Origin: Clostridiisalibacter paucivorans DSM 22131
GTDB taxonomy: Bacteria; Bacillota; Clostridia; Tissierellales; Clostridiisalibacteraceae
Direction of reading: 5' to 3'
Length of the DNA: 64,000 bases
Assembly (NCBI RefSeq): GCF_000620125.1
Contig: NZ_JHVL01000014.1
Coordinates: 1 to 64,000 of the forward strand
Numbering within the stretch: the stretch's first letter is position 1; every line of letters begins with the position of its first letter. The translations under genes were made by a program, and so were the position numbers. The notes under the pieces are model-generated. The model saw nothing but the letters and a program-made list of their open reading frames with translations. It did not search any database and was not told where the DNA came from. This document shows, piece after piece, positions 1 through 64,000 of the stretch.

Positions 1-1
1 A

Positions 2-154
2 TCAGGAATGAGATATTTAAGATTTAGACATAAGAGCATGGAAAAAATCGTTGCAGAGATGAAATTATTAAGTTTTGCCATAAATATAAAAAAATTAAGT
101 AATAAAATGAAATCTAATAAACTGGGTTTCGTGAAATATAAAGAGGCAATTTAA
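2..154 (+). CDS. IS1182-like transposase, C-terminal fragment (runs off left edge)
   Basis: The first 154 bases carry one open frame that enters from the left edge and ends in TAA at 152-154. The roughly 50 visible residues are basic and include RYLRFRHKSMEKI and a LLSFAINIKKL stretch. This resembles the extreme C-terminus of DDE transposases of the IS1182 type, where an arginine-rich segment is followed by an alanine/asparagine-Ile-Lys-Lys-Leu tail. The catalytic part lies outside the window, so integrity cannot be judged. A probable IS terminus lies about 140 bases downstream. The family call rests on recall of the C-terminal pattern only. Confidence 0.6.
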   Translation, partial: SGMRYLRFRHKSMEKIVAEMKLLSFAINIKKLSNKMKSNKLGFVKYKEAI

Positions 155-290
155 TTATAAAAAATATAATAAATAGAATAAAACTTAAAAATATTTAAGT
201 TTTGTTTGCTATACCTAAAATTAGGCTAAGAAAAATATATTTGAATTTATTGAAACTTAGGTACTTCAGTTGTTAACTTGAACATAATAA

Positions 291-342
291 AAGAGGCGTT
301 TCATAACTGATTAATCAGTTATGAAACAGCCCCTTTTTTTTA
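291..342 (+). repeat. Palindromic IS right end, also terminator-like
   Basis: Perfect 13-bp arms GTTTCATAACTGA (298-310) and TCAGTTATGAAAC (315-327) flank TTAA and are followed by AGCCCC and a run of T. Read on the minus strand the sequence begins AAGGGGCTGTTTCATAACTG, which looks like a terminal inverted repeat of an IS1182-type element. It lies downstream of the transposase fragment, so it is probably the right end of that element. The hairpin plus T-run would also stop transcription leaving the IS. The rest of 155-497 shows no gene. Confidence 0.5.
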
Positions 343-497
343 TATAAGATTAAAGAAAAAATATAATAAAAAACTAATCTTCATATTTTCTTCAAAATTG
401 TTCACTATAATGGAATCAAAGAAAAGATGTGGTTAGAAATAGATTGATTCTATTATAAAAACTATATTTTAACCACCAAAAATAGGAGGAATAAATT

Positions 498-974
498 ATG
501 AAAAATAAATTTTTAGCAATATTAGGTGCAGCAGTAATTACAGTGGGTGCTATAGGTGGTGTAGCATTTGCAAGCAATTTTAATAATGGTAGTATCTACA
601 ATAGAGACACAAATATGATGGGTTCAAGGTTTAACGAGACAAATAGAATTTCAAATAATGATTTTGGAAAAAGACATTATAATCAACAGATTGATAGACC
701 TTCAGAGTATATGCATAGTGACATGATTAGAATTATGAGAGACAATGATGCTGTGAGACATATGGAAACAGATAATTACAATAATATGACAGAGTATATG
801 AATAATATGTCACAAGAGGATTATGATGAAATGATTGAAATTATGAATGACAATGATTATCAGTATATGGGCGAAATGATGGAGTCAATAGACAGAGATG
901 AAATGACACGAATGCATAATTCAATGGGAAGGATGCATGGAAGAGGTCATGGCAGTATGATGGGTAGATGGTAA
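498..974 (+). CDS. Secreted Met/Asn/His-rich small protein, possible metal binder
   Basis: A 158-residue protein of unknown family with a clear Sec signal peptide: basic MKNK, a hydrophobic stretch to about residue 24, then AFA-S as a plausible cleavage site. The mature part is hydrophilic and unusually rich in Met, Asn, Asp and Tyr, with repeated M-x-x-M spacing (for example EMIEIMNDN and YMGEMMESI). It ends in a Met/His/Gly tail containing MHGRGHGSMMGRW. Such Met/His clusters often bind copper or other soft metals outside the membrane, but that is inference. The start is supported by AGGAGG about 8 bases upstream. It stands alone, closed by its own terminator. Confidence 0.7.
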   Translation: MKNKFLAILGAAVITVGAIGGVAFASNFNNGSIYNRDTNMMGSRFNETNRISNNDFGKRHYNQQIDRPSEYMHSDMIRIMRDNDAVRHMETDNYNNMTEYMNNMSQEDYDEMIEIMNDNDYQYMGEMMESIDRDEMTRMHNSMGRMHGRGHGSMMGRW

Positions 975-981
975 ATATAAT

Positions 982-1024
982 AAAGGCACAATATTTCAAC
1001 TAAAATATTGTGCCTTTATTTATT
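982..1024 (+). terminator. Rho-independent terminator
   Basis: AAAGGCACAATATTT pairs with AAATATTGTGCCTTT around a short loop, followed by a T-rich tail. It closes the Met/His-rich gene. Confidence 0.85.
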
Positions 1025-1108
1025 TAATACTAATTTACAAATACATTTAGAGGTATAAGGTATTTAAAAGGCGAAATATTATATATAATATTTTCAAGGG
1101 GTTAAACT

Positions 1109-2245
1109 ATGGAGAAAAATATGTATAAATACCTATTAAAACATAGCTTTTGGGGGAATTTTGACTCAGGTGTAATCTTTATTTTTCTTTCCTTTTATAT
1201 ATGGGAACAGACAGAAAACATGATTACTATAGCCATAGCATTTGCAATTCCCATACTAATAAATACCGTAATTGATTATTACTTTTCCTATCTAAGTGAT
1301 AAAAAAGACCGTATTAAACTTATAATTCTAGGGAATATAGGTTCAGCAATTTTTTTGAGTTCATATGGACTTGTACATAATATATACATTTTATATATCT
1401 TTATATTTTTCAAATCATTGTTTACTAAATTATATTTGAGTTCATTGGAGCCCTATAAGAGAGAAACTATAAAAGAGAGTGAATATAAGGATTATATATC
1501 TAAAGAAAATATTAGAGTGAGTATAGGTGCATCAATTGGTGGTTTTGCATTAATGTGGATATATATATATACCAATAGCATTCCTTTGATATTTATCATA
1601 TCTGGGCTGATAGAACTATATTCTACAATATATCTATGTAGACTTAGCAATATTAATCAACGAAAAACAAAGGATAGGGAAGAGGATATTGATCTAAAAT
1701 GGCTAAAAGAAATTACACTGGTTTATACCATTGAAGCCTTTGGAATTGCTCTAATAATAAATAGAATAATAATATTTTTGCACGATGCTTATAGAGTAGA
1801 AATAGAAGGTGTAGGACTAATATTTTTTGTTGTATATGGTATATCTAATATAATTGCAGCAAAAATATATGATAAATTTACAAATATGCAGTTGAAAAAT
1901 ATGTTCATCATATCATTTTTCCTTCAAGGGATATTGATGTTACTATTTACAAAGATAAATAGATTGACAATAATAGTAGTACTGTGGTTCATATTTGAGT
2001 TGATATCTAATATAACAGATATATATTCAAGGGACAGGATAAATAGGAGTCTCTTTACAAATATTGGTGGAAGATTATCTAGGTTTAGAGTAAGTATAGC
2101 CATAGGAAGTATATTGGGGCAGATAATTATAAGTCAAATATGGGATAGGATAGGCGTGGATCAAAGTTTTTATTTTTCAAGTATGATATTGATATTGTTA
2201 TCGATTTTTATCAAGTTTAAAATGAATGCAAGTTTATTAAAGTAA
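1109..2245 (+). CDS. MFS-type transporter, substrate unknown
   Basis: A 378-residue polytopic membrane protein with about 10-12 hydrophobic helices and a cytoplasmic basic loop near the middle (KTKDREEDIDLKW, about residues 190-200). A loop after the second helix reads YLSDKKDRIK, close to the MFS signature between TM2 and TM3. The overall layout (two hydrophobic halves and a central hydrophilic loop) is that of the major facilitator superfamily. No residue pattern points to a substrate. The gene is monocistronic, preceded by AAGGGG and followed by a strong terminator. It is somewhat shorter than the usual 400 residues. Confidence 0.65.
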   Translation: MEKNMYKYLLKHSFWGNFDSGVIFIFLSFYIWEQTENMITIAIAFAIPILINTVIDYYFSYLSDKKDRIKLIILGNIGSAIFLSSYGLVHNIYILYIFIFFKSLFTKLYLSSLEPYKRETIKESEYKDYISKENIRVSIGASIGGFALMWIYIYTNSIPLIFIISGLIELYSTIYLCRLSNINQRKTKDREEDIDLKWLKEITLVYTIEAFGIALIINRIIIFLHDAYRVEIEGVGLIFFVVYGISNIIAAKIYDKFTNMQLKNMFIISFFLQGILMLLFTKINRLTIIVVLWFIFELISNITDIYSRDRINRSLFTNIGGRLSRFRVSIAIGSILGQIIISQIWDRIGVDQSFYFSSMILILLSIFIKFKMNASLLK

Positions 2246-2277
2246 AGACAATTAGTTGCTTTTTTGATTACAGCATA

Positions 2278-2318
2278 AATAAATGGTGCCAGTGTAATAT
2301 TACACTGGCACCATTTAT
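2278..2318. terminator. Bidirectional terminator between convergent genes
   Basis: A perfect palindrome (arms AAATGGTGCCAGTGTAA and its complement, around 2281-2316) with A-rich and T-rich flanks. It sits between the MFS gene and the convergent BCCT gene and could serve both. Confidence 0.8.
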
Positions 2319-2348
2319 AAAATGATTTATAATCATATATTGTCTTTT

Positions 2349-3902
2349 TTAGCTAGCTTTTTTTAAAAGTTCACCTTTATATTCAGTAACAATATTTTGT
2401 TCTTTGGCCATTAATTTAGCAACCTTTGGAGATAACCAAACCATTGGTAATAGTATAATGGAAACAGGGACTGCAGTTACAACGATAAATGATTGTAAAG
2501 CATCAACGCTTCCTTCACCAATTTTGAGCAGTATTGCAGCCACAAATCCCATGACAAGGGCCCAAAACACTCTAATGCTACTTTTAGGGTTATCATTTCC
2601 TGTAATGGCCATAGATATGGTATAGGCCATGGAATCACCAGTTGTAGCAACAAAGGAAACAGTTACAAATAGAAATGCTGTTGCCATGAATAATCCAAAG
2701 GGTAACTGTTTAGTGATGGCAATCATTGCGGCAGGCATGCCAGCACTGTTTAACGCATTGGAAATAACCCCTGGATTTTGCATTTCGAAAAATATTCCTG
2801 AACCACCTATAACTGTAAACCAAAAGTTTGTAACAATAGGGGCAATTACTGCTACTGCAATAAATAATTCCCTTAATGTTCTCCCTCTGGAAATACGACT
2901 TATAAAGATAGCCATCATAGGTCCATATCCAATAAATCATCCCCAGAAGAATACAGTCCAAGATGAAAGCCAGCTTTTATCACCACGATAAAGGCTCATC
3001 TTTAAGAAGTCTTTTGTGTAGACACCTATAGTATTTAGGAATGAATCAAATATAAATCCGCCAGGACCTAAAAATATCATAGCTATAACTAATATAAATG
3101 TAAGGATAATATTAAATCTACTTAAAATTTGAATTCCCTTATCAATACCTGATACAGCAGAGATAGCAGATACTGTTACAAGTCCAAATATAATAAATAC
3201 CTGGGTTAGATAGACATTTGGAATTCCAAAGAGACTTTCAAGTCCATATGCCGCCTGTAATCCAAGAAAACCTATGGGACCTATTGTACCTGCAGCAACT
3301 GCTATAATGGAAAAAGAGTCCACAAGGGTTCCCAATATACTATTTTCCATTATTTTATCACCAAAGATAGGATAAAGCAGTGTACGAGGTTTAAGGGGCA
3401 TACCTTTATTGTAATGTCCATACATTAAGACTACAGAACTTAATGTTCCTAAAATAGCCCAAGCTAGAAATCCCCAATGCATGAAAGATTGAGATAAAGC
3501 AGGCACGACTGCACTTTTAGAGGCTGAATCAACACCATCGAATACAGGTGGAGAAGATATAAAGTGGTATATAGGCTCAGCTGCAGCCCAAAACACACCA
3601 CCCCCAGCAAGAAGTGTACACATAATAATTGCTATCCATCTAAAAGTACTCATTTCAGGAGAATCTAAATTTCCAAGTCGAATATTTCCCAAATTAGATA
3701 TGGCCATACCAATAGCAACAAAAAAAGTAACTAACATTAATACTTGCCAAAAAGAACCAAAATATTTTACGGACAGTCCAAAACAATAATTTACAACATT
3801 ACTAACAAGATCGGCATTTATTAATGAAGTCAATACAAATAGGACAAGGAGTCCACCACTTATCATTAATACAGGCCAATCAATTTCCTTTTTTAAATTC
3901 AA
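2349..3902 (-). pseudogene. BCCT family betaine/choline/carnitine transporter with in-frame TGA
   Basis: The reading frame continues from a TTG start at 3902 to TAA at 2349, interrupted only by one TGA at 2937-2939. AGGAGG about 7 bases upstream supports the TTG start. The upstream 330-codon portion has multiple helices and BCCT features such as the FWAAAEPIYHF segment. The downstream portion has FISRISRGRTLRE, the hallmark after TM8. The TGA sits in FFWG-stop-FIGYGP, where BCCT proteins carry Trp in the aromatic TM8 segment that lines the betaine site in BetP. A single TGG to TGA change explains it. TGA is used as a normal stop elsewhere in the window. Expected length is about 518 residues, normal for the family. 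Likely a recent nonsense mutation or a sequencing error. Confidence 0.85.
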
Positions 3903-4192
3903 AAAATAACCTCCTAGATTTTCTAACACCTTAAAAGATGTTTGATTTTTATTTCAAAATTACAACACAGTTAATAACTATATCATAAAAAGCAATAAAA
4001 TCAAAAAATAAAGGGATTATTTAAAAAAATATACATATAGTTACAAATCACCATATATTCATTGGAAATCATAAAAGTGATTCTATTTACTAAATACAGA
4101 GACATGTGGTAATATTATTGTTAAAGTAATGGCTAATTACCTGAATTATAATTAAACTAGAAGTTTATTACATAACAAATAGAGGTGTATAT

Positions 4193-4738
4193 ATGAATGA
4201 GAAAAAACTATTTACAGTCAAAACGTCCATGGGAAAAGAAGATTATCATAAATTTTTATATATAGCTACTTTTTTACGGAATAAAATGATAATCCCATTT
4301 ATACTTGTGATTTCTGGAATAATGTCTGTCTTTCTGATTTATAGAGAAAAGGAATTCAATATGAAAAGATTTTTATTTTTTTGGGTGGCATTGGCAGTCG
4401 TAGCCATCATTGTAATAATATTCAAAGTTGAGAGAAAGAACAAACAGAGAATTAATACAGATAAAGCAGGTGTATTTAATGCACAAGAGATATTAGATTT
4501 TTATGATGACTTTTTAATTATAAAAAGTACAGCATTTGAGGGAGAGAGTAAAATTAATTATAATCAATTTTATCAGGTATTGGAGACAAAGGATTATTTT
4601 ATTAATTATTTCAATATAAATCAAGCGTCATTAATAAGAAAAAAAGATATGGATAGTGGGACAATAAAGAAGTTAAAAGATTTATATAGAAAAAATATGA
4701 AAGATAAATATAGACAAACGTATTTAACAGGAAAATAG
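4193..4738 (+). CDS. YcxB-like membrane protein
   Basis: A 181-residue protein with a short hydrophilic N-terminus, two adjacent membrane helices (about residues 30-50 and 60-82) and a soluble C-terminal half. The C-terminus contains the pattern ...FYDDFLIIKS...SKINYNQFYQVLETKDYFINYFN..., typical of the YcxB-like domain. That domain is common in Firmicutes and has no known function. The gene precedes an SGNH hydrolase, and a copy of the GTTAGTAG-type repeat starts right at its stop codon. The function is unknown; the family assignment is by pattern. Confidence 0.6.
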   Translation: MNEKKLFTVKTSMGKEDYHKFLYIATFLRNKMIIPFILVISGIMSVFLIYREKEFNMKRFLFFWVALAVVAIIVIIFKVERKNKQRINTDKAGVFNAQEILDFYDDFLIIKSTAFEGESKINYNQFYQVLETKDYFINYFNINQASLIRKKDMDSGTIKKLKDLYRKNMKDKYRQTYLTGK

Positions 4739-4764
4739 TTAGTAGCTAATAGCTAGTAGTTTAT
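4737..4764. repeat. Short copy of GTTAGTAG-type intergenic repeat
   Basis: TTAGTAGCTAATAGCTAGTAG follows the preceding stop codon directly. It resembles the left part of larger repeat copies at 19374, 23289 and 52988, but lacks their TTGATGGT core. Confidence 0.45.
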
Positions 4765-4794
4765 AATATAGCAATATAAGGGGAGGGTATTGAG

Positions 4795-5373
4795 GTGGAA
4801 ATAGTTTGTATTGGAGATAGCCTTACATTTGGATATGGAGTGGAGAAAAATAATAGATGGACTGAAATTTTAAATAATAGATTGGCTTCAAATATAATAA
4901 ATAGAGGAGTAAGTGGAGAGACCACTACCCAGATTATAAATAGATTTCAAAGAAATGTTTTATCTAAAAGGCCTGATAAGGTATTTATTATGGGAGGCAG
5001 TAATGACTTAATTTTTGAAAGGGCTCCTAAAAAAATGAAAGATAATATTATAAAAATGGTTCAATTAGCATCATATAATAATATAATTCCGATTATAGGA
5101 ATACAGCCATTAACATATCCAGAAATGGCCAGTAAATTTTGGACAGATGGCACTGACTATGTCTGGATAAATGATCAAATCCAATTATACCGAAATTATA
5201 TGTATGAATTTGCCAATAAAAAGGATATAGATATCATAGACTTTTATGGACTTTTTACTGATATAGTAAATAATGCCAATGCATCAAAATATTACATAGA
5301 TGGTCTTCATCCTACTGCTAAAGGGAATCTTTTGATGGCAGAACAGGTTATAAAAAGCAGAGTGTTTGAGTAA
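4795..5373 (+). CDS. SGNH/GDSL-family hydrolase (esterase/lipase-like)
   Basis: A 192-residue cytoplasmic protein with all the SGNH blocks: GDSLTFGYG near the N-terminus (nucleophile Ser), GVSGET with the block II glycine, GGSNDL (block III Asn), and DGLHPTAKGN near the C-terminus carrying the catalytic Asp and His. Family members hydrolyse esters (lysophospholipids, acyl thioesters, acetyl groups). The true substrate cannot be read from the sequence. Translation starts at GTG, supported by GGGGAGGG upstream. The length is typical of TesA-like members, but no signal peptide is visible. Confidence 0.85.
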   Translation: MEIVCIGDSLTFGYGVEKNNRWTEILNNRLASNIINRGVSGETTTQIINRFQRNVLSKRPDKVFIMGGSNDLIFERAPKKMKDNIIKMVQLASYNNIIPIIGIQPLTYPEMASKFWTDGTDYVWINDQIQLYRNYMYEFANKKDIDIIDFYGLFTDIVNNANASKYYIDGLHPTAKGNLLMAEQVIKSRVFE

Positions 5374-5412
5374 TTTTTATAATGGCAGTTAAAATATTTA
5401 GGGGTGATTATA

Positions 5413-6813
5413 TTGAAAAGGTTAGTTTCAATTATTATAATTATGATCATGGTATTTTCATATTCAGTTACTATTTTTGCCAATTCAGGACCGGTATATT
5501 GGAAAGGGTATCCATCTTCAGATATAATGATAATTGAAGAAGAATCCCCTATTGAAATAAAAAAAGAATATCTTGTATTCGACTTTTCTAACAATGATAA
5601 TGCCTATTATACTGTTAATGGAAAAGTTAGAGCAACTTATGAAATGGTTAACAATACAGATGAGGGACAGAATGTGGAGATGGCATTTCCTTTGGTTAGT
5701 AATATTAATAATATATTAAAAGAGGAAGTGACTATAAATGCTGATGGTCTTTCATTACCTTATAGCATTTATATAGGAGATGGATTGAATAATTACAATA
5801 GATTACCTATGGATGATAAGCAGGTAAAATTTGATTTTAAAAGTATCGTAGATGAAATAACAGATAAAACTTACAGTCCGAGGAATTTTACTGAAAATGA
5901 GATAGGAAAGCTATACAAAATCAAAGTAATACCCACAAGTGAGCAACGGATAAACTTTGCTATTGATTTTAGCTTTAATCATCAAAAAACTAAAATTTTT
6001 GTTGATGGTTTTAATAGTTATCAACGAAATAATAAGGAGATAAAAATTGCTGCACGATGTTATAAGCCTAAAATGTTAGAAATCTTTGTAATTGGAGAAG
6101 ATATTGATTTAGATATAAATGGGTATATAGATGGAGAGTTTAAAAAGGAAACTGATTTATATAGGTACGAAATATATACGGAAAAAACAAAGTTTAAATC
6201 ATATTTAGTAGAACATATAAAGGAAGATATAGAATATGGAAATGAAAAGTTTAATACACAATTGTATAATATGTATGCTAAATTATTAGATAATATGTTT
6301 GATGCAAATAAGGGGTATATCTATAAGGATGATATAATGGGACAAAGTAATTATAATCGAATTTTGACTTTAGTATATGATGTTTATTTTCCTAAAAAGA
6401 GTGAAAAAGACATAACAGTAGTATATAATACATCTGGAACTATGGATATGACAGAAACTCCAGACCCATTATATTCATTTGATTATATATTAAATCCTGC
6501 TAAAAATTGGAGAAATTTTAAAGATTTAAGTATAAAGATTATTCCACCAAAGGAGGCACCATATATAGTAAGTAGTAATATCGAATTTGATAGACATAAA
6601 GATGGTTTTTATACAGCAGAATTATCAGATCTACCAGAACAGGATTTATCATTTACTCTATATTCAAATGAAAAAGTGACATTAATGGATAGAGTCCATG
6701 GAAGATTTAAAAATACCTTTGGGTACTTTACTCCTGTAGCTATAGGTATGGTAGTATTTATAATTTTATTAGTTATTATAATTATATATAGAAGGAAAAA
6801 GAATAGTTTATAA
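5413..6813 (+). CDS. Exported membrane-anchored protein of unknown function
   Basis: About 466 residues. A hydrophobic N-terminal signal segment (KRLVSIIIIMIMVFSYSVTIFA) is followed by a large hydrophilic, probably beta-rich extracellular region and one C-terminal membrane helix (about residues 435-458) ending in YRRKKNSL, so the bulk faces outward. The early segment with EMVNNTDEGQNVEMAFPLVS recalls secreted beta-domain proteins, but I cannot assign a family. I chose the TTG at 5413 because AGGGGTGA lies 6 bases upstream; a GTG at 5404 overlaps that site. It follows the SGNH gene by about 40 bases, so the two may be co-transcribed. Confidence 0.6.
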   Translation: MKRLVSIIIIMIMVFSYSVTIFANSGPVYWKGYPSSDIMIIEEESPIEIKKEYLVFDFSNNDNAYYTVNGKVRATYEMVNNTDEGQNVEMAFPLVSNINNILKEEVTINADGLSLPYSIYIGDGLNNYNRLPMDDKQVKFDFKSIVDEITDKTYSPRNFTENEIGKLYKIKVIPTSEQRINFAIDFSFNHQKTKIFVDGFNSYQRNNKEIKIAARCYKPKMLEIFVIGEDIDLDINGYIDGEFKKETDLYRYEIYTEKTKFKSYLVEHIKEDIEYGNEKFNTQLYNMYAKLLDNMFDANKGYIYKDDIMGQSNYNRILTLVYDVYFPKKSEKDITVVYNTSGTMDMTETPDPLYSFDYILNPAKNWRNFKDLSIKIIPPKEAPYIVSSNIEFDRHKDGFYTAELSDLPEQDLSFTLYSNEKVTLMDRVHGRFKNTFGYFTPVAIGMVVFIILLVIIIIYRRKKNSL

Positions 6814-6836
6814 TAGATTTAAGGGAGGAAATGTAT

Positions 6837-7700
6837 ATGGTTAAGACAAATAGTGAAAAACTAGTTATGCAATCAGTTCAAGGCAAGATTCATAGCCCTG
6901 TAGCATCTAAATTATTTAGAGTTAATAGGGAAGGTATAGCAGAGATTATACCTGCAACTGGAGGGATTACATATAATTTTAAAATTGGTGACTCATGCAT
7001 GGATTTAGTAGGAGATCATATAGAACCAGGAGTCAGCATCAAAAATGATAATGTTAGCGAAAATAATGCTCTTATGCTACTGTCTTGTATAGGCAATGAG
7101 GCTAGAGTTGTATCTGGTGAAGCTAAAGGAGCAAAGGGCTATGTAACAGGTATGCATGGTGGAATAGAACATGTCCTGATATATTTTGATGAAGAAGATA
7201 TGGAAAAGATGGCAATAGGAGATTCTATATTGGTAAAATCCCATGGTCAAGGATTAAAAATAGAAGGTATTGAAGATGTAAAGTGTATGAATATAGACCC
7301 CAATTTATTTGACAAAATAGGCATTAAACAAAATGACGACAAAATTCTAGAGGTTCCTGTAGTGACAGAAATACCTGCATATCTTATGGGTTCAGGAGTG
7401 GGAAGTGCTACAGCGTTCTCAGGGGATTACGATATAATGACAGGTGATAAAGGTGCAAATAAAGAGTTCGGAATAGATAAACTTAGGTTTGGAGATTTAG
7501 TACTGTTGAGGGATTGTGATAATACAAATGGACGTCAGTATTTGAAGGGTGCTGTATCAATAGGAATAGTTGTCCATAGTGATTGTATAAAATCTGGTCA
7601 TGGTCCTGGCATTACTGTCATTATGAGTTCCAAGGACAGATTGATAAAGGGAATAAAAACAGAAAATGCAAATATAGCACATTACTTAGATATTGTATAA
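6837..7700 (+). CDS. DUF4438 domain protein
   Basis: A 287-residue soluble protein beginning MVKTNSEKLVMQSVQGKI. It has glycine-rich, small-residue segments such as GDHIEPGVS, GEAKGAKGYVTGMHGG and SHGQGLKIEGIEDV, and a C-terminal half containing GSGVGSATAFSGDYDIMTGDKG. This matches my recollection of the DUF4438 family found in Thermotoga and clostridia, which has a structure but no established reaction. Two ATGs are possible; 6837 has the better spacing (8 bases) from AAGGGAGG. It follows the exported protein closely and ends at a perfect palindromic terminator. Confidence 0.65.
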   Translation: MVKTNSEKLVMQSVQGKIHSPVASKLFRVNREGIAEIIPATGGITYNFKIGDSCMDLVGDHIEPGVSIKNDNVSENNALMLLSCIGNEARVVSGEAKGAKGYVTGMHGGIEHVLIYFDEEDMEKMAIGDSILVKSHGQGLKIEGIEDVKCMNIDPNLFDKIGIKQNDDKILEVPVVTEIPAYLMGSGVGSATAFSGDYDIMTGDKGANKEFGIDKLRFGDLVLLRDCDNTNGRQYLKGAVSIGIVVHSDCIKSGHGPGITVIMSSKDRLIKGIKTENANIAHYLDIV

Positions 7701-7715
7701 AATGCTTTGCTAATA

Positions 7716-7757
7716 TATACTAAAAAAGTTAGATTATAATCTAACTTTTTTAGTATA
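7716..7757. terminator. Perfect 42-bp palindromic bidirectional terminator
   Basis: TATACTAAAAAAGTTAGATTA is followed directly by its exact reverse complement. The A6 and T6 tracts flank the stem, so it works in both directions, between the DUF4438 gene and the convergent TetR gene whose stop codon it overlaps. Confidence 0.85.
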
Positions 7758-8331
7758 CAAATATCTTAACTAATCGTTTAACATATTTATTAACAAATTC
7801 TATTAAACCATATTCACCGTCATGTAAACACCAGTCATAAATGATACCCCTTACAGCTATAAATAAATATTCTACAATTTCATCGGAGGACATATCCCCA
7901 TGAATTTCTCCATTTTTTTGACCTTGTATAATAATATCTTTTAATACGGTCTGCATATGTCTTCCCTTTGCCTTAAATACTTTAGTGTGAACATTGAATA
8001 ACTGTTTTATAAAATCAATGCCATTATCGAAATTATATTTAGCATAGGCATGAAAGAATTCAATTATCTTATCTTCAGCAGTGCTTCCTGTTAATTGATT
8101 TGACACCATATTATAAAAATAATCATCTGCAAGTTTAAAGATTTCATCAAGTATATCATTTTTTGATTCAAAATAATTATAAAAAGTCCCAACAGAGACT
8201 CCAGCTTTTTTGCAAATTTCTGATACTGTAATATTTTGAAATCCTTTTTCACTCATCAAAGCTACAGCTGTTTTATATACTCGTTGTTGAGTATTTTGTG
8301 CCTGAATCTGTCTCTTAGTTAATTTTTTCAT
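7750..8331 (-). CDS. TetR/AcrR family transcriptional regulator
   Basis: 193 residues. The N-terminal DNA-binding domain (about residues 10-60) shows the TetR helix-turn-helix: FQNITVSEICKKAGVSVGTFYNYFESKNDIL. The remainder is a helical ligand-binding and dimerisation domain with no specific signature. It is transcribed away from the FMN/FAD reductase gene at 8601. A near-perfect inverted repeat overlaps that gene's -10 box, so this protein is the natural candidate repressor of the reductase. The ligand is unknown. Confidence 0.85.
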   Translation of the reverse strand: MKKLTKRQIQAQNTQQRVYKTAVALMSEKGFQNITVSEICKKAGVSVGTFYNYFESKNDILDEIFKLADDYFYNMVSNQLTGSTAEDKIIEFFHAYAKYNFDNGIDFIKQLFNVHTKVFKAKGRHMQTVLKDIIIQGQKNGEIHGDMSSDEIVEYLFIAVRGIIYDWCLHDGEYGLIEFVNKYVKRLVKIFVY

Positions 8332-8468
8332 AAAAACAGTCCTCTTTAAAAAATATATCCCATAATAAATTATACTAGATCAATATTAAAAGTCAAACAC
8401 ATACAGTGATAGGACAAGATATATAAATAGTTATAAGAAATTTTTAAAATAACTATAGATTTAATAGA

Positions 8469-8497
8469 TTGACTAATTGTTAACAACTATATATAAT
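8469..8497 (+). promoter_or_regulatory. Sigma-A promoter for the reductase gene
   Basis: TTGACT (8469-8474), a 17-base spacer and TATAAT (8492-8497) form a near-consensus promoter directed at the gene starting at 8601. The 5' leader would be about 95 bases. Confidence 0.75.
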
Positions 8498-8522
8498 GAA
8501 TGTATTCGGTGAATACGTTCAT
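8496..8522. promoter_or_regulatory. Probable TetR operator
   Basis: Half-sites ATGAATGTATTC (8496-8507) and GAATACGTTCAT (8511-8522) are inverted, match at 11 of 12 positions and are separated by 3 bases. The site begins inside the -10 box and covers the start point, a classic repressor position. Confidence 0.7.
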
Positions 8523-8600
8523 CATTAATCTACCCATAAAAATTATACTAAAGGGTTGTAAACTATGAGGTAAATTTTGTAAAAAAGGGAGGAATGTAAA

Positions 8601-10400
8601 ATGAAAAGTAATAGAAAAGCAAAAAGGATAATTTCTGCGGTACTATGTATTATGTTAGTTGCATTGACAGCTGCTTGTGGGTCTCAACCTGCTGAAGAGA
8701 CAGCAGCCATGTTTAAAGCAGGAACTTATACTGCGACAACTGATGCACATAATGGAGAGTTAAATGTTGAGGTTACAGTTGACGAAAACACAATTAAGGA
8801 AGTAAAGGTAATTGAACATAAAGAGAGTCCTGGCATATCAGATCCAGCAATAGAAAGAATACCAAAGGCTATTGTAGATGAACAAAGTTTGGCAGTGGAT
8901 ACTATATCTGGTGCTACTGTGACAAGCGATGCTATTATTGTAGCAGTAACAGAGGCATTAAAGCAAGCCGATGCTGATATTGAGGCACTAAAGGTAAAAA
9001 AAGAGGATGAAAAGGGATCAAAAGAGACTAAAGAATATACAACTGATGTAGTTGTTATCGGTGGTGGAGGAGCAGGATTGGCAGCAGCAGTAACTGCCCA
9101 TGAAAATGGTGCCGAGGTGTTAGTACTTGAGAAAATGCCAAGGCTTGGAGGAAATACAATCCTTTCTGGTGGGGCATACAATGCAGTAGATCCTGGAAGG
9201 CAATCAAAACAGGAGATTGAAGACTCTATAGAAAAATATTATACTCAGACATATGAGGGAGGAGATAAGGCTGGTAACCCTGAATTGATAAAAACCCTTG
9301 TAGAGGGAGCATATCCGGGTATTGAATGGCTTGAAGGGTTAGGCATGGAATTCAATGATGAAGTATTTACAGTCTTAGGTGGTCTATGGCCAAGGGCACA
9401 TAAACCTTCTGCACCATTGGGAACTGGTTTTATAGATACATATTCAAATTATATTGAGGAAAACGATGGCATTGAGGTATTGCTCGATACAGAAGCAAAG
9501 GAACTTATGATGGACGATGATAGAGTCGTAGGAGTAAAGGCAAGGGGTATAGAAGGAGATGTCATTGTTAATTCAAATAAAGCTGTAGTCATTGCAGCTG
9601 GTGGATTTGGAGCCAATGTTGAAATGAGAAATCAATACAATGAAATTTGGCCTGACCTTACTAATATAAATACAACTAATCATCCAGGGGCTACAGGAGA
9701 TGGATTAGTTATGGCTGAAGGTATAGGAGCAAATTTAGTTGGAATGGAAAATATTCAGTTGCTTCCAATGGGAGATCCTGAAACTGGAAGTCTCAGTGGT
9801 AATATCGAACAAGGTGTTGAGAATCGTATATTTGTTAATAAAAGTGGTAACCGTTTTGTAGATGAAGGAGCCCGTAGAGATGTAATGACACAGGCGTTAA
9901 TGGAACAAGAAGATTCCTTTATGTGGGTAATAGTGGATAAACATTCTTATCCAACAGAGGATACTACAAATAACTTCAATGAAACAATTGCTGAACTTTT
10001 AGAACAAGGAAGGGCATATAAAGGAGAAACACTGGAAGAATTGGCAGAAAAAATAGATGTAGATGCCGATAATCTTGTTAAATCAGTAGAAGAATTTAAT
10101 AAAGCAGTAGAAAAAGGAGAACCAGATGCCTTTGGAAGGACATTATTTGCAGATAAATTAGATGCACCTCCTTATTATGCAGGTGGTCGTGTGCCAACAG
10201 TACATCATACAATGGGTGGAATTGAAATCAATACGAAGGCACAAGTATTAGACAAAGATGGCAATATAATATCTGGACTATATGCAGCTGGTGAGGCTAC
10301 AGGTGGTATTCATGGTACAAATCGTCTAGGTGGCAATGCATTAGCAGATATAACTGTATTTGGAAGAATAGCTGGTGAAAATGCTGCAAAGGAAAAATAA
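8601..10400 (+). CDS. FMN-binding, FAD-dependent fumarate-reductase-like lipoprotein
   Basis: 599 residues. A lipoprotein signal ends in LTAAC (Cys26), anchoring the enzyme outside the membrane. An FMN_bind domain follows (about residues 38-122) with SGATVTS (103-109), the site where ApbE-type transferases attach FMN to Thr. From about residue 147 comes an FAD-binding reductase domain: VVVIGGGGAGLAAA dinucleotide fold, LGGNTILSGGAYN, and a C-terminal GLYAAGEATGGIHGTNRLGGNALAD. This arrangement is that of flavocytochrome c-type reductases of fumarate, urocanate, acrylate or cinnamates. No CxxCH haem motif is present, so electrons probably arrive through FMN. The acceptor is unknown. Probably repressed by the divergent TetR. 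Confidence 0.85.
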   Translation: MKSNRKAKRIISAVLCIMLVALTAACGSQPAEETAAMFKAGTYTATTDAHNGELNVEVTVDENTIKEVKVIEHKESPGISDPAIERIPKAIVDEQSLAVDTISGATVTSDAIIVAVTEALKQADADIEALKVKKEDEKGSKETKEYTTDVVVIGGGGAGLAAAVTAHENGAEVLVLEKMPRLGGNTILSGGAYNAVDPGRQSKQEIEDSIEKYYTQTYEGGDKAGNPELIKTLVEGAYPGIEWLEGLGMEFNDEVFTVLGGLWPRAHKPSAPLGTGFIDTYSNYIEENDGIEVLLDTEAKELMMDDDRVVGVKARGIEGDVIVNSNKAVVIAAGGFGANVEMRNQYNEIWPDLTNINTTNHPGATGDGLVMAEGIGANLVGMENIQLLPMGDPETGSLSGNIEQGVENRIFVNKSGNRFVDEGARRDVMTQALMEQEDSFMWVIVDKHSYPTEDTTNNFNETIAELLEQGRAYKGETLEELAEKIDVDADNLVKSVEEFNKAVEKGEPDAFGRTLFADKLDAPPYYAGGRVPTVHHTMGGIEINTKAQVLDKDGNIISGLYAAGEATGGIHGTNRLGGNALADITVFGRIAGENAAKEK

Positions 10401-10420
10401 TTAAATTATAATGAATGGAT

Positions 10421-10471
10421 ATATTGGGGTTGCAAGTGAATTAGTTCATTTGCAACCCCAATATGTTTTTA
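10421..10471 (+). terminator. Rho-independent terminator
   Basis: A 20-base arm beginning ATATTGGGGTTGCAA pairs nearly perfectly with 10445-10464, followed by GTTTTT. It closes the reductase gene. Confidence 0.85.
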
Positions 10472-10656
10472 ATCAAAGAGATGTATACAATACATTATTG
10501 GTAGGAGAAGTTATAAAATAGAGGTTAGTAGTTAAAAAAATTATTGATGATATTTTAAATTTTATTAAATTAGGTTTATCTACATATGATATACTGTAAA
10601 GCAAATAGTATACTTGATATTATGTGATAATAGTATATTTAAATATGAGGTGAACT

Positions 10657-11325
10657 ATGGCAAAAATATTTATAATAGAGGATGATAAAAAAATAAGAAA
10701 TCAACTAGCTATATTTTTAGGTCGATATGGCTATGAGTGTAGTTATAGTGATGATTTTAGAAATATAATAGAAATAGCATTAAATGAAGATCCAGATATT
10801 ATACTTTTGGACATTAATCTTCCATATTTTGATGGATATTATATTTGTAAAGAAATTAGAAGTATATCAGATATTCCTATTATTGTGGTTACAAGTAGAG
10901 ATACGGATTTAGATGAAATTATGGGAATAAATTTAGGTGCAGACGACTTTGTTACTAAGCCTTATAACTCTCAAATTCTCCTTGCAAGGATAAAATCGGT
11001 TTTAAATAGATATAGAGGTCAGAATTTTATAGAAAAGGTGGAGCACAATGGTGTTGTACTTGATATATCCAAAGGAGTGGTATTACATGAAGGCAAAGAG
11101 ACAGAGCTTACAAAAAATGAATTGAGGATATTGAATTTGCTCATGAAACAGAAAGGTAGCATAGTCTCTCGTAATGAAATTATGAATGAGCTTTGGCAGA
11201 GTGATCAGTTTATTGATGATAATACGTTGACTGTAAACATTGCAAGACTTCGTGAAAAATTAAAATCTATTGGGATAGAGGACTTTATTATGACTAAAAG
11301 AGGTCAGGGGTATATTGTACTATGA
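10657..11325 (+). CDS. OmpR-family response regulator, BceR-like
   Basis: 222 residues. The receiver domain (1-115) has the acidic pair EDDKK, the phospho-acceptor Asp in LLDINLP (about residue 51), the Thr in VVTSRD and Lys in VTKPY. The C-terminal winged helix (about 125-222) includes LTKNELRILNLLMKQKGSIVSRNEIMNELW. The kinase gene overlaps its stop (ATGA), and a BceAB-like transporter follows, which places it in the Bce class of antimicrobial-peptide responsive systems. Its likely target is the transporter promoter at about 12394-12449. Confidence 0.9.
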   Translation: MAKIFIIEDDKKIRNQLAIFLGRYGYECSYSDDFRNIIEIALNEDPDIILLDINLPYFDGYYICKEIRSISDIPIIVVTSRDTDLDEIMGINLGADDFVTKPYNSQILLARIKSVLNRYRGQNFIEKVEHNGVVLDISKGVVLHEGKETELTKNELRILNLLMKQKGSIVSRNEIMNELWQSDQFIDDNTLTVNIARLREKLKSIGIEDFIMTKRGQGYIVL

Positions 11326-12338
11326 GAATAATAGAATTTTTAAAAGATAAAGGTATGTTTTTTATCATAGTATTATTAATTACTATATTTGAATCAATCA
11401 TACTTTGGGCATTTAATTTAAATATATATATTATAATAGTGATTGTTACAATAAATATTTTAGGCATGATTTTTTCTTTGACTTTTGAATACATTAGGAA
11501 ATGGCGTTTTTATAACGATATTGATACAAGTATTAGAAGCCTTGATAAAAAATATCTTTTATCTGAAATTATAAGCAGGCCGAGTTTCATTGAGGGGCAA
11601 ATATTTTATGATGCACTAAAATTTTCAAATAAATCAATGAATGATGAAATATTAAAGCATGAGATTTTATCTCAAGAGTATAAGGAATATATCGAGACTT
11701 GGGTACATGAGGTTAAAACACCCCTTGCATCAAGTAGGCTGATTATTGAAAACAATAAAAATGAGATTACACTTAATTTATTAGAAGAGATTGAAAAAAT
11801 AGATGGATATATAGAACAGGCACTTTATTATTCTAAAGTAAATAATCTTGAAAGTGATTATATAATCAAGAAAACTAATTTAGAGTATATTGTCAATGAA
11901 GCAATAAAAAAACATTCAAAGACTCTTATACAGAATAATGTAAAAATATCTAAAAGAAATCTAGATATAATAGTACTTGCAGATATAAAGTGGATAAAAT
12001 TTGTTTTAGGTCAAATTATAGAAAATTCAATTAAATATAGGAAAGAAAATTTAGATTTAGATTTTTCTGCAGAAGAATGGGATAATAAAGTAGTACTATA
12101 TATAAAAGACAATGGAATAGGTATTAGCGATAAAGATATAGGTAAAGTATTTGATAAGGGGTTTACTGGAGAAAATGGACGAAGATTTAAGAAATCCACA
12201 GGTATAGGACTTTATCTTTGCAATAAACTTTGTGATAAGATGGGACTAGAAATAAATATTCAATCCAATATTGACATTGGGACTACAGTAAATATTACAT
12301 TTCCTAAGAATAGAATGATAAATTTTGAAGAATCGTAA
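11322..12338 (+). CDS. Intramembrane-sensing histidine kinase, BceS-like
   Basis: 338 residues with two N-terminal helices (about 12-32 and 36-55), almost no extracellular loop and no obvious input domain, as in the intramembrane-sensing kinases of the BceS type. The dimerisation/H box reads ETWVHEVKTPLASSRL (His about residue 130). The ATPase domain has the N box (GQIIENSIKY), G1 box (YIKDNGIGIS) and G2-like STGIGLYLCNKL. These kinases usually sense through the partner ABC transporter, not directly. The gene overlaps the regulator gene by 4 bases. Confidence 0.9.
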   Translation: MRIIEFLKDKGMFFIIVLLITIFESIILWAFNLNIYIIIVIVTINILGMIFSLTFEYIRKWRFYNDIDTSIRSLDKKYLLSEIISRPSFIEGQIFYDALKFSNKSMNDEILKHEILSQEYKEYIETWVHEVKTPLASSRLIIENNKNEITLNLLEEIEKIDGYIEQALYYSKVNNLESDYIIKKTNLEYIVNEAIKKHSKTLIQNNVKISKRNLDIIVLADIKWIKFVLGQIIENSIKYRKENLDLDFSAEEWDNKVVLYIKDNGIGISDKDIGKVFDKGFTGENGRRFKKSTGIGLYLCNKLCDKMGLEINIQSNIDIGTTVNITFPKNRMINFEES

Positions 12339-12359
12339 AAAAAAATGCGATTCTTTTTA
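12328..12359 (+). terminator. Terminator after the kinase gene
   Basis: AAGAATCG and CGATTCTT pair around an A-rich loop, followed by T-rich sequence. The stem overlaps the kinase stop codon. It separates the regulator pair from the transporter pair. Confidence 0.6.
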
Positions 12360-12393
12360 ATATGCAATAATCTATATTAGAAAACTTTCAAAA

Positions 12394-12449
12394 ATGTAAG
12401 TTTAATGTAAGGAATAGTTATGGTAGCAAAGGAGAGTTATTTGTATAAT
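12394..12449 (+). promoter_or_regulatory. Candidate response-regulator site and promoter of the ABC pair
   Basis: ATGTAAG occurs twice as a direct repeat (12394-12400 and 12405-12411), one helical turn apart, as OmpR-family activators prefer. Downstream lies TATAAT (12444-12449) with no recognisable -35, which would suit an activator-dependent promoter for the gene at 12502. Confidence 0.45.
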
Positions 12450-12501
12450 AAAAAATGAAGTTCACATATTATAAATACTATTATAAAAGAGGAGTTTTAA
12501 A

Positions 12502-13269
12502 ATGGCAAAAGTGTTAGAAGTGGAAAATATTGAAAAATATTATGGTAATAAAAAATACATGACCAAGGCATTAAATAAGGTAAGCTTTTCTGTTGACAAT
12601 GGAGAGTTTGTTGGGATTATGGGGGCTAGTGGCAGTGGTAAGACTACTCTTTTAAACTGTGTATCTACAATAGACACTGTAACTGCTGGTCATATATATA
12701 TAGATGGAAAAGATATTACTACATTAAAGAGCAAAAAACTTTCACAATTTAGGAGAGAACAATTGGGGTTTATATTTCAAGACTACAATCTTTTAGATAC
12801 ACTTACAGCATATGAAAATATTGCAATTGCCCTTACTATAATGAAATATCCTGCAAAAGAGATTGATAATAAGGTTATGAATATGGCAGAAAAGCTTGAA
12901 ATAATGGAAGTGTTGAAAAAATATCCATATCAAATGTCAGGTGGGCAGAAACAAAGGGTGGCATCTGCTAGAGCAATGATAACTGGACCGAAACTTATAC
13001 TTGCAGATGAGCCAACAGGTGCTTTAGACTCCAAATCTTCAAGGATATTGCTTGAAAGTTTTGAGAAATTAAATGATGAAGAAGGTGCTACTATTCTAAT
13101 GGTGACTCATGATGCCTTTGCTGCCAGTTATTCTAAGAGGATACTTTTCTTAAAAGACGGAAAGATTTTTACTGAATTAATTAGAGGAAATGATTCGAGA
13201 AAAGAGTTTTTTAATAGAATAATTGATGTTGTAACATTATTAGGGGGCGATAACAGTGATGTTATCTAA
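12502..13269 (+). CDS. ABC transporter ATP-binding protein, BceA-like
   Basis: 255 residues with Walker A GASGSGKTT (about residue 40), Q loop FQDYNLL, signature SGGQKQR, Walker B LILADEPTGALD and H loop VTHD. It is a MacB/LolD-class ATPase that pairs with large FtsX-type permeases. Together with the overlapping permease it should form a Bce-type transporter that frees lipid II-cycle intermediates from bacitracin-like or lantibiotic peptides and signals to the kinase upstream. The peptide is unknown. Confidence 0.92.
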   Translation: MAKVLEVENIEKYYGNKKYMTKALNKVSFSVDNGEFVGIMGASGSGKTTLLNCVSTIDTVTAGHIYIDGKDITTLKSKKLSQFRREQLGFIFQDYNLLDTLTAYENIAIALTIMKYPAKEIDNKVMNMAEKLEIMEVLKKYPYQMSGGQKQRVASARAMITGPKLILADEPTGALDSKSSRILLESFEKLNDEEGATILMVTHDAFAASYSKRILFLKDGKIFTELIRGNDSRKEFFNRIIDVVTLLGGDNSDVI

Positions 13270-15256
13270 ACTTGCCATAGGAAATGTAAAAAAAAGTTTT
13301 AAAGACTATACTATATATTTTTTAACCCTTGTTTTTGCAGTATGTATATTTTATATGTTTAATTCAATAGAATCTCAAAGAGAATTAATGGAGGCTACAA
13401 AGACTAAAAATGAAGCTATGGAGTTATTAGTAGCAATACTTAGTTATATGTCTATGTTTGTATCAGTGGTATTGGGATTTTTGATAGTTTATGCAAATAA
13501 TTTTTTGATTAGACGAAGGAAAAAAGAGTTGGGGATATATATGACTCTCGGTATGGAGAAAAGCTCAATATCACTGATTCTAATTCTAGAGACATTATTT
13601 ATTGGCATATTTGCTTTGATTGTAGGATTAATAGCAGGCATATTTTTGTCCCAGATTATGTCCATATTCACAGCAAAAATGTTTGAAGCAGACATGACAT
13701 CTTATAAATTTATATTTTCTTTGAAGGCCAGTATGAAGGCCATATTGTATTTTGGAATAATATTTTTAGTTGTAATGGTATTTAATTTTATATCAGTAAG
13801 TAAAGGTAAATTGATTGATTTATTATATGCAGAAAACAAAAACGAAACATTTAAGACAAAAAATATATTTATGTCATTGATATTGTTTGTATTATCAGTT
13901 ATAAGTCTGGGCATTTCTTACTATCTCATATTGACAAATGGTATGCTTGATTTAAATAGATATTTTACATTTAGTATTGTCTTTGGTGTAATAGGAACAC
14001 TATTGTTTTTCATGTCATTATCAGGATTTATATTGAAATTTGTTCAAAATAATAAAGGACTATATTTTAGGAAACTAAATATATTTATTTTAAGACAATT
14101 AAATAGTAAGATTAATACCAACTATATTTCCATGAGTGTAATATGTATAGTCTTACTTTTTAGTATAGGTACTTTATCAAGTGGTATGAGTTTAAATAAT
14201 GTCCTTTCTCAAACATTAAAAAAAGGGACCCCCTTTGACAATAGCTTCTTTTTATATCGTGATACAGGAAAAAATATATATGAAGGTATAGATAAGGAAT
14301 ATCCCCTTGGCGATAAAGTAAAGGAATATGAACAGTATAATATATATAAGGCAGAACAAACATATGACAAAATATTGTCACCTGACTATAAAGATAGTAA
14401 TTATGAGATTATGGGAAATGAAAAAATAGATGTAATTAGTATTAGTGATTATAATAATATTCTTAAAATGCAAGGGAAAGAACCAATTACACTTGATAAA
14501 GATGAATATGCAATAAGCTGTTCCAGTAAAGAAATATTAGATTTATTAAAATATACTATAGAGAATGATATTAATATATCAATCAATGGGAAAACTCTAA
14601 AATTAGGTATAAAAGATGTATTGGAAACAACATTTGATAATAATGTAATAGCTTCAAATATGGGAACAGTTATTGTAAATGACAAATTAATAGATGGACT
14701 TTATTTGGATAGCTCTGTATTGAATATTAATTACAAAGATACCGTTGACCCCGTAGAAATTGATGAAGCTATGGATAAAATCAATAAGAAATATTATGAA
14801 GAAGATAATAAACAAGAAGCACCATTTCTTTTCTATATCTCAAAATTAGCCACGTATACTCAGGCGGTGTCTACAAAGACCATAGTGACCTTTATTGCTA
14901 TTTATCTTGGACTTGTATTTTTAGTAGCCTGTGTTGCAATCCTTGCACTCCAACAATTATCTGAGGCTGCAGATAATAAAAAGAGATATGATTTATTAAG
15001 AAAAATAGGTACAGAAAGGTCTATGATTAATAGTGCTTTATTTACACAAATATTTATATATTTCTTGATGCCTTTGAGTCTTGCTATTGTTCATTCAATT
15101 GTGGGATTGTCAGCAGTTAATGATGTGATTAAAATATTTGGTAAGGTAGATTTATGGCATAGTATACTTGCTACAACTGGGTTCTTTGTAGTAATATATG
15201 GAGGGTATTTCATAGCAACTTATTTTGGCTGTAAAAATATAATAATAAAAAATTAA
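13256..15256 (+). CDS. FtsX-type ABC permease, BceB-like
   Basis: 666 residues, the usual BceB size, with about ten helices: one at the N-terminus, three near residues 55-190, two near 200-260, one near 285-305, and three at the C-terminus (540-660). The large extracellular domain between about residues 310 and 535 is the feature of BceB-type permeases that contacts peptide and kinase. It overlaps the ATPase gene by 14 bases. GTG 13256 has better spacing from GGGGG than the ATG three bases on. Confidence 0.9.
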   Translation: MMLSKLAIGNVKKSFKDYTIYFLTLVFAVCIFYMFNSIESQRELMEATKTKNEAMELLVAILSYMSMFVSVVLGFLIVYANNFLIRRRKKELGIYMTLGMEKSSISLILILETLFIGIFALIVGLIAGIFLSQIMSIFTAKMFEADMTSYKFIFSLKASMKAILYFGIIFLVVMVFNFISVSKGKLIDLLYAENKNETFKTKNIFMSLILFVLSVISLGISYYLILTNGMLDLNRYFTFSIVFGVIGTLLFFMSLSGFILKFVQNNKGLYFRKLNIFILRQLNSKINTNYISMSVICIVLLFSIGTLSSGMSLNNVLSQTLKKGTPFDNSFFLYRDTGKNIYEGIDKEYPLGDKVKEYEQYNIYKAEQTYDKILSPDYKDSNYEIMGNEKIDVISISDYNNILKMQGKEPITLDKDEYAISCSSKEILDLLKYTIENDINISINGKTLKLGIKDVLETTFDNNVIASNMGTVIVNDKLIDGLYLDSSVLNINYKDTVDPVEIDEAMDKINKKYYEEDNKQEAPFLFYISKLATYTQAVSTKTIVTFIAIYLGLVFLVACVAILALQQLSEAADNKKRYDLLRKIGTERSMINSALFTQIFIYFLMPLSLAIVHSIVGLSAVNDVIKIFGKVDLWHSILATTGFFVVIYGGYFIATYFGCKNIIIKN

Positions 15257-15380
15257 ATAAAGGGAAAATATGGTCATCCTTGTAAAGAATAAGAACAAAG
15301 TATATAATATAAATGTTAACAAATATATGGGATATTTTTCTATAAAATGAAAAAATAAAGGGCTTGTTTTTTATAAAAAT

Positions 15381-15427
15381 TTAGTTCAGATGAAGGACAA
15401 TCTCCATCTGAACTAATTATTATTTTA
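15381..15427 (+). terminator. Rho-independent terminator
   Basis: TTAGTTCAGATG and CATCTGAACTAA form a perfect 12-bp stem followed by TTATTATTTTAT. It ends the Bce module. Confidence 0.75.
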
Positions 15428-15454
15428 TAGAAATAAAGAGTAAAGGTGACAGGG

Positions 15455-16519
15455 ATGAATGATAAAAATGTTCAATTAGAGAACAAATTATTCAGAATAA
15501 TTGTATTATTAGCTATAGTGGTATCTGTAATTACTATTGTGTTGAATATAGCCATTGGATTTTCTCTATATGTAAACATAAAATGGGCATTTATTATTAT
15601 ATTATCTAGTATTGTCATCAAGTCTATGAAATCACCATTATTAATAAAATATTTAAAGTTAATTTATTTTTTAGTTATTATATTTGTAATTATCCCATAT
15701 GGTTGGATTGATTCAGGGGGGAGCAGTAATAATACCATAGCATATATATTTATAGTGATGATTTGTATAACTTTTTTCTTTCATAAAAGATTAAGAAAAT
15801 TGCTTATTATTATGTTAATTTCAAGTTTTACAATTCTATTTTCATTAGAATATTATTATCCTGAGATAATGAGGGTACATAGTTCTAACCAACAATTTTA
15901 TGATAGACTGGTGCAGATACCATTAACTTTGTTGGGAGGATATTTGTTATTAAAACAGTTTGCCGATGCATATAATGAGGAAAAGGAAAAACTTAATGAA
16001 TATAGTGAGGAATTAAAAAAGCTGAATAAACAGCTTGAGCTAATAGCTAATACAGATGGACTTACTGGATTATATAATAGAAGAATTTTTGATTCAAGAC
16101 TAAAAGAAATTATATTAGAAAAAAGATATATTTATGAAGAAATACATATAATATTATTTGATATAGATAATTTTAAAGGCATCAATGACACATATGGACA
16201 TAGCACAGGAGATGAAGTTATATATAAGCTAGGAAAAATAACCCAAGCTATTATGCCACAAACCAGTATTATATCAAGGTGGGGCGGAGATGAATTTGCT
16301 ATTATATTTTTTGGAAATGCAGTTGAAGTAAAGTCACATATACTGAAATTACATAAAAAGGCAAGGGAGATACAGATAGAAGGAAATAGAGTCATTACAG
16401 TAAGTATTGGTATAACCCAGATTTTAGAGAAGGACAATACAAAGGATGTATTTAAGAGGGTAGATTTAGCTCTCTATGAATCTAAAAACAGAGGGAAGGA
16501 TATGTATATATTTTTGTAA
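15455..16519 (+). CDS. Membrane-bound GGDEF diguanylate cyclase
   Basis: About 354 residues. Five to six N-terminal helices (to about residue 172) form a membrane sensor of unknown ligand. A short coiled-coil linker (EEKEKLNEYSEELKKLNKQLE) leads into a GGDEF domain with TDGLTGLYNRR, DIDNFKGINDTYGH and an intact RWGGDEF motif, so synthesis of cyclic di-GMP from two GTP is expected. The RxxD inhibitory site that normally lies just before GGDEF is not seen, so product inhibition may be absent. I chose ATG 15455 because AAAGGTGA lies 5 bases upstream. It has no operon partner. Confidence 0.88.
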   Translation: MNDKNVQLENKLFRIIVLLAIVVSVITIVLNIAIGFSLYVNIKWAFIIILSSIVIKSMKSPLLIKYLKLIYFLVIIFVIIPYGWIDSGGSSNNTIAYIFIVMICITFFFHKRLRKLLIIMLISSFTILFSLEYYYPEIMRVHSSNQQFYDRLVQIPLTLLGGYLLLKQFADAYNEEKEKLNEYSEELKKLNKQLELIANTDGLTGLYNRRIFDSRLKEIILEKRYIYEEIHIILFDIDNFKGINDTYGHSTGDEVIYKLGKITQAIMPQTSIISRWGGDEFAIIFFGNAVEVKSHILKLHKKAREIQIEGNRVITVSIGITQILEKDNTKDVFKRVDLALYESKNRGKDMYIFL

Positions 16520-16536
16520 AAAAATAGAGATTTAAA

Positions 16537-17223
16537 TTAGTCATCACTTTTATCTTTATTTAACTTATTTAGATACCTGTATATACTGGGTTCTGAACAA
16601 TGAAGCTGTTTTGCTACTTCACTTACGGCTCCTTTAAGCATAAATATACCCTTTTGGTTTAAAATATCAACTATTTTAAGTCTTTCTTCCTGAGTGAGTC
16701 TGTCAATAGGAATATTATTTTCATTTAAAACTTTATTCAGTACAGATGCTGTGGTTTCAACAATGGAGTCGGAAAATGTCTCTGCATCTTGCAAAAGGGA
16801 ATTTATAGAACTGTGTCTACTATTTTGTTCAATTAACTTATCAGGATGACAGAGTTTTAGTATTTGGTTACTTATGTCCACATATCTTTTATCATCAAAA
16901 TTGATACATAACATACCTACAAGTTCATTATTTTCATCTTTTATAAATAATGTGGAGCATCTCAGTATCCGCTGTTCTTTAGAAATGCCATTGTAGTTAA
17001 GCCTATAATCAGTATCCAGATAACTCTTATCGGACATCACATTTAAACCCAGATTTGTCATCGGAGCACCAATAGTCCTACCACTGACATGACTATTGGC
17101 AATAGCAACAATGGAATTTGTAGGGTCTTTGATATCATGTAATGCTATTTCATAATCTGGTCCCAATGTTTTTCCTAAAAATTCTACAAGTATACTATAG
17201 TGCTTTAACATCAGATCATCCAT
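16537..17223 (-). CDS. YheO/DauR-type transcriptional regulator (PAS plus HTH)
   Basis: About 228 residues. The N-terminal half is a YheO-like PAS domain (HYSILVEFLGKTLGPDYEIALHDI...NSIVAIANSHVSGRTIGAPMT), and the C-terminus is a helix-turn-helix of the kind paired with it (GAVSEVAKQLHCSEPSIYRYLNKL). Relatives regulate amino acid catabolism, for example DauR for D-arginine. Here it is divergent from the RidA-tryptophanase genes, which it may control. The start at 17223 is preferred because AGGTGA on the coding strand precedes it; the GTG at 17232 lies within that ribosome site. Confidence 0.8.
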   Translation of the reverse strand: MDDLMLKHYSILVEFLGKTLGPDYEIALHDIKDPTNSIVAIANSHVSGRTIGAPMTNLGLNVMSDKSYLDTDYRLNYNGISKEQRILRCSTLFIKDENNELVGMLCINFDDKRYVDISNQILKLCHPDKLIEQNSRHSSINSLLQDAETFSDSIVETTASVLNKVLNENNIPIDRLTQEERLKIVDILNQKGIFMLKGAVSEVAKQLHCSEPSIYRYLNKLNKDKSDD

Positions 17224-17508
17224 ATATTTCACCTGTCCTTAATATATATTATAAAAACAAATATTATAATTGATATGTTTTATACAATAGATTAGCATAG
17301 TAACAGAAAAAAAGCAATAAATGAGTATATTTATAATAATTTTTTATTATGATGATAAATAATGTTTCAAATAACGGTATGTTAGTATTTAAGAGGTGTA
17401 AATCAACCTAAAAATAACAAAAGATGATGATGGAATAATAAAAAATTATTATAAACAATTGACTGAATATTATAACAATGATAAAATTATATTCGAGGAG
17501 GGAAGTAT

Positions 17509-17889
17509 ATGAAAAAAATTATTGATACAAAAAAGGCACCTGCTGCTATAGGACCATATTCTCAAGGTACTATAGTAGATGGACTGATATTTGTTTCGGG
17601 ACAGTTACCTATTAATCCTAATACAGGAGCATTTGTAGCTGGGGGAATTAAGGAGCAAACTAATCAATCCCTTGAAAATTTAAAACAAATATTAAAATCT
17701 CAAGGATCAGGTCTAGACAAAGTACTAAAGACAACGGTTTTTCTAAGTGATATGAATAATTTTAGCGATATGAATGAGGTATATGGCAGTGTATTTGGAG
17801 ATGGTAATTATCCAGCGCGATCAGCTATAGAAGTGGCAAGATTACCTAAAGATGCATTGGTAGAGATAGAAGCTATTGCAGTAAAATAG
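17509..17889 (+). CDS. ridA: RidA-family enamine/imine deaminase
   Basis: 126 residues, the typical size of the RidA/YjgF/UK114 trimer. Visible family motifs are APAAIGPYSQGTIVDGLIFVSGQ near the N-terminus, FLSDMNNFSDMNEVYG, and the C-terminal YPARSAIEVARLPKDALVEIEAIA with the substrate-binding Arg. RidA hydrolyses reactive 2-aminoacrylate and related imines made by PLP enzymes to keto acids and ammonia. It lies 74 bases upstream of tryptophanase, whose beta-elimination releases 2-aminoacrylate, so pairing the two makes chemical sense. AGGAGGG precedes the ATG. Confidence 0.92.
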   Translation: MKKIIDTKKAPAAIGPYSQGTIVDGLIFVSGQLPINPNTGAFVAGGIKEQTNQSLENLKQILKSQGSGLDKVLKTTVFLSDMNNFSDMNEVYGSVFGDGNYPARSAIEVARLPKDALVEIEAIAVK

Positions 17890-17963
17890 TAAATAAAGGG
17901 GGACTTGTTAGGCAAGTTGTATTTTGATTGGAGAAATATCAATAAAAGGGGAGGGGTTTTGTT

Positions 17964-19346
17964 GTGGTAGCAAAATATGTACCGGAACCATTTAGAATCA
18001 AAATGGTAGAGACTATAAAAATGCTCAGTCGTGAGGAAAGGGAACAGAAGATTGCCGAGGCAAAGTATAATACATTTAATCTCAAGGGGGAGGATGTATA
18101 TATTGACTTATTGACAGATAGCGGAACAAATGCTATGAGTCAAGAGCAATGGGCTGGTGTTATGAGAGGCGATGAAGCATATGCAGGGGGATCAAGCTAT
18201 TATAAGCTTATAGACGCAGCTCAAGATATCTTTGGCTATAAATATATACAACCAGTACACCAAGGTCGTGCAGCAGAAAAGGTCCTTTTTGGTCTATTGA
18301 TGAAAGAGGGTCAGTACTCTATTTCAAACATGCATTTTGATACAACAAGGGCCCATGTAGAATTAGCAGGGGGAAGGGCTATTGATTGTGTTGTTCCTGA
18401 AGCTGGAGATCCATCTAAAAGGGTACCATTTAAAGGAAATATGGATGTAGAGAAATTAGAATCTTTGATTAAGAAATACGGTGCAGATAAGATTGCTGTT
18501 GTTATTATGACAATAACAAATAATTCTGCTGGTGGTCAGCCAGTATCTATAAAAAATATGAAAGAAACATCTAAAATCTGTAAAAAACATGGTATAAAGT
18601 TATGTATTGATGCTGCTCGTTATGCAGAAAATGTCTATTTTATCAAGCAAAGGGAAAAAGGATATGAAGATAAATCTGTCAAAGAAATCATAAAGGAAAT
18701 ATTTGGTTATGCAGATATGTTTACTATGAGTGCTAAGAAAGATGCCATTGTAAATATGGGAGGATTAGTTGGAATTAAAGATGATGAAAAATTGTTCCAA
18801 GATTGTAAGGGGCGCACTATTTCCTTTGAGGGTTTTGTCACCTATGGTGGTCTTTCAGGTCGTGAACTTGAAAGTTTAGCAATTGGACTTTATGAAGGAA
18901 TCGATGAAAATTATTTGAGGTATCGCATTGGTCAAATGGAGTATTTAGCCAGTCGTCTTGATGAAGCTGGGATAACATATCAATCACCAGTGGGAGGGCA
19001 TGGTGTATTTGTAGATGCAAAGGCTATGTTCCCCCATATTCCATATTATGAGTTTCCAGGGCAAGCCCTTGCCATTGAACTGTATAAGGAAGCAGGTATC
19101 CGTACATGTGATATAGGTTCTTATATGCTGGGGAATGATCCCGATACAGGGGAACAGCTACATGCTGATTTTGAGTTTACACGATTAGCAATACCACGAA
19201 GGGTTTATACACAGGCCCATATCGATGTCATGGCTGATGCATTGATAGCAATTAAAGATAGGGCAAGTGAAGTGAAGGGCTATAGAATTACATGGGAACC
19301 ACCTATTCTTAGACATTTTCAAGCAAGTTTAAAGCCAATTAAGTAA
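17964..19346 (+). CDS. tnaA: Tryptophanase (tryptophan indole-lyase)
   Basis: 460 residues, PLP-dependent beta-eliminating lyase family: [39 protein letters not shown] and [15 protein letters not shown], whose second Lys (K259) should hold PLP. Two positions that separate tryptophanase from tyrosine phenol-lyase both favour tryptophanase: Asp126 in FDTT (Asp137 in E. coli TnaA, Thr in the phenol-lyase) and His451 in RHF (His463 in TnaA, Phe in the phenol-lyase). The expected reaction is L-tryptophan to indole, pyruvate and ammonia. GTG start with GGGGAGGGG 6 bases upstream. Co-transcription with ridA is likely. No TnaC-like leader was recognised. Confidence 0.85.
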
Positions 19347-19373
19347 AGAAAAATTAAATAAAGATATAAGTAT

Positions 19374-19447
19374 AGTTAGTGGTTAGTAGTTGATGGTTGA
19401 AATTCTATGGATTTTATCATTAAATTACTTACTACTAACTTTTTTAT
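19374..19447. repeat. Dispersed GTTAGTAG repeat, hairpin-forming copy
   Basis: The left arm contains GTTAGTGGTTAGTAG, the core TTGATGGTTGAAATTCTATGG, and the right arm TTACTACTAACTTTTTTA, the inverse of the left arm. It may end tnaA transcripts. Between it and the promoter at 19650 (19448-19649) I see no gene. Confidence 0.6.
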
Positions 19448-19649
19448 TTTTCAATAAATTTTGTGAAACATTTTTTGTTTTACACCTTGGTTATAACTAT
19501 ATATTTGGCAATAATCTGAGAATATAACTTAGAGTAAAATTATTGTAGGTAAAATTACAAAAAATAAAAAAAGAGTTCCTCTAGATGTGGGAAATCTCTA
19601 TTTTATAAAAACCTACAGCAACTTCACACTATCCTTTAGATTGAATTTG

Positions 19650-19678
19650 TTGACATACTATGATGGCAGTGCTATACT
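19650..19678 (+). promoter_or_regulatory. Sigma-A promoter of the cobalamin riboswitch transcript
   Basis: TTGACA (19650-19655), a 17-base spacer and TATACT (19673-19678). Transcription would start near 19685, just ahead of the riboswitch. Confidence 0.75.
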
Positions 19679-19711
19679 TGATTTATACTAATAAAAAACT
19701 AAATACTATGA

Positions 19712-19912
19712 CTATTGGTTTGATGTATGTAATTACATCAATTAAAAGGGAAGTTGGTGAAAATCCAACACGGTCCCGCCACTGTTAAAGTTAATAAAGC
19801 TTCATTGCCACTGTGCTGATGCATGGGAAGGGAAGTTTTATGTTTATACTTAAGTCAGGAGACCTGCCAATAGTAGATGCGCTGTTATTTCCACGAGGAT
19901 GGGAAGGTGTTA
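19712..19912 (+). ncRNA. Cobalamin (adenosylcobalamin) riboswitch
   Basis: The conserved blocks appear in order: AAAAGGGAAGTTGGTG, AAAATCCAACACGGTCCCGC, CACTGT, GCCACTGTG, ATGGGAAGGG, and AAGTCAGGAGACCTGCC (19852-19868), then CACGAGGATGGGAAGGTG. This is the B12 box architecture. It has its own promoter and is followed by a terminator at 19948, so control is probably by transcription termination. The next gene (20041) is not a known B12-related gene, which is unusual. Confidence 0.92.
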
Positions 19913-19947
19913 TAAAAATTGAAGTAATTTTTCAATTTGACTATAAT

Positions 19948-19977
19948 ACCCTTTTGATGAAAAAGGGTTTTGTTTTT
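19948..19977 (+). terminator. Terminator of the cobalamin riboswitch expression platform
   Basis: ACCCTTTT and AAAAGGGT pair around a short loop and are followed by TTTGTTTTT. It lies between the aptamer and the gene at 20041. Confidence 0.8.
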
Positions 19978-20040
19978 AGTGAAAATAACTAGCACATAGG
20001 CTGGTTTTTTTATTTTGTCAAATGGGAAAGGGAGGGATAT

Positions 20041-20364
20041 ATGGTGATTAAAAAATTTTATGCAAGTTTGAATATATTATATTTAAAGATGTATCAATAT
20101 GAAAAATATATAAGAAAAGATTTCATAGATGATATTATTGATCAAATAAATAAAGACTTGGAGTTAATTGAGAAAAAATATGCTGAAGAAATGGATATAT
20201 GTTCAATAACATTAAGTGATATTTTTTCAATGAGTGTTATCAATACTGCATTTAATCATGATTTAGGCACTGAAATCATAGAGACTCAACTGTATTGTGA
20301 CTTGAACAAAGTAAATAAGTTGAGAAAAGAGATTTTTAAAGCACCTTATAAGCTTGTTAGTTAA
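20041..20364 (+). CDS. Small hypothetical protein downstream of a B12 riboswitch
   Basis: 107 residues, not recognised. The protein is hydrophilic, with no signal peptide or membrane helix. It looks largely helical, with a coiled-coil-like stretch (DIIDQINKDLELIEKKYAEEMD, split as DIIDQINKDLE then LIEKKYAEEMD). Two Cys are present (in DICSIT and LYCDLN) without a metal-binding pattern. GGGAGGG precedes the ATG. It is the only gene between the cobalamin riboswitch and its own terminator at 20396, so it should be expressed when cobalamin is scarce. It could be a B12-linked protein of unknown role or the remnant of a replaced target gene. Confidence 0.6.
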   Translation: MVIKKFYASLNILYLKMYQYEKYIRKDFIDDIIDQINKDLELIEKKYAEEMDICSITLSDIFSMSVINTAFNHDLGTEIIETQLYCDLNKVNKLRKEIFKAPYKLVS

Positions 20365-20395
20365 ATAATTACATAAATTTTTAATATCATTCATT

Positions 20396-20446
20396 AAGAA
20401 TCCTTTTGATGTGTTAAGCATTAGCAGAAAGGATTCTTTATTTTTA
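20396..20446 (+). terminator. Rho-independent terminator
   Basis: AAGAATCCTTT pairs with AAAGGATTCTT (20428-20438), followed by a T-rich tail. It closes the orphan gene under the cobalamin riboswitch. Confidence 0.75.
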
Positions 20447-20580
20447 TAGAATATTTTGGTTGGTATAAATATATAGTTTTTGGTTGGAGACATTTATTAG
20501 ATTAATTATTATAATAAATATGTGTAAGAAATGAGAAAGGGGATTTATATTTCAGTAAATACTATAATAGGGGGGTAAAA

Positions 20581-21195
20581 ATGTTTGGATTTTTAGCACA
20601 TGGATTTATGTTGGGATTAGCCTATGTGGCACCAATAGGAATGCAGAACCTTTATGTAATAAATACTGCAATTAGTGAAGAAAAAGTAAGGGCATATAAA
20701 GTTGCACTTATAGTAATTTTATTTGATATTTCCTTGGCATTGGCATGTTTTTTTGGTATGGGTTTATTGATGGACAGGTCTCAATTATTAAAAACAATAG
20801 TATTATTGGTTGGAAGTTTAGCAGTTATATATATTGGTATAATACTTATAAAAAGTAAACCAGAGACTAATAATGAAATCGATACAAATAAGTCTTTATT
20901 GCAGATAGCATCCACATGTTTTGCAGTTACTTGGCTCAATCCTCAAGCATTGATAGATGGCTCATTGCTTTTGGGAGGATTTAGAGCTTCTCTTCCTGTA
21001 GAGGGTTCAAGGCTTTTTATATTAGGGGTTTGTCTGGCATCATTTTTGTGGTTTAGTGGATTAACCACTATAGTTTCAATATTTAAGAATAAATTTAATG
21101 ATAGAGTGATAAAGGTAATTAATATTGTATGCGGTAGTATTATTATATATTATGGCTTGAAGTTGGGTTATAGTTTTATAAGTACATTTTTTTAG
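20581..21195 (+). CDS. LysE/ArgO-type amino acid exporter
   Basis: 204 residues with six hydrophobic helices and the LysE signature near the N-terminus: GLAYVAPIGMQNLYVINTA, where Gly-x-Gln-Asn is the family hallmark. WLNPQALIDGS in the second half is also characteristic. Such proteins export basic amino acids (lysine, arginine) when intracellular levels rise. Here a MocR-type regulator gene follows after about 80 bases on the same strand and may belong to the same unit. The substrate is inferred from the family. Confidence 0.85.
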   Translation: MFGFLAHGFMLGLAYVAPIGMQNLYVINTAISEEKVRAYKVALIVILFDISLALACFFGMGLLMDRSQLLKTIVLLVGSLAVIYIGIILIKSKPETNNEIDTNKSLLQIASTCFAVTWLNPQALIDGSLLLGGFRASLPVEGSRLFILGVCLASFLWFSGLTTIVSIFKNKFNDRVIKVINIVCGSIIIYYGLKLGYSFISTFF

Positions 21196-21276
21196 ATTTT
21201 GACTTATATTGAGCAAAAACTATTGTATACTAATTAAAAGATTGTTTGAGCAGTATTTCGCTTCAGAGGTGATATA

Positions 21277-22725
21277 ATGACAAATATAAATTGGAAACCA
21301 AATAGAGATTTAGATATACCTGTTTACAGACAAATAATAGATTATATTAAAGATAAAATATCTGATGGAGAGTGGGACGTAGGATTTAAATTACCAACCC
21401 AAAGACAGTTAGCAACACTATTCGATGTAAACAGGAGCACAATTATTGAGGCATTAGATGAGTTAAAGGGAGAGGGAATAATAGAATCTAGAGGTAGTGG
21501 GGGTACTATTATTGTTAATAATACTTGGTCATTATTGACTTCTACACCACCCCCAAATTGGTATGAATATATAGAAGCAGGTATTCACAGGCCTAATTTG
21601 CCTACTATTCAGCTAATAAATAAGTTAGAGTATCACCGTGATATAATTAGATTGGGGACAGGAGAGTTATCTCCAGAACTATTTCCACGGGAAATGTTCA
21701 GTGAGGTGTTAATGAAGATATCAAAGAAAATATATTCTCTGGGGTATGAAGAGCCTAAAGGGCTATTGTATTTGAGAAAAGTATTGAGTGAGTATCTAAA
21801 GAGATATGGCATATATGTTTCCCCAGAATCTATATTAATAGTTTCTGGTTCTTTACAGGCTCTACAATTAATATCTTTGGGCATTTTGCATCCTGGTTCT
21901 AGGGTATTTATAGAAAATTTATCTTATTTAAAGTCTCTTCATGTTTTTCAGTCTGCTGGAATGAATTTAAAGGGAATTTCAATGGATAATCAAGGTGCGA
22001 TACCCAATGAAGTTGTATCGAGAAATAGAAATAATATGGCACTTCTATATACAATACCCACATTTCACAATCCAACGGGAATAACTATGACAAAAAAGAG
22101 ACGGGAAGAGATATTAAAAAGGTGTGAAAGTGAAAGGGTGCCTATTATAGAAGATGATGTATATAGAGAACTTTGGTTAGATAAAGAGCCTCCAAATGCT
22201 ATAAAAAGTATGGACAGCAAAGGAATAGTATTATATATGGGAAGTATATCAAAGTCATTGTCGGCAGGATTGAGGATAGGGTGGTTAGTGGGACCAGAAT
22301 CAGTTATAGAAAGACTGGGAGACATAAAGATGCAGACAGATTATGGATCTAGTTCTCTGGCACAATGGGCATTAGCACACTGGATTGACAGTGGGTTATA
22401 TGATGAATATTTACATCAAGTAAGGAAAGAGTTGAGGATTAGAAGAAAAGTAGCACTTGAAGCCCTTGACAAATATTTTTCAGATATAGCTACTTGGCAA
22501 AAACCAAAGGGTGGATTTTATATATGGACAAAACTTAATAAAAAGGTGTCAATAAACAACTTGTTTTCTGAAGCATTAAAAGAAAATTTGTTGATAAATC
22601 CTGGAAAGATATATGGTTTTTCCAATAATCAATATTTAAGGATTTCATATTCATATGCTTCATTGAGTGATTTGGATAAAGGATTAAAGAGGCTTGCATT
22701 TTTAGTAAAGAAAGCTAGTAAATAA
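21277..22725 (+). CDS. MocR/PdxR-type regulator (GntR HTH fused to aminotransferase fold)
   Basis: 482 residues. The N-terminal GntR winged helix (about 10-75) includes PVYRQIIDYIKDKISDGEWDVGFKLPTQRQLATLFDVNRSTI. The rest is a fold-type I aminotransferase domain with IPTFHNPTGITM, EDDVYRELW and the PLP Lys in YMGSISKSLSAGLRIGW. MocR proteins use PLP or an amino acid adduct as effector and usually regulate PLP synthesis, GABA, taurine or amino acid transport genes. PdxST is not nearby. The neighbours are LysE upstream and a nitroreductase 18 bases downstream, so one of them may be the target. Confidence 0.9.
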   Translation: MTNINWKPNRDLDIPVYRQIIDYIKDKISDGEWDVGFKLPTQRQLATLFDVNRSTIIEALDELKGEGIIESRGSGGTIIVNNTWSLLTSTPPPNWYEYIEAGIHRPNLPTIQLINKLEYHRDIIRLGTGELSPELFPREMFSEVLMKISKKIYSLGYEEPKGLLYLRKVLSEYLKRYGIYVSPESILIVSGSLQALQLISLGILHPGSRVFIENLSYLKSLHVFQSAGMNLKGISMDNQGAIPNEVVSRNRNNMALLYTIPTFHNPTGITMTKKRREEILKRCESERVPIIEDDVYRELWLDKEPPNAIKSMDSKGIVLYMGSISKSLSAGLRIGWLVGPESVIERLGDIKMQTDYGSSSLAQWALAHWIDSGLYDEYLHQVRKELRIRRKVALEALDKYFSDIATWQKPKGGFYIWTKLNKKVSINNLFSEALKENLLINPGKIYGFSNNQYLRISYSYASLSDLDKGLKRLAFLVKKASK

Positions 22726-22742
22726 AAATGGAGGGATGATTT

Positions 22743-23267
22743 ATGTTAGATATTTTAAAAAAGAGGAGGAGCATTCGGAAATTTAAAACAGAGAAAGTTG
22801 AAAGGGAAAAAATAGATAAATTAATGAAGGCAGCCCTTTTATCACCAAGTTCAAAAAATAAGAAGCCTTGGGAATTTATTATTATTACAGATGAGAGCAT
22901 ATTAGAAAAGCTTTCCAAAGCTAAAGAACATGGAGGATTATTTTTAAAGGGTGCACCATTGGGCATTGTAATTTTAGGAGATGAAGAAAAAAGTGATGTA
23001 TGGGTAGAAGATACTTCTATTGCATCTATACTTATTCAGATGGAAGCAGAATCTATAGGACTTGGCTCATGTTGGATACAAATAAGAGAAAGACAACATG
23101 GCTTGGGAAAAACAGCAGAAGAATATATTCAACAAATATTAAATGTGCCTAAAAATAAGAGGATAGAGTGTATTATTGCAGTGGGATATCCCGATGAACA
23201 AAAATCTCCCCATACTGAAGAAGAATTGAGATTTGACAAGGTATATATGAATAAGTATAGGATATAA
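22743..23267 (+). CDS. Nitroreductase-family FMN oxidoreductase
   Basis: 174 residues. The nitroreductase fold shows in the N-terminal KKRRSIRKFKTEKVEREKIDKLMKAALLSPSSKNKKPWEF (phosphate-binding RRSIR and SPSSKN) and the C-terminal IIAVGYPDE. The GLGSCWIQIRER segment is typical of the family. Members reduce nitro groups, quinones or flavins with NAD(P)H and bound FMN; the substrate cannot be told. It starts 18 bases after the MocR gene with GGAGGGATGA, so they are probably one operon. Confidence 0.88.
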   Translation: MLDILKKRRSIRKFKTEKVEREKIDKLMKAALLSPSSKNKKPWEFIIITDESILEKLSKAKEHGGLFLKGAPLGIVILGDEEKSDVWVEDTSIASILIQMEAESIGLGSCWIQIRERQHGLGKTAEEYIQQILNVPKNKRIECIIAVGYPDEQKSPHTEEELRFDKVYMNKYRI

Positions 23268-23288
23268 TTAGGGTATAAAAAGATAAAA

Positions 23289-23360
23289 AAGTTAGTAGCT
23301 AGTAGGTATTAGTTATTAGTTGATGGTGGGAATCCTTAGGGATTCCTATTTTTATATAGA
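23289..23360. repeat. Dispersed GTTAGTAG repeat copy
   Basis: It begins GTTAGTAGCTAGTAGG, continues with the TAGTTGATGGTGGGAATCC core and ends GGATTCCTATTTTTATA, so only the inner hairpin (GGAATCC/GGATTCC) is left and the right arm is missing. The remainder to 23538 shows no gene. Confidence 0.55.
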
Positions 23361-23538
23361 TAAAATATTCACATTTAAGTAAAGGGTACTATTTACCAAT
23401 AGAAATTAATATTATAGAATACTGTATGTTGTCATTGGGAATTCTTACCTGCTAGATAGCTGCATTATCAAGTAATAATTATTTTTATAGAGCTACATAA
23501 AACAAAAGATAAAGTACATAAGAAGTGGAGGTGTATTA

Positions 23539-23934
23539 ATGTTTAAGATATTTGGCGATAAAGAATCAAAAATGGTTACATATGAGGATGCTATAAAAAC
23601 CATAAAGACAGTAACAAATGCATTCATTGGACTTGCCATGATACAATTTCTATTTTTAGTAGTATTTTTACAGAATTATGGTGCTATTTTAGATGTTTTA
23701 GTGTTGGTGATATTGTCATTAATATTAAAGAAGTTTCCAAATATGCTGTGTGCAGTATTGTTATTTTTACTTAGCTTAGGTGGATTGATAGTGACGGCTA
23801 TGAATAAATTTGGTATGGGTCAAGGGGGAAAGAATATATATTTAGCATTGTTATTGGTAGTTATTAGTATGAAGGGCATTAAGGCTACTTGGCTTATTAG
23901 AAAATTTAAAAAAGAAGCTAAGGCTGAGGTGTAA
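23539..23934 (+). CDS. Small membrane protein, unknown
   Basis: 131 residues with three to four hydrophobic helices (about 25-48, 52-66, 72-90, 98-112), a short soluble N-terminus (MFKIFGDKESKMVTYEDAIK) and a basic C-terminal tail. No family recognised. A strong ribosome site (GGAGGTG) precedes the ATG. It lies about 110 bases before the VCBS-like protein, with no terminator evident between them. Confidence 0.55.
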   Translation: MFKIFGDKESKMVTYEDAIKTIKTVTNAFIGLAMIQFLFLVVFLQNYGAILDVLVLVILSLILKKFPNMLCAVLLFLLSLGGLIVTAMNKFGMGQGGKNIYLALLLVVISMKGIKATWLIRKFKKEAKAEV

Positions 23935-24041
23935 AAGATAACGGAATAGTGTTTTGGTATCTATAGATAATGAAAAAAACATTTTTTTTATTATAGCATA
24001 GGATAGTAGTAAATATGGAATTTTAAAAGGAGAGTAATATT

Positions 24042-24737
24042 ATGAATTCTATGGTAGTATCCTTTGCTAGAGGAGATGTAAATGGTGATAGAATCCCAGA
24101 TAATGTATATCTTACAGGAACTAAAACTCCCGACAGTCCCTTTGTACAAAATATTAACCTTGTAATTCAAGACGGAAGAACAGGTATGATTGATCGCATT
24201 CCCCTTGAGACTGATGCAGGATATAATCCAACACTGACTTTAAGAGATTTTACTGGAGATAGAGTGAAAGATATACTGATAGGTATTAACTCAGGAGGAA
24301 GTGGAGGAATTATGTATTATTACATCTATTCATATTTAATGAATAGACCTAGGTTATTGTTCGACTACAATGTATTCAATGAAACATATAAATATGATGT
24401 TAATTATAAAGATTATTATAAGGTTGAAGTAGTAAATGTTACAAATCAAATCAAATACTTGATTGACATATCCAACAAAGGAAAGGATTATTTAGATGAA
24501 ATATATGATGACAATGGCAAACTAAAAAGGCCTATAGAAGGTTTTGTAAATCCCATAAGTGGTCTTTACCCAGTAGATTTTGATTCCGATGGAGTATATG
24601 AGCTGCTAATTTATCAAAGGATTGCAGGTAGATATAATGCAGATGCTTTGGGATATATCCAGACAACTTTAGATTGGGATAGGGATAAATTTAGCCTATG
24701 GAATCAAGATTTAGCTATTTTTGGAACAGAAATATGA
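24042..24737 (+). CDS. FG-GAP/VCBS-type repeat protein, unknown role
   Basis: 231 residues, no signal peptide. Three Asp-rich calcium-loop-like repeats are visible: GDVNGDRIPDNVYL (about 9-22), DFTGDRVKDILIG (about 67-79) and DFDSDGVYELLIY (about 189-201). These resemble the blades of FG-GAP or VCBS proteins found in sporulating Firmicutes. The lack of a secretion signal suggests a cytoplasmic, spore-associated or non-classically placed protein. Function unknown. A perfect palindromic terminator follows at once. Confidence 0.65.
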   Translation: MNSMVVSFARGDVNGDRIPDNVYLTGTKTPDSPFVQNINLVIQDGRTGMIDRIPLETDAGYNPTLTLRDFTGDRVKDILIGINSGGSGGIMYYYIYSYLMNRPRLLFDYNVFNETYKYDVNYKDYYKVEVVNVTNQIKYLIDISNKGKDYLDEIYDDNGKLKRPIEGFVNPISGLYPVDFDSDGVYELLIYQRIAGRYNADALGYIQTTLDWDRDKFSLWNQDLAIFGTEI

Positions 24738-24772
24738 AAAATAACACGGAATATTCCGTGTTATTTTTTATA
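24737..24772. terminator. Bidirectional terminator
   Basis: AAAAATAACACGGAA and its complement form a perfect 15-bp stem with a TA centre, between the VCBS-like gene and the convergent feoB, whose stop it overlaps. Confidence 0.85.
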
Positions 24773-26915
24773 TTAACCCCAATACCTTTACACCTTGAGC
24801 TACAATAAAACATAATACAATGCCTGTAATAGTTGGTATTATTAACGATAACCCAGTCCATTTCCAACTCTGAGTTTCTTTATGAATAGTCCACAGAGTT
24901 GTGCCGCAGGGCCAATGATTTAAAGAGAACAACATTACACAAACAGCGGTTAACCAAGTCCATCCGTTATCAATAAATAATTGTTTCATTTCATTTAAAC
25001 TTTCTAATTCCAACATAGCACCCTTAGACATATAGCTCATTATTAATATTGGAATAACTATCTCATTAGCAGGTAAACCCAGAATAAATGCCATTATAAT
25101 ATATCCGTCCATTCCAATAAGTCTTCCAAAGGGGTCTAAAAATTCAGCACAATGGGTTAGGAGGCTTATATTATTAATAGATATATTTGCCATAATCCAT
25201 ATAACTAATCCAGCAGGTGCTGCAATTATTATAGCCCTTCCCAATACAAATAGAGTACGGTCAAATATGGAATGCACAATTATCCTTCCAATTTGAGGTT
25301 TTCTATAAGGGGGAAGTTCCAATGTAAATGAGGAAGGCAGACCCTTCAAAATTGTTTTAGATAATATTTTAGATATAAATAGAGTGATTAATACGCCTAG
25401 TATAATAGTAGCTAATACTGCTAAAGTAGCTTTAACAGAACTAAATGTACCACTAGTACCAGCTATAAAGATAGTGGCAAGGGCAATAAGTGTGGGAAAT
25501 CTACCATTACATGGGACGAAATTATTAGTAATAATTGCAATTAACCGTTCTCTGGGAGAATCAATGATTCTACAGGAGATAATACCAGCAGCATTACATC
25601 CAAACCCCATACACATGGTTAATGCTTGCTTTCCATGGGCGCACGCTTTTTTAAAGAAATTGTCTAAATTGAAAGCTACCCTTGGTAGATATCCTAAATC
25701 TTCAAGTAGAGTAAATAATGGAAAAAATATAGCCATTGGGGGAAGCATTACTGATATTACCCATGCTAAGGTACGATAGCAACCCAATACTAATATATCA
25801 TGTATCCATATAGGGGTACCCATATTGTTGAGCAATATACTTAATTTACTTTCGACCCAGAAGAGTCCATTGGCTAACATAGCTGATGGAACATTGGCAC
25901 CTTTAATAGTAATCCAAAATACAATACCCAAAAGTGCTATCATAATGGGAATGCCTAAAAACCTAGAGGTCAGTATATTATCAATCTTTCTATCCAATTG
26001 ATTATAGGATTTATTATTAAAATGGACAACCTCATTGCTAATATTTTCAGCTGTCTTTACAATGCTTGAAACTATATAATCTCTTAAATTATCCTTAGAT
26101 ATATTTTTTTCTTGTAATTCAGTATTGATGGTTTGTAGATTTTGTTCTAATAATTTATTTTTAGATAGGTCAAAATTGAGATATTTATTCATTGATGCCA
26201 ATATAGAATCATTTCTATCTATTAGGCGAAGGGATGCCCATTTACTATTAATTTTATTATCTACTAAATTATTAACATGCTCTTCTATTAATGCAACAGA
26301 TTTTTCTATTGTATCATTGTAGATTATTGTTTTGGGATTAGTTTTGATATCTCCATTGGCTACTTTTTCTACTGTATCTTTCAACTCTTCTAATCCTTTA
26401 CCTTTTCTTGCGATAGTGCCCACCACTGGGACTCCCAGGAGCTCACTTAATTTATCAAGATCCAGATGAATTCTCTTTCTGGTAGCTTCATCCATAAGGT
26501 TTACACAAACCACTACTTTGTCTGTAATTTCCAATATTTGAAGAACTAAATTGAGATTCCTCTCTAAACAGGTAGCATCGGTCACAACTACTGTCGCATG
26601 GGGATTACCGAAACAAATAAAGTCTCTAGCTATTTCTTCTTCCACTGAATTTGCAAGCAAAGAGTATGTGCCAGGTAAATCTACTATGACATGATTTTTA
26701 TTATTATGGATATATTTACCTTGAGCATTGGTAACAGTCTTGCCGGGCCAATTTCCTGTATGCTGTTTAAGTCCTGTGAGAGTATTGAACACTGTGCTTT
26801 TACCAGTATTAGGATTACCTGCCAGTGCTATTACAATATCATCAGATGAGTCTAATTTTACTTTGAAACTTTCTTTTAGAGTGTTTAATCCTGTTGATTG
26901 ACTTGTTAAACCCAA
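24768..26915 (-). CDS. feoB: Ferrous iron transporter B
   Basis: 715 residues. The N-terminal G domain has G1 GNPNTGKST (about residue 33), G3 DLPGTYSL, G4 NLMDE, then a helical GDP-dissociation-inhibitor-like spacer to about residue 300. The membrane part has two Gate segments, including LEDLGYLPRVAF and CGFG-type MGFGCNAAGI, followed by PCNGRFPTLIAL. It imports Fe(II) across the membrane. TTG start supported by AAAGGAGG on the coding strand. It lies 14 bases after feoA in the same operon. Control is probably by the divergent MntR/DtxR-type regulator. Confidence 0.95.
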   Translation of the reverse strand: MGLTSQSTGLNTLKESFKVKLDSSDDIVIALAGNPNTGKSTVFNTLTGLKQHTGNWPGKTVTNAQGKYIHNNKNHVIVDLPGTYSLLANSVEEEIARDFICFGNPHATVVVTDATCLERNLNLVLQILEITDKVVVCVNLMDEATRKRIHLDLDKLSELLGVPVVGTIARKGKGLEELKDTVEKVANGDIKTNPKTIIYNDTIEKSVALIEEHVNNLVDNKINSKWASLRLIDRNDSILASMNKYLNFDLSKNKLLEQNLQTINTELQEKNISKDNLRDYIVSSIVKTAENISNEVVHFNNKSYNQLDRKIDNILTSRFLGIPIMIALLGIVFWITIKGANVPSAMLANGLFWVESKLSILLNNMGTPIWIHDILVLGCYRTLAWVISVMLPPMAIFFPLFTLLEDLGYLPRVAFNLDNFFKKACAHGKQALTMCMGFGCNAAGIISCRIIDSPRERLIAIITNNFVPCNGRFPTLIALATIFIAGTSGTFSSVKATLAVLATIILGVLITLFISKILSKTILKGLPSSFTLELPPYRKPQIGRIIVHSIFDRTLFVLGRAIIIAAPAGLVIWIMANISINNISLLTHCAEFLDPFGRLIGMDGYIIMAFILGLPANEIVIPILIMSYMSKGAMLELESLNEMKQLFIDNGWTWLTAVCVMLFSLNHWPCGTTLWTIHKETQSWKWTGLSLIIPTITGIVLCFIVAQGVKVLGLI

Positions 26916-26929
26916 TTATAAGACCTCCT

Positions 26930-27169
26930 TTAAATTGATTCAACGAAAATTTTTGAAGATTCTTCTGATCTTAGAGCTATTACAGCACCTCTAATTTCAT
27001 ATGCTATGGGATCGCCAGCAGGGCTTTTAGTTAAAGAGGTGATAGTTGTATCTTGAATTAAACCTAAATCTAACATTCTTCTGTGGGAATTTCCTTCCGC
27101 TATAATTTGTTTTACTTTACCAAGAGAACCAATAGGCAACTGATTTAATGGAATTAAATTTTTATTCAT
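26930..27169 (-). CDS. feoA: Ferrous iron transport protein A
   Basis: 79 residues with the SH3-like FeoA fold: IPLNQLPIGSLGKVKQIIAEGNSHRRMLDLGLI near the N-terminus, SPAGDPIAYEIRGAVIALRSEES toward the end. It is the small cytoplasmic partner of FeoB and the first gene of the operon. The promoter region contains the 33-bp inverted repeat at 27219-27251. Confidence 0.93.
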   Translation of the reverse strand: MNKNLIPLNQLPIGSLGKVKQIIAEGNSHRRMLDLGLIQDTTITSLTKSPAGDPIAYEIRGAVIALRSEESSKIFVESI

Positions 27170-27218
27170 AAGAAAAATCTCCTTTTTTCAATAATTTTTT
27201 ATTTGTTTGTTTCATAAG

Positions 27219-27251
27219 TTAGTTATAGGAAACTTTATTTCCTATAACTAA
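27219..27251. promoter_or_regulatory. Perfect inverted repeat between feoA and the MntR/DtxR-type gene
   Basis: Arms TTAGTTATAGGAAA (27219-27232) and TTTCCTATAACTAA (27238-27251) are exact reverse complements separated by 5 bases. It lies in the divergent promoter region, so it is the likely operator for the metalloregulator and would couple feoAB with its own expression. Confidence 0.75.
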
Positions 27252-27322
27252 TAATTAAGATATGCAAAAATGTTTATATTTGTTATATGTAAAAGTAAAA
27301 AAATAAGGGAGAGATGAAAGAA

Positions 27323-27817
27323 TTGAAAAAAGATAAGGAGTTTTACACAGTTCGTGGATATCAAATCTTAAATGCAGAAAGTAAATTATTAACTTCTAGT
27401 ATGGAAGATTATCTAGAAATGATATATAGAATTTGTATAGAGGAGGATTATGTAAGGATTAATCAATTGGCTAAAAAATTAAATGTACGTCCTCCATCGG
27501 CTACTAAAATAGTACAGAAGCTAAATAGGTTAGGATTAGTAGCATATCAAAGATATGGTATTGTCCAATTGACCAAAGAGGGAGAAGAAATAGGTAAATT
27601 TTTATTGAAGAGACATATAATTATAGATGAATTCTTAAAAAATCTAGGAATAGAAGAGACTAGGCTTAAAGACACAGAAATGATAGAACATGATATAAGT
27701 CTAAATACATTGGAAAGTATATATTTATTGAACAAATTTTTAGCTATGAACCCATATATATTAAAGAAGTATTATATTTTCAAAGAGAAATTTTCGGAAG
27801 ATATGCAGATATTCTAG
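27323..27817 (+). CDS. MntR/DtxR-family metal-dependent regulator
   Basis: About 164 residues. An N-terminal winged helix (RINQLAKKLNVRPPSATKIVQKLNRLGLV) is followed by a dimerisation domain. The metal-site residues of B. subtilis MntR appear conserved: Asp and Glu in SMEDYLEMIY, His in KRHIIIDEFL, and Glu, Glu and His in TEMIEHDIS. There is no SH3-like third domain, so it is MntR-length with a short N-terminal extension. It is divergent from feoAB and probably senses Fe(II) or Mn(II). TTG 27323 fits the GGGAGAG site better than ATG 27314, which would have no spacing. Confidence 0.85.
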   Translation: MKKDKEFYTVRGYQILNAESKLLTSSMEDYLEMIYRICIEEDYVRINQLAKKLNVRPPSATKIVQKLNRLGLVAYQRYGIVQLTKEGEEIGKFLLKRHIIIDEFLKNLGIEETRLKDTEMIEHDISLNTLESIYLLNKFLAMNPYILKKYYIFKEKFSEDMQIF

Positions 27818-27891
27818 TTTATATGAAGAAACTCAAATTTTTTTGCCCTTTTATCAATTTATATAGTGTATTTTAATTATAAAAAAATAGG

Positions 27892-27919
27892 TGTAACTTT
27901 TATACTGTTTCATCGAATA
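27892..27919 (+). promoter_or_regulatory. Candidate ECF sigma promoter of the ABC/peptidase cluster
   Basis: TGTAAC (27892-27897), a 16-base spacer and CGAATA (27914-27919) resemble ECF promoters (AAC-type -35, CG-type -10). It lies 21 bases before the ABC ATPase gene. The cluster encodes its own ECF sigma factor, so autoregulation is plausible. Based on one instance only. Confidence 0.4.
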
Positions 27920-27940
27920 AAGGGTGAAGGAGTGATATAA

Positions 27941-28819
27941 ATGGAAATTAATATTAAAAATCTAAATAAATCATATAAAGGGGTAAAGGCTCTAAAGGAT
28001 ATAAATATAAATATGAAAACACCGGCTATGATAGGGCTTGTAGGTCCAAATGGAGCAGGTAAGAGTACCCTTATGAAGATTTTAGTAGGACAAGCATTGC
28101 CTACTTCAGGAAAAATCACAGTTGATGGTAAAAATCTATATAAAAACTTTAGATATTTAAAGAAAAGGCTAGGATATTTGCCCCAAGATTTTGGATTGTA
28201 TGATGAACTTTCAGTTTACGAGTTTTTAGATTATATGGCTTGTTTAAAAGGAATAACGAAAAATAGGAAAAGAAGAGTTCAGCTTTGCATAGAGGAAACA
28301 AATTTAGAACAGAAAAGCAATGCAAAAATAAAGACTCTTTCTGGGGGGCAAAAACAAAGGGTTGGTATAGCACAGGCTATGCTAAATAATCCAGAACTTT
28401 TTATAGTTGATGAGCCTACGGTAGGATTAGATCCAGAGGAGAGAATAAAATTTAGAAATCTTTTTTCAAAGGGTTCCAAAGATAAGGTAGTTATATTGTC
28501 TACCCATATAATCGAAGATGTACAATCTATATGTAATTATCTAATAGTATTGAATAAAGGTAAAATTTTGTTTAGTGGAATTCCTAGTGAATTGGTAAAG
28601 AAGGCAGTAGGACATGTAGGGATGGTAGAGATAGGCAATGATGAAGACAAGATTATAGAAGAAAATTTCAAAATTATATCTACTGTAGTTACTCCTGAGG
28701 GTATCAAATATAGGATTGTGGGAGAGGAACTTCCAAATTACTGTACAGAAATAACACCATCTCTTGAGGATGCCTATGTATATTGTATGCTTAAGGAAGG
28801 AGCGCTATTAGATGAATAA
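27941..28819 (+). CDS. ABC transporter ATP-binding protein
   Basis: 292 residues. Walker A GPNGAGKST, Q loop LPQDFGLYD, signature LSGGQKQRVG, Walker B LFIVDEPTVGLD and H loop LSTHI are all present. The C-terminal 80 residues form the extension usual for ABC-2-type exporter ATPases (CcmA/DrrA class). It is the first gene of a tight cluster and overlaps the permease-peptidase gene by 8 bases, so it should energise that permease and perhaps the later membrane proteins. Confidence 0.92.
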   Translation: MEINIKNLNKSYKGVKALKDININMKTPAMIGLVGPNGAGKSTLMKILVGQALPTSGKITVDGKNLYKNFRYLKKRLGYLPQDFGLYDELSVYEFLDYMACLKGITKNRKRRVQLCIEETNLEQKSNAKIKTLSGGQKQRVGIAQAMLNNPELFIVDEPTVGLDPEERIKFRNLFSKGSKDKVVILSTHIIEDVQSICNYLIVLNKGKILFSGIPSELVKKAVGHVGMVEIGNDEDKIIEENFKIISTVVTPEGIKYRIVGEELPNYCTEITPSLEDAYVYCMLKEGALLDE

Positions 28820-30947
28820 TTTAAAATTGTTCAGAAATGAAATAAAATTTTTTGTAAAATCTAAATTAATATTATCTATGATTGGATTAAATATATTGAT
28901 TTCCCTATGGGGTATAAACTCTATAAATAATTCCAATGAGATGTTTTTACATAATATGAGAAAAACTGCCATGACCATGGGATTAGGTACTGCAAGATAT
29001 GGGGCTTTAAGTGGTGTATTGATATTTGCGATGTTAGCAGTATTTATATTGAGTAGAGATCTACGAAAGGAAAGTAGGTGTATTATAGATTCAAGTTTAG
29101 ACTATGCTAAATTAAACTTAATTAGGATAATAACATTGATCTTTTATAGTGTTATCATGACTTTAATACTACTTATACTATCATTTGCAATGCAAATATT
29201 TATATTTAAAATTCCAATAGATATCTCCATATACATCTATTGCTATGGCACAATTTTGTTTCCCGCCATACTATTTTCCATATTACTAAGTAGTGGTATA
29301 TACATGATTAGTGACAGTATGGATATAACCTTTATATCTATATTGGTTCTGTTTTTTATTAATATATTTTCTAAGAACTATCTACTATCATGGGTGCATA
29401 CTGTGATACCAGTATTTTCTGATTTCGCAGGCATAAGACCAGTGGGCAAACTAATTATATACAATAGAATATTATGGCTATTTATATCCAGTGGAGTTTT
29501 TATATTGGGATATATAAGTAGAAGGAGATATGATGAAAACCTATTTAGTTCCTTTAGGATGAATATAAATAGTAAAATACCTGTTTTATTATTTATATTT
29601 TTTGTAATTAGTAGCATATTTATTTGGTCTAAGGAGCCATATATGAAGACATATCCATCTATGACTGCAAATTCAGAAAATATAGATGAAGATATAAGTC
29701 TAAAGGAAATTATTGCAGATGTGGAATTGGATAGTGAAGATGAGAGTATGTCAGCCCATTTGTCCTATGGGTTTGAGAATATAAAAAATGCTAATTATAT
29801 CAGATTCGATACAAATGAAGGGTTAAATATAATAGATATAAAAGTAAACAATAAACAGGGAAGCTATAAAAAGATAGAGAAAACCAATCTTGTTGAGATA
29901 GATATTCCAAAGGATAAGCATATAGATATCGATATATATTATAACGGTAAAATAAAATATGATGCGCCATGGGCAATTGGAGGATATATATGTGAAGATA
30001 GTGTATACCTACTAGAGAATTCCAATTGGATATTTAGACCTTTAACAGACAGAAAAGACTATGTTGAGGTTTCAGGTTCTATTACTGCCCCTAAAAAATT
30101 AACTGTGGTTACACCGGGTAAAACAACAGGTATAGAACAGAAAAATGCAAAAAATAAATGGAAGTATGCTATGAAATCTTTTAATACTGATATGGCAGTT
30201 TTTGCAGCTGAGTATGAAAAGACAGCCTTTGAAGTAAATGATGTAGAAATTGAATTTTACTATAGTCCAAAACATAAACGGTATATAGAAGATAAGGAAA
30301 TTGGAAGTCTAATAAAGAATATGGTTCAATTCTATAGTGCAAAATTCGGTCCATATTATAGTAAAGAACTTCCATTGAAGATAGTTGAAACATCTGTATA
30401 TAAACCTGGAGGACATTCTTCTGCAAATGTGATCACCTTTGCAGAGTATATGGTCAACAGGGAATTTGATATGCATGACTATGTATTTGTACATGATGTG
30501 AAAATAATTGCCCATGAAATTGCACATCAGTGGTGGGGAAGTGCTGTGGAATGTGTACAAGAAATACCTTGGAGTAATGAAGGTATAACTAATTATTCTT
30601 CATATAAATATATAGAAGAAGAATTTGGAAAGAATTTAGCATATTCCAATTTAAGTATGTGGGAAAATGCCTATGAAAGATCTAATAAGGGATATTATAT
30701 GATGAATCCTGAAGAAATGAAGAATTTGAAACAAAGTTATAGGGATAGTCTTCAGATGCAAAAAATAAAAGGACAAGTTTATTATGAAATGCCTCTTAAA
30801 CTACTAAAGGGAGAAGAAATATTGGGTGAAGAGGTATTTCTGGAGAATATATCGAGAATTTATAGAGAATATTTTTTAAAAGAGTTAACATATGATGATT
30901 TTCTTGAACAGATGGGATTAAATAAGGAGATGATATCCATTGAATAA
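28812..30947 (+). CDS. ABC-2-type permease fused to M1-like metallopeptidase domain
   Basis: 711 residues. The N-terminal third has about six to seven membrane helices (residues 17 to 275). The remainder is a large soluble, probably extracellular domain related to M1 (gluzincin) peptidases: IAHEIAHQWWG (HExxH, about residues 568-572) and, 18 residues on, the third zinc ligand in WSNEGITNY. The GAMEN-type exopeptidase motif expected upstream is replaced by PGGHSSANVITF, so aminopeptidase activity is uncertain. ABC permease/M1 fusions are known in several phyla without a firm function. It is sandwiched between the ATPase and further membrane proteins with overlapping ends, so they probably form one complex. 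Confidence 0.85.
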   Translation: MNNLKLFRNEIKFFVKSKLILSMIGLNILISLWGINSINNSNEMFLHNMRKTAMTMGLGTARYGALSGVLIFAMLAVFILSRDLRKESRCIIDSSLDYAKLNLIRIITLIFYSVIMTLILLILSFAMQIFIFKIPIDISIYIYCYGTILFPAILFSILLSSGIYMISDSMDITFISILVLFFINIFSKNYLLSWVHTVIPVFSDFAGIRPVGKLIIYNRILWLFISSGVFILGYISRRRYDENLFSSFRMNINSKIPVLLFIFFVISSIFIWSKEPYMKTYPSMTANSENIDEDISLKEIIADVELDSEDESMSAHLSYGFENIKNANYIRFDTNEGLNIIDIKVNNKQGSYKKIEKTNLVEIDIPKDKHIDIDIYYNGKIKYDAPWAIGGYICEDSVYLLENSNWIFRPLTDRKDYVEVSGSITAPKKLTVVTPGKTTGIEQKNAKNKWKYAMKSFNTDMAVFAAEYEKTAFEVNDVEIEFYYSPKHKRYIEDKEIGSLIKNMVQFYSAKFGPYYSKELPLKIVETSVYKPGGHSSANVITFAEYMVNREFDMHDYVFVHDVKIIAHEIAHQWWGSAVECVQEIPWSNEGITNYSSYKYIEEEFGKNLAYSNLSMWENAYERSNKGYYMMNPEEMKNLKQSYRDSLQMQKIKGQVYYEMPLKLLKGEEILGEEVFLENISRIYREYFLKELTYDDFLEQMGLNKEMISIE

Positions 30948-31683
30948 TATAAATTTATTAAAGTATGAGATACGTAGGATTATGTATAATAAAAAATATT
31001 TCTATATGATTTTAATATTATCATTGCTTACTATAGATATATTAATGAGACTTATAATAAGTGGAACATATAATACAGCTCCCTTTTCTAGGTGGAGTTA
31101 TTCGGAGTTTATAGCTCTTATTACACCATTGTTATTAGTTATATTAGTACTTTTATGTATATCAGTTTTTGATGAGAGAGAAATGGCAGTAAGGAAGGTT
31201 ATTTCGGCTACTCTCTTTTCTCAGATAGAATATTATTTTCTAAAGGGAATTTCAATAGGATTGGTATTTATACTTACTGCATTGATACCAATAATAATGA
31301 GTTTTATATATTATGGGGTACTATTTAATTATTATGACTTTACTGTATTTATAAAACCCATATTATTGTTTTTATTACCTCCATTTATATTTGTATTGGG
31401 AATAGCTATGGTTATGGGCAAAATAAATGTAAAGCTATTGTATTTTATGATTCCAGTGATTTATTTTAGTTGTGCAATGAATTTTGGTTTTCCTATATGG
31501 ATAGATATATGTGGAAATAATTTTATATCAAGCCATGGCCTTTATCTTCAAGTAAATTTTTTTAATAATGGAGAGATTCCATATAATATGCCATTGAATT
31601 TTATTTATAGTAGGATTATATTAATTATATCTGGTATAGGATTGTTTTTATTTGCAGCTAAAAAATTGGATCGTATTCAATGA
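30940..31683 (+). CDS. ABC-2-like integral membrane protein
   Basis: 247 residues with six hydrophobic helices, matching the N-terminal permease half of the preceding gene in layout. It begins NINLLKYEIRRIMYNKKYFY, the amphipathic start often seen in ABC-2 permeases. The TTG start lies inside the end of the peptidase-fusion gene (8-base overlap) after AAGGAGATGAT. It probably supplies a second permease subunit. No substrate clue. Confidence 0.7.
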   Translation: MNNINLLKYEIRRIMYNKKYFYMILILSLLTIDILMRLIISGTYNTAPFSRWSYSEFIALITPLLLVILVLLCISVFDEREMAVRKVISATLFSQIEYYFLKGISIGLVFILTALIPIIMSFIYYGVLFNYYDFTVFIKPILLFLLPPFIFVLGIAMVMGKINVKLLYFMIPVIYFSCAMNFGFPIWIDICGNNFISSHGLYLQVNFFNNGEIPYNMPLNFIYSRIILIISGIGLFLFAAKKLDRIQ

Positions 31684-31728
31684 CTTCTATAGTATATTTA
31701 AGTTTTATATGCAAAGGAGGGGACATAA

Positions 31729-32259
31729 GTGAATGAAGATAAAGTTTTAATGACAAAATTCCAAAATGGAGATAAATACAGCTTTGAACAATTAATATTA
31801 AAATACAGAAATACGGGAATCTCCTTTGCAAAGAGGTTTTTACACGATAGATATATGGCTGAAGATGTGGTACAAGAGAGTTTTGCCTACATATACGTCT
31901 ATAGAGACAGATATAACGATAAATATTCTTTTAAGACATATTTATTTACTATCATAAGAAATAAGAGTATTGATTATATAAGAAAAGAAAATAGAATTGT
32001 GCTATATAAAGATGACAGTTTTGTTGATCTCAATAGCCCTGAAGAGAGGGTTATTGAAAAGGAAGATAAGGACTTGTTAAATATAAGTATAAATAAATTA
32101 AATGACAGTTATAGAACTGCTATATATTTAATAGATTATGAAGGCTTTAAATATAAAGAAGCTGCAAAAATCATGGGAAAAAACCTTGCTCAAATGAAAA
32201 TATTGATTTATAGGGCTAGAAAAAAATTGAAATGTCTACTTGAAAAGGGGGGGTATTGA
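31729..32259 (+). CDS. ECF-type RNA polymerase sigma factor
   Basis: 176 residues. Region 2 (about 20-85) contains FAKRFLHDRYMAEDVVQESFAYIYVYRDRYNDKYSFKTYLFTIIRNKSIDYIRK; it is shown here only to its key parts AEDVVQESF and KTYLFTIIRNKSIDYIRK. Region 4 (about 120-170) has LNDSYRTAIYLIDYEGFKYKEAAKIM and IYRARKKLK. It is the SigW/YlaC class of extracytoplasmic-function sigma. GTG start after AAGGAGGGG. Placed inside the ABC/peptidase cluster, it may direct transcription of the whole cluster. Confidence 0.88.
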   Translation: MNEDKVLMTKFQNGDKYSFEQLILKYRNTGISFAKRFLHDRYMAEDVVQESFAYIYVYRDRYNDKYSFKTYLFTIIRNKSIDYIRKENRIVLYKDDSFVDLNSPEERVIEKEDKDLLNISINKLNDSYRTAIYLIDYEGFKYKEAAKIMGKNLAQMKILIYRARKKLKCLLEKGGY

Positions 32260-32260
32260 A

Positions 32261-32569
32261 ATGAAACCAATAAATGAAAGGGAAAGGGAGTTTATTGATG
32301 GTGTTTGGAATAAGGTTAGATATCTGGAATATCAGAGAAACATAAAAGAAGATATGATAGAGGACATAAAAAGATTAAAGCAAAAAAGACTTAAAATTAT
32401 AGGTATATTTATTCTTGGGGCTATAATTATTTTAATGGCTGGCTTTGTGAATAAAGAATTTAGTATGGGACTGATGTCTATTATGGGAATTTATTTATTA
32501 GGATTTAGTAGCTATTATGAAAATTATTTAAGTTTAGATATAAAAGAAAATAGAAGTGCTAAATCTTAA
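32261..32569 (+). CDS. Small two-helix membrane protein, possible anti-sigma factor
   Basis: About 102 residues, starting one base after the sigma gene's stop, with GGGGGGG as ribosome site. A charged cytoplasmic N-terminus (EREFIDGVWNKVRYLEYQRN...) of about 45 residues is followed by two helices (about 48-63 and 68-85) and a short tail. Its position directly after an ECF sigma gene and its layout suit an anti-sigma factor. No zinc-binding HxxxCxxC motif is present, so this is an inference from context. Confidence 0.55.
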   Translation: MKPINEREREFIDGVWNKVRYLEYQRNIKEDMIEDIKRLKQKRLKIIGIFILGAIIILMAGFVNKEFSMGLMSIMGIYLLGFSSYYENYLSLDIKENRSAKS

Positions 32570-32582
32570 GGGTGGTGTAAAA

Positions 32583-34055
32583 ATGTTTTGGAATCTAGTT
32601 GGAAAAGAAATAAAATATCAGTTGAAAAGTATGACATTTTATGCATTTTTAATAGTTGTAATACTTATGTATATGACGCAATTTCAGCCACCTAATAAAT
32701 ATAATCCTTTAAAGCCTATCCCTAGTAATTTAAAAGAAAGTAACGAGACTATTATATCGGCAGATAAAGATAGTATTATGAATAGTGTGTTTTATCATAT
32801 GGAATATAATATTAATAATGGGGTAACTTTGAAGTACAATACTTTTTCTAAGAGATGGGTTCCATTGTCTGAATTAGAGAAGTCAATTATGGAAACAACA
32901 AAGAATAAAATTTTTAGAGATGAAGTAGATGAAAGAGGAAATGTAATAAGTTTAGTTTCATATGATGAATTCATAGAATTAACTAAAAAATTAGATGATA
33001 AATTAGGAAGAAATAGCATCTATGATATAAAACGGTTATCTGAAGAAGAATGTATGGATGATTTAATATTGCATTATGGATACAAAGATATAAAAGATCC
33101 AAATGAAAAAATAGATGCAATTTATGATTATATGACGAATATTTTAGCAACAGGAAGATATATTGAAATAGGGATATTTTCTAGTGAATATGAAGATTTA
33201 TCTAATACTCAAAGAAAGGCTATTGAAATAGCTATGGAAAGGATTAGCTCTAACGGAATAGATGAATTTGACAATCTAAATACTAATATAAAATACAATG
33301 AAATAGAGAGAATTTTAGATGATTTAAATAATAAAATGGGAGGAAATACTGAATTTGCTAAAAATGAAAGGAAATATATATATCGCAAAAGGCTCTCCTA
33401 TGAAGATGCGGAAAAAAGATTTGGTGAGATCATAAATAAGGATAAAATAACTAATGCATATGCTAGATATTTTTCTGATTATATGGGACTTACAGCGGGA
33501 TTTTATGCTATATTTATAGCAGCATTTTTATTTTCAAAAAGGCAGAGGCAAAAGATGGATGCTTTAATAAATAGAGATAAAACATCTATAAAGACAGTTA
33601 TTTTATCTAAATATATAGGAGTATGTATTTGCATACTTTTATGTTATGTATTGGTTGCAACCCATGCTACATATAGATTTTACCTTATATCTTCAAATTT
33701 CAATTATACTGTGGATTTATTTGCTTTTTATAAATATATATTTATTTGGGTATTGCCCACGGTAATGTTTACTATTGCGATAGGTATGCTATTGTCAATT
33801 GTTTTAAATAGACCCATATTGACTATAATTATACAGGGAATTTTATATGGGGTTTCAGTACTTCCTCTTAAGGGAGACTATGGATTATCAAAATTCATGA
33901 TTAGGTTTAATGTATTGGGATATTATGAGGATTATATCAAATGGCAGCCACAGATTATTAGAAATAGAATTTTTTATACTGTTTTATCTATAGGCATTGT
34001 TATATTTACTATATATATATGGAATAAAAGGTATATGAAAAAAGTTGTCAATTGA
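32583..34055 (+). CDS. ABC-2-type permease protein
   Basis: 490 residues: one N-terminal helix (about 20-36), a hydrophilic, mainly extracellular region of about 270 residues, then six helices (about 300-485). This is the ABC-2/NatB-like layout. It begins MFWNLVGKEIKYQLKS, close to the start of other exporter permeases. ATG 32583 is preferred because AAGGGTGGTG precedes it. It is the last gene of the cluster and brings to three the number of membrane proteins that could pair with the single ATPase at 27941. Confidence 0.75.
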   Translation: MFWNLVGKEIKYQLKSMTFYAFLIVVILMYMTQFQPPNKYNPLKPIPSNLKESNETIISADKDSIMNSVFYHMEYNINNGVTLKYNTFSKRWVPLSELEKSIMETTKNKIFRDEVDERGNVISLVSYDEFIELTKKLDDKLGRNSIYDIKRLSEEECMDDLILHYGYKDIKDPNEKIDAIYDYMTNILATGRYIEIGIFSSEYEDLSNTQRKAIEIAMERISSNGIDEFDNLNTNIKYNEIERILDDLNNKMGGNTEFAKNERKYIYRKRLSYEDAEKRFGEIINKDKITNAYARYFSDYMGLTAGFYAIFIAAFLFSKRQRQKMDALINRDKTSIKTVILSKYIGVCICILLCYVLVATHATYRFYLISSNFNYTVDLFAFYKYIFIWVLPTVMFTIAIGMLLSIVLNRPILTIIIQGILYGVSVLPLKGDYGLSKFMIRFNVLGYYEDYIKWQPQIIRNRIFYTVLSIGIVIFTIYIWNKRYMKKVVN

Positions 34056-34231
34056 TAAACATAGATTTAGAATTATTGTATGTCTTGTTTAGAATATATA
34101 TATTTGGGTAAAAGATAAAAAGTATTTAAAGACATTATAGGTTTTTAATTTCTACATTTATTAATATTTTAAAAATTAAAGTTTGATACCTATATTATTG
34201 ATAAGATTAAAAAAAGGTGGGGTTTATTGTG

Positions 34232-34651
34232 ATGTGGAAAGATAAATATAAAGTTGGTATAGATTTAATAGACCAGCAGCATCAAGAGCTTTTTAACCGT
34301 GTATCTGAATTTATTAGGACTGTTGAAAATGAAGATAGTTGGGAAAAAAAATTAAATAAGGTAAAAGAGACCATGGATTTTATGCAAAAGTATGTAGTAA
34401 TCCATTTTGATCAAGAGGAGGCATATCAAAGAAAGATTGATTATCCAGATACCCAAAAACATAAGCAGATTCATGAAGAGTTTAAGGGAGTAGTAAATAA
34501 TTATGTTAAACTATTTGAAGAGGAAGGTTTTACAGAGGAGAAGATACAGGAATTTAGTGCTAAACTGATGACCTGGTTAATTATGCATGTAGCACAAACC
34601 GACCAAAAAATAGGGGATTATGTAAAGAATAAAGGAGGAGAAATTCTATGA
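34232..34651 (+). CDS. Bacteriohemerythrin
   Basis: 139 residues with a complete hemerythrin di-iron set: His in DQQHQELF, HFDQEE, HKQIHEEF (HxxxH), and HVAQTD near the C-terminus. Single-domain hemerythrins bind oxygen reversibly and act as oxygen stores, carriers or sensors, useful in an anaerobe. AGGTGGGG lies upstream. A GTG three bases earlier (34229) is an equally good start. The stop overlaps the ATG of the CheX-like gene, so the two are translationally coupled. Confidence 0.9.
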   Translation: MWKDKYKVGIDLIDQQHQELFNRVSEFIRTVENEDSWEKKLNKVKETMDFMQKYVVIHFDQEEAYQRKIDYPDTQKHKQIHEEFKGVVNNYVKLFEEEGFTEEKIQEFSAKLMTWLIMHVAQTDQKIGDYVKNKGGEIL

Positions 34652-35109
34652 AATCAGAGTATGTAAACTCCTTTTATAAAGCAACTAAGGATGTATTTAA
34701 TCTAATGCTTGATATAGATACTGAAAGAGGAGATTTAAAAGTAGTAGAAGGCATGGTAAGTAGTAAAGATGCCAATGTAATTTTAGGAGTTACAGGAGAT
34801 CTTAAAGGTACAATTCTATTTAGTTTTCCTAAAGAGATGACTTTAGAAATGGTAAAGATTATGTCTGGAATGCCAATTAAAAAAATTGATAATTTTGTAT
34901 CCTCAGCATTGGGAGAAGTAGCCAATATAATCGGTGGGAATGCACTGACTATATTAAATAATAATGACTATATATGTGATATAGTACCACCACAAATTTT
35001 TATAGGAGAGTATAAATCATATTCTATGGCCAATGAGAGGGCATTATTTTTACCTTTAAAGACCCCTATTGGAGAATTTGATATTAATATATATTTAAAA
35101 GAAAATTAG
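34648..35109 (+). CDS. cheX: CheX-like CheY-P phosphatase
   Basis: 153 residues. The central motif SALGEVANIIGGNAL carries the ExxN pair used by CheX/CheC/FliY phosphatases to dephosphorylate CheY-P. The flanking sequence (GVTGDLKGTILFSFPKEM and a final beta segment) agrees with the CheX fold. The 4-base overlap with hemerythrin suggests a functional link between oxygen binding and chemotaxis signalling. The VanY-like gene converges from the other strand, ending only 7 bases away. Confidence 0.85.
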   Translation: MKSEYVNSFYKATKDVFNLMLDIDTERGDLKVVEGMVSSKDANVILGVTGDLKGTILFSFPKEMTLEMVKIMSGMPIKKIDNFVSSALGEVANIIGGNALTILNNNDYICDIVPPQIFIGEYKSYSMANERALFLPLKTPIGEFDINIYLKEN

Positions 35110-35116
35110 CATGTTA

Positions 35117-36376
35117 TTATTTTCTACCTAAGTATTCTTCTAAGGTAATATTTTTAGCAGTTATATCTTTAGCAGTTTCATTTCCTACATATCTAAGATG
35201 CCACGGTTCATATTGATATCCTGTAATGGATTCTTTACCTTGAGGGTATCTGATTATAAAACCAAATTTATGGGCATTTTTTTTAATCCATTTCCCTTCT
35301 TTGGTTTTTCCAAAATTTTGTGTCAAACTGAAATTTACTGAACGACTAGTTATATCCATAGCTAGTCCAGTTTGATGTTCACTCTGTCCAGGTTTGGCAC
35401 TAAATTGATTTGCAGTTTCAAGTCCATGTTTATTAACATTGGAATTGAATATTGTATTTTGTCTGTCGTAGGATCTGTAGCCAGATACTGCATATAAGTC
35501 AATATTTTCTCTTTTTCCTTGTACAAACAGCCTTTCTAGGGCCAATGCAGCGTCTTTTCTCATTAGTTTTTTTGGGTTATATTCTTTAAATGGAAAAGAA
35601 ACATTTGGTATAACAAGATTTTTTGGTATATAATCTGATGAAATGGAATTATTTTTATTTACTAAAACTAAGATATCACTGAGATTTGATTTAATATTAT
35701 TATTAAGTAGTTCTTGCTCTAAATAATTTTTAGTATTAGGACCATATATCCCATCATCAGCTAAATTCTTGTATTGATTTTGAAATCTGAGCATAGCTGA
35801 TTTAGTATTAGGTCCATATATCCCGTCTACTGCCAAGTGATAACCGATTTTATTTAGTGCTCTCTGTATATTTTTTATCTCATTTCCTTGATGTCCAATA
35901 TGAATAATGTTATCAGGCAAACTGTTTATTATTTTTATTATCTCTTTAGTAGGTATATATATAATTTGATTGGGATAGATTAAGTTAGTTTTTAAATGGT
36001 TAAAATCTTTTAAATGCTTAACTGTTATGCCAAATTTTTTAGCAATTTTAAATAAGCTATCTCCTGACTTTACTGCATAATTATTTGTAGCTTCAGTAGG
36101 GATAGGATTACTATGTGTACTGGCTTCAACATTGATAGAACTGAAAGGAATGGATGCAATTAGTAAAGAACCAAGCATAATATTGATTGTTTTTATTCTT
36201 AAATTTGGAATTTTGTATTCTATATAATTTTTAATTTCTTTTTTAAAGTCTTTAACTTTTTCCTGTTTGTTTGACAAAAATTCCATTGAGGTCTCATCGT
36301 ATTGTCTTTGTAGATATAGTTCAACTATGTATTCATCTTCAACTTTAATTATTTTATGATTTATAAATATATTCAT
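35117..36376 (-). CDS. D-alanyl-D-alanine carboxypeptidase (VanY) with LysM and PG-binding domains
   Basis: About 419 residues. An N-terminal cytoplasmic stretch of about 60 residues precedes a single membrane anchor (LGSLLIASIPFSSINVEA). Then come a LysM domain (YAVKSGDSLFKIAKKFGITVKHLKDFNHL), a PG_binding_1 domain (GNEIKNIQRALNKIGYHLAVDGIYGPNTK) and a C-terminal M15B peptidase with SGYRSYDRQ, GQSEHQTGLAMDI (His and Asp zinc ligands) and EPWHLRYVG (catalytic Glu and His). It trims D-Ala from peptidoglycan stem peptides. The start is ATG 36376, since GGAGGTG lies just upstream of it and overlaps the alternative ATG 36391. Confidence 0.88.
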   Translation of the reverse strand: MNIFINHKIIKVEDEYIVELYLQRQYDETSMEFLSNKQEKVKDFKKEIKNYIEYKIPNLRIKTINIMLGSLLIASIPFSSINVEASTHSNPIPTEATNNYAVKSGDSLFKIAKKFGITVKHLKDFNHLKTNLIYPNQIIYIPTKEIIKIINSLPDNIIHIGHQGNEIKNIQRALNKIGYHLAVDGIYGPNTKSAMLRFQNQYKNLADDGIYGPNTKNYLEQELLNNNIKSNLSDILVLVNKNNSISSDYIPKNLVIPNVSFPFKEYNPKKLMRKDAALALERLFVQGKRENIDLYAVSGYRSYDRQNTIFNSNVNKHGLETANQFSAKPGQSEHQTGLAMDITSRSVNFSLTQNFGKTKEGKWIKKNAHKFGFIIRYPQGKESITGYQYEPWHLRYVGNETAKDITAKNITLEEYLGRK

Positions 36377-36536
36377 TTTTTTCACCTCCATTACTTTTTA
36401 TTATGCATTGATATAGAATGAATTATACTAAATACTATTTAGCCTATTTACTTATGTATATATAGATGATATAACTAATATGGTAGTCAATTTTTATAAT
36501 GATTTATTGCATAAATATATTGTACTAGGGGGAGCT

Positions 36537-37154
36537 ATGGTGGTATTAAAAGGAATTCTTATTGGAATATTTGTTTCATTGCCTGTAGGTCCTATAGGGC
36601 TTTTATCTATTCAAAGGACATTAAATAGAGGGTGGAAGATAGGTTTTCTTTCAGGTGTTGGTGCAGCAGTATCAGATCTAGTTTATTCATCCATTGCAAT
36701 TTTGGGAATGGGATTTATTGATGATTTTTTAGAAAGAAATAGATATATTATTAATGAAATAACAGGAATTTTATTTTTAATCATTGGAATAAGTATTATT
36801 ATGAAGGCTGTATGCAATAAAAAAGTAAATACAGAGACAAAAGAAGATATTATACATCCAGCCTTTTCTACATTTTTAATGGGTTTGTCCAATCCCATGA
36901 CTTTTTTTATTTTTTTGGCTATTTTTACTAAGATAGGTATAGATGTAAATGTAGACAATTTTAAGCAAAATATAGTATTGGTAATTTCGATTTTTTTAGG
37001 TTCCTCTATATTGTGGTTTTTCACTTCTAATTTAGTTAAAGAGTCTAAAAAAAATTATAAAGAATGTAGTCTCTCTTTTATAGATAAGATAATAGGTACT
37101 ATAATAAGTATTTTTGGCATTATGAATTTACTTAAAGGTATAATGAGATTTTAA
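36537..37154 (+). CDS. LysE-family translocator
   Basis: 205 residues with six helices. The N-terminal GIFVSLPVGPIGLLSIQRTLNRG matches the LysE/RhtB superfamily, but the Gln-Asn of true LysE is replaced by the LLSIQ form, so substrate is open. The second-half FLMGLSNPMTFFIF also fits. ATG 36537 is chosen because AGGGGGA lies upstream; an ATG at 36480 would add an odd hydrophilic extension and has no ribosome site. It sits just ahead of the sigma-54 activator gene, without clear linkage. Confidence 0.75.
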   Translation: MVVLKGILIGIFVSLPVGPIGLLSIQRTLNRGWKIGFLSGVGAAVSDLVYSSIAILGMGFIDDFLERNRYIINEITGILFLIIGISIIMKAVCNKKVNTETKEDIIHPAFSTFLMGLSNPMTFFIFLAIFTKIGIDVNVDNFKQNIVLVISIFLGSSILWFFTSNLVKESKKNYKECSLSFIDKIIGTIISIFGIMNLLKGIMRF

Positions 37155-37222
37155 GTTATATGATTTTGCATATACTAAATACAATAAACATATGAGGTAT
37201 CATTATAAATAGGGGTGTATAT

Positions 37223-39118
37223 ATGAATCAATATATTCGTTTGATAGCACCGCATAGGAAGTTGAAGGATATATCTGATAGTGTGATAAAAAACAAGGGA
37301 CTATATAAGGAGACCATTGATACAGTTGTGGGAGATTTGAGTACTGGTGTAATTAAAGCTGTAGAAGCTAAAAAAGAGGGTATAGAGATTATAATTACTA
37401 GAGGAGGAACAGCTACTCTTATTAAGAATAAAGTAGACATACCAGTTGTAGAAATCAAAGTTACAGGATATGATTTGCTGAGGGCATTAAAGAAATATAT
37501 AGGTACCCATAAGAAAATAGCAGTTATTGGATATAGCAATGTGATAACAGGTGCTAGAAGTATAGGGGAAATATTAGGACTTGATATATGTTGGTTTAAG
37601 ATAGATAAGGAATCTGAAGCTATAGATAAAGTTAATGATGCTATAAATTTAGGGGTGGAGGTTGTAGTAGGTGATACTATATCTGTTATGGCAGCCAAAA
37701 GTAAGGGGTTGGAACATAGATTTATAATGTCTGGAAAGGAAGCAGTTATCAATGCCATAGAAGAGGCAATAAAGATACATGAAATCTCCATGAGAGAAAG
37801 AGAGAAAAGTAAAAGGCTGAAAGCTATCTTGGATTTTTCTCATGAAGGGATTATGTCTGTAGATAGTAAAGGAGTAGTAAATGTTTATAATACAGCAGCA
37901 GAGAAGATATTTAACAAGCCTTATAAAGAAGTTATAGGAAAACCAGTCAAAGATATAATACCAAATACTAGATTACCAGAAGTGCTAAAATCAGGAGAAA
38001 TGGAATTGGGTCGAATTCAAAAGATAAATGATAATATGAATATAGCAGTAAATAGGGTGCCAATAATTATAAAAAATGAGGTAAGGGGAGCCGTAACGAC
38101 ATTTCAAGATATAACTAAAATACAAGAATTAGAACAGAAGATAAGAAAGGAAATATTTAAGAGGGGACTTATAGCAAGGCATACCTTTCAGGATATATTA
38201 GGTGTAAGTCAAGAAATAAAGCGTATCATAAAATTGGCAAAAAAATATGCGAAAATAGACTCTACAGTATTGATACTTGGAAAAAGTGGTACAGGTAAGG
38301 AGCTTTTTGCACAATCCATACATAATTATAGCAATAGAAAAAAAGGCCCATTTGTTGCTATTAACTGCGCAGCATTACCTAGCAATTTATTGGAAAGTGA
38401 ATTATTTGGATATGTGGAAGGTGCATTTACAGGAGCAAGAAGAGGTGGAAAGCAAGGTCTATTTGAGATAGCCCATAATGGAACAATATTTTTAGATGAA
38501 ATAGGTGAGATGGATGCTATGCTTCAGGCCAGAATTCTTAGAGTTATCCAAGAACGTGAGGTTATGCGTATAGGCGATGATAAGTTGATTCCAATAAATG
38601 TACGTATTATAACTGCAACAAATAAAGATTTGAAAGAAGAAGTTATAAATGGTAATTTTAGAGAAGATTTATACTATAGATTAAATGTATTGAATTTAAA
38701 AATACCACAGTTAAAAGATAGAAAAGAAGATATCAAGATATTAGTAGATTTATTTTTAAATAAATTTAGTAAAAAATATGGAACTAAAGTTAAAGAGATA
38801 GACAATGATATGTTAGAATTTTTTCAACAATATGATTGGCCAGGTAATATAAGGGAGTTGCAGAATGTCATAGAAAAGATATCTGTAATAAGTGATACTA
38901 ATATAGCTAAAAAAGAAGATTTGGATATAATCATAAGAGAATTGTGTAGTGAAGGTGATAATATAGAACATCAAGATGTATTGCTACAAGGAACTTTAAA
39001 GGATATAGAAAAAAGGATATTAATAAAGGTGTTAAAAGAGGAAAATTACAATAAGACAAAAGCTGCTATGAGATTAGGCATAGATAGGGGAACTATAAAT
39101 AGAAAACTAAAAAACTGA
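37223..39118 (+). CDS. Sigma-54-dependent activator with PrpR_N sensor and PAS domain
   Basis: 631 residues. Residues about 1-190 form a PrpR_N ligand-binding domain (IITRGGTATLIKN, VVGDTISVMAAKSKG), about 195-300 a PAS domain, then an AAA+ domain with Walker A GKSGTGKE (about 353), GAFTGAR (about 400, the sigma-54 contact loop) and the EREVMRIG segment. The C-terminus is a Fis-type HTH (NYNKTKAAMRLGIDRGTINRKLKN). It should activate a sigma-54 promoter, and one is present at 39264 ahead of the acid-sugar operon. The PrpR_N domain probably senses a pathway sugar acid or its phosphate. Confidence 0.92.
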   Translation: MNQYIRLIAPHRKLKDISDSVIKNKGLYKETIDTVVGDLSTGVIKAVEAKKEGIEIIITRGGTATLIKNKVDIPVVEIKVTGYDLLRALKKYIGTHKKIAVIGYSNVITGARSIGEILGLDICWFKIDKESEAIDKVNDAINLGVEVVVGDTISVMAAKSKGLEHRFIMSGKEAVINAIEEAIKIHEISMREREKSKRLKAILDFSHEGIMSVDSKGVVNVYNTAAEKIFNKPYKEVIGKPVKDIIPNTRLPEVLKSGEMELGRIQKINDNMNIAVNRVPIIIKNEVRGAVTTFQDITKIQELEQKIRKEIFKRGLIARHTFQDILGVSQEIKRIIKLAKKYAKIDSTVLILGKSGTGKELFAQSIHNYSNRKKGPFVAINCAALPSNLLESELFGYVEGAFTGARRGGKQGLFEIAHNGTIFLDEIGEMDAMLQARILRVIQEREVMRIGDDKLIPINVRIITATNKDLKEEVINGNFREDLYYRLNVLNLKIPQLKDRKEDIKILVDLFLNKFSKKYGTKVKEIDNDMLEFFQQYDWPGNIRELQNVIEKISVISDTNIAKKEDLDIIIRELCSEGDNIEHQDVLLQGTLKDIEKRILIKVLKEENYNKTKAAMRLGIDRGTINRKLKN

Positions 39119-39166
39119 AAAGATGTATATTGCATCGTGACTGATGCAATATACATCTTTTTTTTA
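39118..39166 (+). terminator. Rho-independent terminator
   Basis: AAAGATGTATATTGCATC and GATGCAATATACATCTTT form an 18-bp perfect stem with a 6-base loop, followed by a T-run. It ends the sigma-54 activator gene. Confidence 0.9.
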
Positions 39167-39263
39167 TAGAGTTTTTTATATTCAATATGGCTATGAGAAG
39201 ATTATAATATATAGACTTTGAAAATTAGTCGTTTGTAAAGAATTTTGCTTAAAACTAATTAAA

Positions 39264-39279
39264 TGGCATAAATCTTGCT
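39264..39279 (+). promoter_or_regulatory. Sigma-54 (-24/-12) promoter
   Basis: TGGCAT, 5 bases, TTGCT: GG (39265-39266) and GC (39277-39278) are separated by exactly 10 bases, matching the TGGCAC-N5-TTGCW consensus. It lies about 50 bases before the UxaA-small gene and just downstream of a sigma-54 activator gene. Confidence 0.85.
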
Positions 39280-39326
39280 TCTTTATTAAAGTAGACAGAA
39301 AATTTAAAAATAAAGGAGGAAAGACA

Positions 39327-39620
39327 ATGGGATTAAAGGCTATAATTGCAAATTCTAAAGACAATGTTGCTACAGCTATTTCTAATATCGTGAAAAAAGA
39401 AAAGGTTTCCATGAACCTAGAAGATGATATTGTGGAAATAGTATCAAACCAAGATATACCCTTTGGACATAAGATGTCTCTAAAAGATATAAAAAAGGGC
39501 GATGATGTCATAAAATATGGAGAAGTAATAGGAATGGCAACTCAAGATATTAATAGAGGGGATTATGTACACATTCATAATGTTGAAAGCAAAAGAGGAA
39601 GAGGAGATTTAACAAAATAG
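39327..39620 (+). CDS. UxaA-family dehydratase/lyase small subunit (SAF domain)
   Basis: 97 residues with the SAF-type pattern of altronate dehydratase, galactarate dehydratase and SuyA small domains: FGHKMSLKDIKKGDDVIKYGEVIGMATQDINRGDYVHIHNVES. The partner large subunit follows after 14 bases. In some family members the two are one chain; here they are split, as in SuyAB sulfolactate sulfo-lyase and several acid-sugar dehydratases. First gene of the sigma-54-controlled operon. AAAGGAGG precedes the ATG. Confidence 0.85.
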   Translation: MGLKAIIANSKDNVATAISNIVKKEKVSMNLEDDIVEIVSNQDIPFGHKMSLKDIKKGDDVIKYGEVIGMATQDINRGDYVHIHNVESKRGRGDLTK

Positions 39621-39634
39621 GAGGAGGTATTGGT

Positions 39635-40792
39635 ATGAAAATAATGGGCTATAGAAGAGAAAATGGAAAAATAGGCATAAGGAATCATGTAGTAATACTT
39701 CCAACATCTGTATGTTCCAGTGAAACAGCAGTAAGAATCAGTAGAAATGTAGAAGGAAGTATAGCGTTGCCCCATCAGCATGGTTGCTGTCAAGTAGGAG
39801 CGGACCATGACCAGACTGTAAGGACTTTAATAGGGCTTGGAAGCAATCCCAATGTGGCTAAAGTATTGGTAGTAGGTCTAGGATGTGAGGGTGCAGAACC
39901 TACCTATGTAGCCGATGAAATAAGGAAAACAGGAAAAACAGTAGAGACCATTACTATTCAACAGTGTGGAGGCACATTAAAGACTATAGAGAAGGGAACA
40001 AGGATAGCTAGAGATATGGTACAAAGTGTGGCAAATATTCCTAGAGAAGAAGTAGATATGGATGAAATAGTTTTAGGCATAGAATGTGGAGGAACTGATA
40101 CTACCTCGGGTATAGCTGCCAATCCAGCAGTAGGTGTAAGCTCAGATATCCTTATAAAAAAAGGTGGTACTGCAATGCTCTCAGAGACTACTGAATTGAT
40201 AGGGGCAGAACATATATTGGCCAAGAGGGCTGTAAATAGAGAAGTAGCTGAAAAATTGATAGAAATAGTGGACAGAACTGAAAAAAGGGCTATGAGTTTA
40301 GGCGTAGATATAAGGGGCAGTCAACCTACACCAGGAAATATAGAAGGTGGTGTGATAACTATAGAAGAAAAATCTTTAGGATGTATATATAAGGCAGGCT
40401 CTGCACCTATACAAGGAGTATTAGAGTATGCAGAATGTCCTAAAGGAAAGGGATTCTATGTAATGGATACTCCTGGTCAGGATATAGAATCTATTACTGG
40501 CATGTTAGCTGGAGGTGCCCAGATAATTATATTTACTACAGGGAGGGGCACACCTACGGGATCGCCAATAGCGCCAGTTATAAAAATAACCGGTAATAGT
40601 AATACCTATAATAATATGATAGACAATATGGATATAAATGCTGGAAAAATAATTGATGAACAAGTATCAATAGAGGATTTAGGAAAAGAGATATTTGAAG
40701 AGATGGTTAAAGTATGTAATGGTAAAATAACTAAGGCAGAGGCCCTTAAACATAGGGAATTCGGCATATATAAAATAGCCCCCACATTTTAG
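39635..40792 (+). CDS. UxaA-family dehydratase/lyase large subunit
   Basis: 385 residues. It has the family's Cys-containing motifs: GCCQVGADHDQT, GLGCEGAEP, QQCGGT, GIECGGTDTTSG, LGCIYKAG and YAECPKGKG. These are shared by altronate, galactarate and sulfolactate-type enzymes, which use a metal ion to eliminate water or sulfite from a 2-hydroxy acid. With a four-carbon acid-sugar kinase and PdxA2 downstream, the substrate is more likely a sugar acid than altronate itself, since uxaB and uxuA neighbours are absent. The exact substrate is not determinable here. Confidence 0.85.
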   Translation: MKIMGYRRENGKIGIRNHVVILPTSVCSSETAVRISRNVEGSIALPHQHGCCQVGADHDQTVRTLIGLGSNPNVAKVLVVGLGCEGAEPTYVADEIRKTGKTVETITIQQCGGTLKTIEKGTRIARDMVQSVANIPREEVDMDEIVLGIECGGTDTTSGIAANPAVGVSSDILIKKGGTAMLSETTELIGAEHILAKRAVNREVAEKLIEIVDRTEKRAMSLGVDIRGSQPTPGNIEGGVITIEEKSLGCIYKAGSAPIQGVLEYAECPKGKGFYVMDTPGQDIESITGMLAGGAQIIIFTTGRGTPTGSPIAPVIKITGNSNTYNNMIDNMDINAGKIIDEQVSIEDLGKEIFEEMVKVCNGKITKAEALKHREFGIYKIAPTF

Positions 40793-40800
40793 ATAAAGGC

Positions 40801-40842
40801 AATATTATGTAAAGTACATGGACATGTATTTTACATAATATT
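40801..40842 (+). repeat. Hairpin within the acid-sugar operon
   Basis: AATATTATGTAAA (40801-40813) and TTTACATAATATT (40830-40842) pair, with an inner TACATG/CATGTA stem. No T-run follows, so it is probably an mRNA processing or stability element, not a terminator. Confidence 0.5.
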
Positions 40843-40893
40843 TGGAATTACGAAAATAGAATAAATTTTATAATTTATTGAGGAGGAATAAAG

Positions 40894-41844
40894 TTGAAAA
40901 TCAAAGAGAATATAGAGAAAATACCAGGAGGAATGATGGTTGTACCTCTAGTTATAGGAGCAATTATTAATACTTTTTTTCCACAATTATTAGAAATAGG
41001 AGGATTTACTACAGCTATAGCTAATGGAGCTGGTGCCTTGATAGGTGTGTTTTTAGTATGTATGGGTGCAGGTATAAGTTTTAAGGCAGCACCAAAGGCC
41101 ATTAAGAAAGGTGCAGCTATTACTTTAAGTAAGTTTATAATAGGAGTTGTAATAGGACTAATAGTAGCTAAATTTTTTGGACAAAATGGATTATTTGGAC
41201 TTTCTTCTCTTGCTATAATATCAGCTATGACCAATACTAATGGAGGTCTTTATGCAGCGCTTACAGGAGAATTTGGGGATGAAACTGATGTAGGGGCTAT
41301 AGCAATAATATCTGTAAATGATGGTCCTTTTTTAACTATGATAGCATTGGGAACAGCTGGAATTGCCAGTATACCCTTTAAAGCATTAATAGCAGTTATT
41401 TTACCTATAATTGTGGGTATGATTTTAGGGAATTTAGATGCAAAGATGAGAGACTTTTTGACTAAAGGTGGTCCTATATTGATACCGTTTTTTGCATTTG
41501 CACTAGGTGCAGGAATCAATTTCCAAATGCTTATAAAAGCAGGATTACCAGGTATATTGTTAGGTATTATAACTACATTGATAGGAGGAACATTTAACAT
41601 ATTGGCTGATAAAGCTACAGGTGGTTCAGGTGTAGGAGGAGCGGCAGCTTCCAGTACAGCAGGAAATGCAGTAGCGACACCAGCAGCAGTGGCAATGGCA
41701 GATCCAGCACTTAAATCTATAGCTGCTGTAGCTACTCCACAAGTGGCTGCATCTACAATAACAACTGCACTGTTGGCACCAATCCTTACAACATACATTG
41801 CAAAAAGAAATAAAAGACTTAACAAAAAAGAAAATGCTGATTAA
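40894..41844 (+). CDS. 2-keto-3-deoxygluconate permease family transporter
   Basis: 316 residues, highly hydrophobic with about ten helices. Family-typical stretches are [21 protein letters not shown] at the start, [26 protein letters not shown] in the middle, and [20 protein letters not shown] near the end. KdgT proteins import 2-keto-3-deoxygluconate with protons; relatives are often found with acid-sugar kinases and likely carry related sugar acids. TTG start with AGGAGGAATAAAG. Third gene of the operon. Confidence 0.88.
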
Positions 41845-41859
41845 ATAGGAGAGGATATT

Positions 41860-43140
41860 GTGACTAATAAATTTATCATTATTGCAGACGATTTGACAGG
41901 CTCCAATGATACCGGTGTACAATTTAGTAAAAAAGGTTTGAAAACAGGAGTAGTTACAGACTTTTCTGGTATAAAAGAGGCTATAAATAATTTAGATACT
42001 ATTGTAATAGATACAGAGAGTAGATTTGATAAGAAAGAAATAGCATATGATAAGGTTAAAGAAGTAGCAAATATAGCAGAAACTGAAGGAGTTAATTATA
42101 TATATAAAAAAATAGACTCTACATTAAGAGGAAATATAGGCTCTGAAATAGAGGCTGCTATGGAAGGTTTTAATAGTAATCTAGCAATAATAGTGCCAGC
42201 ATTACCAGAGAATGGCCGTACTACAGTAGGAGGCATACATTTTGTAGACAATATTCCCCTTGAGCAAACGGAGATAGCTCAAGACCCCATTACACCTGTT
42301 AAAAATTCCTTTGTGCCAGAAATAATTACATTGCAGACAGATAAAAAAGTGGGAATAATAGGTTTGCAAGATGTAATTAAAGGAACAGAAATATTGAAAA
42401 ATAAGATCATTAAACTAAATAATCAAGGGTATGAAATCATTGTAATAGATGCTAATAATAAATCTAACCTTAAAGATATAGCAGATACCATTGCCCTTTT
42501 AGATAAAAAGATAATAATGTCGGGTTCGGCAGGACTGGCTGAATATTTACCAGAGGCCTTAAACTTAATAGATAGAAATGAGAATAGAGAAGGGACTGTG
42601 GTTATAATAGCAGGTAGTGTAAGTGATAATACAAGAAATCAAGTAAATTACCTATCTTCCTATGCCAATATAGAGATTATAGATATAGATATAAAGAGAA
42701 TGTTTTTGAATCCAGAGGAAGAAAAGAAAAGGATTTTAGAATTAGTAAATAGATGTGTAAAGGAAGATAGAGATATAGTAATAAGAAGTGCAAAGGATAG
42801 ACAGCAAGTTAAATATGCTAGAGATATAGGTAGAGAAAAAGGCCTTGCCAGCAACAATGTAAGTGATAATATTGCCCAGTTTTTTGGATTATTAACTAGG
42901 GAGATATGTAATAAACAAAATATAAAGGGTCTGATGTTAACCGGGGGAGATATAGCTATAAAGACAGCTAAATTTATGGAGGTTTCAGGAATAATAATAG
43001 AGGATGAAATATTGCCAGCTATACCCTATGGATATTTCATAAGTGAAAAATTTGGAGAAATACCTATTGTAACCAAAGCAGGGGGATTTGGAAAAGAAGA
43101 TACGATGATCAAGGTCATAGAGTTTTTGAAGAAAGGATGA
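41860..43140 (+). CDS. Four-carbon acid sugar kinase family protein
   Basis: 426 residues. The N-terminal domain begins IIADDLTGSNDTGVQFSKKG, the signature of the DUF1537 kinases that phosphorylate threonate, erythronate and related acids. The C-terminal nucleotide-binding domain has LMLTGGDIAIKTAKFM and PIVTKAGGFGKEDT. It probably phosphorylates the sugar acid at C4 using ATP, to feed the PdxA2 dehydrogenase encoded next. GTG start after AGGAGAGG, 16 bases after the permease gene. OtnK and DtnK are the closest characterised types. Confidence 0.9.
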   Translation: MTNKFIIIADDLTGSNDTGVQFSKKGLKTGVVTDFSGIKEAINNLDTIVIDTESRFDKKEIAYDKVKEVANIAETEGVNYIYKKIDSTLRGNIGSEIEAAMEGFNSNLAIIVPALPENGRTTVGGIHFVDNIPLEQTEIAQDPITPVKNSFVPEIITLQTDKKVGIIGLQDVIKGTEILKNKIIKLNNQGYEIIVIDANNKSNLKDIADTIALLDKKIIMSGSAGLAEYLPEALNLIDRNENREGTVVIIAGSVSDNTRNQVNYLSSYANIEIIDIDIKRMFLNPEEEKKRILELVNRCVKEDRDIVIRSAKDRQQVKYARDIGREKGLASNNVSDNIAQFFGLLTREICNKQNIKGLMLTGGDIAIKTAKFMEVSGIIIEDEILPAIPYGYFISEKFGEIPIVTKAGGFGKEDTMIKVIEFLKKG

Positions 43141-43146
43141 TAGTTG

Positions 43147-44145
43147 ATGAAAAGGAATGTACCATTGATAGGTGTAACTATGGGAGACCCTGCAGGAATT
43201 GGACCAGAAATTATATTAAAGAGTTTTAAAAATACCATTAGGCAACAAAATTATAATATTTTAGTTATAGGTAATATGGATGTAATGAAAAAGGTAAAGG
43301 ATATTATAGGGATTGAAGATATAATACTAAATGAAGTCCATGATACCGATGAATGTGATTTTAGTGATAATATCTTGAATGTGTTAAATATTGATAATAT
43401 AAAGATAGATGAATTATTACCAGGAGAGATACAAAAGATGGCAGGGAATGCAGCGTATGAGTATGTAGAAAGGGCAGTAAAGTTGACATTGGATGATGAA
43501 ATAGATGCCATTTCTACAGCACCTTTAAACAAAGAAGCAATGCATTTGGCAGGACATAATTATCCTGGTCATACAGAAATTCTAGCAAGATTGAGCAATG
43601 GAAAAGATTATGCTATGTTTTTATATGATGAAAGCTTAAAGGTGATCCATGTATCTACCCATGTATCATTACTTGAAGCTATACAAGGATTGTCAAAGGA
43701 TAGGATTGAATCAGTAATAAAACTTGCAGATAGTACTATGAAAAGACTGGGGTATGAAGACCCTAAAATAGCAGTAGCAGGTATCAATCCCCATGCTGGC
43801 GAAGGTGGATTATTTGGGGATGAAGAAATATCAACAATAAATCCAGCTATAGAAGAATGCAAAAGTTTGGGAATAAATGTGCAAGGGTCAATTTCTCCAG
43901 ATACGGTATTTGTAAGGGCAAAGGATAAAGAGTTTGATATTGTAGTAGTTATGTACCATGACCAAGGTCATATTCCCCTTAAATTATTAGGATTCCATAG
44001 TGGAGTAAATGTAACTGTAGGTTTACCCATCATAAGGACATCAGTTGACCATGGAACAGCATTTAATGTTGCATGGAAAGGATTGGCAGATGAGAGTAGT
44101 ATGACGCAGTCTATACAATTAGCAGCTAGATTGATAGGTAAATAG
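43147..44145 (+). CDS. PdxA2-type 4-phospho-acid-sugar dehydrogenase
   Basis: 332 residues, PdxA family: GVTMGDPAGIGPEI at the start, STAPLNKEAMHLAGHNYPGHTEIL with a metal-binding His, INPHAGEGGLFGDEE, and VMYHDQGHIPLKLLGF with SVDHGTAF near the end. PdxA oxidises 4-phosphohydroxythreonine in B6 synthesis; the PdxA2 branch, found next to DUF1537 kinases, oxidises D-threonate or D-erythronate 4-phosphate and decarboxylates to dihydroxyacetone phosphate. Its position four bases after the kinase gene favours that catabolic role. ATG 43147 is preferred over TTG 43144. Confidence 0.88.
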   Translation: MKRNVPLIGVTMGDPAGIGPEIILKSFKNTIRQQNYNILVIGNMDVMKKVKDIIGIEDIILNEVHDTDECDFSDNILNVLNIDNIKIDELLPGEIQKMAGNAAYEYVERAVKLTLDDEIDAISTAPLNKEAMHLAGHNYPGHTEILARLSNGKDYAMFLYDESLKVIHVSTHVSLLEAIQGLSKDRIESVIKLADSTMKRLGYEDPKIAVAGINPHAGEGGLFGDEEISTINPAIEECKSLGINVQGSISPDTVFVRAKDKEFDIVVVMYHDQGHIPLKLLGFHSGVNVTVGLPIIRTSVDHGTAFNVAWKGLADESSMTQSIQLAARLIGK

Positions 44146-44185
44146 CGGGTAGTATGTGGTTACTAATTAATATGATATTTTTATT

Positions 44186-44230
44186 AAAAAAAGGAGTTAA
44201 ATCTCTATAGAGATTTAACTCCTTTTTTTA
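44186..44230. terminator. Palindromic terminator ending the acid-sugar operon
   Basis: AAAAAAAGGAGTTAAATCTC and its complement form a 20-bp stem (44186-44229) ending in T7. Likely bidirectional in structure, though only plus-strand genes flank it. Confidence 0.9.
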
Positions 44231-44248
44231 ATAAAAATTCATCTTGTG

Positions 44249-44303
44249 TTGAAATTAACAATAAAATAATATAGAATATAAATAGAAAATGATATTCATT
44301 TTC
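44249..44303 (+). promoter_or_regulatory. Promoter overlapped by a Fur box
   Basis: TTGAAA (44249-44254), 17 bases, TAGAAT (44272-44277). GAAAATGATATTCATTTTC (44285-44303) follows at the expected start point. Its 8-bp arms are exact inverse complements and it matches the 19-bp Fur consensus GATAATGATAATCATTATC at 16 positions. Fur with Fe(II) should repress the downstream genes. Confidence 0.85.
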
Positions 44304-44349
44304 AATTACATAAAAATTATTGAAAAATATATTTAGGGGGTGAATCATA

Positions 44350-44694
44350 GTGCATGAATTAATTATATCAGGAATAGCATTTGGTCTATTTATTACTTGC
44401 CCAAGAATGGCTGGAATGATGCATATAATCAATAAGCATTCCAATAGCTCTGTACTAAGGACAGTTATAACAGGTACTATAATATCTATTCCCCTATTGT
44501 TGATTATGGTGGGGTTTTTTAACCTTTTTGGTATATGGGGAGCTGCTATTTTTTGTGTGTTAACTGATTTTACTGCTGCATTTATTATGAAGGAAATTAG
44601 TATCAATGCAGCAATAGAGACATTTATTATAGCATTATTTGTAGTATTGGGAGTGAAGGTAGCACCTATAATATCAAACTTAATAATAGGCTAG
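44350..44694 (+). CDS. Small membrane protein with CPRMAGMMH motif (paralog 1)
   Basis: 114 residues, family not recognised. Almost entirely hydrophobic, with four predicted helices (about 5-24, 38-58, 62-82, 88-110). The first helix ends CPRMAGMMHIIN: Cys, three Met and His within nine residues, a possible soft-metal site at the membrane. Shared with paralog 2 are ISIPLL, FCV-TD, I-IE and GVK-AP patterns. GTG start with GGGGGTGA 7 bases upstream. First gene of a Fur-box-controlled transcript. A role in iron or other metal handling is inferred from the operator and motif, not from homology. Confidence 0.65.
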   Translation: MHELIISGIAFGLFITCPRMAGMMHIINKHSNSSVLRTVITGTIISIPLLLIMVGFFNLFGIWGAAIFCVLTDFTAAFIMKEISINAAIETFIIALFVVLGVKVAPIISNLIIG

Positions 44695-44728
44695 TCAAAT
44701 ACATAAATTTTTTTGAGGGTGATTACAT

Positions 44729-45208
44729 ATGAAAGATAAATTAGGTTTTACAAGGGAAAATATTATATCTAGTTTAGCCTTTGCCTTTTTTGTTGTTTGT
44801 CCAAGAATGGCTGGGATGATGCATGTAATAGAGAGTTATACTAATGTTTCTATGTTGTATACCGTCTTGGTGGGCATAGTTATATCTATACCACTATTAA
44901 GATTAATGGTATTTATTTTTGCTAAATCAGGAGTATGGGCTGCACTTGGGTTTTGTGTCTTTACAGACTTAGGTTCTGCATTGATAATGAATGGAATTAA
45001 TATTAGTGCGACAATAGAGATTCTTGTGATAGCAATTTTTATGGTAATAGGAGTAAAATCAGCACCTCGTATATTAAATATATTTATTAAAAAACAAGAA
45101 GATAAAAAAACAGACGAAGAGGAAGAGATGAAAGAGGATAATGAAAGCTATAAAGATGAGGCATATGAAGAAGAGGAATTAGAAGATAGTAGTGTAAAGG
45201 AAGATTAA
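44729..45208 (+). CDS. Small membrane protein with CPRMAGMMH motif (paralog 2, acidic tail)
   Basis: 159 residues, clearly homologous to the preceding gene over its first 125 residues and arisen by tandem duplication: VVCPRMAGMMHVIE, VISIPLLRLMV, GVWAALGFCVFTDLGSALIM and VIGVKSAPRI align without large gaps. It differs by a longer N-terminus (MKDKLGFTREN) and a 40-residue C-terminal tail almost made of Glu, Asp and Lys (KKTDEEEEMKEDNE...), which could bind cations. The pair may form a heterodimeric membrane complex. Starts 34 bases after paralog 1, with GAGGGTGA. Confidence 0.65.
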   Translation: MKDKLGFTRENIISSLAFAFFVVCPRMAGMMHVIESYTNVSMLYTVLVGIVISIPLLRLMVFIFAKSGVWAALGFCVFTDLGSALIMNGINISATIEILVIAIFMVIGVKSAPRILNIFIKKQEDKKTDEEEEMKEDNESYKDEAYEEEELEDSSVKED

Positions 45209-45252
45209 ATTTTATAAGTTAAAAATAATTTCAAATAAATGGAGGAATTTAA

Positions 45253-45753
45253 ATGAAAAAAAAGAGTGCTAATTTCAAAACATGTTTGAGGCCTGTACCA
45301 GATTTATTGATATCATGTAGAGATAGAGAAGGCAATGACAATGCTCTAGCTGTTGAATATGCTTGTAATTGCAGTTTTGATCCTCCTATGGTAATGGTTG
45401 GTATAGTTCCAACACGCTATTCATATCCTATAATCAAGGAAACGGGAGTATTTGTTGTCAACTTAGTGACTGAAGCTCTTAGAAAACAATATAAATATCT
45501 TGGAACTCATAGTGGAAAAGATGAAGACAAGCTAGCTAAACTAGGCATGAATATAGGTGAAGGAGTTAAAGTTAATGCACCGTTATTGTTGGATTGTCCT
45601 GTAAATATAGAATGTAGTGTTGTAGATTCTATAAAAACTGGTTCTCATGAAATGTTTATAGGCAAGATCAATTATGTACATGCCAATAAAGGTATAGTTG
45701 ATACAGAAGGGAATATTGATTACTCAAAAATACAATTCTTAAAATTTAGATAA
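45253..45753 (+). CDS. Flavin reductase-like / flavoredoxin-type protein
   Basis: 166 residues with the FMN-binding split-barrel pattern of flavin reductase-like proteins: PVPDLLISCRDREGNDNALAVEYACNCSFDPPMVMVGIVPTRYSYPIIKETGVFVVNLV, given here by its key parts NALAVEY, DPPMVMVGI and YSYPIIKETGVFVVN. The C-terminal part includes SHEMFIGKI. Relatives reduce flavins or ferric compounds with NAD(P)H, or carry electrons as FMN proteins. Downstream of the two CPRMAGMMH genes with a 44-base gap and no terminator, it is probably in the Fur-controlled transcript, where a ferric-reductase role would fit. Confidence 0.8.
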   Translation: MKKKSANFKTCLRPVPDLLISCRDREGNDNALAVEYACNCSFDPPMVMVGIVPTRYSYPIIKETGVFVVNLVTEALRKQYKYLGTHSGKDEDKLAKLGMNIGEGVKVNAPLLLDCPVNIECSVVDSIKTGSHEMFIGKINYVHANKGIVDTEGNIDYSKIQFLKFR

Positions 45754-45783
45754 GTATAAAATTGATATTAAAATGAGAAAAAA

Positions 45784-45802
45784 CATAATAATTATCATTA
45801 TT
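45784..45802. promoter_or_regulatory. Weak Fur-like site
   Basis: CATAATAATTATCATTATT matches the 19-bp Fur consensus at about 15 positions. It lies just after the flavin reductase gene and before a terminator, away from an evident promoter, so it may be chance in AT-rich DNA or an additional Fur site. Confidence 0.3.
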
Positions 45803-45823
45803 TAGACTGATGACAAAGGGATA

Positions 45824-45860
45824 AAAATAGCCAAATCTTTAGAAAGATTTGGCTATTTTA
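45824..45860 (+). terminator. Rho-independent terminator
   Basis: AAAATAGCCAAATCTTT and AAAGATTTGGCTATTTT (45843-45859) form a 17-bp stem with a 2-base loop. It ends the Fur-box operon. Confidence 0.85.
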
Positions 45861-45980
45861 ATGCTACTTGTGTCGAATGTTGTAGAAAAACATCGAAAAT
45901 CATAGAATATTTATTGAAAATATGAATAAATATCAATATAATAAGAGTAAATATTATGAATATTAAAAAGGAGAGTGATT

Positions 45981-47714
45981 ATGAGAAGTATAAAAAGCAA
46001 ATTAATATTAATTTTTTGCAGTTTAGTTGTAGTATCTACTAGTTTGATTGCGTATTTAGGTTTTGCAAAAAGCTCCAATGGTATGAATGAAGTTCAATAT
46101 CAAGTATTGAAAGAGAAACTTTCAGCAGATATTAATTCAGCTAATCAATATTTAAAAAATGAATTTGGATATCTAAAACTACAAAATGAAAAATTAGTTG
46201 ATAAAAATGGTGTCAGTATAGAAGAAAGATATGAATTGGTCGATACAATTTTAAAAGATTTGGGAAATGTCGCCACTATATTTGCAAAGGAAAATAATGA
46301 CTTTATGAGGGTTATTACGAATATCAAGAAAGAGGATGGAAGTAGAGCGGTAGGTACTTTTTTAGGAGGGGACAGCAAGGCATATAATAGTATTATAAAA
46401 GGCAAACGATATGTAGGGGAGGCAGATATATTAGGGGAATCTTATTTGACAGCATATGACCCTATAAAGGATGCGAAAGGCCAAATTATAGGTATTTTAT
46501 TTGTTGGTATTTCTATGACAGAGGTAGAAGCTCTAATTCAACATAATTTAGATGATATAAGGAATTATTTTTTACTAATAACTTTTATTGTGATTATTTT
46601 TTCTATATTAATAGCGTTTTTGGCTGGTAAACATATTACTGATCCCACTAAAATGGCAGTTTCACATATAGATACAATAGCAAATTTTGATCTTACAAAA
46701 GATATACCAAATAAATTTACTAATAAAAAAGATGAAATAGGGGCATTGGCAAGGTCGATAAAGTCTATTGAAGATAATTTACGAAATATGATTAAGAAAG
46801 TAGGAGATACATCGGAACAAGTAACATCATCATCTGAAGAATTAACTGCTACTACTCAACAGTCTTCTATAGCAGCTGAAGAAGTTGCTAAAACTATATC
46901 TGAGATAGCAGAGGGAGCAACAAACCAAGCACAGAATACTGCAGAAGGAGCTGAAAAATTAATAGAGTTAAGTGAACTAATTGAAAAGGATCAACATAAA
47001 TTAAAGGAGTTGACAATGGCATCGAAAAAAGTAGAAGAATTGGCTAAAGATGGTCTAGGTGTGATGAATAATTTATCTTCAAAAACTAAGGAAAGTAGTA
47101 GAGCGGCTGATGATGTATATAATAGCATTATCAAGACTAATGAGAGTTCTACAAAGATAGATCAAGCAAGTAATCTAATAAGTGAAATAACAGAGCAAAT
47201 TAATTTATTAGCTTTAAATGCAGCAATTGAAGCAGCTAGAGCTGGTGAATATGGAAAAGGGTTTGCAGTGGTAGCAGATGAAATTAGAAAGCTTGCAGAA
47301 CAATCAACTCAATCAACCAAAATTATTGATGACATGGTCAATGCACTACAAGATAACTCTGATATAGCAGTAAAAACTATGGATGGTGTGGGGGCTATAT
47401 TAGAAGAACAAGTGAAAAATATGAAAATTACTGAAGAAAAATATCTAGAGATTATCAAGGCAATAGAAAATACCCACAAAATTATACAGGGATTAAATGA
47501 TTCAGGGCATATAATGGAGCAGAAGAAAAATGAAGTAAATGATACTATAGATGCATTATCGGCATTAGCTCAACAAAATGCAGCTGGAACAGAAGAGGTT
47601 TCTGCCTCTATGGAGGAACAATCAGCATCAATAGAAGAAATCACAAATGCCAGTGAAGGGTTAGCAAGACTTGCTCAGGCATTACAAAACTTGATTAGTA
47701 AATTTAGAATTTAA
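45981..47714 (+). CDS. Methyl-accepting chemotaxis protein
   Basis: 577 residues. First helix about 8-26, an extracellular Cache-like sensor to about residue 190 (with [34 protein letters not shown]), second helix about 192-214, HAMP to about 270, then the MCP signalling domain with the conserved tip [20 protein letters not shown] and [16 protein letters not shown]. Methylation-helix segments flank it, ending in [13 protein letters not shown]. The ligand is unknown; the sensor resembles those binding small carboxylates or amino acids. ATG 45981 is preferred because AAAGGAG lies 7 bases upstream. Confidence 0.92.
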
Positions 47715-47733
47715 GTATTATTGTAACTATTTC

Positions 47734-47763
47734 TTGACAAATATATATATAAGTATTATCCTA
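47734..47763 (+). promoter_or_regulatory. Promoter of the lysine riboswitch transcript
   Basis: TTGACA (47734-47739), an 18-base spacer and a weak TATCCT -10 (47758-47763). The -35 is consensus; the -10 assignment is uncertain. Confidence 0.5.
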
Positions 47764-47801
47764 TATAACAGAATTAAAAATTAAATATTTCTATTTATCT
47801 T

Positions 47802-47980
47802 TTAGAACTTAGAGGTGCATTATTTAATAGTACAGCAGTGGAGTTAAGCTACGTTGAAGCTGTTGGAAAGGAGATATTGCCGAAATATACAGTTAATTGC
47901 TTTAATACTGTATATTGGTCTTGTATAGAATATATCCAAGACTGTCACAAACATTCATTTTGTGGAGCGCTATAGTTTGA
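47802..47980 (+). ncRNA. Lysine riboswitch (L box)
   Basis: Conserved blocks in order: CTTAGAGGTGC (47809-47819), GCTGTTGGAAAGGAGATA, TTGCCGAAA (47877-47885), then TATTGGTCTTGT, CCAAGACTGTCAC and GTGGAGCGCTAT, which close the five-helix junction. A terminator at 48048 forms the expression platform. It is ahead of an NhaC-family carrier, a known target class for L boxes, so low lysine should raise transporter expression. Confidence 0.9.
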
Positions 47981-48047
47981 TAGGAGAAGAAGAGTTGTTT
48001 CTATACTTCCTTGCATAAGGAGGTTTAGTAGCGATGATATTAAATTC

Positions 48048-48086
48048 AAATCCTTAAGCTATTGCTTAAGGATTTTTTTATTTTTA
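48048..48086 (+). terminator. Terminator of the lysine riboswitch
   Basis: AAATCCTTAAGC, TATT loop, GCTTAAGGATTT followed by T-rich sequence. It is the likely regulated terminator between the aptamer and the NhaC-family gene. Confidence 0.88.
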
Positions 48087-48168
48087 AAACTATAAAGGAA
48101 TCTATCACAGAATGCTTCTACAAAAAAATGAATAGGATATAGTAAATAGAAAAAGAGGAGGAAAAAAG

Positions 48169-49893
48169 ATGAAAAAAAGTATTACTGTGATAACTATCAT
48201 AATATGTATGTTTATTACAGGAACTGTATTTGCCGTTGACCCAGAGGTTGCTCAGGCCAATGCAGAAAAGTTTGGTTTTCTTACATTGCTTCCACCATTG
48301 GTGGCAATTATATTGGCTTTTGCAACTAAAAATGTGGTATTATCTTTATTTATTGGTGTATTTTCAGGCACATTTTTATTGGGGCTAAATGATCATGGAG
48401 TATTTGGAGCTGTTTTTTATGGAGGACTAAGCATAATTGACCAAGTATTAAACTCATTAGCAGACAAATGGAATGCTGGAATAATTCTTCAATGTCTTAC
48501 TATAGGAGGACTAATAGGATTGGTTACTAAGATGGGAGGAGCTAAAGCAGTTGCAGAATCTCTATCAAAAAAGGCAAAGTCTCCCACTAGTGCACAACTT
48601 ATTACATGGGTTTTAGGGTTATTTGTATTCTTTGATGATTATGCTAATTCTCTAATAGTTGGGCCAATAATGAGACCTGTGACTGATAAACTTAAAATTT
48701 CAAGGGAAAAACTGGCGTTTATAATTGATGCTACAGCAGCACCTATTGCAGGGATTGCCCTTATATCTACATGGGTAGGATATGAAATAGGCCTAATAAA
48801 GGATGCGTATGATTCAATAGGTCAAAGTGTAAATCCCTATGGTGTATTTATGTCAACTATACCCTTTAGATTTTATAATATTTTGATATTAGTATTTATA
48901 GTTACTACAGCAGTATTATTAAAAGAGTTTGGGCCTATGTACAAGGTAGAAAAAAGAGCGAGGACTACTGGAGAAGTTCTTAGGGAGGGTTCTAATCCTA
49001 TGGTTTCTAAGGAAACAACAGGGATAGAACCTATAGAAGGGATTAAGCTTAGTGTTTGGAATGCAATTATTCCCATAGGAATACTGATAATATCAGCATT
49101 CTTAGGATTTTATTATAATGGATATACTGCGTTATCAGACAACCCTGAGATGATGGAAATAATTAATAATGCACCACTATCTATTGAGGCAATAAGGGAA
49201 ACATTTGGTGCATCTGATGCTAGTGTAGTATTATTTCAGGCAGCACTATTGGCCAGTATAGTGGCATTAATAATGGGAGTTAAACAAAAATTATTTTCTA
49301 TAGGAGATGGAATCGATACTTGGATAAATGGTATGAAATCTTTAGTGATTACAGGTGTAATATTATTATTGGCATGGTCAATATCTGGAGTAATTAAAGA
49401 ATTGGGTACTGCTAAATTTATGGTATCTATATTGTCAGATACGATACCAGCATTTTTGCTTCCATCGATTATATTTGTCTTGGGATCTATAATATCCTTC
49501 GCTACAGGTACATCCTATGGAACCATGGGAATATTAATGCCTATTACTATACCTTTAGCCTTTGCCATAGTGCCAGAGCAAAGTTATATTATTATGAATG
49601 CAGGGGCAGTTTTAACTGGTGCAATATTTGGAGATCACTGTTCACCCATTTCAGATACAACTATATTGTCATCTATGGGAGCTGCCTGTGACCATATAGA
49701 TCATATTAAGACTCAGTTGTTTTATGCCATAACTGTTGCTACTATATCAATAGTATTTGGATATATACCAGTTGGACTGGGAGTACCAGTTTATATAGTA
49801 TTATTAATAGATTTAGTTATGATATTTGCAGTTGTGAACTTCTTTGGTAAGTCTGTAAAGGAAGACCAATTACAAAAATCTATGAGTAAGTAG
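48169..49893 (+). CDS. NhaC-family antiporter, probable lysine transporter
   Basis: 574 residues with a cleavable-looking signal-type N-terminus (KKSITVITIIICMFITGTVFA) and then about 12 helices. NhaC family features include FFDDYANSLIVGPIMRPVTD, ATAAPIAGIALISTWVGYEIG and GAIFGDHCSPISDTTILSSMGAACDH. NhaC-type proteins exchange sodium and protons, but members under lysine riboswitches are regarded as lysine carriers (LysW-like role). The riboswitch directly upstream supports that. AGAGGAGG precedes the ATG, and a terminator follows. Confidence 0.9.
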   Translation: MKKSITVITIIICMFITGTVFAVDPEVAQANAEKFGFLTLLPPLVAIILAFATKNVVLSLFIGVFSGTFLLGLNDHGVFGAVFYGGLSIIDQVLNSLADKWNAGIILQCLTIGGLIGLVTKMGGAKAVAESLSKKAKSPTSAQLITWVLGLFVFFDDYANSLIVGPIMRPVTDKLKISREKLAFIIDATAAPIAGIALISTWVGYEIGLIKDAYDSIGQSVNPYGVFMSTIPFRFYNILILVFIVTTAVLLKEFGPMYKVEKRARTTGEVLREGSNPMVSKETTGIEPIEGIKLSVWNAIIPIGILIISAFLGFYYNGYTALSDNPEMMEIINNAPLSIEAIRETFGASDASVVLFQAALLASIVALIMGVKQKLFSIGDGIDTWINGMKSLVITGVILLLAWSISGVIKELGTAKFMVSILSDTIPAFLLPSIIFVLGSIISFATGTSYGTMGILMPITIPLAFAIVPEQSYIIMNAGAVLTGAIFGDHCSPISDTTILSSMGAACDHIDHIKTQLFYAITVATISIVFGYIPVGLGVPVYIVLLIDLVMIFAVVNFFGKSVKEDQLQKSMSK

Positions 49894-49897
49894 TAGT

Positions 49898-49936
49898 GAA
49901 AAAGACCAAAGGCTATTTTATTTTGGTCTTTTTCTA
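49898..49936 (+). terminator. Rho-independent terminator
   Basis: GAAAAAGACCAAA pairs with TTTGGTCTTTTTC around a 10-base loop. It closes the NhaC-family gene. Confidence 0.75.
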
Positions 49937-49977
49937 TTCGCGTAAAGTATAAAATATTCTGAATAAATATGATTATA

Positions 49978-50006
49978 TTGACTTTAGGGATTACATTTTA
50001 TAAAAT
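49978..50006 (+). promoter_or_regulatory. Promoter of the glycine riboswitch transcript
   Basis: TTGACT (49978-49983), 17 bases, TAAAAT (50001-50006). It starts transcription shortly before the glycine riboswitch. Confidence 0.65.
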
Positions 50007-50035
50007 CTTTTTATGGTTATTTAAAATTTAATAAG

Positions 50036-50214
50036 ATTCGGATGAAAATAGCGGGAGAGGATAGTGAATCCACCGAAGAAGTGAATCTTTCAGGTATCCA
50101 TTCTTGGATAGGACCGTTATTGGACGAACCTCTGGAGAGACTCTATTAGAGCACCGAAGGAGCAAGTTGGCTATGGCCAATGAAACTTTCAGGTAAAAAG
50201 GACAGGGGAATTTC
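50036..50214 (+). ncRNA. Tandem glycine riboswitch (two gcvT aptamers)
   Basis: First aptamer: GCGGGAGAGGATAG, CCACCGAAGAAG, TCTTTCAGG, GGATAGGACCG (to about 50122). Second aptamer: CGAACCTCTGGAGAGAC, GCACCGAAGGAGCAAG, GAAACTTTCAGGTAAAAAGG, ACAGGGG (to about 50214). The tandem arrangement with a short linker is the classic glycine-sensing form. A hairpin terminator lies at 50239. It precedes an AGCS symporter gene. Confidence 0.94.
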
Positions 50215-50238
50215 AAATACAGAATAGAAATTCTATCT

Positions 50239-50275
50239 AGAGGTCATTATAAATATGACCTCTTTTTGTATTTTT
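50239..50275 (+). terminator. Terminator of the glycine riboswitch platform
   Basis: AGAGGTCAT and ATGACCTCT pair around a 7-base loop, followed by TTTTTGTATTTTT. It lies between the tandem aptamer and the symporter gene. Confidence 0.85.
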
Positions 50276-50342
50276 GAGAGTTTAAGTAATTTTCAAATGA
50301 ACTGTATGAAATTCCTACTAAAATCAAAATTAGGAGGCAAAA

Positions 50343-51683
50343 ATGACAACATTAGTAAGGGTATTTGAAAAAATTGATTCTATTGTATGGGGACCACCAT
50401 TATTGATTTTATTAGTTGGAACAGGGATTTATTTAAGTTTTAAATTAGGCTTTATACAGGTTATACATTTACCAAGGGCATTAAAGTATATTTTTCAAAA
50501 GAATGATGAGGATAATCAGGGAGATATATCTAGCTTTGCATCTCTATGTACTGCTCTCTCCTCAACTATAGGTACAGGAAATATAGTTGGGGTTGCTACA
50601 GCGGTGAAATTAGGAGGACCTGGAGCATTATTTTGGATGATAGTAGCAGCATTTTTTGGCATGGCTACAAAATATGCAGAGGGTTTATTGGCAGTTAAAT
50701 ATCGAGTTGTAGATGAAAATGGTCAGATGTCTGGTGGCCCAATGTATTATATTGAAAGGGGATTAAATAATAGCTTTTTAGCTAAGGCATTTGCTTTGTT
50801 TGGAATTGGTGTGGCTTTCTTTGGTATAGGAACATTTCCACAAGTAGAGGCAATTACAAGTTCTATGGAAATAGCATTTAGTATTCCAAAATGGTTGACA
50901 GGTAGTATATTGGTTTTATTAGTAGCATTGGTAACATTAGGAGGAATAAAGAGTATATCTAAAGTTGCCCAGCTTATAGTGCCTTTTATGGCTGTTCTCT
51001 ATGTATTTGGAGTATTGTCAATCTTACTGTCTAATATTGAACTTATACCTAGTACAATTTCATTAATAATCAGGGGTGCATTTACTAAAACATCAGCAGT
51101 AGGTGGTTTTGCAGGTGCAGCAGCAATGAAAGCTGTTCAAGCAGGGATATCTAGAGGTGTTTTTTCCAATGAATCAGGACTGGGCTCGGCTCCTATAGCA
51201 GCGGCTGCTGCTAAGACTAATTCATGTGTAAGACAAGGGCTTATATCTATGACAGGAACATTTTTTGACACTATAGTAATATGCACAATGACAGGATTAA
51301 CTTTAGTATTAACAGGAATGTGGAACTCTGAATATGCAGGGGCTTCCATGACTAATCAAGCATTTAGAAGTGGATTTTTTAACCCACAAATAGGGGAGTA
51401 TATAATTACTATAGGATTAATATTCTTTGCCTTTACCACGATTATAGGATGGAACTATTATGGAGAAAGATGTACTGAATACTTAGTGGGAGTCAAGGGA
51501 ATAAAATTTTACAAATTAATTTTTATTGTTCTCATAGGATTGGGACCATTTCTTAAGCTCAATCTTATATGGACTATAGCTGATATAGTAAATGGGCTCA
51601 TGGCTATACCTAATCTTATAGGACTTATAGGACTAAAGTCAGTGATTTTGGCTGAGACAAAGTCATATTTTTCTAGGCTATAG
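50343..51683 (+). CDS. Sodium:alanine/glycine symporter (AGCS family)
   Basis: 446 residues with about ten helices. AGCS hallmarks: SSTIGTGNIVGVATAVKLGGPGALFWM in the first third, GPMYYIERG, and GISRGVFSNESGLGSAPIAAAAAKT. These proteins import alanine or glycine with sodium. The upstream tandem glycine riboswitch makes glycine the likely substrate; high intracellular glycine would switch expression, the direction not being readable from sequence. Start supported by AGGAGGC. It is monocistronic apart from a possible read-through into the flavoprotein gene 60 bases downstream. Confidence 0.95.
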   Translation: MTTLVRVFEKIDSIVWGPPLLILLVGTGIYLSFKLGFIQVIHLPRALKYIFQKNDEDNQGDISSFASLCTALSSTIGTGNIVGVATAVKLGGPGALFWMIVAAFFGMATKYAEGLLAVKYRVVDENGQMSGGPMYYIERGLNNSFLAKAFALFGIGVAFFGIGTFPQVEAITSSMEIAFSIPKWLTGSILVLLVALVTLGGIKSISKVAQLIVPFMAVLYVFGVLSILLSNIELIPSTISLIIRGAFTKTSAVGGFAGAAAMKAVQAGISRGVFSNESGLGSAPIAAAAAKTNSCVRQGLISMTGTFFDTIVICTMTGLTLVLTGMWNSEYAGASMTNQAFRSGFFNPQIGEYIITIGLIFFAFTTIIGWNYYGERCTEYLVGVKGIKFYKLIFIVLIGLGPFLKLNLIWTIADIVNGLMAIPNLIGLIGLKSVILAETKSYFSRL

Positions 51684-51745
51684 TTTTAAAAAAGTGTTAT
51701 AATGAATGTAAAAAATTTTGCAAAGGTCAAATAGGGAGGAATATT

Positions 51746-52963
51746 GTGAAATATTATGATGTGATAATTATTGGATCAGGACCAGCAGGACTTTTTACAG
51801 CGATAAATTGTGATGATAGTAACAGAGTTATTGTGTTAGAAAAGAATAATGTTGCAGGAAAGAAGCTTTTGCTTTCAGGGGCAGGACAGTGTAATATAAC
51901 CCATGAGGGGAACGTAGAAGATTTTGTAAAACATTATGGTGAACATGGAAGATTTTTAAAAAATGCATTGTATAGATTTAATAATAATGATTTATTAGAT
52001 TTTTTTAGAAAAAGAAAACTTGAATTTATATCTAATGATGAGGGAAAAGTATTTCCCAATACCCTTAAAGCATCGGATGTTTTGGATATCTTGATTAAAG
52101 AGTGCAATAAAAGGGGTGTAGAAATTAATTATAATTTTTGTGTAACAGATATATCATATAATGAAGAAGACAAAATATTTAATGTAAAAAGCAAGGGGAA
52201 AAAATATAAATCTTCCAATTTAGTAATTGCTACTGGGGGTAATTCATATTCTTATACTGGTTCTACAGGAGATGGATATACACTTGCATCTAAACTTGGA
52301 CATAGGATAGAGGAACCTCTGCCGGCATTGACGCCTTTATATATTAAAGATTATCCCTTTGGAGATTTGTCAGGGATATCCTTTGAAGATATACCTATAT
52401 ATTTGTGGCGAAATAATAAAAAGATTAAGGAAACAATGGGAGATATATTGCTAACCCATAAGCATATATCAGGACCAGGGATATTAAATTTTTCTAGATA
52501 TGTAAATCCCAATGATGTAATAAAGATAAATTTTATTGGTCAAAAAAACATAGAAGGATTTAGAAAGGAATTTATAAAAGATATTCAATCTAATGGTAAA
52601 CTTCTTATAAAGACTTTACTGAAAAACTATTCTATACCTAAAAGGTTCATAGATGAGATTCTTAAAATTATTGGTATAGATGAAAAAATAACCTGCGCCA
52701 ATTTGAATAAAAAGCTCAGAAATAGATTAGTGATGATGCTTACAGAATATCCTATGACTGTGGAGAGATTAGGAGAATTTAATATGGCAATGGTTACAAA
52801 AGGAGGAGTTTCAATTAGGGAAATAAATACCAAGACTATGGAGTCCAAAATAGTAGATGGATTATATTTTGTAGGAGAAGTTATAGATATAGATGGAGAT
52901 ACTGGAGGATATAATATTCAAGCAGCATTTTCTACAGCATTTGTTGCTGGAAATACAATATAA
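51746..52963 (+). CDS. BaiN/HI0933-family flavoprotein
   Basis: 405 residues. The N-terminal FAD motif IIGSGPAGLFTAINC is followed by LEKNNVAGKKLLLSGAGQCNITH, the diagnostic GKK-lysine and GxGxCN segments of the HI0933/BaiN family. The C-terminal motif is GLYFVGEVIDIDGDTGGYNIQAAFSTAFVAG. Relatives are of uncertain reaction (aminoacetone oxidase-like, bile-acid reductase BaiN). It starts at GTG with GGGAGG upstream. A large GTTAGTAG repeat follows and may end its transcript. Confidence 0.85.
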   Translation: MKYYDVIIIGSGPAGLFTAINCDDSNRVIVLEKNNVAGKKLLLSGAGQCNITHEGNVEDFVKHYGEHGRFLKNALYRFNNNDLLDFFRKRKLEFISNDEGKVFPNTLKASDVLDILIKECNKRGVEINYNFCVTDISYNEEDKIFNVKSKGKKYKSSNLVIATGGNSYSYTGSTGDGYTLASKLGHRIEEPLPALTPLYIKDYPFGDLSGISFEDIPIYLWRNNKKIKETMGDILLTHKHISGPGILNFSRYVNPNDVIKINFIGQKNIEGFRKEFIKDIQSNGKLLIKTLLKNYSIPKRFIDEILKIIGIDEKITCANLNKKLRNRLVMMLTEYPMTVERLGEFNMAMVTKGGVSIREINTKTMESKIVDGLYFVGEVIDIDGDTGGYNIQAAFSTAFVAGNTI

Positions 52964-52987
52964 GCTTAATGACGAAGGTATAAATAC

Positions 52988-53074
52988 AGTTAGTAGTTCG
53001 TAGTTAGTAGCTATTAGTTGATGGTGGAAATCCTATGGATTTCATCATTAACTATTAACTACTAACTTTTTTAT
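52988..53074. repeat. Dispersed GTTAGTAG repeat, longest hairpin copy
   Basis: Left arm AGTTAGTAGTTCGTAGTTAG and TAGCTATTAGTTGATGG, centre GGAAATCCTATGGATTTC, right arm CATCATTAACTATTAACTAC then TAACTTTTTTATG. It folds into a long stem, with a T-run on the plus strand that would favour termination. Same family as 19374 and 23289. No gene is apparent in the rest of 52964-53158. Confidence 0.65.
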
Positions 53075-53158
53075 GTCTTTTGAAATTAAAAAAATGCATG
53101 GTTTATGTAGATTATACAAATACTTATATAAAATGAATATTTATAAAGGGTGGATATA

Positions 53159-54685
53159 ATGTTTAATCGAAAGAAAACAGAGTTTGACAAATACAATTTA
53201 GACAAATATTCTTTGTTTAAATCTATTGAAATGAATATACAAATACTTAAAGATATATTTAATCATGATGATACCATAATCTTTAGACATTTTGGAAACA
53301 AGACTGACAAAAAATTAAAATATTGTATCGTATTTATTAAAGGGATGGTAGATAAGGATATGATACATGAAAGTATAATAAGGCCTATTTTAAGAAATTC
53401 AATATTAGGAAAAGAAAAAAATACAATAGAAAGCATGGAAAATCATGTAATCACTTCAGACAACATAAAAAAGACTAAATACATAGATAAAGTGGTTAAT
53501 TCAATAATTAGTGGAAATACAGTACTTTTATATGAAGGTGTACAAGAGGCATTAATAATAGAAACTATGGGATGGGAAAGTAGAGATATACAAGAGTCTG
53601 AAGTAGAAAAGTCTTTGAGGGGACCAAGGGAAGGTTTTACAGAATCTATAATCAAAAATTTAACTATGATAAGAAGAAGAATAAAGACACCTGATTTGAA
53701 GTTTAGGTTTAGAACCCTTGGATTAAGAACAAAAACTGAATGTTGTATATGTTATATTGAGGGAATAGTTAATGAAAAAATATTAAAGGAATTAAATAAA
53801 AGACTTGATAAGCTCGAAATAGATGGCTTATTGGATTCAGGATATATTGAAGAATTGATAAAAGATGCACCTTTCTCTCCATTTAGAACTATAGGAGATA
53901 CTGAACGACCCGATGTTGTTGCAGGTAAAATATTGGAAGGGCGTATTGCATTATTGTTGGATGGTACTCCAGTAGCGTTGACATTGCCATATATTTTTTT
54001 AGAATATTTTCAATCTCAAGATGATTATTATACCAATTTCTATTTTTCATCAATTAACAGGTTGTTAAGGATATTATCATTTATTCTTACAATTAGTGTG
54101 CCAGCTATATACACGTCATTAATAACTTTTCATCAAGAGATGATACCTACCTCTTTGATATTGACTGTTTCTGCTTCGAGACAAGGGATACCATTTCCTA
54201 CAATACTGGAGGTGTTTGCTTTATTACTTGTATTTGAAGCATTAAGGGAAACAGGGATTCGTATGCCCACATTTATAGGTCAGGCCCTTAGTATAGTTGG
54301 GGCATTGGTATTAGGGCAAGCAGCTGTAGAGGCTAGATTTGTCAGTGCACCTATGGTAATAATTGTAGCGTTTGCAGGGATAACGGGGCTTATGATTCCA
54401 AAGATTAAAGGAGCTGTGGTTTTATTAAGGGTAATATTTTTATTGTTATCATCATTTTTAGGTTTATATGGTTTCATTTTTGGAGTTGCAGGATTATTAA
54501 TTCATCTATGCAGTATTTATTCCTTTGGGATACCTTATATGTCATATATAAGTACGTTAAAGATTAGTGAATTGAAGGATACAGCCATAAGAATGCCCAG
54601 ATGGTATATGGAATATAGACCAAAGCTTATAGCAGATAGGAATTTCAAAAGGCAAAATAATGGGGGGAAAGGCTATGATAAATAA
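53159..54685 (+). CDS. Spore germinant receptor subunit A (GerA/GerKA family)
   Basis: 508 residues. The N-terminal half (about 1-280) is hydrophilic; it includes DTERPDVVAGKILEGRIALLLDGTPVALTLPYIF, typical of GerA-type subunits. The C-terminal half has about five helices with SLILTVSASRQGIPFPTILEVFALLLVFEALRETGIRMP, abbreviated here to its conserved GIPFP and EALRETGIRMP. With the B and C subunits downstream it forms a germinant receptor in the spore inner membrane. Start at ATG 53159, after AAAGGGTGG; it is the first gene of the operon. Confidence 0.93.
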   Translation: MFNRKKTEFDKYNLDKYSLFKSIEMNIQILKDIFNHDDTIIFRHFGNKTDKKLKYCIVFIKGMVDKDMIHESIIRPILRNSILGKEKNTIESMENHVITSDNIKKTKYIDKVVNSIISGNTVLLYEGVQEALIIETMGWESRDIQESEVEKSLRGPREGFTESIIKNLTMIRRRIKTPDLKFRFRTLGLRTKTECCICYIEGIVNEKILKELNKRLDKLEIDGLLDSGYIEELIKDAPFSPFRTIGDTERPDVVAGKILEGRIALLLDGTPVALTLPYIFLEYFQSQDDYYTNFYFSSINRLLRILSFILTISVPAIYTSLITFHQEMIPTSLILTVSASRQGIPFPTILEVFALLLVFEALRETGIRMPTFIGQALSIVGALVLGQAAVEARFVSAPMVIIVAFAGITGLMIPKIKGAVVLLRVIFLLLSSFLGLYGFIFGVAGLLIHLCSIYSFGIPYMSYISTLKISELKDTAIRMPRWYMEYRPKLIADRNFKRQNNGGKGYDK

Positions 54686-55832
54686 GAAGGTGATGATACT
54701 TTGCATATTTTGCATATTAAATATATTCATATTAAATGGCTGCTGGAGTTATAGAGAAATGGATAAGCTTGCAATTGTCGGAGGTATGGCAATAGATAAA
54801 GGGAAAAATGATAATTATTTAATAACAGCAGAAATAGTAGATTTGGAAACCGATGGCGGAGAGGTAAAAGTAAAGTCGAAAAAGATACGAATGGAAGGAG
54901 AATCTGTATTTGATGCAATAAGAAATATAATTAAAATTTCAGCAAAAAAATTATATTGGGCCCATACTAAAGCTGTTATAGTGAGTAAAGACATTGCAAA
55001 AGAGGACATAACACAAGTAATTGATTTGATAAATAGGGATGCAGAGATTAGACTTTCATTAAATATTCTAGTTTCCAAAGAAGAGACTGCTAGAGAGCTA
55101 CTTTCACAGCAAAGTGTAACTACAGAGATAAGAACCTTTGAAATTGAAGAAGTGTTTAAAGGTCAAAAAAGCTTAGGAAAATCTCCAGATGTAGATGTAA
55201 GTGATTTTATTAACGCCCTATCTGGTGAAGGTATCTCAGCAGTACTACCCAGCATATCAGTTGTAACTAATGAAGGTCAAAGGACATCAAGTTTATCAGG
55301 CACAGCAGTTTTTAAAAGGGATAAATTAGTAGATTTTTTAGATGGTGAAGAGACAAAATCCTATTTGTTTATAATAGATAAAATAAACAGTGGATTGATT
55401 ATATATAAATACCCTTCCAAAGTTAATACGGATAAAATTACATTAGAAATATTAGAAAATAAAACTAAAATGGAGCCCCAGTATAAAGATAATAATTTAA
55501 TTATGAATATAAATATAAATACAAAAGTAGCTGTTGGGGAGCAAGGGACAGATAGAAATTATGTCCATAAAGATGGTTTAGAAACTATAAAGAATGGTGT
55601 ACAGAGGGTACAAAAGAAAAAAATAGAAGAATTAATAAGAAAAGTTCAAATGGAGTATAATGCAGATATTTTTGGGTTTGGAAAGACTATTAAAGAAGAA
55701 ATGCCTAATTTGTGGAAGGAAATAGGTAGTGAGTGGGATGAACTATTTAGGACAGTAGATACTAAAGTGAGTGTATCCATGGATATAAAAAACAGTGGAC
55801 TTTCTCCAAAGGTTATAGAAGTAGGTGATTAA
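54675..55832 (+). CDS. Spore germination lipoprotein C (Ger(x)C family)
   Basis: 385 residues. A lipoprotein signal ends in LNGC (Cys23); the mature part starts WSYREMDKLAIVGGMAIDKG, the usual Ger(x)C opening. Family motifs later include LYWAHTKAVIVSKDIAKE and AVFKRDKLVDFLDGEETKSYLFI. It is the C subunit, anchored on the outer face of the spore inner membrane. ATG 54675 is chosen because GGGGGGAAAGG precedes it; the gene overlaps the A-subunit gene by 11 bases. Confidence 0.93.
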   Translation: MINKKVMILCIFCILNIFILNGCWSYREMDKLAIVGGMAIDKGKNDNYLITAEIVDLETDGGEVKVKSKKIRMEGESVFDAIRNIIKISAKKLYWAHTKAVIVSKDIAKEDITQVIDLINRDAEIRLSLNILVSKEETARELLSQQSVTTEIRTFEIEEVFKGQKSLGKSPDVDVSDFINALSGEGISAVLPSISVVTNEGQRTSSLSGTAVFKRDKLVDFLDGEETKSYLFIIDKINSGLIIYKYPSKVNTDKITLEILENKTKMEPQYKDNNLIMNININTKVAVGEQGTDRNYVHKDGLETIKNGVQRVQKKKIEELIRKVQMEYNADIFGFGKTIKEEMPNLWKEIGSEWDELFRTVDTKVSVSMDIKNSGLSPKVIEVGD

Positions 55833-55834
55833 TT

Positions 55835-56053
55835 ATGATATTAATGCTTATTATGTGTTCATCTATTTATATCTTTTTTGTATTTGTAGATTTAATACCT
55901 ATTTATAGATCTGGCAAATATAAGTTATTTTCAGTATATACTTTGATGTTGACAGTATCATATGTAATTAGAGTATTGATAAGTATAGGAATAAAGATAC
56001 CTAGTCCTGTAGAACCAATAAAGAAAATAGTTATTTCTATTTTTAATATATAG
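55835..56053 (+). CDS. Small two-helix protein of the germinant receptor operon (D-subunit-like)
   Basis: 72 residues with two hydrophobic helices (about 2-20 and 32-50) and a short connecting loop (DLIPIYRSGKYKLFS). Small two-helix proteins of 70-80 residues encoded inside ger operons act as D subunits that tune receptor activity in Bacillus. The size, topology and position (2 bases after the C gene, 35 before the B gene) fit that role. Sequence homology to known D subunits was not verified. Confidence 0.7.
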   Translation: MILMLIMCSSIYIFFVFVDLIPIYRSGKYKLFSVYTLMLTVSYVIRVLISIGIKIPSPVEPIKKIVISIFNI

Positions 56054-56088
56054 AAATATTGATTTTGTTATAGGAAAGTGGGAGATAC

Positions 56089-57192
56089 ATGAATAAAGAA
56101 AATATTGCTAGTAAGCAAGGTATAGCAATTATGATTTTGTTTATAATTGGAAGCACATTAGTTTTAGGTGTAGGGGGAAAAGCTAAACAGGATATATGGA
56201 TAGCTGTTATATTGGCTATGTTGGGAGCTTTGATTATAACTTCAGTATATGCAAGAATTTTACATCTTTTCCCTGGAAAAAATTTGTATTCTATAGTAGA
56301 AATTTTGTTTGGAAGTATATTAGGTAAAATAATTTCCATATTCTATATTTTTTATGTTATTCATTTAGGAGCTTTGGTTTTCAGGAATTTTTCTGAATTT
56401 ATTCATATAGTATCTTTAATAGAGACTCCCCAGTTTGTTCTCGTTATGACTATGGGCATTACCAGTATTTGGTTTACAAGAAAGGGTATAGAGGTATTAG
56501 GAAGGTGGTCTCTTTTAATTCTTCCCATTGTGGTATTTATAATTATATCTCTAATTACATTGTCTACACCTAAAATGGATATCAATAATTTGAAGCCAAT
56601 ATTATATGAAGGGATTAAACCAGTAATAGATGGTAGTTTTTCTATATTTACATTTCCATTTGCAGAAACTATTGTATTTACAATGATTTTAAGTTCTTTA
56701 AAAAATACTGATGATGTATTTAAGGTATATAGATATGGCATAGTGATATCAGGATTACTTATATTGATAGTATATACAAGAAATATCCTTGTCCTTGGAG
56801 TAGAAACTGACAGTGCATTGTATTTTCCATCGTATTCGGCTGTTAGTTTAATAAAGGTAGGAGACTTTATTCAAAGAATTGAAGTATTAATATCTGTTAT
56901 ATTTTTATTTTCAGGATTAATTAAGATAAGCATATGTATATATGGAGCAAGTATAGGCATAGCAAACTTATTTAATTTTGCTGACTTCAAATTATTAATT
57001 CCTCCAGTAGCATTAATAACAATGAATTTATCATGCTTTATATATGATGATGTCATGGAAATGTTTTTTTGGTCATCAAATATTTATAAATATTATGCTA
57101 TTCCATTTCAGATAGTATTACCAATGATTATTTTAATTATTGCGGAAATAAAGAAGGGATTTTTTTCTTCTTCCAAAAAAGACAGAAACTGA
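56089..57192 (+). CDS. Spore germinant receptor subunit B (GerB/GerAB, endospore germination permease)
   Basis: 367 residues with ten helices in the amino acid/polyamine transporter-like layout of GerAB proteins. Recognisable parts: SKQGIAIMILFIIGSTLVLGVGGKAKQDIW at the start, IVFTMILSSLKNTDDVFKVYRYG in the middle and FAEIKKG-type ending (IAEIKKGFFSSSKKDRN). This subunit is considered the germinant binder. It lies 35 bases after the small D-like gene and about 30 before the GH18 gene, so the order is A-C-D-B-hydrolase. Confidence 0.92.
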   Translation: MNKENIASKQGIAIMILFIIGSTLVLGVGGKAKQDIWIAVILAMLGALIITSVYARILHLFPGKNLYSIVEILFGSILGKIISIFYIFYVIHLGALVFRNFSEFIHIVSLIETPQFVLVMTMGITSIWFTRKGIEVLGRWSLLILPIVVFIIISLITLSTPKMDINNLKPILYEGIKPVIDGSFSIFTFPFAETIVFTMILSSLKNTDDVFKVYRYGIVISGLLILIVYTRNILVLGVETDSALYFPSYSAVSLIKVGDFIQRIEVLISVIFLFSGLIKISICIYGASIGIANLFNFADFKLLIPPVALITMNLSCFIYDDVMEMFFWSSNIYKYYAIPFQIVLPMIILIIAEIKKGFFSSSKKDRN

Positions 57193-57221
57193 TATAATTA
57201 GTGTAAAAGGGAGGGATTTTA

Positions 57222-58916
57222 TTGTTGAGAAAAATATTTTTACTAGGAATATCAATAATTATCATGACAACATTAGCAACAATGGGTTTTTTATTTTTTA
57301 TGCCAGTAGAGCCACAAAATGTAGCAATGGCTTATTCACCAGGGGAAACTAATATAGTAATGGAAGACGAATTTATACATACGGATGTCTACCCTATAAT
57401 TGATGGAGAGAAAATTTTTATACCATTAGATATTTTCAAAAAATATATACACGAAGATATTAGATTTGACGAACAGAAAAGATTGTTATATTTGAACATA
57501 GAAGAGCCCCAATTTGAATTGGAAACAGAAGAATTAACTGAAAGATTAGATAATGGAGTTAACTTAACTATGCTTGTAAGAAATCTTTCAGATAATTATT
57601 ATGTAGAGTTATCAGGATATGAAAAAATATTCAATATAGAGATTACATATATTGAAAAAAATAATATTGTAATTATAGATAAAGTTAAAGAAAAAGAATT
57701 GATTGGAACAATTGATAGAAAAACGTACTTAAGACCTGAAAAATCTTCTTTTAGCTTTAAATTAGACAAGCTTAGAAGTGGTGACAAAGTAAAGGTATTT
57801 GAACAGGAAAATAAATGGTCTAAAGTAAGGACTGAAGAAGGCTATATAGGGTATGTGAAATCTAGAGATTTAGATGTAGAAAAATTAGATATGGATTTAG
57901 ATGTAAGGCTAAATACTGTAAGAGAAGATTGGAATCCAACAGGAAAGATTAACTTTGCATGGGAATATGTATATAGATATACTCCTGATATATCTGAAGA
58001 AGATGCTATAGAAGGATTAGATGTAGTGTCTCCAACGTGGTTTTCCATAATAGATGATAAAGGAACTATAGAAAATAAAGTGGATTATAATTATATAATG
58101 GATGCCCATGATAAGGGATATAAAGTATGGGCCCTTATGGACAATAGTTTTGACAAGGACTTGACAAAAAAGGTGCTTTCTAGTGAAGAGGCACAAAATA
58201 ATGTTATAAATCAGATATTAGTATATACCAGCATGTATAATATAGATGGCATAAATCTAGATTTTGAAAATGTATATTATGAAGATAAGGACAGGCTCAC
58301 TCAATTTGTGGACAAGTTGACAAAGGCCCTCAAAAAACAAAACTTAGTTGTGTCCATGGACTTTACTATACCTTCTAGTAGCTTAAATTGGTCAAAATTC
58401 TATGATAGGGAAAGGATATCTGAAATAGTAGATTATTGTATGGTTATGACTTATGATGAGCATTGGGCATCAAGTCCTAAAAGTGGCTCAGTAGCATCTA
58501 TAGGATGGGTGGAAAGTGGTATAGAAAAAACCCTTAGATATGTACCAAAGGAAAAATTGTTATTAGGCATCCCATTCTATACTAGAGAATGGGAGGAGAC
58601 AAGGGACGAAAAAGGGAATATAGATATTAAATCCAGTGCCCTTTCCATGAAAACTGTAGATGAAAGGATAATAGAAAATAATTTGGTTCCTAAATGGTTA
58701 AATGAAGAAGGACAATACTATGTGGAGTATACGAAGGATAATAAGAGATATAGAATATGGATTGAAGACCAAAACTCCATAGGTCTTAAGGCACAGTTGG
58801 TTCATGAATATGACCTTGCAGGTGCGGCTTCATGGAGAAAGGGATTTGAAAAAGAGGGCATATGGACAGTATTGAAAACTGTAATTAAAGACAAAAATAA
58901 GATCGTTAGGCAATAA
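57222..58916 (+). CDS. Glycoside hydrolase family 18 protein with SH3-like domain
   Basis: 564 residues. An N-terminal signal or anchor segment (IFLLGISIIIMTTLATMGFLFF) leads to a copper-amine-oxidase-like/stalk region (residues about 40-150), an SH3-like domain (about 160-225: RPEKSSFSFKLDKLRSGDKVKVFEQENKWSKVRTEEGYIGYV, shown by the KVKVFEQENKWSKVRTEEG part) and a GH18 catalytic domain (about 240-560) with DGINLDFENVYYED holding the DxxDxE catalytic motif and YDEHWASSPKSGSVASI. GH18 of this type (SleL/YaaH/YvbX) attack spore cortex or peptidoglycan. Its place after the receptor genes suggests cortex hydrolysis. Confidence 0.88.
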   Translation: MLRKIFLLGISIIIMTTLATMGFLFFMPVEPQNVAMAYSPGETNIVMEDEFIHTDVYPIIDGEKIFIPLDIFKKYIHEDIRFDEQKRLLYLNIEEPQFELETEELTERLDNGVNLTMLVRNLSDNYYVELSGYEKIFNIEITYIEKNNIVIIDKVKEKELIGTIDRKTYLRPEKSSFSFKLDKLRSGDKVKVFEQENKWSKVRTEEGYIGYVKSRDLDVEKLDMDLDVRLNTVREDWNPTGKINFAWEYVYRYTPDISEEDAIEGLDVVSPTWFSIIDDKGTIENKVDYNYIMDAHDKGYKVWALMDNSFDKDLTKKVLSSEEAQNNVINQILVYTSMYNIDGINLDFENVYYEDKDRLTQFVDKLTKALKKQNLVVSMDFTIPSSSLNWSKFYDRERISEIVDYCMVMTYDEHWASSPKSGSVASIGWVESGIEKTLRYVPKEKLLLGIPFYTREWEETRDEKGNIDIKSSALSMKTVDERIIENNLVPKWLNEEGQYYVEYTKDNKRYRIWIEDQNSIGLKAQLVHEYDLAGAASWRKGFEKEGIWTVLKTVIKDKNKIVRQ

Positions 58917-58981
58917 AAAAACAAAAAATACTTCAAAATATGAAAAGCATATATAATCGTATATTTATATATATAATTGCC

Positions 58982-59012
58982 AAAAACAGCGAAATTTTCG
59001 CTGTTTTTTTGT
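58982..59012 (+). terminator. Rho-independent terminator
   Basis: AAAAACAGCGAAA and TTTCGCTGTTTTT pair around a T, followed by more T. It ends the germination operon. Confidence 0.88.
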
Positions 59013-59022
59013 TTTTTCAAGA

Positions 59023-59052
59023 TTGACATGGTTAACGAACGTTCACTATAAT
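59023..59052 (+). promoter_or_regulatory. Promoter with palindromic operator, upstream of TetR gene
   Basis: TTGACA (59023-59028), 18 bases, TATAAT (59047-59052). The palindrome GAACGTTC (59037-59044), inside AACGAACGTTCACT, lies in the spacer, the usual place for a TetR autorepression site. Confidence 0.65.
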
Positions 59053-59155
59053 AAAGATGATAACAAAGAATTACCTGTATTTCTTAATTATTACAAAAAT
59101 ATGGATTGAAAACTATAAAAGGATTTTATTTATGGATTTAAGGTGGTGAGATAAA

Positions 59156-59767
59156 ATGAATGATTTAAGTGATACCAAAAAGAGAATATTAGATGTATCA
59201 TTGGACCTTTTTTCTAAGAATGGATATAGTGGAACATCTATAAGACAGATAGCCAGAAGTGTAGGGGTCAGTGAAAGTGCCATATATAATCATTTTAAAG
59301 GCAAAGATAAAATAATTAAGACTTTATTTGAGATATATGGTACAAATAGAGCCAAGGAATTTATAAGTAAAATAGATGAATATGATGATTTTTTATATAA
59401 TCCTGATGAATTTTTAAAATCTCATGTAATGGATAATATTTTAGATGTTGTTTTTAATGATGAAACCAATAAATTTTTAAAGGTAGTTATGATGGAAGTA
59501 TTTTGTATAAATATGGCTAGAGATATAACGGCTAATGAAATAATTGGTTTTGCTAAAGATAAATTGAGTGATTTATTTCAAAAAATGATAGAAAGAGGGG
59601 TCATTAAAGATTACAATCCAGAAGTTTTGGCAAATGAATTTTTGGCTCCATTGGCACTAATAAATTTAGAACATTTAATAAAAAACAATGAAAATAATAT
59701 AGATTATTATAAAAGACAAATAAAAGAGCATATAGATTTCTTTTGGAATTCCATTAAATTAAAATAA
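59156..59767 (+). CDS. TetR/AcrR family transcriptional regulator
   Basis: 203 residues. The DNA-binding domain reads [47 protein letters not shown], whose key HTH part is [20 protein letters not shown]. The C-terminal domain is helical, with no ligand signature. It lies 32 bases before the giant CoA-dehydratase activase gene on the same strand, so both may be one operon and the regulator may control acid or acyl-CoA metabolism through the palindrome at 59037. Confidence 0.88.
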
Positions 59768-59798
59768 AAATTATTTTATTATATTGGGGGTGCAGAGG

Positions 59799-62700
59799 GT
59801 GAATAATATATTAAATGTGGGTCTTGATGTGGGTTCAACTACTATAAAAATGGTAATTATTGACCAAAAGACCAATATAATTTTTAAAGACTATAAAAGA
59901 CATTTTTCAGATATAAAAAATACAGTTGTTTCTATGATAAGTAGTGCGAAGGATGTACTACAAAGAAATAGATTAACAATAATGATAACAGGTTCTGGAG
60001 GCATGGGTATATCTAGAATTTTAGATATACCATTTATCCAAGAGGTAATAGCATGTACCAATACTATAGAAAGAGTTATTCCAGATACTGATGTTGCCAT
60101 AGAATTGGGTGGAGAAGATGCAAAGATAACATATATGGGCAAATCAATGGAACAGAGGATGAATGGTACATGTGCAGGAGGTACTGGAGCATTTATAGAT
60201 CAGATGTCAGCATTATTGCAAACGGATCCGTCAGGCCTTAATGCTTTAGCCAAAAAGCATCATACAATATATCCCATAGCATCTAGATGTGGAGTATTTG
60301 CTAAAACTGATATACAGCCCTTGTTAAATGAAGGGGCTTCAAAGGAAGATGTGGCTGCGTCGGTATTACAAGCAGTAGTAAATCAGACTATAAGTGGATT
60401 AGCTCAAGGAAAACCTATAAAAGGTAAGGTAGCTTTTCTCGGAGGTCCCCTTTATTTTATGTCTGAACTTAGAAATAGATTTATAGAGACATTAAAGTTA
60501 AAAGATGAGGACATAATATTTCCTAATAATTCTCAGTACTTTGTGGCTATTGGTGCTGCATTGTCTTCTAGAGATGAAATGCCAAGGTCTTTTGAATGTT
60601 TATATGATAGATTACCCGATATAAATGTGTCCAGTGAAGGAAAAAACGTACTATCAGAACCTTTGTTTATAGATAAAACAGAATACGAATCCTTTAAAAG
60701 ACGACATAACAGACATAAGGCCAATAGGGTTTCAATAAATGAGTATAAAGGCAAGGCCTATTTGGGAATAGATGCCGGCTCTACAACAACTAAGATAGTT
60801 TTAATAAATGAAGAAGGGGATATATTAGAGTCTTATTATGGAAGTAATATGGGTAGCCCATTGGAATCTACTATAAAGGTATTAAAAAAACTCTATACTA
60901 AGGTAGGCGATGATATAGAGATAGTTAATTCCTGTGTAACTGGATATGGTGAAGGACTTATAAAAGCTGCTTTAAAGGTAGATATAGGAGAAATTGAAAC
61001 AGTATCCCATTATAAAGCGGCAGAGTTTTTCCTTCCAGAGGTTGATTTTGTGTTGGATATTGGAGGACAGGACATGAAAAGCTTAAAGGTCCACGACGGA
61101 GTTATAGACTCCATAATGTTGAATGAAGCGTGTTCATCAGGATGTGGCTCCTTTATAGAGACCTTTGCCAATTCCTTAAATATGGGTGTAGAGGAGTTTG
61201 CAAATTCAGCGGTAAATTCTAAAAATCCTGTAGACTTGGGTACTAGATGTACTGTATTTATGAATTCAAGGGTAAAACAGGCTCAGAAAGAAGGCGCAGA
61301 AGTAAGTGATATATCTGCTGGAATATCCATATCTGTAATAAAAAATGCACTATATAAAGTTATACGAATGAGAAATGCGGAAGAATTAGGAGAAAATATA
61401 GTTGTACAGGGTGGCACATTTTATAATGATGCAGTTCTTAGGGCTATAGAAAAGATATCGGGCAGAGAAGTTATAAGACCTGATATTGCAGGGATAATGG
61501 GGGCATTTGGGGCAGCGTTGATAGCTAAATATCGCTATATAGAAAATAGTAAATCAACTTTACTGAACTATGATCAATTAGACAATTTTTCATTTAAGAA
61601 TGAAATGAAAAGATGTGGACTTTGTGGCAATAACTGTCTTTTAACTATAAAAACGTTTTCTGATGGAAGAAAATATGTATCGGGGAATAGATGTGAGCGG
61701 GGAGCAGGTATAGAAAATCGTAAAAATGACATCCCAAATCTGTATGAATATAAATATAGAAGAGTGTTTAACTACAAGGCATTATCTGAAAAAGAGGCCA
61801 AGAGAGGAATTATAGGTATACCTAGAGTTCTTAATATATATGAAGATTATCCATTTTGGTTTACATTCTTTAAAGAACTGGGATATAGGGTAGTACTTTC
61901 TAGCAGATCTTCAAAGGATATATATGAGTTGGGAATGGAAACAATTCCTTCGGAATCGGTATGTTATCCAGGGAAATTGGTACATGGGCATATAGTAGAT
62001 TTAATAAAAAATAAGGGCGTGGAAAAGATATTTTATCCATGCATTCCATATAATGTAAAAGAGGATAAAGATGCTGATAACCATTATAATTGTCCTATTG
62101 TAACATCTTACCCTGAAACTATTAATGCTAATATGGATATCATAAGAGAAGGTAATATAAAGTTTTACCATCCTTTTTTGCCATTAGATAACAATAAAAG
62201 AATGGTAAAAAGAGTAATGGAAGAGTTGAAATCTGAGAACTTAAGTCAAATAGAAGTAAAGAATGCTATTTCTAAAGCATATAAAGAACTTAATAGATAT
62301 AAAGAAGATGTGCATAGAGAAGGTACTAGGGCATTAAATTATATAAAGGAAAAGGGCATTAAGGGGATAGTCCTTGCTGGAAGACCTTATCATATAGATC
62401 CAGAAATAAACCATGGGATTCCAGAAATGATTAAGTCTTTTGGGTTTGCAGTTATATCAGAAGATGCATTGAGGGATAAATCCAATATAGATAGGCCTTT
62501 GAGGGTTGTGGACCAGTGGATGTATCATTCTAGACTGTATGCAGCTGCTAGTTATGTAGCTAAAGAAAGGGATTTGGAATTGATACAGTTGAATTCATTT
62601 GGGTGTGGTTTGGATGCAGTTACTACTGATCAAGTCAAAGAAATATTAGAGAGATACGATAAGATATATACAGTTTTAAAAATTGATGAAATCAGTAATT

Positions 62701-64000
62701 TAGGAGCTGCAAGAATAAGAATAAGATCTTTACTTGCAGCAATAAAGGAAAGAGATAAGAGAGATTTCCGACCTAAAAAACTTTATGACATACCACAAAA
62801 GGTAATTTTTACCAAAGAGATGAAAAAGAGACATACAATATTGGTACCTCAAATGTCACCTATACATTTTCAGTTTTTGGAATCGGCTACTGAATCTTCA
62901 GGATATAATCTAAAAGTTCTTCCGTCAGTAGATAAAGAGGCTATAGATGAAGGGCTTAAGTATGTAAATAATGATGCATGTTATCCCTCTATAATAACTG
63001 TGGGACAAATAATGGAGGCCTTAAAGTCAGGGGAATATGATTTGGATAATACCTCAGTTATAATATCTCAAACTGGAGGTGGATGTAGGGCTACAAACTA
63101 TATTGCGTTTATAAGGAAGGCATTGAGAGATGCCAATATGGACCATGTCCCCGTTATTTCATTAAATGCAGCTGGAATGGAAAAAAACCCAGGGTTTAAT
63201 GTTTCTCTTAAGATGGCAGGGAAAATGATGATGGGACTTGTATATGGTGATCTTCTTATGAGGGTATTGTATAAAACAAGACCCTATGAAAAAATAGAGG
63301 GGTCAGCCAATAGAGTTTATGAACAATGGGTAGAGAAATGTAAAAGGAATATAATAGATGGCAATAAAAAACAATTTAAGAGAAATATATATAAAATAGT
63401 AGAGGACTTTGATGAATTAGAAATAGATGAAGATGTGGTAAAACCTAAAGTTGGAGTAGTTGGGGAAATATTAGTGAAATTCCATCCTACAGCCAATAAT
63501 GATATAGTTTCAATATTAGAGGAAGAGGGCGCAGAGGCTGTAGTTCCTGATTTAATAGATTTCTTTTTATACAGTGCCTTTGATAATAAGATAAAATATA
63601 GAGATCTATCGGGAAGTTTCAAAAATATGTTTTTAGGAAATATAGCAATAGAGGCTATAGAATACTATAGAAAAGATATGAAAAAGGCTTTAAAAATGAG
63701 CAATAGATTTGAAGCACCAAAGAGTATACAGGAATTGGCTATGGGAGCAGAGAGACATTTATCATTGGCTAATCAGACAGGAGAGGGATGGTTTTTGACT
63801 GCAGAAATGGTAGAACTAATCGATTCAGGAGTAAATAATATAGTATGTCTTCAACCCTTTGCATGTTTACCTAATCATATAACAGGAAAAGGGATGATAA
63901 AAGAGTTGAGAAGGGCTTATCCATCTTCTAACATAGCTGCTATAGATTATGATCCAGGAGCCAGTGAGGTTAACCAACTAAATAGGATAAAGCTTATGTT
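59799..64000 (+). CDS. Giant acyl-CoA dehydratase activase / 2-hydroxyacyl-CoA dehydratase-like protein (runs off right edge)
   Basis: One open frame of 1400 codons from GTG 59799 to the window edge, with no stop. Residues about 1-250 form a first BcrAD/BadFG/HgdC-type activase domain ([28 protein letters not shown] at about 124), and about 320-585 a second ([32 protein letters not shown] at about 445). A Cys motif [10 protein letters not shown] (about 606) and a DUF2229/dehydratase-like part follow ([31 protein letters not shown]). Clostridia commonly encode such roughly 1,420-residue proteins, with Fe-S clusters at the Cys motifs; the cognate reaction is usually unknown. Only the C-terminal end is missing. 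Confidence 0.88.

Follow-up and report, generated by a model that had tools for sequence, protein, structure and literature searches.

The locus analyzed here raises two connected questions: what is accomplished by an ABC transporter in which one permease is fused to an M1 zinc peptidase, and what governs its synthesis when an ECF sigma factor and a small membrane protein are encoded in the same row? We addressed them by computational analysis of a 64,000-nucleotide stretch of DNA from Clostridiisalibacter paucivorans DSM 22131, referred to below as the window. With moderate confidence, we favor a self-transcribed ABC-2 (type V) exporter, gated by a sigma/anti-sigma pair and bearing on the outside a zinc peptidase, probably no classical aminopeptidase.

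Operon organization and transporter genes

Six genes, all on the + strand, were found at 27941-34055 in a survey of open reading frames (ORFs), in the order ATPase1, permease-M1 fusion, second permease, ECF sigma factor, 102-aa membrane protein, and third permease (Perm3; Table 1). A preliminary description of this DNA had counted seven genes in 27892-34055; it was nevertheless accurate in depicting a same-strand run with overlaps and short gaps, as genes 1/2 and 2/3 each overlap by 8 bp and the remaining gaps measure 1 to 45 bases. Its single ATPase and its succession of an ECF gene and that of a small two-helix membrane protein were also found. A good, purine-rich ribosome site lies upstream of each of the six genes, and scanning of 27700-34300 revealed no terminator-like site.

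Table 1. Features of the operon, with coordinates in the window and the basis of each assignment
Feature	Coordinates	Strand	Basis
ECF-type promoter: TGTAAC (27892-27897), 16-base spacer starting TTTT, CGAATA (27914-27919)	27892..27919	+	sequence comparison
ABC ATPase (ATPase1), 292 aa	27941..28819	+	Pfam ABC_tran 1.4e-35
Half-permease fused to predicted extracytoplasmic M1 metallopeptidase, 711 aa	28812..30947	+	Pfam Peptidase_M1 2.1e-11
M1 peptidase region, residues 285-711: D1 beta and catalytic D2, no D3/D4	29664..30944	+	structure match
GGHSSA at GAMEN position, residues 533-538	30408..30425	+	F3 alignment, relatives
Zinc site H568-E569-x-x-H572-x17-E590	30513..30581	+	relatives' alignment
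Tyr657, candidate catalytic tyrosine	30780..30782	+	invariant in both subfamilies
Second ABC-2 half-permease, 247 aa, TTG start	30940..31683	+	AlphaFold2 pLDDT 85.6
ECF sigma factor, 176 aa, GTG start	31729..32259	+	Pfam Sigma70_r2 2.3e-16, Sigma70_r4_2 3.7e-12
Probable anti-sigma, 102 aa: cytoplasmic N-terminus with REFIDGVWNKVR, two-helix membrane hairpin	32261..32569	+	motif comparison
Third ABC-2-like permease (Perm3), 490 aa	32583..34055	+	Pfam ABC2_membrane_3 8.3e-8

Upstream, at 24768-27817, feoB-like and feoA-like genes on the - strand lie divergent to an MntR/DtxR-like regulator gene; we take these, under names that are partly our own reading, to be feoB, feoA and an MntR-like regulator, and the locus looks like an ordinary one for iron or manganese uptake. 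Downstream (34217-35109), a hemerythrin-domain gene overlaps a CheX-like phosphatase gene by four bases. When these genes were queried, neither the regulator nor the hemerythrin nor CheX was found adjoining the operons of close relatives, and no conserved small peptide genes were noticed in the relatives' operons among ORFs of at least 40 codons. A PADLOC anti-phage search gave no match beyond those of the ATPase to generic ATPase models, and a role in anti-phage defense was rejected because the matches were of this generic kind only. In a plasmid collection, only distant matches to the M1 region were found.

ATPase1 shares 63-71% identity with the first operon gene product of same-order relatives, and its top NCBIfam model, GldA, scores under the cut-off. 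The fusion protein has seven hydrophobic segments, and its AlphaFold2 model (pLDDT 86.6) consists of membrane helices followed by M1 D1 and D2 domains. The second permease, which adjoins the fusion in nearly all relatives, gave no Pfam match; its model has an ABC-2/type V fold resembling NosY, ABCA, and PmtCD, with NosY nearest (Z 16.3), and residues 1-233 of the fusion are homologous to it (hhalign E 1.4e-9). The preliminary description's three ABC-2-like membrane proteins thus differ in standing: Perm3 just passes in Pfam, whereas the second permease is recognized by its structure model and profile homology and not by Pfam. Since the two half-permeases are homologous, they most simply represent a duplicated heterodimer that would be driven by ATPase1. 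Export is the probable activity of the operon, its direction being assumed from the modeled fold; the close folds include that of NosDFY, which is not a plain exporter, and this weighs against the assumed direction.

The trio of ATPase1, fusion, and second permease is kept together in Clostridium, a Halothermothrix MAG, a Methanosarcina, and a Desulfobacterales-binned contig, with or without an ECF gene. Because the transporter is also found without an ECF, the sigma factor is not essential for transporter function. The trios of the contig binned as Desulfobacterales (L022) and of the Methanosarcina (L023) are sister versions, suggesting interdomain transfer or a binning error. Another locus, L059, is titled Bacillus subtilis SK7B5, yet its coordinates and identity equal those of Stenotrophomonas matches, and it probably comes from a mislabeled or contaminated assembly.

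An M1 fold with altered motifs

The peptidase region matches the D1 and thermolysin-like D2 fold of family M1, with 402 residues aligned to IRAP (VIA-align Z 22.5, rmsd 3.0) and ERAP2 and others tied. The six permease helices are followed by a seventh running back across the membrane, which should place the peptidase on the outer side, and an external zinc peptidase is predicted with good confidence.

The motifs depart from those of M1 exopeptidases. GGHSSA had been described as replacing GAMEN, and alignment to tricorn factor F3 and comparison of the close family bear this out: GGHSSE, GGHSSA, GGHSTA, or GGHSTL occupies the GAMEN position in 15/15 close relatives, and GAMEN never does. The preliminary description had also noted HExxH with a downstream Glu, and had made its reading depend on conservation of the zinc residues in homologs. 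His568, Glu569, His572, and Glu590 are kept in 16/16 close-family members, always with a spacing of x17. The M1 zinc site is typically spaced x18, as it is in the F3 alignment; the window protein lacks the HExxH-x18-E form and still passes the Pfam M1 cut-off. Tyr657 falls near the M1 tyrosine in the same alignment.

Because the GAMEN glutamate is missing, the domain is probably not a classical aminopeptidase, and these sequence features suggest that it is likely an active zinc peptidase that does not grip a free N-terminus as M1 aminopeptidases do. The loss of GAMEN and a zinc loop that is one residue short could also mean that the enzyme is dead and merely binds a peptide to present it to the pump. 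We consider this quite unlikely, as the two His, the two Glu, and Tyr657 persist across close relatives of 37-46% identity, a pattern that would hardly be expected without catalysis.

A different role for the domain would follow if ATP hydrolysis moved it on envelope proteins or wall-linked peptides, with no substrate crossing the membrane, in the manner of a mechanical, NosFY-NosD-like machine. Such a role would fit the closeness of the second permease to NosY, as well as the covalent joining of the peptidase to one half-permease in all close relatives but one, G050. However, real exporters (ABCA, PmtCD, and ABCG) score similarly in the same fold list, and G050 has an M1 ectodomain without a pump; we regard a mechanical machine as unlikely.

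Promoter, sigma factor, and candidate anti-sigma

An ECF-like promoter had been proposed at 27892-27919, and this placement proved exact. The promoter ends 21 bases 5' of the first start codon, with the T-run placed after its -35 element, and TGTAAC-N16-CGAATA with the T-run has a single exact match in the organism's own 3.25-Mb genome. In resampled upstream regions, matches with two mismatches arose in 0.06% of cases, and matches with fewer never did. A stricter form of the promoter occurs once each in ten same-order relatives, while a relaxed form gave 18 exact matches across 20 related genomes, 18/18 lying directly before operons with a same-clade ECF. Three genomes with two same-clade ECFs each (G038, G142, and G116) have two sites each; G090, whose transporter has no such ECF adjoining, has none; and the promoter is absent upstream of transporter operons without an ECF. 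Given the 18/18 link and this absence, transcription of the operon by the ECF that it encodes is almost certain, and the comparison gives this ECF few targets besides. The same co-occurrence across genomes points to an autoregulated bipartite promoter, and argues against the possibility, which the preliminary description had named as fatal to its reading, that the sigma factor does not act at this site.

With up to three mismatches, the promoter pattern has 77 matches in the own genome and its reversed-pattern control 136; there being no excess, a regulon beyond the operon was rejected and we propose no additional targets. Immediately 5' of CGAATA, promoters linked to MBOAT genes (L178-L188) mostly have an A and transporter-linked ones (L101-L108) a C or T, a difference that may keep apart two ECFs of one genome.

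The position of the promoter also bears on whether transporter and sigma module are independent units brought together by chance. Each does occur alone, the transporter in L110, L021, and L023 and the sigma module in L176, L177, and L183. In the window and nine relatives, however, the promoter precedes the transporter genes and the ECF gene comes fourth, so that the promoter stands before the transporter and not before the ECF in these ten genomes; the tight overlaps and gaps, with no terminator-like site detected, further argue against chance, which we regard as extremely improbable.

The ECF passes the Pfam cut-offs for regions 2 and 4_2 and has no match to region 3. It scores 67.4 bits against the SigY equivalog model of NCBIfam (NF007216), the cut-off of which is 194, and identity with SigY was rejected on that basis. 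The 102-aa protein encoded next to it reaches no Pfam or NCBIfam family above cut-off, and its profile found no match in the PDB. Its N-terminal motif, REFIDGVWNKVR in the window, is present in 22/3143 ORFs of the relatives, each located directly after a same-clade ECF, in ABC-linked and MBOAT-linked operons alike. The C-terminal parts of these partners differ: a two-helix hairpin in those that are ABC-linked versus one helix and an external part of ~130-150 residues in those that are MBOAT-linked. In the Clostridium tetanomorphum partner (L024), the motif is preceded by an N-terminal HIDKCSHC, the Hx3Cx2C arrangement of ZAS anti-sigma factors; this segment has no Pfam zinc-finger match, and the pattern is absent from the window protein. 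By comparison among these operons, the 102-aa protein is a probable anti-sigma, the adjoining membrane partner of its ECF, and the comparison strongly supports the motif region as the part that binds sigma. Regulation of the operon by this pair is very likely, and is the firmest part of the mechanism.

Could the M1 domain itself generate the signal, cutting the anti-sigma (or Perm3) externally to release sigma? The preliminary description had offered a senses-and-cleaves reading, which can be understood as a site-1 protease acting on the anti-sigma, and the peptidase does share an operon with the sigma/anti-sigma pair in the window, nine same-order relatives, and C. tetanomorphum. It is nonetheless disfavored, as the anti-sigma hairpin leaves few residues exposed outside and the modules occur apart: ECF/anti-sigma pairs without an M1 gene in the operon are found in G010, G052, and G042, and some M1 transporters have no ECF. 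We consider release of sigma by the peptidase very improbable.

The MBOAT-linked relatives comprise ten loci (L178-L182 and L184-L188; for example L178:5229-9642) with a same-clade ECF and the same promoter. Next come the motif-bearing anti-sigma with its external part, a protein that resembles a lipoprotein (in L178, DUF4358), an acyltransferase of the MBOAT kind, and a DHHW/AlgX-like protein; judged by gene content, these are apparently ECF-controlled operons for envelope O-acylation.

Perm3 and the separable sigma module

Perm3, which has a large loop separating its first two membrane helices, is barely over the ABC2_membrane_3 cut-off (32.1 versus 31.6 bits). Its orthologs in the relatives end the operon and adjoin a second ATPase (ATPase2), which lies between the anti-sigma and Perm3 in ten relatives; the window has only 13 bases there, and C. 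tetanomorphum lacks ATPase2 as well. No clear ortholog of ATPase2 was found in the own genome, and its relocation elsewhere was rejected because the best matches are ATPase1 (46%) and the ATPase of an ECF-ABC operon on contig C42 (42%). That operon (L202:2963-7550; G000:C42:17962-22549) encodes an ECF, a multi-helix membrane protein, an ABC ATPase, and two large ABC-2-permease-like proteins, and its upstream region differs from that of the window operon.

The ECFs of G010 and G052 are the nearest to that of the window (52-54%), and in these two genomes ECF, anti-sigma, ATPase2, and Perm3 form an operon of their own, showing that the sigma module can be separated from the transporter. When one origin of the ECF-transporter link was weighed against two, a single clade was not rejected by the ECF data (p 0.286) and was marginally rejected by the Perm3 data (p 0.046). 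At the G050 locus (L111:5003-9302), which looks like a remodeled operon, ATPase1 and both permeases are missing between promoter and ECF, so that the promoter stands directly before the ECF, and an M1 ectodomain on its own, its N-terminus hydrophobic, is encoded nearby.

To judge from the gene content, the window Perm3 must share ATPase1, work ATPase-free, or act as a sensor, and its retention without an ATPase of its own is as expected of a sensor rather than a pump. A tentative and rather doubtful extension is that ECF, anti-sigma, and Perm3 constitute a portable loop for sensing, with signals reaching the anti-sigma from an ABC permease and not from a classical receptor, and that this loop has been plugged onto different effectors. 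The suggestion is based on the loop alone in G010, G052, and G050, one effector being the pump with its external, non-aminopeptidase M1 domain.

Proposed mechanism and comparison with known systems

In the self-transcribed exporter that we favor, the anti-sigma would hold sigma at the membrane until some signal, which the anti-sigma hairpin or Perm3 might sense, sets sigma free. RNA polymerase would then read from 27892-27919, yielding more transporter, sigma, and anti-sigma, and the joint production of the latter two would give positive feedback a built-in brake. The pump may expel a peptide or an envelope-acting compound, and the peptidase, which is probably no classical aminopeptidase, may cut peptide on the outer side of the membrane. 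The most likely purpose, yet a guess, is the detoxification of a peptide directed against the membrane or wall. The preliminary description had suggested an envelope-stress-induced system that exports and trims a peptide; the comparisons support well an ECF-controlled exporter with an external peptidase, while induction by envelope stress would be conjectural and trimming would take the conjectural form just given.

That permease-M1 fusions are known, as the preliminary description stated, is correct: ABC-2/M1 fusion exporters make up TCDB 3.A.1.145, the function of which is not known (Myxococcus xanthus Q1D520; PMC3924187). Compared by description, Q1D520 and the window fusion both join an ABC-2 membrane part to a C-terminal M1 zinc peptidase in one chain (PMC3924187), but Q1D520 is a single chain of 1200 aa with 13 predicted helices, whereas the window protein has 711 aa, seven helices, and a separate partner permease. 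The passage on TCDB 3.A.1.145 makes no mention of an ECF (PMC3924187), which the window operon has. M1 aminopeptidases such as IRAP, ERAP2, tricorn factor F3, and E. coli PepN share with the window peptidase the D1/D2 fold, HExxH...E, and the Tyr position; unlike them, it has no GAMEN, a spacing of x17 instead of x18, no D3/D4, and a tether to an ABC permease. The NosFY part of NosDFY has in common with the window a type V half-permease fold and an extracytoplasmic partner, although NosD is separate and not a peptidase, its substrate chemistry is unrelated, and the window peptidase is fused.

ECF-linked ABC operons are known from SigY of B. subtilis, the operon of which has the layout sigY-yxlCDEFG. 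Likened by layout, it and the window operon both encode an ECF, a small membrane anti-sigma, an ABC ATPase, and a permease under autoregulation. The window operon differs in that an M1-fused transporter has been added in front and no ATPase follows the anti-sigma; its only ATPase leads the operon, which breaks the SigY-type row of ECF, anti-sigma, ATPase, and permease. The SigY regulon and the ethanol response of B. subtilis are treated in PMC3498285. LytTR regulatory systems likewise combine an autoregulated regulator, a membrane inhibitor, and a linked ABC transporter in one operon, but the LytTR regulator is a DNA-binding protein and that of the window a sigma factor, making the two analogous, not homologous (PMC6193735).

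No literature linking an ECF to an ABC/M1 fusion was found in a search mostly outside subscription papers. The window circuit is of moderate interest because it lends itself unusually well to reading and testing: for an ECF clade, sequence reveals the promoter, the anti-sigma motif, and the operons targeted, with one promoter per sigma, and the circuit provides a concrete, testable setting for the widespread, uncharacterized ABC-2/M1 fusion proteins. The MBOAT acyltransferase operons indicate that one sigma/anti-sigma code has been coupled to different effectors of the cell envelope. Set beside the systems above, the parts of the window operon are of known kinds, while their combination and the wiring of one sigma to one promoter have been little described.
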